Shown: piece by piece, positions 1 to 32,620 of the stretch | How positions within the stretch are numbered: position 1 is the first letter of the stretch | How the letters are laid out: each line of letters begins with the position of its first letter | From: Magnetococcales bacterium | GTDB taxonomy: Bacteria > Pseudomonadota > Magnetococcia > Magnetococcales > DC0425bin3 | Length of the DNA: 32,620 bases | Direction of reading: 5' to 3' | Assembly: GCA_015231175.1 (NCBI GenBank) | Contig: JADGBZ010000035.1 | Coordinates: 1 to 32,620, forward strand | The notes under the pieces: generated by a model | What the model was told of the DNA's origin: nothing | Seen by the model: only the letters and a program-made list of their open reading frames with translations | The model's database searches: none | Program-made: the position numbers and the translations under genes

Positions 1-282
1 AAGGCAGGCGTAGCCAAGACAGCCACGGCTGCCATGACACCCCCCCCTCTCCCCCACCCCCAAACCGTCGTCCTGGTTGGCACCAAATCAGCCTTGGCCG
101 GAACCGTAGCCAAAGCCGGCGGCACCATTTGGACCGGAACAGGCGCCACCCTGGGATTGGGCCTGGGTCTGGGGGCCTGGGGTCCGGTTCTGCTGATTGG
201 TGTAGCCACATTGGTCGGGTACGGCGTTCACCACTATGTCACCCTGCGCCGCTCCGCATCCGCTCAGAGCAATAACATTTGA
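1..282 (+). CDS. Mms6/MamD-family magnetosome membrane protein, C-terminal part (5' end outside window)
   Basis: The frame is open from base 1, so the start lies upstream; the ATG at 34 is probably internal. The visible part has a Gly/Ala/Thr-rich stretch, then an AGGTIWTGTG segment, the Leu-Gly repeat GLGLGLGAWGP and a hydrophobic helix, ending in a short basic/polar tail (RRSASAQSNNI). A TIWTG motif followed by the LG repeat and AWGP is the signature of the magnetosome proteins Mms6 and MamD (Mms7), which sit in the magnetosome membrane and affect crystal growth. The strongly acidic C-terminal tail that binds iron in classical Mms6 is missing, so MamD or a variant Mms6 are both possible. 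The downstream mamX and mamZ support a magnetosome role. Family is confident, subfamily is not. Confidence 0.8.
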   Translation, partial: KAGVAKTATAAMTPPPLPHPQTVVLVGTKSALAGTVAKAGGTIWTGTGATLGLGLGLGAWGPVLLIGVATLVGYGVHHYVTLRRSASAQSNNI

Positions 283-502
283 GAAAGTGTGCTGCCGACC
301 CCTGTTTTTGCAATTTTTCAAAGCTGCAATGCGTCTGCATGCGATGGCCCTGGGCTGCCAGCCAATCAAGTTGACTCGTTCACCCATGGCCTTCATAATG
401 GGCGCGTTGGGGCTGCGCCCGCAGGGGTCAACAAAACGGACGCCTGGCCTGAAATGAGTGCGCAACATCCGTGCGAATACGGGTATTCGCTTCTGGAGTG
501 AT

Positions 503-1303
503 ATGAGCCTGCTCGACGATCCGTTTGAAAAATCCTCTCCCGCCGACCAGAACGGTAGAGGTCGAAACAACGAAGGGAGCGTCGCATCCAGGGGACTCTT
601 TGTCCCAGCCGTGGTGGGGCGTGTTCTGGTCGGTGCAGTCTTTGCAGCCGTCTTTTATTTTCTCCTGGAAAACAAATCGATCATCCCGGACAGTGCATCC
701 ACCAGTTTCGCCCCATCTTCCGCGCAAACAGTCGCTTTTCAACCCGCATCACCCGGCGGATTGAGTCAGGCCGAGATCACCTCCTTGCAGTTCATGCGCG
801 AAGAGGAGAAAATGGCCCGCGATGTCTACCGTGCGATGCATCAACGGTGGGGCCTCTCCTTGTTCAACAGCATTGCCCGATCAGAACAAAAGCACATGGA
901 TGCGGTACGTGCGTTGCTGGTCCGCTACCAAATTGCCGACCCGGTCATCGATGATACTGTCGGTGCTTTGCAAAACGCCAAATTATCCGCAACCTATCAG
1001 ACGCTGCTCAAACGTGGCGAACAATCCGTCAACGAGGCGTTACGTGTCGGGGGTTTCATCGAGGAGGTGGACATTTCCGATCTGAATGAGGGCATCAAAG
1101 GTGCGCAGCACCAGGATATCATTCAGGTCTATCAGGCCATACGCGGAGGCTCGTTCAACCACCTGCGAGCGTTCGTGCATGGTTTGGAATTGCGGGGGCA
1201 GACCTACAGTCCGGTCATCATGCATCAACAATCCCTGGACACCATCATCCACAGTCCCATGGAGATGGGTCCGCCGCAGGTACAGGTGATGGGACCGCGT
1301 TGA
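503..1303 (+). CDS. Membrane-anchored DUF2202 (ferritin-like) protein in the magnetosome cluster
   Basis: 266 residues from ATG 503, chosen because GGAG lies 5-8 bases upstream; an in-frame start at 458 is possible but has no comparable ribosome site. Residues about 31-56 form one transmembrane segment after a short polar cytoplasmic N-terminus, then a Ser/Pro-rich linker to about 85. Residues 88-240 match the DUF2202 four-helix ferritin-like fold: EEEKMARDVY (100-109), SEQKHMD (127-133), EEVDISDL (187-194), H203 and NHLRAF (219-224). The Glu and His residues are placed as in a carboxylate-bridged diiron site. In topology the domain would face the periplasm or magnetosome lumen. DUF2202 proteins are uncharacterised; an iron or oxygen-related role here is inferred from fold and neighbours. 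Gene follows the Mms6/MamD-type gene by 220 bp and is separated from mamX by a MITE. Confidence 0.85.
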   Translation: MSLLDDPFEKSSPADQNGRGRNNEGSVASRGLFVPAVVGRVLVGAVFAAVFYFLLENKSIIPDSASTSFAPSSAQTVAFQPASPGGLSQAEITSLQFMREEEKMARDVYRAMHQRWGLSLFNSIARSEQKHMDAVRALLVRYQIADPVIDDTVGALQNAKLSATYQTLLKRGEQSVNEALRVGGFIEEVDISDLNEGIKGAQHQDIIQVYQAIRGGSFNHLRAFVHGLELRGQTYSPVIMHQQSLDTIIHSPMEMGPPQVQVMGPR

Positions 1304-1316
1304 CGCTGTGCCGGAT

Positions 1317-1463
1317 GCCACTGTTCAGCACCCTTTCAGGAAAGGCTTGAACATGAAAGCCTTTGTCGGGACTTCGCCCCGAACCCCACCAGGACGCTCT
1401 CCTGGACCTGCCAGGGAGCCAGCCCCCTGGACCCCGATGCGTGGCCATGCGCCGAACAGTTAC
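1317..1463 (+). mobile_element. 147-bp MITE-like element, copy 1
   Basis: Left end GCCACTGTTCAGCACCC and right end (reverse complement) GTAACTGTTCGGC pair as terminal inverted repeats. The body is close to the other copies, with a CCAGGA/TCCTGG hairpin and the CCAGGG/CCCTGG hairpin. Flanking 8-mers TGCCGGAT and CACCGGAC share the core CCGGA, as expected of a decayed target-site duplication. The element begins 13 bp after the DUF2202 stop codon and ends 26 bp before mamX, inside the magnetosome cluster. Confidence 0.85.
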
Positions 1464-1489
1464 CACCGGACAAAAATCACAGGAAGCCT

Positions 1490-2254
1490 TTGAAAAATAT
1501 CGCTGAGTGGATCATGGCCGCCGGGGTGGTCTTCAGTATCGGTCTGCTGCTGCTGACCATCATCCCCGACAATCCGTGGAATGACCACGTCTACAATAAT
1601 GTGCCCCCCATCGTCGCCGGGGTTGCATCGCCCCACAAAAATGGGCGACAGATGATGGTCTGTTCCAGTTGCCACGAGGTCATGCAGATCGATGGTACCG
1701 GTCAGACCCGGGCCATTCCCCCCGTCATCGAGGGGACGCCCAACCCCCACCCGGATGCCCGAGGACAACAAAATTGTGGTCGCTGCCACAAGATGATCAG
1801 TCGGCAACAGATCGCCACACTGCATCAGTTGCGGCAGGCTCCGGCCTCCATCCCCGTTGCCTTGACCCCCGGGTTACCCCCTGCCTCGACCTCTCTGCTC
1901 GACCCCGAATCCCACGAACGCTTTCAGGTCGTTCGTTTCCAGGGCAAGGTCCGGCATGTATACTGGAAGTCGCCGCGCGTCACTCTGGACAATCAGGAAG
2001 GGGTGATCATCCTCGTTGACGATGGCGTCAACGAACCCGTCTGGCTGGATCTGGGGCCACGCGGCAACCTGGAACAACAAGGGTGTGGCGTCCAGGTCGG
2101 AACCTACATCAAGGGAACAGCCTTCCAGGAAGCCAGTGTGCAGGTTGCCCAAATGCAATATGCCAAAACCCTCGCCATCCATGGCCAATTCTGCACCCTG
2201 CGTGACAATCATCTGCGCAGTTGGACCCCAGGACTGGACAGCGATGAAGAGTGA
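1490..2254 (+). CDS. mamX: MamX, magnetosome c-type cytochrome (magnetochrome) protein
   Basis: 254 residues. The start is TTG 1490, with AGGA five bases upstream; it gives the N-terminal sequence MKNIAEWI before a signal-anchor helix (residues about 8-25), as in known MamX. The segment PDNPWNDHVYNN (26-37) is typical of MamX. Two haem-binding CxxCH motifs lie at 58-62 (CSSCH) and 96-100 (CGRCH), each in a 'P-PH.G...C..CH' magnetochrome context. The C-terminal part (about 140-250) looks like a small beta-rich domain and has no further haem motif. MamX is a periplasmic/magnetosome redox protein needed for proper magnetite maturation and acts genetically with MamZ. mamZ starts 21 bp downstream, so the two are probably co-transcribed; mamY and ftsZm, seen in the mamXY operon of magnetospirilla, are not here. 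Confidence 0.93.
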   Translation: MKNIAEWIMAAGVVFSIGLLLLTIIPDNPWNDHVYNNVPPIVAGVASPHKNGRQMMVCSSCHEVMQIDGTGQTRAIPPVIEGTPNPHPDARGQQNCGRCHKMISRQQIATLHQLRQAPASIPVALTPGLPPASTSLLDPESHERFQVVRFQGKVRHVYWKSPRVTLDNQEGVIILVDDGVNEPVWLDLGPRGNLEQQGCGVQVGTYIKGTAFQEASVQVAQMQYAKTLAIHGQFCTLRDNHLRSWTPGLDSDEE

Positions 2255-2275
2255 ACCCGGCAAGGCGGCCCCCCC

Positions 2276-4219
2276 ATGACCCAGCATGACACCGAGCCGG
2301 CGCAGAATCTTTTCAGTCCAAAACACTGGAACACCTTTTATCTCCTGTCGGCCCTCAGCACCCTGGTGATCTCCTTGACGGTGGCCTTGCAGCCGCTGTT
2401 TCTGGATGAGGTGTTGAAAATACCCTTCGAGAATGAGGGGAATATCAACGCCCATGTGCAGGTCGTCACCCAGATTATCAGCCTGGGAATCACCTTCTTC
2501 CTGGGCCAATCCTGGAGCCGCCAGCACGTCACCAATCCTCTTTTGTATGGATTTTGGCTTGCCTCCCTGGGCGCCCTGCTGATCCCCTTGAGCGAGGGTA
2601 TCGAACTCCTGTTCGGCGTCGGCAGCCTGCTTTTCTATTACCTGATGCGCATCCTGATCACGGCTGGCAGCGATACGGTCCAGATGAACCTCTCCACCCT
2701 GGGAGGCGACGCCACCTGGCAGCGCAAGGAGTCCCCCCTGCTGGCCAACATGACCGTCATGATGGCCTTCGGCGCCACGGTGGTCTGCGCCATCCTGATG
2801 CAGATCCCCATCTCCTCCAGCAACATCCATCTCATCATGATGATGCCCTTCCTCGCGGCCCTGCTCGGGGCCGTGGTCACCCAGAGGCACATGCCAGGGC
2901 ACATCTCATCCCAGATCAGGAGCACAACCCCCCTGGACACCGCCTGGGAACTGATCACCAGCGACCCGCGCCTACAGCTTTGTTTTGCCTCGGCGTTTTA
3001 TGTCCGTGCCGACATGGTGGTGACCAGCCTGTTCCTCTCTCTCTGGTGCATCTCCTTTGCCGACATCGTGGGTGTCACGCGCATCCAGGCGGTGGGTCAG
3101 GCAGGTTTGCTGCTGGGCTATATGGGAGTTGTCGTTCTCCTCGCCATGCCTCTCTGGACCCGTTTCATGCAGCATCACAGCCGCATCTCCGCCATTGGCG
3201 CGGGTCTCTCCCTGGCCGGTTTTGGCTTCATCCTCATGGGGTGGATGGATGGCAACCCCTACGACTGGAGCACCATGCTGCTGCCACTCTTCCTGGTCGG
3301 CATCGGTCAGGCCGGATGTCTGGTGGCCCCCAAAATCCTTGCCACGGAACTCTCCCCCAAACATATCCTGGGCTCGGTACAGGGTATTTTGATCCTGGTC
3401 AGCGGCATGGGTATCGTCATGCTGGTGCAGAGCGGCGGTTACTACTTCGATGCCGTGGGGCCCAAATCCCCCTTTGTCCTCATGGGAACCGGCCACCTGC
3501 TGGTCATGCTCTATGCCTTCTGGCTGCTGAAAAACGGGATGGACGAGAGCGATGATCACGTTTTGACCAAAAAGCGCCGCAAAACCAGCCTGAAACCTCT
3601 CATCGCCATGATCTCCATGTTGCCGATCATCTGGTTGGTCGGGCGCATGTTGATCGGCGGCATCTCCCTGGGCAGTTCCCTCGGACAAATGCCCGTCGGC
3701 TTCATCAATCGTTATCTGGGCGACTGGGCCTTCAACTTTTTGATCGTCTCACTCGCCATTCGCCCCATCCATGAATTGACCAGGATCAAGGTTCTCATGC
3801 AGTACACACGCATGATCGGCCTGTATGCGGCCTTTTATGCCTTCCTGCATGTGCTCACCTACTTCAGCCTGGAGTGGGTCTTCAACTGGTCGGGCATTTA
3901 TGGCGACATCGTCAAGCGCCCGTTCATCCTGTTGGGCATGGTCGCTTTTCTCATGCTGGTCGTGTTGACGGTCACCTCCACCCACAACATGGTGCGCAAG
4001 CTGGGCCACAAAAAATGGAAAAAAATCCATTCCCTGGTCTATGGCATCAACATACTCGTCGCCTTTCATTTTTGGTTCGCAGCCACCCACGAAAATGGCG
4101 AACCTATTGTCTATGTCATCGTGGTGCTGCTCCTGCTCGGCTTTCGCCTGAAGGAAAAAAGCAAATCCGGAAAGGGCGCAGCCCCTCCTCCTGGAGCTCC
4201 ATCCCGGCCTACAACGTGA
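2276..4219 (+). CDS. mamZ: MamZ, MFS transporter fused to a YedZ/ferric-reductase-like domain
   Basis: 647 residues. Residues about 15-425 form a 12-helix major-facilitator (MamH-like) region. After a short basic linker (KKRRKTSLK), residues about 435-625 form a six-helix YedZ/MsrQ-type ferric reductase transmembrane domain with histidines suited to b-haem ligation (for example in YAFLHVLTYF, HSLVYGINILVAFHFW). This two-part architecture is diagnostic of MamZ, a magnetosome protein thought to couple iron transport with iron reduction. It follows mamX by 21 bp. The 3' end overlaps the convergent ppk2 gene by 11 bp (4209-4219), so this is the physical edge of the magnetosome genes on this side. 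Length is close to the family norm (about 650). Confidence 0.95.
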   Translation: MTQHDTEPAQNLFSPKHWNTFYLLSALSTLVISLTVALQPLFLDEVLKIPFENEGNINAHVQVVTQIISLGITFFLGQSWSRQHVTNPLLYGFWLASLGALLIPLSEGIELLFGVGSLLFYYLMRILITAGSDTVQMNLSTLGGDATWQRKESPLLANMTVMMAFGATVVCAILMQIPISSSNIHLIMMMPFLAALLGAVVTQRHMPGHISSQIRSTTPLDTAWELITSDPRLQLCFASAFYVRADMVVTSLFLSLWCISFADIVGVTRIQAVGQAGLLLGYMGVVVLLAMPLWTRFMQHHSRISAIGAGLSLAGFGFILMGWMDGNPYDWSTMLLPLFLVGIGQAGCLVAPKILATELSPKHILGSVQGILILVSGMGIVMLVQSGGYYFDAVGPKSPFVLMGTGHLLVMLYAFWLLKNGMDESDDHVLTKKRRKTSLKPLIAMISMLPIIWLVGRMLIGGISLGSSLGQMPVGFINRYLGDWAFNFLIVSLAIRPIHELTRIKVLMQYTRMIGLYAAFYAFLHVLTYFSLEWVFNWSGIYGDIVKRPFILLGMVAFLMLVVLTVTSTHNMVRKLGHKKWKKIHSLVYGINILVAFHFWFAATHENGEPIVYVIVVLLLLGFRLKEKSKSGKGAAPPPGAPSRPTT

Positions 4220-5165
4220 ACCGGCCCTCCTGAATACGCTGGGCCTCCATCGACTCCAACTCCCGCAATCCCGAAACCACGACCTCGGGGTCGGGCACAA
4301 AATCCAGATCCCGATTCCGCTCTGGATAGGGCACCGCATTCAACACCACCTTCATGGCGTTCAAACGGGCCATGTGCTTGTTGTCGGAGCGAATGATGGT
4401 CCAAGGGGCCTCCGGGGTGTGGGTCCGCTTCAACATGAAATATTTCATGTTGGTAAAATCGTCCCAATGATCCTGGGCCTGGAGGTCCACTTCGCTCAAT
4501 TTCCACTGCCGCAACGGGTCATCCCGGCGTCTGTTGAAACGGGCCAATTGGACATCCTTGGAGACGCTGAAGTAGGTTTTGACCAGAATTGTCCCCTGCC
4601 GGACGATGTCCTGCTCGAAGCCGGTCACGGCCAGCATGAAATCCTGATATTGCCGCTCGGTGCAAAATTTGAAGACCGGTTCGACCATGGCGCGGTTGTA
4701 CCAGCTCCGGTCGAAGAAGACCACCTCGCCGCCGCTGGGAAATTGTTCCACGTAGCGTTGAAAAAACCATTGAGTCCTTTGCACGTCCGTGGGTTTCCCC
4801 AGGGCGACCACCCGGTAGTGTTTTTCATTCATGTAGCGGGTGATGCGGCGCAGGGTTCCCCCCTTGCCAGCCCCGTCACGGCCTTCGAGGATGACAATCA
4901 TCCGCAACTCTTTCTCTTCAAGGTAGTGTTGCAGCTTGATCAACTCCGCCTGGTATGGCTTCAGGTTTTCTTCCTGGATATGTTCCTGGACCGCCCTGGA
5001 GGTATGCTCCTGAAGGTGAGCGATCTCTCCACGCAGGCGCTCGTTCTCCTGGACACGCTGATGCAATGCAGCCAGAAGACTCTCCCTGGTCGCCAGGGAG
5101 GGATCCGCCATGAGGGCGGAGAGGTCATTTTCTGCAACGGGCGTCGCGGCGTTTTTCGACATCAT
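4209..5165 (-). CDS. ppk2: PPK2-family polyphosphate kinase
   Basis: 318 residues from the ATG ATG at 5165/5162; the first ATG overlaps the ileS TGA (ATGA), so translation is probably coupled to the upstream gene. Upstream in-frame starts lie inside ileS and were not used. Residues 27-85 are a charged coiled-coil-like region. The kinase core follows: Walker A GRDGAGKGG (95-103), lid region around KPTDVQRTQWFFQRY, Walker B FFDRSWYNR (150-158), then RRDDPLRQWKLS. These are the motifs of one-domain PPK2, which moves phosphate between polyphosphate and nucleoside diphosphates. The direction (ADP to ATP or GDP to GTP) cannot be told from sequence alone. Confidence 0.93.
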   Translation of the reverse strand: MMSKNAATPVAENDLSALMADPSLATRESLLAALHQRVQENERLRGEIAHLQEHTSRAVQEHIQEENLKPYQAELIKLQHYLEEKELRMIVILEGRDGAGKGGTLRRITRYMNEKHYRVVALGKPTDVQRTQWFFQRYVEQFPSGGEVVFFDRSWYNRAMVEPVFKFCTERQYQDFMLAVTGFEQDIVRQGTILVKTYFSVSKDVQLARFNRRRDDPLRQWKLSEVDLQAQDHWDDFTNMKYFMLKRTHTPEAPWTIIRSDNKHMARLNAMKVVLNAVPYPERNRDLDFVPDPEVVVSGLRELESMEAQRIQEGRFTL

Positions 5166-8100
5166 GCCACCTTTTCCAGTGCGATGTGGAGAGAGACACC
5201 CTCCAGCTTGAGGAGCTCCCCCCCCTGCAAGCCAGGTTGATGGGTGATGGTTTGGGCCAGCAACTCCTGGCACAACAAGGCGTTGTGGGTCTGCACGGCA
5301 GTGACCAGAGATTCTGGTCCATCGAACGATATACGAACCCGGTCGGTGATCTCCAAACCGGTCTCCCGGCGCATATTTTGCGCTATGCGATTGAAATGTC
5401 TCGCCAATCCTTCTGCGGCCAACTCCTTTGTCACCTCCGTCTCCAGGAGCACCAGGGTACCCTTCTCCCGCCCGGCCAATAAACCGGGTCCGGCATCCCA
5501 GGAAAATTGCAGGTCGGCAGCGGTGACCGCCAAATCCCGACCATCGTCCAGCGTCAAGGTCCAGGAGTGACCACCCGCAACGGCCTGTTGCAGCATGAGG
5601 GGGTCGGCTGCGGCGATACTGGCCACCACTTGCGGCATCTGTTTTTCAGCCTTGGCGCCCAGGGTGCGGTAGTTGGGACGCACCTTGACCTCAACACCAT
5701 GCGCATCGGCCAGGATTTTGAGTGTTTTGATATTGCACTCGTCGAGAATCTGCCCGACCAGGGATGGCTCATCCAGGACTGCCCGCTCCTGAAGATCGGA
5801 CGGCAGCACGCGAATGGCGCCCAAAGGTTGCCGGGTCTTGGTCTTGCACGTGTTGCGCAAGGCCAGAACGATGTTTTTGATCTTGAGGACACTCTCCATC
5901 TGTTGCTCCAGATGGAGATCACGCAAGGCTGGCTGCGGCTGCGGATAGGGGCGCAAGTGAACCGACAGCGGGGCATCCGGATCCACGGAGCGGATCAGAT
6001 TCTGGTAAATCTCTTCGGTCAGAAAAGGCAGGATCGGTGCCAATAGATCCATGCAGGTCACGAGAACCGTATGCAGAGTCGCGTAGGCGGCGCACTTGTC
6101 GGAGGTCAAACCGTCTCCCCAGAAGCGCCGCCGTGAACGCCGCAGATACCAGTTGGAGAGTTCATCCATGAAGTGCTCGAACTGCTCCATGAAACGATGC
6201 ACGGCAACATCGCGAAAGGCATCGTGGGCCTGCTGCATCAGCAGTTGCAAACGGCTGAGGATCCAGCGGTCCGGCTGTGGCCGATCACCCGGCGGAGGAT
6301 CCTGCACACCGGGGCGCCATTGATCCACCTGGGCATAGGAGACAAAAAAGCTGTAGCAGTTCCAGAAGGTGAGCAGCTTGCGCCGCACTTCGGCATCGGG
6401 GTGGTTGGCCTTGCTCTCCTGGTGGTCCAGCCGGGGAAAATTGAGGTTGGTCGTCGGGTTCTGGCTGGCATAGAGGTAGCGCATCACATCCGCGCCCAGG
6501 ATATCGGCGGCATCGTCGAAAAAGATGGCATTGCCGGTGGATTTATGCATCTCCCTGCCCTGCTCGTCGCGAACCAGGCCATGACCCAGCAAGGTTTTGA
6601 AAGGGGCGCGCCCTTCCAGTTTCACGCTCATGGCGAGCAGGGAGTAGAACCAGTTGCGAAACTGGCCCGGAAAGCACTCGATCACCATGTCGGCGGGAAA
6701 ATGATTTTCCCAATAGCGCCGGTCGCTGTTGTAGCGCACCGTGCTGAACGGAACGATGCCTGCGTCCAGCCAGGGGTTGCCCACATCCTCGACCCGGCTG
6801 GCCAACTGGCCGCACCGTTCACAGGTGATCTTGATCCGGTCGATGTGGGGCCGGTGCGGCGAGTGGCCCGCAAAGGCGTCCCATCCTTCCACCGCTTTCG
6901 CCTTGAGCTCCTCCTCACCGCCAATAACCGTGAACCAGTGACAGGCATGGCACTCCCATATGGGCAGGGCCAAACCCCAAAAACGCTTTTTGGAGATCAA
7001 CCAATCTCCCATGTTGTGCAGCCAATCCTGCTCCCGCGCCTCGCCGTCGACAGGAATCCAGCGGATGCCCGGAACCACTTTTTTGATCCGGTCCCGCCAC
7101 TCCATGTTGATGTACCAACCATCGATGAGACGGAACACCAATTCGGTTTTGCAGCGCCAACAGTGCGGATAGACATGTGGATACTGCTCCCGGGCAATCA
7201 GCACACCCCTGTTTTTCAGATCCTGGATCACCATGGCGCTGACATCCAGGACGCTCTGGCCGGCGTAGGGGCCAAACTGCTCCAGAAAAATGCCGTTGTC
7301 ATCCAACGGGGCCACGATGGCCAGGGCGTGTTCCCGGCCCAGGTGATAGTCTTCCGTACCGCAGCCGGGGGCAATGTGGACGATGCCGGTCCCCTCCGTA
7401 CCGCTGATCTCTTTCCAGGGGATGGCGCGATGTCCCGCCACCGCGCTGTCCGTCACCCCCGGCGTCGGACCAAACGGGGTGACTCCTCCCGGCGTTTGCA
7501 TGGCGGTCAATGCATCGCATGGGCCGGCGTAGGTCAGACCGAGCAACGCCTCGCCGGGCATTTCCGCCAAAATCTCCGCCTCTCCACCCACACCTTTGAG
7601 TATCTGGGCCAGGGAGGGAAGGTTGGCAACCCGTTTTTGTCCTTCCGCTTCCAGCTCCTGACGCCGTTTGTGGGAAAAATTGTCCTTGCCGACGTAATAG
7701 ACCCAGCCGCCGTGTCGAATCTTCAGGTAGGTCATCTCCGGGTTGATGGCCACCGCAACATTGGATGTCAGGGTCCAGGGGGTGGTGGTCCACACCAGAA
7801 AGGCCTCCCTCTCCCGTCCCAGGATGGGAAAACGCACGTAGACCGAGGTGTGTTCCGTGATTTTCCGGCCTTCGGCAACCTCCATCTGGGAGAGCCCGGT
7901 GCCACAGCGCGGGCACCAGGTCATGACGTCCGTGCCGCGATAGATGTGACCATCGGCGTGGCACTTTTTTAAAAAACTCCAGATCGTGTAATTGTTCTCG
8001 TTGGAAAAGGTGAAATAACTGCCACCGTATTCCGGGCTGCCCAGGTTGGCGATGATCTGTTCGGGCGTGCCTGTGAAACGATTCCCGGATGGGGCCGTGT

Positions 8101-8596
8101 AGGTGATCTCGGGCAGATCATCGTGCAGGGCCTGTTGCAACCGGCGCAGCTGCCCGGGATCATCCCAATCCATCCAATATCCCAGACGGATGGATTGCTC
8201 CGTCTGTTTGGCGGCAAAAGTCAACACCCGCTCCTTGCAGGCCCGCACAAAGCGGTCCATGCCGAAGGCGAGGATATCCTTTTTCGATTTGAAGGCGTGC
8301 TCTTTTTCGATCTCGACTTCCACCCACAATCCCTGGCAGTCAAAGCCGTTCTGGTAGCGCAGCTGCCTGCCTGACATGGCGTGATAGCGCTGGAAAATAT
8401 CTTTCAAAGAGCGTCCCCAGGCATGATGAACACCCATGGGATTGTTCGCGGTGATAGGTCCATCCTGAAATGACCAGACCTCCCCGTGAGCATTTTTCTC
8501 ACGCAATTGGGAAAAAATGTTGTTCTCCTGCCAAAATCGAAGAAACTGTTTCTCAATTGTTACAAAATCGAGTGATTTACTGACCGTCTTGTACAT
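5162..8596 (-). CDS. ileS: Isoleucyl-tRNA synthetase-type class I tRNA ligase, divergent
   Basis: 1144 residues from ATG 8596 (an in-frame start at 8671 adds 25 unlikely residues). Class I synthetase architecture: catalytic Rossmann domain, CP1 editing domain (TTTPWTLTSNVAVAINPE, IVHIAPGCGTEDYHLG), a Cys-pair motif (CERCG), and a C-terminal anticodon-binding helical region (SNWYLRRSRRRFWGD). The two signature motifs are unusual: HIGH is GVHHAWG (55-61) and KMSKS is EMHKS (682-686). NPWLDAGIVPFS replaces the usual DVWFDSG. These features recall a divergent branch often labelled only 'class I tRNA ligase family protein'. Isoleucine is the best guess for substrate, but a paralogue beside a canonical ileS elsewhere cannot be excluded. 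ppk2 overlaps its stop codon. Confidence 0.85.
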   Translation of the reverse strand: MYKTVSKSLDFVTIEKQFLRFWQENNIFSQLREKNAHGEVWSFQDGPITANNPMGVHHAWGRSLKDIFQRYHAMSGRQLRYQNGFDCQGLWVEVEIEKEHAFKSKKDILAFGMDRFVRACKERVLTFAAKQTEQSIRLGYWMDWDDPGQLRRLQQALHDDLPEITYTAPSGNRFTGTPEQIIANLGSPEYGGSYFTFSNENNYTIWSFLKKCHADGHIYRGTDVMTWCPRCGTGLSQMEVAEGRKITEHTSVYVRFPILGREREAFLVWTTTPWTLTSNVAVAINPEMTYLKIRHGGWVYYVGKDNFSHKRRQELEAEGQKRVANLPSLAQILKGVGGEAEILAEMPGEALLGLTYAGPCDALTAMQTPGGVTPFGPTPGVTDSAVAGHRAIPWKEISGTEGTGIVHIAPGCGTEDYHLGREHALAIVAPLDDNGIFLEQFGPYAGQSVLDVSAMVIQDLKNRGVLIAREQYPHVYPHCWRCKTELVFRLIDGWYINMEWRDRIKKVVPGIRWIPVDGEAREQDWLHNMGDWLISKKRFWGLALPIWECHACHWFTVIGGEEELKAKAVEGWDAFAGHSPHRPHIDRIKITCERCGQLASRVEDVGNPWLDAGIVPFSTVRYNSDRRYWENHFPADMVIECFPGQFRNWFYSLLAMSVKLEGRAPFKTLLGHGLVRDEQGREMHKSTGNAIFFDDAADILGADVMRYLYASQNPTTNLNFPRLDHQESKANHPDAEVRRKLLTFWNCYSFFVSYAQVDQWRPGVQDPPPGDRPQPDRWILSRLQLLMQQAHDAFRDVAVHRFMEQFEHFMDELSNWYLRRSRRRFWGDGLTSDKCAAYATLHTVLVTCMDLLAPILPFLTEEIYQNLIRSVDPDAPLSVHLRPYPQPQPALRDLHLEQQMESVLKIKNIVLALRNTCKTKTRQPLGAIRVLPSDLQERAVLDEPSLVGQILDECNIKTLKILADAHGVEVKVRPNYRTLGAKAEKQMPQVVASIAAADPLMLQQAVAGGHSWTLTLDDGRDLAVTAADLQFSWDAGPGLLAGREKGTLVLLETEVTKELAAEGLARHFNRIAQNMRRETGLEITDRVRISFDGPESLVTAVQTHNALLCQELLAQTITHQPGLQGGELLKLEGVSLHIALEKVA

Positions 8597-8839
8597 GCCA
8601 CGACACCAGAACAGTTTAATTGTGATGGATAAATTCTCTGTAAAGTAAACATGGATCCTGGATGGCGTCAAGAGGAGAAAATCCCCCTGCCGGTTATCAT
8701 CAAACCGGAAAAAGAGGCCGTGCGCTCCCCGAAATATTCATGCTATGCTCACCGCCCTCGGTGGGGCTGCCGCCTGGTCGTGGCATGATCGGGCTCCTTG
8801 CCGCCGGTATCGTCGCTCGGATGTGAAAGGACGCCAGGC

Positions 8840-9442
8840 ATGAGTGAACATTTCACCCAGTTCCTGTTGGCCCTGATGGGTCAGCTGGACTACACCGCCA
8901 TATTTCTCCTGATGGCTGCGGAGAGCTCCATCCTGCCGGTCCCCTCCGAGCTGGTGATGATTCCCGCCGGTTATCTGGCCTCCCAGGGGCGTCTCGATCC
9001 GGGATGGATCGTCCTGGCCTCCAGTCTGGGCAGCATCGTCGGATCCCTGGGCAGCTATTACCTGGCCTTGTGGCTGGGCCGGATGCTGATTTTGCGTTAT
9101 GGCAAATATTTTTTGATCACGGCGGAACACCTGGACAAGACCGAAGCATTTGTCCACAAACATGGCGAGATCTCGATCTTCACGGGCCGCTTCATTCCCG
9201 GCATCCGTCATTTGGTCTCCATGCCCGCCGGCCTGGCGCGCATGCGATTGGCGCCTTTCCTTCTCTTCACCTTTGTCGGGGCCACCCTCTGGAACGTCGT
9301 GTTGCTCATATTGGGTTACGTCATTGGCGAGAACCAGCAATGGCTACAGGACAACCTGAGCCTGGTCGTCGGCGGTGGGGTCGGATTTGCCTTGCTGGTA
9401 TTGGCCGGGTATATCCTCTGGCAGCGCAAAACCGCGCGTTGA
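8840..9442 (+). CDS. DedA-family (SNARE-associated) inner-membrane protein
   Basis: 200 residues from ATG 8840, preceded by AAGGA with nine bases spacing; the earlier in-frame start at 8798 lacks this. The family pattern is clear: ESSILPVPSELVMIPAGYLAS (residues about 28-48), a re-entrant/helix region, then FTGRFIPGIRHLVSMPAGLARM with the conserved RF-P--R and AG motif, and two C-terminal helices ending in a basic WQRKTAR. DedA proteins are polytopic membrane proteins; several act as lipid (undecaprenyl phosphate or phospholipid) transporters and support envelope homeostasis under proton-motive stress. Divergent from ileS with 243 bp between the two starts; no partner gene is evident. Confidence 0.9.
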   Translation: MSEHFTQFLLALMGQLDYTAIFLLMAAESSILPVPSELVMIPAGYLASQGRLDPGWIVLASSLGSIVGSLGSYYLALWLGRMLILRYGKYFLITAEHLDKTEAFVHKHGEISIFTGRFIPGIRHLVSMPAGLARMRLAPFLLFTFVGATLWNVVLLILGYVIGENQQWLQDNLSLVVGGGVGFALLVLAGYILWQRKTAR

Positions 9443-9597
9443 CAAGCACTCCGAAGCGATGGTCAAAAAAAATCGACGTTGCTTGACAAAGGGAGCCGAT
9501 CCGTGCTCTTTGGGGAGCGCGATGCGGTGGAAGGGCCATTCGGCTCGGCGGATTGAAATTCTTCGACTTAACCAAAACAGGAAAGAGGAGCGTGGAG

Positions 9598-12138
9598 ATG
9601 GCTCGATTACAAAATGTGAGGGCTGGGCGACTTTTGTCGGTAGCGGGGGTTGCTGCTTTGGCGTTTGGTGTGGCCGCCTGCGGTGGTGGTGGCGGTTCCA
9701 GTAGCTCTCCGTCCGAAGCCGGGACGGTATACGCCGGCGGTACCCTGATCGGGGCCACCGTCTGTATCGATAACAACAACGACCAGGCCTGCGACTCCCC
9801 CTCCTCGACCACGACCACCGACGCCGATGGTAAGTTCACTCTCTCGACCAGTGGAAGATTGCTGGTCAAGGGCGGTTACGACATGGACTCCCTGGTGACA
9901 GGGAAGACCATGGCCAATTGGAAGGCCGATGGGAACGTCGCCAATGCCTCTCTGTATTTCAACCCTTATGTAGGCGCCCTGACCGCCCCCTCCGGCGCTG
10001 CGGCGATCACCCCCATCACGACCATGGTCCAAACCCTGGTTGACAGCGGCACCCCCGTCGCCGACGCCCAGACCAATATCCAGAAATCTCTGGGAATCGA
10101 TGCGACCGTCAGCCTGATCGGTTCCTCTGCCATGCAGTCCCTGACCAGCCCGGCTGCCATGCTCGGCATTCAATCCCTGGGTCGCATGTTCCGACAGGCG
10201 GCAACCTCCATCTCGGCTGCCTCCGGCATCGATACCTCGGTCACGACTTACAGCGCGACGACCGATGCCAGCAAGGGTGACGTGGCGAGAATCTTCCTGA
10301 GCGTGGCCAAGGCTGCCGCCAACGCCATGAACACCAACGCGACCCTGGCTGCGCCTGTGGTGTACAGCTTCACCGGCGACACCGCCACACAAACAACCGC
10401 GCTGGGCACCCTGGTCACCACCGTCATCACCAACGCAGTCACTACGGTCTCCAGTGACGCCGCGTTCGCGGCCTCGACAAGCCTGGCCAAGATCAGCCCG
10501 GCTGGCATCGCTGCCCTTGCCGGGGATTCGATCGTGTCGGGCGTGCAAAACGTCGCCAAGCTGGTCAAAACGGCGGGGGCCAACTTCCCGGTCGGAGCCA
10601 CCCTGGCGGATGTGACGGCCCAGTTGCAGGCCCAGAAGATGGATACCTTGATCAGCGCCCAGGAGCGTATGGATGTCGTGGCGCAACAGTTGACGGATCC
10701 GACTGTGCAGGCCATGGTCACCCGGGCCTACCTCCCCAGCGGTGGTCTGGGCGCCCTGGAGGCCAAGATCAAAGCCATCGGCACCGAGTTGGCGGCGGCG
10801 CAAACCCTCCTGAAGGACAATCAGGGTGACCTGACGAGTACGAATGTCACCACCGGTATCATGCAGGCCATGACCGGTGCGCTCCTCCAGATGGCCAACG
10901 TGGCTGCGGATCCAAGCTTCGTCAAGACCAATCTTCCCTCCACAGTCGAAATTCCGACTGCTCTCAACATTAGCCAAAAAATGGTCAAATTCGTGGAAAA
11001 TTCGCAGGCCGCCTTCTTCGGGCCCAACGTTTCTGCGGACCAGACCTACACCCTCACGACCAACATGATGGGTGGCATGCAGACCAAACTGAATGCTGTC
11101 AAGGGGATGACGGGTTATGCCATCACCGTGACCGATGATGTCATCGCCAATTCAGTCTCTGTCGTTGTGACGGAAGTCCAGAAGCAACCCAAGTTGAAGG
11201 GGGTCTTCAATGCGACCAAACTCGCCACCCTGGGCAATGCGGTCCAGGCGGTGATCTTGAACCAGGTGGGTGGAAATCAGGCTGCGTTTGATGCCCTGAT
11301 TGGCAAAAACCCAACCATCGTGACCACGATCCAGACCGTCAACGGCGGCAAGGCCGTGAATGGCGCATCTGCGGTGGTGATCACTTCCACCATCACGGTT
11401 CCCGGTTCCACGGTACCTGCGGTTGTGGTGCCTTATGCCGGCAAGAACGGGCTGGTGCTGGTCGACAACAAGGTGACCGTGAACGGCACCGCCGCCACCA
11501 CCACCTCCAGCGGCAGCTTCACCCTCTCCCCCTTCGTACCCAATACGTCCGTGTTTGGCGGTATTTCCACGCTGACCTTTGTAGCCAAGGTGGCAAATGA
11601 ACCTTTTGGCGCCGGCGTCACCAGCAAATCCGTCAAAGTGGGTGTCTCCGTCATCCCCGTTGATTCGACAGGAGCAGCCAGCACGACCAACAGGCGTCGG
11701 TTGAGCATGGTCATCGATGGGGTCACTCTGACCCTCAACGGCACATTGTTGACCGCCAACATCCCGACGACCTCCAGTCTTTACTACTCCATCACCAATA
11801 CCAGCGGTACCACGTTTACCGCTACGACCGCCAATCCCAAAGCAGATGCCATCACAGTCAGCAGCGATGATGCAGTCAAGACGGGCGCCACCATCACCCT
11901 CGACGGCGCCAGCCTGATTCCCAAGGCTGCGAATGTCTTGATTGCCCAAGACGATCAGGGCAATGGCTCTTCCGCCTACTGGCCGTGGAACTCGGGCGCC
12001 AAGTTCAGCATCACGACCTACATTGATGGTGTGACCCTCCTCGACAAGGATGGAAACAACATTGATACCGGATCCTTGTCGGTCAATGGCGCGTCCGTCA
12101 ACGGCAGCAAGTTGACCGGTGTGGCAACCATCCAATAG
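9598..12138 (+). CDS. Large Thr/Ala/Val-rich lipoprotein, function unknown
   Basis: 846 residues from ATG 9598, with GAGGAG seven bases upstream. A lipoprotein signal peptide ends in GVAAC; Cys28 would be lipidated and is followed by a Gly/Ser linker. Residues about 40-85 (GGTLIGATVCIDNNNDQACD then TTTDADGKFTLS) resemble a carboxypeptidase-regulatory/prealbumin-like fold common at the start of surface lipoproteins, followed by an ITPITTMVQTLVDSGTPVADA segment that often accompanies it. The long middle part is helical and Ala/Thr-rich; the last 250 residues look beta-rich with many Thr/Ser/Val. Only Cys28, Cys46 and a second Cys in the N-terminal domain were noticed. Likely exposed on the outer membrane. 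A stable hairpin lies 26 bp after the stop. No function is assigned. Confidence 0.85.
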   Translation: MARLQNVRAGRLLSVAGVAALAFGVAACGGGGGSSSSPSEAGTVYAGGTLIGATVCIDNNNDQACDSPSSTTTTDADGKFTLSTSGRLLVKGGYDMDSLVTGKTMANWKADGNVANASLYFNPYVGALTAPSGAAAITPITTMVQTLVDSGTPVADAQTNIQKSLGIDATVSLIGSSAMQSLTSPAAMLGIQSLGRMFRQAATSISAASGIDTSVTTYSATTDASKGDVARIFLSVAKAAANAMNTNATLAAPVVYSFTGDTATQTTALGTLVTTVITNAVTTVSSDAAFAASTSLAKISPAGIAALAGDSIVSGVQNVAKLVKTAGANFPVGATLADVTAQLQAQKMDTLISAQERMDVVAQQLTDPTVQAMVTRAYLPSGGLGALEAKIKAIGTELAAAQTLLKDNQGDLTSTNVTTGIMQAMTGALLQMANVAADPSFVKTNLPSTVEIPTALNISQKMVKFVENSQAAFFGPNVSADQTYTLTTNMMGGMQTKLNAVKGMTGYAITVTDDVIANSVSVVVTEVQKQPKLKGVFNATKLATLGNAVQAVILNQVGGNQAAFDALIGKNPTIVTTIQTVNGGKAVNGASAVVITSTITVPGSTVPAVVVPYAGKNGLVLVDNKVTVNGTAATTTSSGSFTLSPFVPNTSVFGGISTLTFVAKVANEPFGAGVTSKSVKVGVSVIPVDSTGAASTTNRRRLSMVIDGVTLTLNGTLLTANIPTTSSLYYSITNTSGTTFTATTANPKADAITVSSDDAVKTGATITLDGASLIPKAANVLIAQDDQGNGSSAYWPWNSGAKFSITTYIDGVTLLDKDGNNIDTGSLSVNGASVNGSKLTGVATIQ

Positions 12139-12164
12139 TCACAAGAACAAAAAAAGCTGTTGAC

Positions 12165-12201
12165 GCAAAGGCAGGTTCCGGTTGATTGAACCTGCCTTTG
12201 C
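12165..12201. terminator. Perfect 14-bp stem hairpin after the lipoprotein gene
   Basis: GCAAAGGCAGGTTC (12165-12178), a nine-base loop, then GAACCTGCCTTTGC (12188-12201). It lies 26 bp after the stop of the lipoprotein gene. No U-tract follows on the + strand, so it could be a weak or Rho-assisted terminator or an mRNA 3'-end stabiliser. Confidence 0.6.
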
Positions 12202-12424
12202 ACCTCAAGTGCCCAGTCTACGTTGGCCAACGGAAGAGGAGAATTCCCCCACTCCCTGGCTGGGCCCTTTCTTACCCTTCCCTGCTGCCTCCCCCTTCGG
12301 CTACAATTCTGGGCTGTTCCTCCTCAAGTTGAACATACAACGCGCTCGTGTTGTTTTTTTTCGTCCCTGTGCCAGACCGGCTGCCGAGGCCCGTTCTGGT
12401 CTGTCGGTTATTGGTGACACTGCC

Positions 12425-14485
12425 ATGGTACAAAGAAATTTACGGGACTTGCGGCAATTTGAGAGTATGGACCAGTTTGCGCAAACCTACCTGAAGCGGT
12501 TATACGAAACGATCAACGACCTTGAATCCCTGAGTGGTATCGACCCTGACGAACTTCCCAACGTCGTCGGGAGAATGGTGCGAACCTTTTCCGAAATTCG
12601 TGATGCATCCAGCACCCTTGGCAAAAATAATATTTATCTATTGAGTCAATATCTTGAAAGGTTGGCCGAAAAATTACACCAGAGAAAATTGCCTCTGAGA
12701 GTCAGCACCATGGCAGTCATGGTTTCAGCCGCCACGACGCTGCGGGGCCTTGTGGTCGATATCGCCATCAGCGACACCATGGATATAGGTGAAGATGTCG
12801 ATGCCTTGAAAGATCTCGTCGGGGATATTTCCCTTTCCCCGGACGGAGAGTCAAGCGACATTTCCGGTAATATGGTTCCCACCCGCGAGGTAGACGCGCA
12901 AGACGCGAGGCAACCGGTCAGCCTCGACCATTTTGTTCGAAAATCAACTTTCCAGGAAGATCAGGATCGGGTCGAACTGGGCCGCGAAAGGCAAATCCGG
13001 GAGGCACAGGCCAGGGAGAGCGCTGCCTTGGAGTTGCAGGCCCGGGAAGACCAGGATTTCGAAGCAAAAGTCCGGGAGGATCGAGCATGGGAAAACCAAC
13101 CCCGCGAGGCCCAGGTAACCAAGACATCGAGTCGTGATGATCGTGACCAGGATACAGATACAGGTGGCGGGGATGCCAAGCCCGGCGATAGGCAAGCCGG
13201 GCAGGTCCATGATGAGCAAGTTGGACAGGCGCATGTGTCGAAGGACCAGGCCAACAGGAAGCAACCTCCCAAGCCCAAACAGAATATGCTGGTCCAGGTG
13301 TTGCTCAGGCTCGCTGTATCCGGGCTTATGCTTGCGCTTGTCATTCTGGTACTTGAAAAAACAAAAATTGTAAAAAAACCCCTTACACCCTCATCCACCG
13401 AAACACCCGCCTCACCCCTACCCGCTGCACCGATGCTGGCCGAAAAGTCTCTATCCTACCTCGTGGCAACCCCTCTTCTTGCGGCCCTGACAAACGAACC
13501 GCCAGCCACCAACAATCTTGCCGGCGCGACGCCACCCGGAAAGACCGGTCAGACTTCCTCCCAACCTTCTGCCAACCCTGGCGAGTTGGCCAGCGCCCAT
13601 ATGGCGGATGTCTCCTCATCCGAACAGACGATGGCAGCCAGACCTGTGGAGTCTCCAGTGCCTGAATCCGCGCAGACATGGGCGCCGGTCTCCGAGCGAC
13701 ACCCAGCCTTGACGGCGGAATTGGCAGCCCTGGTTGCGGCGCCAATCCTGCCATCAGAGCCAAACTCAGCCAACCCGCCACCGACCCCTGCTTCTGAACG
13801 AACCCCCGACAGTGCGCCTGCAACCCAACCCGAACGGACATCGGAAAGTGTGGTCTCTCCCCCTCCTTCCGGTACTGATCGTGCGCCTGCAGCCCAACCC
13901 GGACAGACATCGGAAAGTGTGGTCTTTCCCCCTCCTTCCGGTACTGATCGTGCGCCTGCAACCCAACCCGGACAGACATCGGAAAGTGTGGTCTCTCCCC
14001 CTCCTTCCGGTACTGGCCGTGCGCACACAGCCCCGGTTGCCCACCCGGAAATGCTCCCCTTTTCCGACTGGCTCAAACCCATGGACCGTCTTCTCTCTTC
14101 ACCCTACCTGACCCTGACGCCGGGCAAGGGTCAGCCACCGGGAAGGCTTGACTATCATTTCGGGGAAAATGGCGACCTGTTGTTTTCCGTCGAACAGTTG
14201 TTGGGACACACCGCCGCCCGTCCCGGGGAACTCTTTGTCATCACGGCTGAAACGGTCACCCAGCTCAGGGTGGTGTTTCAGGTGGTCCCCCGTGAAGCCT
14301 ATATGTTTCCCGTGGACAACAGTGGCCGGGTCACTGTTCCCCGCGCCTTTTGGGAAGCCTTTGTTCGTGTCAGCAAGCGGGCTGTCAGCCTGAGCCGTGT
14401 TGTCAGTGACCATTCGAGCATCGTTGCCCTCCGGGATCTGGAGGCTGTCACGGTGCAATCGATTGCCGAACAGATCAAACGATAA
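12425..14485 (+). CDS. Single-pass membrane protein with charged coiled region and Pro/Ser-rich tandem repeats, unknown function
   Basis: 686 residues from ATG 12425. The open frame reaches back to 12182, but that would run through a hairpin and a low-quality stretch; the sequence becomes protein-like only at MVQRNLRDL. The start lacks a strong Shine-Dalgarno. Residues 1-135 are helical (YLKRLYETINDLESL, YLERLAEKLHQRKLP); 150-280 are highly charged with repeated R-E-x-Q/R-E-D units; one transmembrane helix lies at about 289-311. Outside the membrane come a Pro/Ser/Ala-rich region, a 23-residue tandem repeat (473 to about 540) and a folded-looking C-terminal domain (about 545-686). The layout resembles a cytoplasm-to-periplasm tethering protein. 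No family recognised; probably specific to this lineage. Confidence 0.8.
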   Translation: MVQRNLRDLRQFESMDQFAQTYLKRLYETINDLESLSGIDPDELPNVVGRMVRTFSEIRDASSTLGKNNIYLLSQYLERLAEKLHQRKLPLRVSTMAVMVSAATTLRGLVVDIAISDTMDIGEDVDALKDLVGDISLSPDGESSDISGNMVPTREVDAQDARQPVSLDHFVRKSTFQEDQDRVELGRERQIREAQARESAALELQAREDQDFEAKVREDRAWENQPREAQVTKTSSRDDRDQDTDTGGGDAKPGDRQAGQVHDEQVGQAHVSKDQANRKQPPKPKQNMLVQVLLRLAVSGLMLALVILVLEKTKIVKKPLTPSSTETPASPLPAAPMLAEKSLSYLVATPLLAALTNEPPATNNLAGATPPGKTGQTSSQPSANPGELASAHMADVSSSEQTMAARPVESPVPESAQTWAPVSERHPALTAELAALVAAPILPSEPNSANPPPTPASERTPDSAPATQPERTSESVVSPPPSGTDRAPAAQPGQTSESVVFPPPSGTDRAPATQPGQTSESVVSPPPSGTGRAHTAPVAHPEMLPFSDWLKPMDRLLSSPYLTLTPGKGQPPGRLDYHFGENGDLLFSVEQLLGHTAARPGELFVITAETVTQLRVVFQVVPREAYMFPVDNSGRVTVPRAFWEAFVRVSKRAVSLSRVVSDHSSIVALRDLEAVTVQSIAEQIKR
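13811..14025 (+). repeat. 69-bp in-frame tandem repeat inside the 686-residue membrane protein
   Basis: Units start at TCGGAAAGTG 13841, 13910 and 13979, exactly 69 bp apart, coding SESVVSPPPSGTDRAPA then AQPGQT (23 residues). A diverged partial unit precedes at 13811 and the third unit decays after about 46 bp. Near-identity at the DNA level suggests recent expansion by slippage or recombination. Confidence 0.95.
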
Positions 14486-14531
14486 CAGCCCACTCCGAAC
14501 CAGCCATCGGTTTTTCCCATGGCGCCAAGTG

Positions 14532-14560
14532 TTGCAGAGCAAGTATTAAGATGGTATAAA
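14532..14560 (+). promoter_or_regulatory. Candidate sigma-70 promoter for the rnf operon
   Basis: TTGCAG (14532-14537), 17-bp spacer, TATAAA (14555-14560). The surrounding 14486-14816 stretch has no convincing gene and is more AT-rich than its neighbours, as expected of a promoter region. A second weaker pair, TGGACA (14601) and TAAAGT (14623), lies downstream. Prediction only. Confidence 0.4.
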
Positions 14561-14816
14561 GAAGAGTTGGAAAAAAAGTCAAGATTCTCTTCATCATCTC
14601 TGGACAATTTCTTGCTGCGTGTTAAAGTCACGGCTGGGGTCGGATTGCCGAAGATCCCTCGATGGGAAGAGTGCCTCGTTTCCGGTAGTTTGGTCAGAGG
14701 CGTTCAGAAGGGATGATGTAGATCTCTCTCCGAAGATTGGATGGAATGGGTGGCCGTCATCCTGGACGTCTTCACTGCCTGCCGGTCCAAAAAAGTCAAC
14801 AGGTGAGATGAATGAC

Positions 14817-15395
14817 ATGACCGACTTCGTACTTATTCTCGTCAGCACCGTCTTCGTCAACAATTTCGTGTTGACAAAGTTTTTAGGAATCTGTCCCTTC
14901 CTCGGGGTGTCCAAGAAAGTTGAAACCGCCATTGGCATGACCTATGCGGTCGTCTTCGTCATGACCCTGGCGTCAGGCATATCCTGGGTCGCCGAGAGAG
15001 CGATCCTTGCCCCCTTGGGCCTTGAGTATCTGCGCACCATCTGCTTCATTTTGATCATCGCTGCCCTGGTTCAGTTCACCGAGATGGTCATCCGCAAGAC
15101 CAGCCCCGTCTTGTATGCGGCTTTGGGCATTTTTCTCCCCCTGATCACAACCAACTGCTGCGTGCTCGGTGTAGCGATTCTGAATATCCAAAAGGGGAGC
15201 TCTTTCCTCGAATCCTCCGTTTATGGTTGTGGCGCAGGCATGGGGTTTGGTCTGGTTCTCATCCTGTTTGCCGGCATGCGTGAACGCATCGACCTTTCGG
15301 ATGTGCCTGTCCTGCTCAAGGGATCGCCCATCTCTCTGGTGAGTGCCGGGTTGCTTTCTTTGGCCTTCATGGGGTTCTCCGGTATCGTCAAGTAA
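14817..15395 (+). CDS. rnfA: RnfA, ion-translocating oxidoreductase membrane subunit
   Basis: 192 residues from ATG 14817. This start gives MTDFVLILV, the same N-terminus as other RnfA/RsxA, and has AGGTGAG about nine bases upstream; ATG 14808 is too close to that site. Six transmembrane helices. The motifs [19 protein letters not shown] and [17 protein letters not shown] carry the conserved cysteines that ligate the intramembrane 2Fe-2S centre shared by RnfA and RnfE. First gene of rnfABCDGEH; the complex moves electrons between reduced ferredoxin and NAD with Na+ or H+ transport. Confidence 0.97.
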
Positions 15396-15438
15396 CGTCT
15401 GGTTTGATCGTTGACCGACTTCTCTATGAGGAGAGTTT

Positions 15439-15978
15439 ATGATTGAAGCCGTGTTGAGCATGAGTGGTTTGGCGCTGGTCGCCGGGTTGGGTTTGGGGTT
15501 TGCAGCCAAAAAATTTCATGTCGAGGGTGACCCGAAGGTTGATGGGTTGACGGCATTGCTCCCCGCCACCAACTGCGGCAACTGCGGCTTTCCCGGTTGC
15601 CGCCCCTACGCCGAGGCCATTGCCACGGAACAGGCTTCCAGTATAGGCCTTTGTACGCCCGGTGGCGTGGCCGTCATGGAAAAAATCGCCGCCATGTTGG
15701 GTGTCGAGCCTGTCGAGATGGATGTCGATTCCGGACCCAAGGTCGCTTTCGTCCGCGAAGAGGATTGCATCGGTTGCACCGCCTGCATCAAAGCCTGCCC
15801 TGTGGATGCGATCATTGGCGCCAACAAGCAATCCCATACCGTGGTCGCGGAGATGTGTACCGCCTGCAAAGCCTGCATCGAGCCTTGCCCGGTGGATTGC
15901 ATCGACATGGTCTCGGTGCCGATGACTGCCTACACATGGCGGTGGGATAAACCCGGAACCACGAACGCTCTCCACTGA
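15439..15978 (+). CDS. rnfB: RnfB, iron-sulfur electron-entry subunit
   Basis: 179 residues; AGGAGAG precedes ATG 15439. An N-terminal membrane helix (about 7-25) is followed by a 4Fe-4S domain with C46, C49, C54 and C72 (CGNCGFPGC), then a two-cluster ferredoxin domain with C110/113/116/120 ([12 protein letters not shown]) and C140/143/146/150 ([12 protein letters not shown]). All cluster ligands are present. RnfB is thought to receive or donate electrons with soluble ferredoxin. The C-terminus is short, without the long acidic or extra-cluster tails of some RnfB. Lies 43 bp after rnfA. Confidence 0.97.
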
Positions 15979-16056
15979 TCAGGTGGGTCTGGCGCAGTGC
16001 GGCTGCGTCGGGTTGACATGGTGTTTCAAGAGGCAATGGGGACATCGAGGATGGGC

Positions 16057-17562
16057 ATGGTCGCTGCAGTACTCAAAAAATTTCATGGTGGTGTGCATCC
16101 CGTCGAGCACAAGGAGCTCTCCGAGCTTTGCGCCATCGAGCCGATGCCCCTGCCCGGACGGCTCGTCGTACCCTTTCACCAGCACCTTGGGGCCCCCAGT
16201 GAACCGGTGGTCAAAGCAGGTGACAAGGTGCTCAAGGGCGACCCTTTGGGAAGGCCGGAAGGTTTCATCTCCGCTTCGGTCCACGCGCCGACGTCCGGGA
16301 CCGTTGTCGCCATCCAGGAACACGCCGTGGGCCACCCCTCGGGCCTGACCATGCTGTGCGCCATCATCGAGCCTGATGGAAAGGACGCATGGAATCCTCA
16401 AATCAAGGGGGTGGACAACCCTCTCTCCCTGGAGCCTGTTGCCATTCGCGACCTGGTCAAGGCCGCCGGCATCGTCGGGCTTGGCGGGGCATCGTTCCCC
16501 AGCTTCGTGAAATTATCTCCGCCGCGTGACAAGGTCGTAGAACTGTTGTTGATCAATGCCGTGGAGTGCGAGCCCTACCTGACCTGCGATGCCCGCCTGA
16601 TGGAGGAGCGTCCGCAGGAGGTGGTCGAGGGCATTCAGATCATGCTCCATGCCCTGCAAACCAGAGAGTGTGTCATCGGCATCGAAGAAAACAAACCGAG
16701 AGCCATAGCGGCCATGGAGAGGGCCGTCGCCGGGGAGCCCCGCATACGGGTGTTGACCCTGCCGGTCATGTATCCGCAAGGATCGGAAAAACAGCTGATC
16801 GAGGTTGTGACCGGGCGTCAGGTGCCCTCCCGGGGGCTGCCCATCGATATCGGAGTCATCGTCCACAACGTCGCCACCGCCGTGGCCGTCCGCAACGCCG
16901 TTCGATTGGGTCAACCCCTGCTCTCCAGGGTCGTCACCGTAACGGGCCACAGCATCACGCGCCCTGCCAATATCGAGGTGCTGGTCGGCACCCTTGTTGA
17001 TGACATCCTTGCCCATTGTGGAGGCTTGCGACCCAACACCCCCAAGGTGGTGATGGGTGGCCCGATGATGGGCTTGGCCCTGCACCAGACGGATGTCCCC
17101 GTCGTCAAGGGAACCTCGGGTATTCTCGCTCTGACCCGGGACGAATCCTCCGGCAAGCAGGAGCACCCCTGCATCCGTTGCGGCAACTGCACCCATGCCT
17201 GTCCCATGCAGTTGGTTCCCTGCACCATGGCCTGGTTTGCCAAGACGGATCAGATCGACCAGTTGACCGGTGTCGATCTGTTCGATTGCATCGAATGCGG
17301 CTCCTGTTCCTATGTGTGCCCCGCCAACATTCCCCTGGTCCATTATTTCCGCTTCGGCAAGCTTGCCCTGCAAGCCAAAGAGCGGGAACAAAGGAAAAAT
17401 GAACTGAACAAGGCCCGTACCCAATCCAGAAATGAAAGATTGGCCAGGGAAAAATTGGCCAAGGAACGGAAAAAAGAGGAGATGGCAGCCAAAATGGCGG
17501 CCAAAAAAAAGCTCGACAAGGATGCCGCCACACAAAAGTCGGACCATCCCGCAGCCGAATAG
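16057..17562 (+). CDS. rnfC: RnfC, NADH- and FMN-binding peripheral subunit
   Basis: 501 residues from ATG 16057 (GAGG at 16047-16050); ATG 16036 or 16051 are alternatives that add only a few residues. N-terminal RnfC barrel-sandwich domain (HGGVHPVEHKELS; VHAPTSGTV), then the NADH/FMN-binding core (GLGGASFPSFVKL, NAVECEPYLTCDARLM, VVMGGPMMG), then two 4Fe-4S motifs, CIRCGNCTHACP (from residue 372) and CIECGSCSYVCP (from 411). The last 60 residues form a Lys/Glu/Ala coiled tail, much shorter than in enterobacterial RsxC. It is the NAD(H)-interacting subunit of the Rnf complex. Confidence 0.96.
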   Translation: MVAAVLKKFHGGVHPVEHKELSELCAIEPMPLPGRLVVPFHQHLGAPSEPVVKAGDKVLKGDPLGRPEGFISASVHAPTSGTVVAIQEHAVGHPSGLTMLCAIIEPDGKDAWNPQIKGVDNPLSLEPVAIRDLVKAAGIVGLGGASFPSFVKLSPPRDKVVELLLINAVECEPYLTCDARLMEERPQEVVEGIQIMLHALQTRECVIGIEENKPRAIAAMERAVAGEPRIRVLTLPVMYPQGSEKQLIEVVTGRQVPSRGLPIDIGVIVHNVATAVAVRNAVRLGQPLLSRVVTVTGHSITRPANIEVLVGTLVDDILAHCGGLRPNTPKVVMGGPMMGLALHQTDVPVVKGTSGILALTRDESSGKQEHPCIRCGNCTHACPMQLVPCTMAWFAKTDQIDQLTGVDLFDCIECGSCSYVCPANIPLVHYFRFGKLALQAKEREQRKNELNKARTQSRNERLAREKLAKERKKEEMAAKMAAKKKLDKDAATQKSDHPAAE

Positions 17563-17697
17563 GTGCCATCGCTCCGGGTGGCCGAGGCGGGGCCAACCGC
17601 TTGGTGATGGGACAAGGGTCGGAAACGCTTTGGACGGAGAAGTTTTTATTCAAGTCGAAGACACCCAGAGATGAAGGAACCGGAAACGGAAAGTACA

Positions 17698-18768
17698 ATG
17701 AGTCCATCAAACCTGTTGTTCACTTCCTCTCCCCACGTTCACGGGGGAGATTCCATTCCCCGGATCATGCAGACGGTCATCTGGGCGCTTGTACCTGCCA
17801 TCCTCCTGTCCGTTTGGATTTTTGGTTGGCCGGCGCTCCTGGTGATCGTCATCACCACACTGGCCGCCGTCGCAACCGAATACATGATGGCCAGGATCAG
17901 GTGCCGACCGGCCCCTCTGGGCGACCTTTCCGCTGCCTTGACGGGCTTGTTGCTCGCCCTGACTCTGCCACCCCACAGCCCCTGGTGGATCTGTGTGGCT
18001 GGCGGTTTTTTTGCCATTCTGCTGGGCAAACAGGTCTACGGCGGGTTGGGATACAACATGTTCAACCCCGCCCTGATCGCCCGAGTGTTCTTGTTGGTCT
18101 CCTTCCCTGTCGAGCTGACCACATGGCCACAACCCAGCGGCCTGATGTCTCCACAGGCCCTGTCGTTCGGTGACGCCCTCTCTCTGATATTTTCCGGACA
18201 CCTGCCTCCCGGCGGGGTCGTGGATGCAATCAGTTCCGCCACTCCACTGGGGCAGTATCACATCGGATTGAGCATGGGCAAGACAGTCCAGGATGTACTG
18301 GGCGGCGCCTATGCCTTCGACCACCTCAAGGCCGCCACCGGTTTCATCGCCGGGTCGTTGGGAGAGACTTCCGCCGTTCTCCTGGCCCTGGGAGGTCTCT
18401 ACCTGCTCGCCAAGCGCATCATCACCTGGCACATCCCCCTCTCCATGCTGGCCGGTTGTCTGGTGCCCGCCACCATCTTCTGGTTGCTGGATGGGACAAG
18501 GTACCCCGACCCCATTTTTCATCTGGTGACGGGTGGTTTGGTGATGGGTGTCTTTTTCATGGCAACCGATATGGTCACCTCTCCCGTAACGCCGTTGGGA
18601 CAGATCCTGTTCGGCGCCGGATGCGGGTTGCTGACCTACATCATCCGCACCTGGGGTGGTTACCCGGAAGGGGTCTCCTTCGCCATCGTCATCATGAATG
18701 CCGTTGTTCCCCTGTTGGATCAATACACGCGGCCAGTGGTCTACGGAAAAGCCAAGAAGAACGCTTAG
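17698..18768 (+). CDS. rnfD: RnfD, flavinylated membrane subunit
   Basis: 356 residues from ATG 17698, whose N-terminus (MSPSNLLFTSSPHVH) aligns with other RnfD better than the longer form from 17671. Ten or so transmembrane helices. GDLSAALTGLLLALTLPP, KQVYGGLGYNMFNPA and FMATDMVTSPVTPLG are family motifs. The covalent FMN site is DAISSAT, with Thr182 as attachment residue; the usual Gly before Ala-Thr is Ser here. Lies 135 bp after rnfC. An ApbE flavin transferase would be needed and is not in the window. Confidence 0.96.
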   Translation: MSPSNLLFTSSPHVHGGDSIPRIMQTVIWALVPAILLSVWIFGWPALLVIVITTLAAVATEYMMARIRCRPAPLGDLSAALTGLLLALTLPPHSPWWICVAGGFFAILLGKQVYGGLGYNMFNPALIARVFLLVSFPVELTTWPQPSGLMSPQALSFGDALSLIFSGHLPPGGVVDAISSATPLGQYHIGLSMGKTVQDVLGGAYAFDHLKAATGFIAGSLGETSAVLLALGGLYLLAKRIITWHIPLSMLAGCLVPATIFWLLDGTRYPDPIFHLVTGGLVMGVFFMATDMVTSPVTPLGQILFGAGCGLLTYIIRTWGGYPEGVSFAIVIMNAVVPLLDQYTRPVVYGKAKKNA

Positions 18769-18791
18769 GATGGATATTGAGGAGTTTGGCA

Positions 18792-19421
18792 ATGCCTGAC
18801 TTTTTCAGAATGGGTCTGATTCTTATGGTTGTCGGCTTGACTGCCACCGCCATACTGGCTGGAACGGACTCCATCACCAAGGGCCCCATCGCCGAGGCCA
18901 AGCGGCAGGAACTCTTGCATGCCCTGCAGCAAGTCCTCCCCCCGGGGTTTGACAACAGTCCCGACCAGGACTTCATCGTCGTCAACGATGCCCGATTGGA
19001 TAAAAAGAGCAGCCCCGTAAAAATCTACCGGGCCCGTGGGAAGGGTGCCGACCTGGGCGCCGCCTTTACGGTCATCGCTCCCAATGGCTACTCAGGTGAT
19101 ATCGAAATCCTGTTGGGCATGGCCGCAGGGGGTACAGTCTCCAGCATCCGGATCCTCTCCCACAAAGAGACCCCGGGATTGGGGGACAAGTTTGCGACCA
19201 CATCATGGCCGGATGCCTTCAAAGGAAAGACCGCCAGCAACGTCAAATGGGGAGTCAAAAAGGACGGCGGGGATTTTGACCAATTTGCCGGCGCCACCAT
19301 CACCCCACGCGCCATCGTCGGCGCTGTCAAACGCGGGTTGGATTTCTTTGTCGAAAATGAGGCCAAATTGTTTGCCAAAGCGGCCCCTGCTGCAACCAAG
19401 GCGATGGAGGTCAGGCCATGA
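18792..19421 (+). CDS. rnfG: RnfG, periplasmic FMN-bearing subunit
   Basis: 209 residues from ATG 18792, with GGAG seven bases upstream; the open frame reaches back into rnfD but that is overlap. An N-terminal membrane anchor (about 5-25) is followed by the FMN-binding domain: VIAPNGYSGDIEILLGM, SHKETPGLGDK and the flavinylation motif DQFAGAT with Thr169 as attachment site (family pattern Dxx[ST]GAT; the Ser/Thr is Ala here). RnfG passes electrons between flavins on the outer face. Its stop overlaps the rnfE start (ATGA). Confidence 0.95.
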   Translation: MPDFFRMGLILMVVGLTATAILAGTDSITKGPIAEAKRQELLHALQQVLPPGFDNSPDQDFIVVNDARLDKKSSPVKIYRARGKGADLGAAFTVIAPNGYSGDIEILLGMAAGGTVSSIRILSHKETPGLGDKFATTSWPDAFKGKTASNVKWGVKKDGGDFDQFAGATITPRAIVGAVKRGLDFFVENEAKLFAKAAPAATKAMEVRP

Positions 19422-20020
19422 GTGAAACCGGAACAATCGTCAAAAACGGCCTTTGGGACAACAACGTCATCTTTGTCCAACTGTTGGGCATGTGTCCCTT
19501 GCTGGGGGTCTCGACCAACGCCGTCAATGGCATCGGCATGGGTTTGGCTACAACGTTCGTGCTGGTTGGATCCAACGTCGTGGTCTCCTGGGTTCGGAAC
19601 TTTATCCCGAATGACATCCGCATTCCCGCCTTTGTCATCATCATCGCGAGTTTTGTGACTGTCGTCGATTTGATGATGAACGCCTTTTTCCTGAGCCTGC
19701 ACAAGGTGCTGGGCATCTTCATTCCCCTGATCGTGGTCAACTGTGCCATCCTGGGCAGAGCTGAGGCTTTTGCCTGCAAGAACAAGGCGCTTCCGTCGGT
19801 TATCGACGGTTTGTCAACCGGCCTTGGATTCACCCTGGCTCTGTTTATCCTGGGATCGTGCCGTGAGCTGCTGGGATCGGGAAAGTTATTTGGCATGGAT
19901 GTGTTGGGGCCTTCCTACCATCCGGCCATCGGTTTCATCCTTCCTCCTGGCGCCTTTATCGTCCTGGGCTTTATCCTGGTGGCGGTCAGATGGTTGAACG
20001 CCAGACAAGCCAAAGCCTGA
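19418..20020 (+). CDS. rnfE: RnfE, ion-translocating oxidoreductase membrane subunit
   Basis: 200 residues. ATG 19418 overlaps the rnfG stop, indicating translational coupling. Six transmembrane helices, homologous to RnfA: NNVIFVQLLGMCPLLGVS and IPLIVVNCAILGRAEAFA contain the conserved cysteines of the RnfA/E membrane 2Fe-2S site; GSCRELLGSGKLFG near the C-terminus is an RnfE hallmark. Completes the canonical rnfABCDGE set. Confidence 0.97.
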   Translation: MSETGTIVKNGLWDNNVIFVQLLGMCPLLGVSTNAVNGIGMGLATTFVLVGSNVVVSWVRNFIPNDIRIPAFVIIIASFVTVVDLMMNAFFLSLHKVLGIFIPLIVVNCAILGRAEAFACKNKALPSVIDGLSTGLGFTLALFILGSCRELLGSGKLFGMDVLGPSYHPAIGFILPPGAFIVLGFILVAVRWLNARQAKA

Positions 20021-20045
20021 TCGTACCGTTGGGGAGCATCGACGC

Positions 20046-20426
20046 ATGAAAATCGCGGTGGTTTACGCCGAAGCTGCAAAGCAGACCGTCATCGAGTTCG
20101 AGGCCAACGATGGCATCACCGCAGCCGAGGCTGTGGAGCGCTCTGGAATCATGAAGAAATTCCCCCAGATCACCCTGGAAAGCAACAAGCTGGGCATTTT
20201 CAGCAAGATTGTCGAACCCGGGCAGGTTCTCGTGGCGGGTGATCGCGTGGAGATCTATCGCCCCGCTCTGGGCAAGCCCCCCAAAAAAGAGCGTGCCGCC
20301 AAAGAGTCGGATGCCGATGCCGACGGGGAGGCCAGTGCAACCAAGTCGGCCAAACTGGCCGCCGCCAAAAAACGGGTTGCCGCCGCCAAAACCAAATCCG
20401 ACGAGACAAAAGCCACGGCAGGCTGA
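20046..20426 (+). CDS. rnfH: RnfH-family ubiquitin-like protein with Lys/Ala-rich tail
   Basis: 126 residues, 25 bp after rnfE. Residues 1-78 match the RnfH/UPF0125 beta-grasp fold (MKIAVVYAEAAKQTVIEFEAN; KLGIFSKIVEPGQVLVAGDRVEIYRPA). The remaining 48 residues are a low-complexity Lys/Ala tail (AAAKKRVAAAKTKS) that most RnfH lack. RnfH is encoded with rnf genes in several alphaproteobacteria, but its job is not well defined; sulfur-carrier-like function has been suggested from its fold. Confidence 0.88.
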   Translation: MKIAVVYAEAAKQTVIEFEANDGITAAEAVERSGIMKKFPQITLESNKLGIFSKIVEPGQVLVAGDRVEIYRPALGKPPKKERAAKESDADADGEASATKSAKLAAAKKRVAAAKTKSDETKATAG

Positions 20427-20452
20427 CATTCCTGAATCAGGAGGGAGTTGCG

Positions 20453-20947
20453 ATGCGTGAGCAGGCCCGTGTTTTCGCTCTTGATGGCCAGCATGCGTTG
20501 GTGGTCGGTCAAAAGCAACGTGGATGTGGCACGTGTCCTCAGGAGGCCGGTTGTTCGACGCTCTCCCTGGGAGGTGGCAACAAAGAGGTGCATGTCCGTG
20601 CTCTCAACCCGATTGGCGCTGAGGTCGGCGATCTTGTAACCCTGGAAATTTCGAATCGTCACTTTTTGCGTTCCTCTTTTCTTGTCTACGTCGTACCGGT
20701 GTTGGTTCTCTTTTGTGGGGGATTTTTGTTTCAGTCCATCGGATCCAGGCTGGGTCTTGCGGCCAGTGATGCCGAAGCCCTGGGTGGTGGCGCCGGCATG
20801 CTCTGTTTTGGGCTCTTTTTTTTTTGGCTGAAACAGCGCAACAAACGCCTGGAAAAGAGAGGGGCCGGTGTTCCCACTATTGTGGAAATTGCCCATCCGC
20901 TTGAGGCTTGCGCGACCGTTATTCCGATCAAAAGTCAGCATCATTGA
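20453..20947 (+). CDS. rseC: RseC/RsxC-associated membrane protein (SoxR-reducing system family)
   Basis: 164 residues, start ATG 20453 behind GGAGGG. The N-terminal domain carries the RseC cysteine motif C25-x2-C28-x5-C34 (CGTCPQEAGC). Two transmembrane helices follow (about 72-95 and 105-125) and a basic KQRNKRLEKR loop. RseC-family proteins occur with rnf/rsx operons; in Escherichia coli RseC takes part with Rsx in keeping SoxR reduced. Position directly after rnfH supports this assignment. The EcfT-like gene overlaps or abuts its stop. Confidence 0.88.
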   Translation: MREQARVFALDGQHALVVGQKQRGCGTCPQEAGCSTLSLGGGNKEVHVRALNPIGAEVGDLVTLEISNRHFLRSSFLVYVVPVLVLFCGGFLFQSIGSRLGLAASDAEALGGGAGMLCFGLFFFWLKQRNKRLEKRGAGVPTIVEIAHPLEACATVIPIKSQHH

Positions 20948-21756
20948 AAAATCCGTTGGCCGCCATACATCAACAGCCAACCCTTTCGGTTCGTCGCCCC
21001 TCCCCCTGCTTCCTGCAACGTTGTGATCCCCGCAGCCGTTTTGCTGCTTTTATCGTCATGTCAATCGTTTTTTCCCGTCTTGGCGATGGATCTCCTGTCA
21101 GGTGGCTCACTGTTGTGGTTGTGCCACTCCTGCCCTGGCTCTCCGCCATGCCGTGGCGTGATTTTTTGTCGCCCCTTTGGAAATTGCGTTGGTTTTTTCT
21201 GTTTCTATTCCTCCTGCATGGTTTTTTTGTGCCAGGGAGCGCGTTGCTCCCTTTTGCCCACGGCCTGAGCAGGCAGGGGGCGCTCGCCGGAGCGCAACAA
21301 TCCATCCACCTGGCCCTCATGGCGACACTCGCCTGGGTTCTCGTGCAGACCTCATCGACCGAGGATTTGATCACAGGCGTGCGAGGATTGTTTGGACCTT
21401 TGGAGAGGGTCGGCATCCCCGTATTGAAATGGGCAACCCTGCTGTCGTGGACCCTGGAGTGCGTTGGCCGCCTGTTGCTGCTGGCCGATGCAAGCCGCCG
21501 GCAGGTCACCCTGGAGAAGAGGGGACAACTCTGGTCAGATGTCCTGACCCTGCTGAGTCAACGGGTCAACCTGTTCATCACCGACATGATGGCTGACATG
21601 ACGCAGCAGGAACACCATTTGATCACCCAAGGGGTCATCACAGGCCTGCCGATACCACCCCATGTTGCCTATCGTCCGGGGTGGCGTGATGTGTTGTTGC
21701 TGACCACTTCCCTTTTCTTTCTGTTCCTCCCTGCTCACGGCCTTGCCAATCTGTGA
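20944..21756 (+). CDS. EcfT-like transmembrane protein (energy-coupling factor/CbiQ family)
   Basis: About 270 residues. No ATG fits; TTG 20944 overlaps the rseC stop (TTGA), while TTG 20908 would lengthen it by 12 residues. Five or six hydrophobic helices (FIVMSIVFSRL, LTVVVVPLLPWLSAM, FFLFLFLLHGFFVPG, LALMATLAWVLVQTSSTEDLI, LLLTTSLFFLFLPAHG) with the cytoplasmic segment LADASRRQVTLEKRG where EcfT/CbiQ proteins carry their Ala-Arg-Gly coupling motifs. Such proteins couple ATPases to substrate-binding S components of vitamin or metal importers. Here the coupling motif is degenerate and no A or S component is nearby, so its partner is unknown. Confidence 0.7.
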   Translation: MKNPLAAIHQQPTLSVRRPSPCFLQRCDPRSRFAAFIVMSIVFSRLGDGSPVRWLTVVVVPLLPWLSAMPWRDFLSPLWKLRWFFLFLFLLHGFFVPGSALLPFAHGLSRQGALAGAQQSIHLALMATLAWVLVQTSSTEDLITGVRGLFGPLERVGIPVLKWATLLSWTLECVGRLLLLADASRRQVTLEKRGQLWSDVLTLLSQRVNLFITDMMADMTQQEHHLITQGVITGLPIPPHVAYRPGWRDVLLLTTSLFFLFLPAHGLANL

Positions 21757-21763
21757 ACCGGGG

Positions 21764-21883
21764 CAACGGCTCCAGTACCCTTTCAAAAAGGGCCTGGACA
21801 CGAAAGCCTTTGTCAGGGCTTCGCCCCGAACCCCACCAGGACTCTGTCCTGGACCTGCCAGGGAGCCAGCCCCCTGGACCCCG
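21764..21883 (+). mobile_element. 147-bp MITE-like element, copy 2 (right end lost in dimer junction)
   Basis: Starts 7 bp after the EcfT-like stop. The left inverted repeat is degenerate (CCAGTACCC retained). The body, including the CCAGGAC-TCT-GTCCTGG hairpin, is nearly identical to copy 3. It ends at ...CCCCGATTC and joins copy 3 directly. Confidence 0.85.
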
Positions 21884-22024
21884 ATTCAGTACCCTTTCAA
21901 AAAAGGCCTGGACATGAAAGCCTTTGTCAGGGCTTCGCCCCGAACCCCACCAGGACTCTGTCCTGGACCTGCCAGGGAGCCAGCCCCCTGGACCCCGATT
22001 CGTTGCCGGGTAGTGAGGCAGGGC
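21878..22024 (+). mobile_element. 147-bp MITE-like element, copy 3 (fused to copy 2)
   Basis: Shares the GATTC at the junction (21883-21887) with copy 2, so the pair is a head-to-tail dimer. The body is intact; the right end (GGGTAGTGAGGCAGGGC) has lost most of its inverted repeat. It ends 14 bp before the ClC stop codon, so the dimer fills the space between two convergent genes. Confidence 0.85.
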
Positions 22025-22038
22025 TTCACCCGACCATG

Positions 22039-23790
22039 TCAGTTGTGCGCCCGGGTCTGTCCAGATTCACGATCCATCAAAGCCTTGTTGTACGCCCGGA
22101 TCACGTCGTGACTGGTGATAATCCCCAAAATCTGGGCAGGATCGATCTGGGAGATCACCACCACCTGTTCGATGCCGGATGCCCCCATCTGGCGGAAGGT
22201 TTCAAACAGATCATCAGTGGGACCAACCTTGAGTATGCGCTGAATGGGAATGTCCCGCACCAGAACCAGATGCTCCAGCCCCTCCTGAAAGGCAACACCA
22301 CGAATTTCCCGGAAAGAGATGGTCCCTTTGATCGCGCCGTCATCTCCTCTGACCAGAAAAAACTCTTCCCGGGTGTTGTGGATCATCTCCTTGATGCGAT
22401 GGATCGTCGTGACATCGGTCACAACAGGACAGGATGGACGCATGATGGCCCCGACCGGAATATCGCGCAGCAGGTTGGCCTCGCGCTGGGTGTCGAGTTT
22501 GATCTCCTTGCGGCTCAAGGCCCGCGTAAACACCGAATGACGATAGATCTGGTGGATCAGCAGGGAGGCAACGATGGACGATACCATCAGGGCCAGCATG
22601 ATCCTGTAGTCACGGGTCAACTCGAACAAAACCAGAATGGAAGTGATGGGCGCCCCCAGGACCGAGGCGCACATCGCTCCCATTCCCACCAAGGCATAGG
22701 CCCCCGACCCGGCGGAGAGGGCCGGAAAAAGAGAGTGCGCATAGGTACCGTAGGCCCCGCCAACCATGGCCCCCAAAAACAGACTCGGTGTAAAGACACC
22801 GCCCGAAAATCCACTTCCCAGGGTGACGGCGGTGGCTATGATCTTGATAAAAACCAGCGCCAGCATCAACATGCCCAAAATCTCTTCCCGGAGGGCATGA
22901 TTCATGGTGTCATAGCCCACCCCCATGATCTGTGGAAACTTGAGGGCGATCAAGCCCACCACAAACCCGCCCAGCATGGGCTTGTAATAGATGGGAACAG
23001 GGATTTTGCGGATCAAATCCTCGGACTTGAACAAGGTGTGCATGAACAAAATGCCGGTCAGGCCACAAACCAACCCCAATCCAACATAGGCGGGTATCTC
23101 CCAGGCGGAAACCAGGGTGTAGTGGGGAACGATGAAAGCAGGAAAATCTCCCAGGTGGATGCGGGCCACCACCGTCGCGATCACGGCGGAAAGAACGACC
23201 GGTGAAAAGGTGGTCAGACCGTAATCCCCCATGATCACCTCCAGGGAAAACATCACCCCGGCAATGGGCGCATTGAAAGAGGCGGCGATACCGGCTGCAA
23301 CCCCACACCCAACCATGGTGCGCATGTGTTTGGTCGTCATCTGTAGATAGCCGCCAAACATGGAAGCAAGCGTTGCCCCCAGATGCACCACGGGGCCTTC
23401 ACGGCCAACTGATCCGCCACAGCCGATGGAGAGCGCACAGGCCAAAATTTTTCCCAAACCATCCTTGGGGTTGATCTTCCCTCCCTTCAAGGCGACAGCC
23501 ACCATCACCTCGGGCACACCATCCCCCCGGGCCCCAGGCAGGAAAAAATGCACCAACGGGCCAAGGATCGCTCCTCCCAGAACAGGCATCAGCAGGATAT
23601 GCCACCAGGCGAGCTCGGACAAAACACTGACGACATCCTCGTCACCGCTGCCCATAAAAAAATACTGACACAATTCGATCAGGCGGCGGAACAAGATCGA
23701 CCCATAACCAACCATGATACCAATGAGAACAGCCATACCGGAAAGGGTGATCTGTTCGTTGACACCCAGTCGGTTGAGAAATTTCAGCAT
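22039..23790 (-). CDS. ClC-family chloride channel/antiporter with C-terminal CBS pair
   Basis: 583 residues from ATG 23790; a TTG start at 23826 is possible. Ribosome sites are weak for both. ClC signature motifs are present: GDGVPEV (residues 89-95, the GxGIP selectivity region), GREGPVVHLG with the gating glutamate at residue 131, and GSGFSGGVFTPSLFLGA. The C-terminal 140 residues form two CBS domains (VGAIMRPSCPVVTDVTTI; VLVRDIPIQRILKVGPTDDL), which usually bind adenine nucleotides and regulate gating. The gating Glu argues for gated Cl- transport, either channel or H+/Cl- exchange; the proton-glutamate was not located. Convergent with the rnf/EcfT operon. Confidence 0.93.
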   Translation of the reverse strand: MLKFLNRLGVNEQITLSGMAVLIGIMVGYGSILFRRLIELCQYFFMGSGDEDVVSVLSELAWWHILLMPVLGGAILGPLVHFFLPGARGDGVPEVMVAVALKGGKINPKDGLGKILACALSIGCGGSVGREGPVVHLGATLASMFGGYLQMTTKHMRTMVGCGVAAGIAASFNAPIAGVMFSLEVIMGDYGLTTFSPVVLSAVIATVVARIHLGDFPAFIVPHYTLVSAWEIPAYVGLGLVCGLTGILFMHTLFKSEDLIRKIPVPIYYKPMLGGFVVGLIALKFPQIMGVGYDTMNHALREEILGMLMLALVFIKIIATAVTLGSGFSGGVFTPSLFLGAMVGGAYGTYAHSLFPALSAGSGAYALVGMGAMCASVLGAPITSILVLFELTRDYRIMLALMVSSIVASLLIHQIYRHSVFTRALSRKEIKLDTQREANLLRDIPVGAIMRPSCPVVTDVTTIHRIKEMIHNTREEFFLVRGDDGAIKGTISFREIRGVAFQEGLEHLVLVRDIPIQRILKVGPTDDLFETFRQMGASGIEQVVVISQIDPAQILGIITSHDVIRAYNKALMDRESGQTRAHN

Positions 23791-23913
23791 GGATCGCTTA
23801 TTCTGCCGCAGGTTTTGGTCGATCAAGAGAGTCAGGGAGCCGGAACCTCATACTAATCCGGGGTGGGGTCCCCCACAAGCAGGATTCCACCCCCCTGACG
23901 GAGAAACCAAAAC

Positions 23914-24198
23914 ATGGAAATTCATTTCATGCCCCAGCCAGCTCCAGAAGCAAAACAGTCGCCAGGCAGCGGCGCTGCCACGGATTTTGTCGCCCTCAAC
24001 GATGCCCGGGCGCGGGTTGTCCGGGATCCGGTCTCCATCTCCACAACAGGAACGTTACGCTCGTTGCAATACCTGGAGAAAGAGATCCAGGCCAGTCTGT
24101 CGCGACTTTTCATGGAGGAGGTATTCGGCAGCAAATCCCAACACATTTCCACCTCGGATCTGGTAACTCAGGATGAAGGGGAGTCACCCGAATTCTGA
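23914..24198 (+). CDS. Small hypothetical protein
   Basis: 94 residues, GGAG ten bases before ATG 23914. The first 35 residues are Pro/Gln/Ala/Gly-rich and probably disordered; residues 50-70 (SLQYLEKEIQASLSRLFMEEVF) form a likely amphipathic helix. No family recognised. Its end overlaps the longest reading frame of the ferredoxin gene downstream, suggesting an operon. It lies divergently from the ClC gene. Confidence 0.55.
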   Translation: MEIHFMPQPAPEAKQSPGSGAATDFVALNDARARVVRDPVSISTTGTLRSLQYLEKEIQASLSRLFMEEVFGSKSQHISTSDLVTQDEGESPEF

Positions 24199-24232
24199 CA
24201 ACTTTTTCCCATCGAACGGGCCCCATACATAC

Positions 24233-24547
24233 ATGAATATGCCAGAATCGACGACTCGGCAGGGAGTCATGTTGCTGGTCTGTGTCAAAGAGCGCATCTC
24301 CCCCACCAACCCATCCTGTGGCAAGCGGGGAGGAACAGCCCTGGCTGAGGCTTTCGCAGATGAACTCGCCCAGCGTCACCTGCCCGTCAAAGTCAAACGG
24401 ATCCTCTGCCTGGGCGAGTGCGCCAAAGGCCCCAATGTCCGTATCGCCCCGGGTGGAAAAACATTTCACGCAGTGCGTATTGAGAATGTGCCGGAAATCC
24501 TGCAAGAATTGGAAAGATTTTTTGGATCTTTGCATGACTCCGCATAG
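24233..24547 (+). CDS. (2Fe-2S) thioredoxin-like ferredoxin
   Basis: 104 residues from ATG 24233; starts at 24173, 24239 and 24269 are also in frame and none has a good ribosome site. The pattern VCVKERISPTNPSCGKRGG followed 30 residues later by CLGECAKGPNV matches the shethna-type/thioredoxin-fold 2Fe-2S ferredoxins (C-x11-C ... C-x3-C), also seen in the NuoE family. It binds one 2Fe-2S cluster; partner unknown. Precedes pckG by 216 bp with a candidate promoter between. Confidence 0.85.
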   Translation: MNMPESTTRQGVMLLVCVKERISPTNPSCGKRGGTALAEAFADELAQRHLPVKVKRILCLGECAKGPNVRIAPGGKTFHAVRIENVPEILQELERFFGSLHDSA

Positions 24548-24586
24548 CCACACCCCATCCGCCCACCTGTGTCCGACATTTCTTCC

Positions 24587-24615
24587 TTGACAAAACATCG
24601 CCTGCATGAGATATG
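24587..24615 (+). promoter_or_regulatory. Candidate sigma-70 promoter upstream of pckG
   Basis: TTGACA (24587-24592), 17-bp spacer, GATATG (24610-24615). The -35 box is perfect, the -10 box weak. The following 140 bp to the pckG start are AT-rich leader sequence. Prediction only. Confidence 0.4.
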
Positions 24616-24763
24616 TGAGAAGTTTGTGCCTGTGTTTTCATGTTTAGTAGAAAATTAGGAATATCTGATATTTGGAATCCGCGCCGCGCACTGACGTATG
24701 TCTCATGTCGACCAGCTGAAAATTTTCAAATCATCCAACGATTTCGTTCCAGGAAAGGTACTC

Positions 24764-26554
24764 ATGATGACGAAAAACGCCAAATTGCTCGCCTGGGTTG
24801 AAGAGATTCGCGCCATGTGCCAGCCTGACAACGTGGCCTGGTGCGATGGAACCAAGGCTGAATATGATCATATGATGAAGTTGCTGCTGGACGCAGGCTT
24901 GGCCACCAAACTGGACGAATCCAAACGTCCCAACAGCTACCATTTCCGCTCTGACCCCTCCGACGTGGCACGGGTCGAGGACCGCACCTACATCGCCAGC
25001 CGGAAAAAGGAAGATGCCGGACCCACCAACAACTGGATCGACCCGGAAGAGCTGAAGAAGACCATGCGCGGCCTGTACAACGGCTGCATGCGTGGACGTA
25101 CCATGTATGTCATTCCCTTCTCCATGGGGCCTGTCGGGTCGCCGATCGCCAAGATTGGCATCGAGATCACAGATAGCCCATACGTAGTGGCCAACATGCA
25201 CATCATGACCCGGGTTGGCACCAAAGTCATGGATGCCCTTGGCGACAACGGCGAGTTCATTCCTTGCCTGCACTCGGTAGGCAAGCCCCTGGCCAAGGGG
25301 GAAAAAGACAATGGCAAATGGCCCTGCGCCCCCATCGAAAAGAAATACATCGCCCACTTCCCGGAGGAACGCCTGATCTGGTCGTATGGTTCCGGCTACG
25401 GCGGCAACGCCCTGCTGGGAAAAAAGTGTCTGGCTCTGCGCATTGCCTCGGCCCAGGCCCGGGATGAAGGGTGGATGGCCGAACACATGCTGATCCTGCG
25501 CCTGACCAATCCTGAAGGTCGGCGTTTCCACGTTGCCGCCGCTTTCCCCAGCGCCTGTGGCAAAACCAACCTGGCCATGTTGCAACCCACCATCCCGGGT
25601 TGGAAGGTCGAGTGCGTCGGTGACGACATCGCCTGGATGAAAATCCGCAACGATGGCCGTCTCTACGCCATCAATCCCGAAGCGGGTTTCTTCGGTGTCG
25701 CCCCCGGCACCAGCAAAAACTCCAACCCCATGGCCATGGAATCCATCCGGGGCAACGCCATTTTCACCAACTGCGTCCTGACGGACGACAACGATGTCTG
25801 GTGGGAAGGGATGGAGACCGAATGCAAACATGGCATCGACTGGAAAGGACGCGACTGGACTCCGGCCTCCAAAGAGGTTGGCGCCCATGCCAATGCCCGC
25901 TTCACCGCCCCGGCCCACCAGTGTCCAACCATCTGCCCTGACTGGGAAAATCCGGAGGGGGTGCCCATCGATATCTTTATCTTCGGTGGTCGCCGCACCC
26001 GGGTCATGCCGTTGGTCCATCAAGCCATGAGCTGGGACCATGGCGTGTTCATGGGCGCTACCGCCGCTTCCGAACCCACCGCCGCCGCCCTGGATGTCAA
26101 ATCCGCCTTGCGGCGTGACCCCATGGCCATGCTGCCCTTCTGTGGTTACAACGTCGGCGACTACTGGCAGCATTGGTTCAACATGGGGGACCGGCTCGGC
26201 GCCAAGGCTCCGGCCATTTTCTACATCAACTGGTTCCGGAAAAACGATGCCGGCAAGTGGCTCTGGCCCGGCTTTGGTGACAATGCCCGTGTCCTCAAGT
26301 GGATGTGTGAGCGGGTCGAGGGCAAGCGTGGCGCCGTGGAGACCCCGATTGGTCTCATGCCCAAGCCCGAGGATCTGGATATGACCGGGCTCGACATATC
26401 CAAAGAAAATCTGGCCGAACTCCTGAAGGTCGATGCCGCTTCTTTCCGATCGGAGCTGGACGACCTGGACAGCTATATGGCCAAGGTGGGTAATCGCCTG
26501 CCCGAGCGCATGCGCAAACAGATCGCTGACTACAAAAAACGCCTCGGCGCCTGA
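24764..26554 (+). CDS. pckG: Phosphoenolpyruvate carboxykinase (GTP)
   Basis: 596 residues from ATG 24764, chosen for AGGAAAGG five bases upstream; ATG 24698 lacks a ribosome site. Length fits GTP-dependent PEPCK (about 600). Motifs: [13 protein letters not shown], the P-loop [12 protein letters not shown], the metal/GTP site [23 protein letters not shown], and [13 protein letters not shown]. The enzyme interconverts oxaloacetate and PEP using GTP/GDP in the cytoplasm, linking the TCA cycle to gluconeogenesis. A candidate promoter lies upstream and an intrinsic terminator downstream, so it is probably a single transcription unit. Confidence 0.97.
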
Positions 26555-26586
26555 TTCAGAGTGCTTCACAATCCTGAGGTTTTGCA

Positions 26587-26612
26587 GGGGGCGGGTTCGC
26601 CCCCTTTTTTTT
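26587..26612 (+). terminator. Rho-independent terminator of pckG
   Basis: Perfect 7-bp stem GGGGGCG / CGCCCCC with a GGTT loop, followed directly by eight T residues (26605-26612), 32 bp after the pckG stop. Confidence 0.95.
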
Positions 26613-26643
26613 GTGTCTGTTCAATACCCATCAAAAACAATTG

Positions 26644-26790
26644 GTAACTATTCAGTACCCCCTTAAGAAAAGCCTGGATATGAAAGCCTTTGTCAGGGCT
26701 TCGCCCCGAACCCCACCAGGACGCTGTCCTGGACCTGCCAGGGAGCCAGCCCCCTGGACCCCGTTTCGTTGCCGGGTGGAGAATCGTTAC
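26644..26790 (+). mobile_element. 147-bp MITE-like element, copy 4, with 8-bp target duplication
   Basis: Left inverted repeat GTAACTATTCAGTACCC (26644-26660) and right end GGGTGGAGAATCGTTAC (26774-26790). The flanks AACAATTG (26636-26643) and AACGATTG (26791-26798) match in 7 of 8 bases, a target-site duplication. Lies between the pckG terminator and the Cys-rich protein gene. Confidence 0.92.
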
Positions 26791-26836
26791 AACGATTGAA
26801 AGATTGGAAATCACCTACTGTTTGGAGTGTCCTGCC

Positions 26837-27196
26837 ATGAAGTCAAAATTTGCCGCCATGGGGCTTTTTGGATCCATGTTGCTGAGCAGCCCGGCATGGG
26901 CCAGCTCGACGGAAGATATCATGTGGATCGGACAGTGCATGAAAGGTCATACAGACTCCAGGATAACACCGGAGATCGTCAGCCAATATTGCTCCTGTGC
27001 CGACGACATGAAGTGGATCGCCCAGTGCATCAAAGACAACGCCAGCGCCAAGGAGTCCCCCGAGGTCATCAAAAAATATTGCACCTGCATGAACGACAGC
27101 ATGGACTACAGCGAAACCCTGACCATCACCCAATGGGAGAAATTACACCCCAAGGAACAAGCTGAGTGCAACAGGCAGGCCGGTTGGAACAGATGA
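26837..27196 (+). CDS. Small secreted Cys-rich protein with two 30-residue repeats
   Basis: 119 residues from ATG 26837, GGAG nine bases upstream. A Sec signal peptide ends at AWA-S (residue 22/23). The mature part holds two tandem copies of a 30-residue unit: WIGQC (30-34) to YCSCADD (51-57), and WIAQC (60-64) to YCTCMND (81-87), each with [ST]PE[IV][IV] in between. Cysteines at 34, 52, 54, 64, 82, 84 and a final one at 111. No CxxCH haem motif. The even spacing suggests disulfide-stabilised helical hairpins or metal binding in the periplasm. Family not recognised; function unknown. Confidence 0.8.
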   Translation: MKSKFAAMGLFGSMLLSSPAWASSTEDIMWIGQCMKGHTDSRITPEIVSQYCSCADDMKWIAQCIKDNASAKESPEVIKKYCTCMNDSMDYSETLTITQWEKLHPKEQAECNRQAGWNR

Positions 27197-27219
27197 TCTC
27201 CGGAAAGAGTTGAGAAGCG

Positions 27220-27367
27220 AGAACGATTCAGAACCCGGCAACAAGTCGGGGTCCGGCGGGCTGGCTCCCCGGCAAGACCTCGGACAATGTTCTGATGGGG
27301 TTCGGCGCAAAGCCCTGACAAAGGCCTTCACGCGCAAGCTTTTCTTGACAGGGTGCTGAATCGTTAC
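27220..27367 (-). mobile_element. 147-bp-type MITE-like element, copy 5 (reverse, diverged)
   Basis: Read on the minus strand it starts GTAACGATTCAGCACCC (27367 downward) and ends GGGTTCTGAATCGTTCT, so the inverted repeats persist though the body is the most diverged of all copies and both internal hairpins are damaged. No target duplication remains. The TAA stop of the neighbouring minus-strand gene (27364-27366) lies inside the first five bases. Confidence 0.85.
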
Positions 27368-27828
27368 GCTTTGCTTTCCAGGATCGTCCTGGCCAGAATT
27401 TCCGCGCCCTGAGCGGTCAAACGGCGGCACATGCGCTTGCCAATGTTGCGAATCGGGCCAAACTTATCGAGCAAATCCTGGCAACGCAAAGCCCCGGCTT
27501 CGGCCAAAAGGCGCTCCTGAAAACGGGCCGTCAGGTTGCGAGTCGATTTCTCCTTGTCCTGGGGGGTTGTTTTCCCCACCAACAACCCGGCGGCCATGGC
27601 ACCGCCCGTGTAAACACCGCAAGTGGCATTGCGATTGCCCATGCCACCACAGAAACCACTGGCCAAGGGCACCAGATTGCGGGCCCGGTCCGGCTCCTCG
27701 CCCAAGGACTCCACCACAGCCAAAAAGACGGCCTCCGAGCAGCAGAGCCCCCCCTCATACAGGGCATCGGCCCGCTGCCGGATTGCCATCACCAACAGTT
27801 CCTGCTCCTGCTGGTTTACAACAGCCAT
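27364..27828 (-). CDS. C_GCAxxG_C_C family redox-like protein
   Basis: 154 residues, ATG 27828. The cysteine layout is that of the C_GCAxxG_C_C family: GGLCCSEAV (C29, C30), GFCGGMGNRNATCGVYTGG (C60, C70), LRCQDLL (C116) and KRMC (C134). The central motif reads CGVYTGG instead of GCAxxG, and the rest fits. These proteins often sit near redox or C1 genes and are thought to bind a metal or cluster, but no activity is established. The stop codon is formed by the end of MITE copy 5, so the original C-terminus may have been altered. Confidence 0.88.
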   Translation of the reverse strand: MAVVNQQEQELLVMAIRQRADALYEGGLCCSEAVFLAVVESLGEEPDRARNLVPLASGFCGGMGNRNATCGVYTGGAMAAGLLVGKTTPQDKEKSTRNLTARFQERLLAEAGALRCQDLLDKFGPIRNIGKRMCRRLTAQGAEILARTILESKA

Positions 27829-27993
27829 AGGAAAAATCTCCCGCGCCCATCGTGGTTCATGAAGTCATCTTTCGACTCGCAGCATCCAGAGCATTGCACA
27901 TCATGGGCAACCATTCTACCCTTCCCACACAGGGTCGGCCATCCAGCGGCACCCGGTCAACGATTTTTGCACATAATGCAGAATCTGTAATTT

Positions 27994-28140
27994 GTAACTA
28001 TTCACCACCCTTGCAGGAAAAGCCAGGACATGAAAGCCTTTGTCAGGGCTTCGCCCCGAACCCCACCAGGACTCCGTCCTGGACCTGCCAGGGAGCCAGC
28101 CCCCTGGACCCCGATTCGTGGCCGGGTGATGAATAGTTAC
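27994..28140 (+). mobile_element. 147-bp MITE-like element, copy 6, with perfect 8-bp target duplication
   Basis: Ends GTAACTATTCACCACCC (27994-28010) and GGGTGATGAATAGTTAC (28124-28140) are inverted repeats with one mismatch in 17. The 8-mer TGTAATTT occurs exactly at both borders (27986-27993 and 28141-28148). Internal hairpin CCAGGAC-TCC-GTCCTGG at 28066-28082. The best-preserved copy; it lies in the 375-bp space between the divergent C_GCAxxG and gatB genes, which otherwise holds no recognised gene. Confidence 0.95.
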
Positions 28141-28141
28141 T

Positions 28142-28181
28142 GTAATTTTTCGGCACCCGGCAACAAACCGGGGTCCAGGGG
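28142..28181 (-). mobile_element. Terminal 40-bp fragment of an older element copy
   Basis: On the minus strand it reads CCCCTGGACCCCGG, then GTTGCCGGGTGCC and AAAAATTAC, matching the right end of the 147-bp element in the opposite orientation to copy 6. Its outer end overlaps the target duplication of copy 6. Confidence 0.75.
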
Positions 28182-28203
28182 ACAGAAAAACTGGTGAACG
28201 GAT

Positions 28204-29649
28204 ATGCCTGCACACCCCGGATATGAGGTCGTCATCGGCCTGGAAGTCCATGCCCAAATGCGTACCCAATCCAAAATATTTTGTGGTTGTTCCACCCGCT
28301 TCGGGGCGGAACCCAATACCCAGATCTGCCCTGTCTGCGCCGCCTTCCCCGGGGTACTGCCGGTGTTGAACCAGGATGCGGTCAACATGGCCATTCGCAC
28401 CGGCCTGGCCATCTCCGGAACCATCAACCTGCACAGCGAATTTTCCCGCAAGAACTATTTTTATCCGGACCTGCCAGCCGGCTTTCAAATCACCCAATAC
28501 GAGTTGCCCATCGTCAGCAAAGGGGTTCTGCACATCCCAACGGACGGGGGAGAAGAAAGGAGCATCGGCATCACCCGCATCCACATGGAGGTGGATGCGG
28601 GAAAAAATCTGCACGAGGGGATCGCCGGGGCGTCCTGGGTGGACCTGAACCGGACAGGGGTTCCCTTGATGGAGATCGTCTCGGAGCCGGATTTGCGTTC
28701 GGCGGCAGAGGCGGGAGAATATTTAAAAAAATTGCGCAGCATCGTTCGTTACCTGGACGTGTGCGACGGCAACATGGAGGAGGGATCGTTCCGTTGTGAT
28801 GCCAACGTCTCGGTACGCCCCCGTGGCCAGCAGGTGTTCGGCACCCGCTGCGAGTTGAAAAATCTCAACTCGATCCGCAACGTGATGCGAGCCATCGACC
28901 ACGAGGCCGAGCGTCACATCGACGTGTTGGAAACCGGGGGACAGATCGTGCAGGAGACGCGCCTGTGGGATGCCGAAAAAGAGGTCACCCGCTCCATGCG
29001 CGGCAAGGAAGAAGCCCATGATTATCGCTACTTTCCCGAGCCGGATCTCCCCCCCCTGACCATCACGCCGGAGCGCATTGCCATCCAGGCTGCCGCACTC
29101 CCCGAACTTCCCGACGCCCGCCGGGACCGTTTCCAGACTCGGTACGGGCTCTCGTCCTACGACGCCGAAGTGTTGACTGCATCCCGCGACGTGGCAAACT
29201 TTTTTGAGGAGGTGGTTGGTACGACCAACAACCCTAAAACCGCTGCCAACTGGGTATCGGTCGAACTTCTGGGGCTGCTCAACAAGGAAGGCAAGGAGAT
29301 CACCGCTTCACCCGTCACAGCCCAGGCCTTGGGGCAATTGATCGGGCTGGTGGGCCAGGGGACGCTTTCCGGCAAAATGGCCAAGCAGGTGTTCACATCC
29401 ATGTTCGCGACCGGCGATCCGGCGGAAAAAATCATTGCCGCACAGGGGTTGCAGCAGGTCAGCGACTCCGGAACCCTCGAAGCCCTCGTCGAGCGGGTGT
29501 TGACCGGCAATCCGCAGGAGGTCGCGCAATATCGGGCCGGCAAGACCAAACTTTTGGGATTCTTTGTCGGACAGATCATGAAAGAGACCCAGGGACAGGC
29601 CAACCCGGCCATGGTCAACAAACTGCTCAAGGACAAACTGGCCGAATGA
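28204..29649 (+). CDS. gatB: Aspartyl/glutamyl-tRNA(Asn/Gln) amidotransferase subunit B
   Basis: 481 residues, ATG 28204 with GGTGA upstream. Motifs: [22 protein letters not shown], the zinc cysteines CGC and [51 protein letters not shown]; a helical GatB/Yqey tail (from about 330) ends in [13 protein letters not shown]. GatB binds mischarged Glu-tRNA(Gln) or Asp-tRNA(Asn) and, with GatA and GatC, amidates them. gatA and gatC are not in the window. The stop overlaps the next start by 4 bp. Confidence 0.98.
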
Positions 29650-32054
29650 CCCGTCGAGCTGCGCTCCTGCTGGCCATCCTTGCCTTTCTGGCGGGCGGTG
29701 TGGCGGTCGTACTTCCCCGGATCGTGGATCCCGATCAGTTTCGTCCCTTCATTTCCCGCACCCTTGAGCTGATCCTGGGTTACCCTGTCTCCCTTGCCGA
29801 AGTCAAATTTGCCCCGGCGGAAGGGTTGCGACTGGAGCTGCGGGCGCTGGAGATCAAATCCTCCGATCCCGCCGACCCGCCCCTGCTGCGGGTGGAACAC
29901 ACCTATCTGGGACTGGACTGGAGCTTTTTGTTGACCTCTGAAATCAAGGTCACCTCCATAACGCTCGTAGAACCCCAATTCAACCTTGTCCAACATCGGG
30001 ATCGTGCCCTCCTGCGCCGGGCCGAAGAGGGCGCCCATCAACGCAACGCCAACATGACACGGACCCTGGGCCTGAGCCTGACAAACCTCTCCCTGAAAGA
30101 AATTGTCGTGCGGGATGGTCTCCTCCATATCCGCAACCAGGACCATCCGGAAGGGCATGATTGGATCGTGGATCAGATCCAAATCCAGATCAATAATCTC
30201 TCTCCACACAAAGCATCCGCGATCAACGGGTCGGCACTGGTGCAGTCCATCCCTTTCACAGGGCATGGTCAGATCGGGCCTTTGCCAGAATCCTTCAATC
30301 CCTTGGATATGCCGTTGTTGTTGAGCGTAGAGGCCAAATCCAGCCGTCCGGATCACCTGAGCGCGTTTTTATCCAAGTTTCACCACAACGCCCGGGCAGA
30401 CCGGGGTTATTTTTCCACCCTGATCCATGGCAAACTGGCCAGCGGCATGCGGACCAATACCGCGTTGGAACTCTTCCATCTGGAACTCTCACCTTCCGGC
30501 AAAGAAAATCTTCCTGCCCGCAAAAAGAGTGGGCTTCAGATCCTGCCAACCCTCGCGCAAAAAGCCCCTTCCCCACCGGAGCAGCGGAACGACTCTCCAT
30601 TGGACGCCCGGAAGGAGTCCCCCCTGACAACCAAACGGGAAGAGTCTGCCGCTGCCATAGACCTCTCCATTCGGCAAAAGTCCATCATCGTGGTCAACAA
30701 CACGATCCCTCAGGCCACCCTGCAAGAGTTTTTCGTTTTCCTGGATGAGTCACCCTTGCTGGAACTCAAGGGAGTGGCCCGCTACGATGGGGGGTTTGAT
30801 CTCAATCTGGACCTGAGCACCATGAGGCCGCTGGCATGGGAAGATATACCTGGCACTCTCCCCCCGGAGGTCACAGTGCCGAAGTCCACACCCCTCTCGC
30901 TCTCTTTGCAGCCTCTGGCGTTGGAGAAGGCTCCCTCCCCTCCATCCTCCCCCCTTGTGGCCCAGGGCTCCCTGGAGGGAAATGTGCACATTCAGGGCCT
31001 CTGGCCATCGGCCATCACCGTCACGGGCGAGCTGGACCTGACGGCAACCGACCTCCTCTGGCGCAACTTCGTGCACAAACCCGCCGGCTTGCCTCTGCTT
31101 CTCAACCTCAATCTGAGTCGGCAAAAAGCCAATCTCTCCACAACAGAAACAACGGTGCAGGGCAAGGAACAAAACCTTCTCAGCGTGCAGGGACACATTT
31201 TGCCCGAACCAGATCTCGCTCTGATCGGCACCTGGGAGATGCGGGATCTTTTGGCGCTCATGCCCGACCTGCACCAATGGTCCGGGGATGGTCTGGTGGC
31301 CATGGATCTGCGACTGACCCATCCTGCGGAGTCTGGATGGCAGCTCCAGGGATCCCTCTACGGGGGGGAGAGCCGTCTGGGACCGCTGACCATGGAGTCC
31401 TTCACTGTCCCGATCCATTTGACTCCGGCAGCCTGGACGGCGACCGACATGCGCCTGGGCGTGGCCCATGGCAACCTGGATGGTCAGGTTTTTGTTTCGC
31501 CTTGGGAACCAAATCCTCTCTTTTATGCCCAATGGGAAATGTCCGGCGTCTCCCTGGAACGTCTTCTCAGCCCCGCGCCACAAGAGCGGCTTTCCTTCAT
31601 CGATCGGCTGGAGGAGGCCAAGGCCGCCGATACCCTCCAGCTTGAGGGGCTCCTTTTTGGACATGCGGATGTCTGGGGCCGTCTCGACAAGCAGTTATTG
31701 CCCGTGGAATCCTGGGGCCAGGCCAATCTGCGCCTGGAACCAGGGCGACTGGTCGGCCTGGATGGTGCAGTGCTTTCCCACGACCTGGTTGACGGTCAAA
31801 ATCTGTTTCAGGAGGACAAATCCCTCTACTGGAAAAACGCCTCGGCTTCCCTCTCCTTCGCCAACGGGCAAATCCGTCTGAGCAACGTACATCTCGCCAC
31901 CGAGGGCATGACCTTGTCGGGTGAAGGCTTCCTGGACGCGCAAGGCAATCAAACCCACAACATCACCCTGTCGGCCCGATGGCTCCATAACGGCCAGCCA
32001 AATTCCGGTGTGATCACGGGAGGTGGCCGCAAATGGATCTTTCGGCGACAATGA
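29646..32054 (+). CDS. AsmA-family inner-membrane-anchored protein
   Basis: 802 residues; ATG 29646 overlaps the gatB stop (ATGA). One N-terminal membrane helix (about 5-25), then the AsmA N-terminal pattern ([38 protein letters not shown]) and a long beta-rich periplasmic body with AsmA-like C-terminal segments ([31 protein letters not shown], about 755-785). A Lys/Glu/Ser/Pro-rich insert lies at about 278-340. AsmA-like proteins form periplasmic bridges for phospholipid transport to the outer membrane. The TGA stop lies inside the terminal repeat of MITE copy 7. Confidence 0.88.
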
Positions 32055-32175
32055 CCATTCAGTACCCTCTCAAGAAAAGCCTGGACATGAAAACCTTTGT
32101 CAGGGCTTCGCCTCGAACCCCACCAGGACTCCATCCCGGATCTGTCCGATCGCCAACCCCCCAGGCCCCGATTCA
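32051..32175 (+). mobile_element. 147-bp MITE-like element, copy 7 (right end decayed)
   Basis: Left end ATGACCATTCAGTACCC aligns with the terminal repeat; the body aligns without gaps to offset 119 (CCCCGATTC at 32166-32174), after which similarity stops. The CCAGGAC hairpin is broken by substitutions (ATCCCGG). It overlaps the AsmA stop codon and provides the 5' part of the next open frame. Confidence 0.85.
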
Positions 32176-32497
32176 TTCGGCGCTCATCCTGACTGTCTTG
32201 CTCGCTGCTGGCATGAGCATCGCCCCTGCCCCGGTCCGTGCCAACCCCGTGTTGTATCCCCCCATCGATGGCCGCAGCTCCACGCAACGGGCCGAGGATA
32301 TGATCATCGATGGCCTGATCTGCCGCCCCCTGGGTCTGGCCGCCTCGGTGCTGGGGGTCGCCATCTATACCGTCACCCTGCCATTCAGCCTGGCCGGGGG
32401 CAATTCCACCCAGGCCGCCCATGAACTGGTGGTCAAACCCTTTCGCTTCACCTTTACCCGACCACTGGGGGGACCGGAATGCAGGGACGGTCCGTGA
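32087..32497 (+). CDS. Small secreted protein whose reading frame starts inside MITE copy 7
   Basis: 137 residues from ATG 32087, which is the conserved internal ATG of the repeat. Residues 1-28 (MKTFVRASPRTPPGL...) come from the element. A hydrophobic signal segment follows (ALILTVLLAAGMSIAPAP, VRA cleavage), then a mature part of about 85 residues: RAEDMIIDGLICRPLGLAASVLGVAIYTVTLPFSLAGGNS and PFRFTFTRPLGG. That mature part matches a widespread proteobacterial family of about 100-residue exported proteins of unknown role (sometimes mislabelled multidrug transporter). The only ATG after the element, 32212, is within the signal core. Either translation begins in the element or a non-ATG start near 32171 is used. 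Confidence 0.7.
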   Translation: MKTFVRASPRTPPGLHPGSVRSPTPQAPIHSALILTVLLAAGMSIAPAPVRANPVLYPPIDGRSSTQRAEDMIIDGLICRPLGLAASVLGVAIYTVTLPFSLAGGNSTQAAHELVVKPFRFTFTRPLGGPECRDGP

Positions 32498-32520
32498 CAT
32501 GGGTTTTTTGCCATAACACG

Positions 32521-32575
32521 CATGCAATACGCATAAACATGCATGCAATGCGCACATGAACACCATGCAATACGC
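32521..32575 (+). repeat. Three 12-bp direct repeats spaced by two helical turns
   Basis: CATGCAATACGC at 32521-32532, CATGCAATGCGC at 32542-32553 and CATGCAATACGC at 32564-32575: start-to-start spacing 21 and 22 bp. Intervening bases are also CAT-rich. The spacing would place all three on one face of the DNA. Confidence 0.75.
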
Positions 32576-32612
32576 CCCACACTGGGCGCTGAAAAGCGCG
32601 CCCAGTGTGGGG
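32575..32612. terminator. Perfect 15-bp inverted repeat, terminator-like
   Basis: CCCCACACTGGGCGC (32575-32589), eight-base loop, GCGCCCAGTGTGGGG (32598-32612). It follows the small secreted protein gene by 77 bp. No T-tract is visible before the window ends, so a terminator, an operator palindrome or a cruciform are all possible. Confidence 0.55.
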
Positions 32613-32620
32613 CCATGGCC

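Follow-up and report, generated by a model that had tools for sequence, protein, structure and literature searches.

A DUF2202 ferritin-like protein encoded beside mamX: a candidate accessory component of magnetosome gene clusters in Magnetococcia

Background

What sets the balance of Fe(II) and Fe(III) for magnetite in magnetotactic bacteria is an open question. MamX, MamZ and MamH have been implicated in the redox control of biomineralisation, and a 2014 paper stated that the electron partners of MamX were unknown (PMC3971196). A non-heme ferritin-like protein encoded next to mamX is a concrete candidate in this context, and such a gene lies near the start of the window, the whole stretch of 32,620 nucleotides analysed here from a Magnetococcales bacterium (contig JADGBZ010000035.1). 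Is this gene a regular part of magnetosome clusters, and would its product handle iron? A sequence-only reading had proposed a tethered DUF2202 protein acting as an iron oxidase or iron buffer next to MamX and MamZ, as a new component of biomineralisation.

The novelty of that proposal stands only in part. Ferritin-like genes of Magnetofaba australis IT-1 and Magnetococcus marinus MC-1 have already been published, including one, 02816, common to both strains and numbered between MamX and MamC (Morillo 2014, PMC3934378). Araujo 2016 described 02816 and 02834, on the mam contig, as ferritin/ribonucleotide-reductase-like, gave their identities to the MC-1 protein as 34% and 47%, respectively, and suggested a part in controlling the redox state of iron, either on the crystal or within the vesicle (PMC5088516). 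Neither paper mentions DUF2202, the membrane anchor, the candidate ligands or how widely such genes occur, and the genes carry no mam name (PMC3934378, PMC5088516). In the literature searched, with subscription journals mostly outside its scope, the name DUF2202 was not found, nor was proteome evidence for a DUF2202 protein in the magnetosome membrane. The hunch of an iron role was reasonable and is now better grounded, but the kind of finding was already known; the family identity, the link to mamX and mamZ and the breadth of distribution are new here.

The gene and its neighbourhood

The features at the start of the window are listed in Table 1. The ATG start codon of the DUF2202 gene has GGAG ahead of it, and its product matches PF09968 over residues 92-251 (Pfam E 4e-59). 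The score of 199.5 bits against a cut-off of 22, covering profile positions 2-161 of 162, places the protein in the family and rules out a chance match.

Table 1. Coordinates of the DUF2202 gene and its neighbours in the window
Feature	Position	Strand	Description
MamD-type gene, C-terminal part	1..282	+	LG-rich, Mms6/MamD/MamG-like; partial at contig start
DUF2202 gene	503..1303	+	266 aa; ferritin-like domain at residues 87-251, preceded by an N-terminal membrane helix
DUF2202 domain proper	776..1255	+	PF09968 search of own genome; contains candidate ligands E100-E102, E128, H131, E187, H220
mamX	1490..2254	+	Membrane-anchored; two magnetochrome (CxxCH) motifs; Pfam MCR E 5e-17, two stretches
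mamZ	2276..4219	+	MFS transporter fused to ferric-reductase-like domain; Pfam MFS_1 and Ferric_reduct

Profile matches on both flanks bear out the proposed position between an Mms6/MamD-type gene and mamX. The upstream gene is cut because the contig begins at window position 1; it matches the NCBIfam models MamD (E 1e-15), Mms6 (E 5e-11) and MamG (E 3e-7), with scores under the curated cut-offs because the C-terminus alone is present. Downstream, the window MamX matches its NCBIfam model with E 2e-82, yet reaches 277 bits against a curated cut-off of 400, as do nearly all Magnetococcia MamX proteins, which likewise fall under that cut-off. Two magnetochrome motifs in tandem support the name, as does the neighbouring mamZ, whose product scores 861 bits, over its cut-off of 650. 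Farther along, two long open reading frames (861 and 767 aa; window 9553-14485) have no significant Pfam match, and Rnf-type electron-transport genes start after them, at 14619.

Fold, candidate ligands and membrane anchor

An AlphaFold model built from an alignment of 72 sequences has a pLDDT of about 97-98 across the DUF2202 domain and a poorly modelled N-terminus. The domain forms a four-helix bundle (helices 89-116, 119-141, 176-200 and 204-230), and its closest solved structures are the entries for MJ0754 of Methanocaldococcus jannaschii (PDB 3q4n, 3q4o, 3q4q, 3q4r), with a TM-score of 0.97 by target length; the Zn2+-bound 3q4r superposes with an rmsd of 0.8 over 168 columns at 43% identity. 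MJ0754 belongs to the same family (sequence E 6e-41). Further structural matches are bacterioferritins, Dps and aldehyde-deformylating oxygenases (E about 0.005-0.06).

All 69 non-magnetotactic relatives share E100-E102, E128, H131, E187, S217 and H220 without variation, and the window protein keeps every one of these residues, in line with the earlier reading that the domain has Glu and His residues typical of its fold. Assigned by motif, the candidate ligands are a Glu, E128xxH131, E187 and, on the last helix, S217xxH220. By analogy this Glu/ExxH/Glu/SxxH pattern would be close to the classical diiron one, with Ser standing where the last Glu of the classical set would be (SxxH, not ExxH). 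MJ0754 has the same residues, but it has no magnetosome context and is without H226, E229 and H250 of the window protein. In the alignment, H226 occurs in 12/12 Magnetococcia copies against 0/69 relatives, H250 in 11/12 against 0/69, and E229 in 12/12 against 27/69; the histidines that appear specific to Magnetococcia are a new observation here.

Bacterioferritin and other diiron ferritin-like proteins share the four-helix bundle and Glu/ExxH/Glu with the window protein, and are weak structural matches (E about 0.02-0.06), but there is no significant sequence match to them and the window protein has SxxH for ExxH on the last helix. Since it is membrane-anchored, a 24-subunit soluble cage seems unlikely. 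The tether by one helix holds up: a single hydrophobic segment lies at about residues 37-55, where AlphaFold places a helix at 41-56 with low confidence. By the positive-inside rule the DUF2202 domain would face the periplasm or magnetosome lumen. The mean N-terminal hydropathy peak is 2.58 in copies from magnetotactic genomes versus 1.83 in others (p 2e-9). Judging from their N-termini, the non-magnetotactic proteins mostly look like secreted proteins or lipoproteins, with a lipobox in 16/77 and an AxA-like motif in 51/77; the AxA pattern is loose and several magnetotactic copies match it too, which leaves hydropathy as the more reliable of the differences. This apparent difference in anchoring is also new here.

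Distribution and gene order in Magnetococcia

DUF2202 occurs in 11 of 48 Magnetococcia genomes, with 12 copies in total. Genome incompleteness as the cause of its absence was ruled out, as merely 7 of the 27 high-quality genomes carry it, and G003, a 100% complete genome of the same genus, is without it. A survey of Magnetococcales synteny, suggested with the original proposal, therefore gave a divided answer: the gene is not conserved throughout magnetotactic relatives, but where present it recurs in the cluster, 11 of the 12 copies lying within magnetosome clusters, with mamX, mamC or MamD as a neighbour or mamH close by. Given the patchy presence and the absence from G003, DUF2202 is at most an accessory, not a core, component of the magnetosome cluster.

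The order DUF2202-mamX-mamZ is found in six genomes (the window genome, G028, G029, G030, G034 and G039). In G037 and G038 DUF2202 comes after mamC, in G041 mamC comes after DUF2202, and in G039 mamC lies ahead of the DUF2202-mamX pair; a second G039 copy comes after a full MamD (E 3e-110), as in the window, and the G005 copy lies about 3.6 kb from mamH. These placements indicate that the neighbours vary among Magnetococcia while DUF2202 remains in the cluster. The remaining copy, in G023, is at a contig end, so its neighbourhood cannot be placed. The possibility that the gene ahead of mamX in G037 and G038 encodes a divergent ferritin-like protein was considered and ruled out: the G037 gene is MamD and the G038 gene is near-identical in make-up.

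DUF2202 is nearly confined to genomes with mamX and mamZ. Taking E below 1e-40 as true mamX and scores over the cut-off as true mamZ, both genes are found in exactly the same 23 of 48 genomes. DUF2202 is present in 10 of these 23 and absent from 13, versus 1 of the 25 others, the one being G023, which is 75% complete. The association has a Fisher p of 0.0013 for all genomes and 0.013 for the high-quality ones, values that overstate it because relatedness is ignored. As a separate observation, mamX and mamZ behave as one unit that about half of Magnetococcia are without, many of the 25 genomes missing both being over 90% complete.

Some copies look degenerate. In the mamX-adjacent copy of G039 (L052:7466-8335 (-)), T, G and A replace E100-E102 and H replaces E128, while the cluster copy of G041 (L053:10242-10790 (+)) is without helix 1 and the membrane anchor; a simple frameshift behind the missing helix was not supported. 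Because of the ligands lost in G039 and the helix lost in G041, metal binding cannot be a requirement for every copy. The first G039 copy is 34% identical to the G037 copy, equal to the published value, and for this reason G039 and G037 are probably IT-1 and MC-1. The G039 copy would then be 02816, differing from the window gene in having lost candidate ligands that the latter keeps. This mamX-adjacent copy with lost candidate ligands is a new observation here.

DUF2202 outside Magnetococcia

DUF2202 is widespread among non-magnetotactic bacteria and archaea. Among the best 80 DUF2202 loci in a bacterial and archaeal genome collection, mam genes adjoin L056 only, itself from Magnetococcales (same contig as G028), and no family-wide tie to c-type cytochromes was seen, CxxCH motifs occurring in 4/141 neighbours versus 22/573. 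L063 is the DUF2202 locus of an alphaproteobacterium with magnetochrome genes elsewhere in its genome; in the order of this organism, magnetochrome genes are found in 7 of the 9 genomes that match DUF2202 strongly versus 35 of 288 others. Three alphaproteobacterial copies do lie in magnetosome clusters: directly after mamX in G073, among mamZ, mamX, mamH and feoAB in G174, and near mamG and feoB in G337. Together with the 11 Magnetococcia copies, the recurrent location therefore spans two classes. Other copies in magnetotactic Alphaproteobacteria are outside recognisable clusters, and the majority of those sampled are without DUF2202. If this majority includes the laboratory model Magnetospirillum, as it may, that would explain why the role of DUF2202 was never put to the test.

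In a first tree, a 100/96 branch splits the 12 Magnetococcia copies from 80 others. A second tree, which omits one long-branch copy, splits 11 Magnetococcia and nine alphaproteobacterial magnetotactic copies from 41 others by a 100/97 branch, and its alphaproteobacterial part mixes cluster and non-cluster copies. Both trees are unrooted, so the separation is a split and no proven clade.

Possible role of the DUF2202 protein

The best-supported reading, to which we give a probability of roughly 0.5, is an accessory protein facing the lumen or periplasm, probably a diiron iron-handling protein, that works with MamX and MamZ. The single N-terminal helix would hold the DUF2202 domain on the same side of the membrane as the c-type hemes of MamX, and the domain probably uses its Glu, ExxH, Glu and xxH residues to bind a pair of metal ions, most likely iron. 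It could oxidise or transiently hold Fe(II) entering the lumen and, if located in the magnetosome and coupled to MamX/MamZ, would help them to set the Fe(II)/Fe(III) ratio, which makes the protein a good candidate regulator of iron oxidation within the magnetosome. Similar roles have been proposed for MamP and other magnetochrome proteins, which are also membrane-anchored and lumen-facing, MamP having ferroxidase activity (PMC3971196); those proteins differ in carrying c-type hemes, as DUF2202 has no CxxCH and another fold. Against the diiron reading stand the patchy distribution, the copies with lost ligands, the SxxH motif, the zinc in 3q4r and the magnetotactic copies outside clusters. A bolder version is doubtful: that magnetotactic DUF2202s are a distinct membrane-anchored group and join MamX, MamZ and MamH as a fourth, so far overlooked, member of their iron oxidoreductase. 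The protein would then be a non-heme diiron ferroxidase that passes electrons to or from MamX and, in Magnetococcia, bears an added His/Glu site.

The zinc and the SxxH motif would also suit a metal buffer, in which the anchored domain stores or chaperones iron (or zinc) close to the membrane of the magnetosome or of the cell without redox chemistry, and so would the extra H226, E229 and H250 of Magnetococcia. We consider such a buffer unlikely, as the protein retains the Glu/ExxH/Glu core seen in diiron proteins and MamX and MamZ, beside whose genes it recurs, have redox functions. Dps and bacterioferritin are families known for peroxide-linked iron oxidation, and their presence among the structural matches, with the spread of DUF2202 among non-magnetotactic bacteria and archaea, would fit an oxidative-stress protein that clears peroxide or curbs Fenton chemistry on the periplasmic or lumenal side, with only an indirect effect on crystals. 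General stress protection, however, would need neither the tracking of mamX/mamZ nor the retention in the cluster seen in Magnetococcia, and we regard it as less probable still. We hold it equally improbable that DUF2202 is a passenger carried along in magnetosome clusters with no part in magnetite formation. The patchy presence, the mamX-adjacent G039 copy with lost ligands, the G041 copy without helix 1 and the non-cluster copies in magnetotactic Alphaproteobacteria would all be expected of a passenger, but the cluster location is kept across two classes while the neighbour changes (mamX, mamC, MamD, mamH, feoB), and in Magnetococcia DUF2202 tracks mamX/mamZ.

Additional observations

Two magnetotactic Alphaproteobacteria carry a second kind of membrane-anchored DUF2202 away from the cluster (L157:6517-7284 (-) and L158:5930-6703 (+)), each time with the same ABC-transporter and response-regulator-like genes as neighbours. 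Ligand loss is also seen in the non-cluster copy of G064, where E128, H131 and H220 are lost. In L063, an LG-rich open reading frame of MamD-like appearance (5423-5884 (+)) directly precedes DUF2202 with housekeeping genes around; its NCBIfam MamD match has E 0.23 and it was left uncounted as MamD. Finally, a similar small membrane protein is encoded shortly upstream of DUF2202 in G039 (L052:15336-15755 (+)) and in G174 (L155:11675-12034 (+)).
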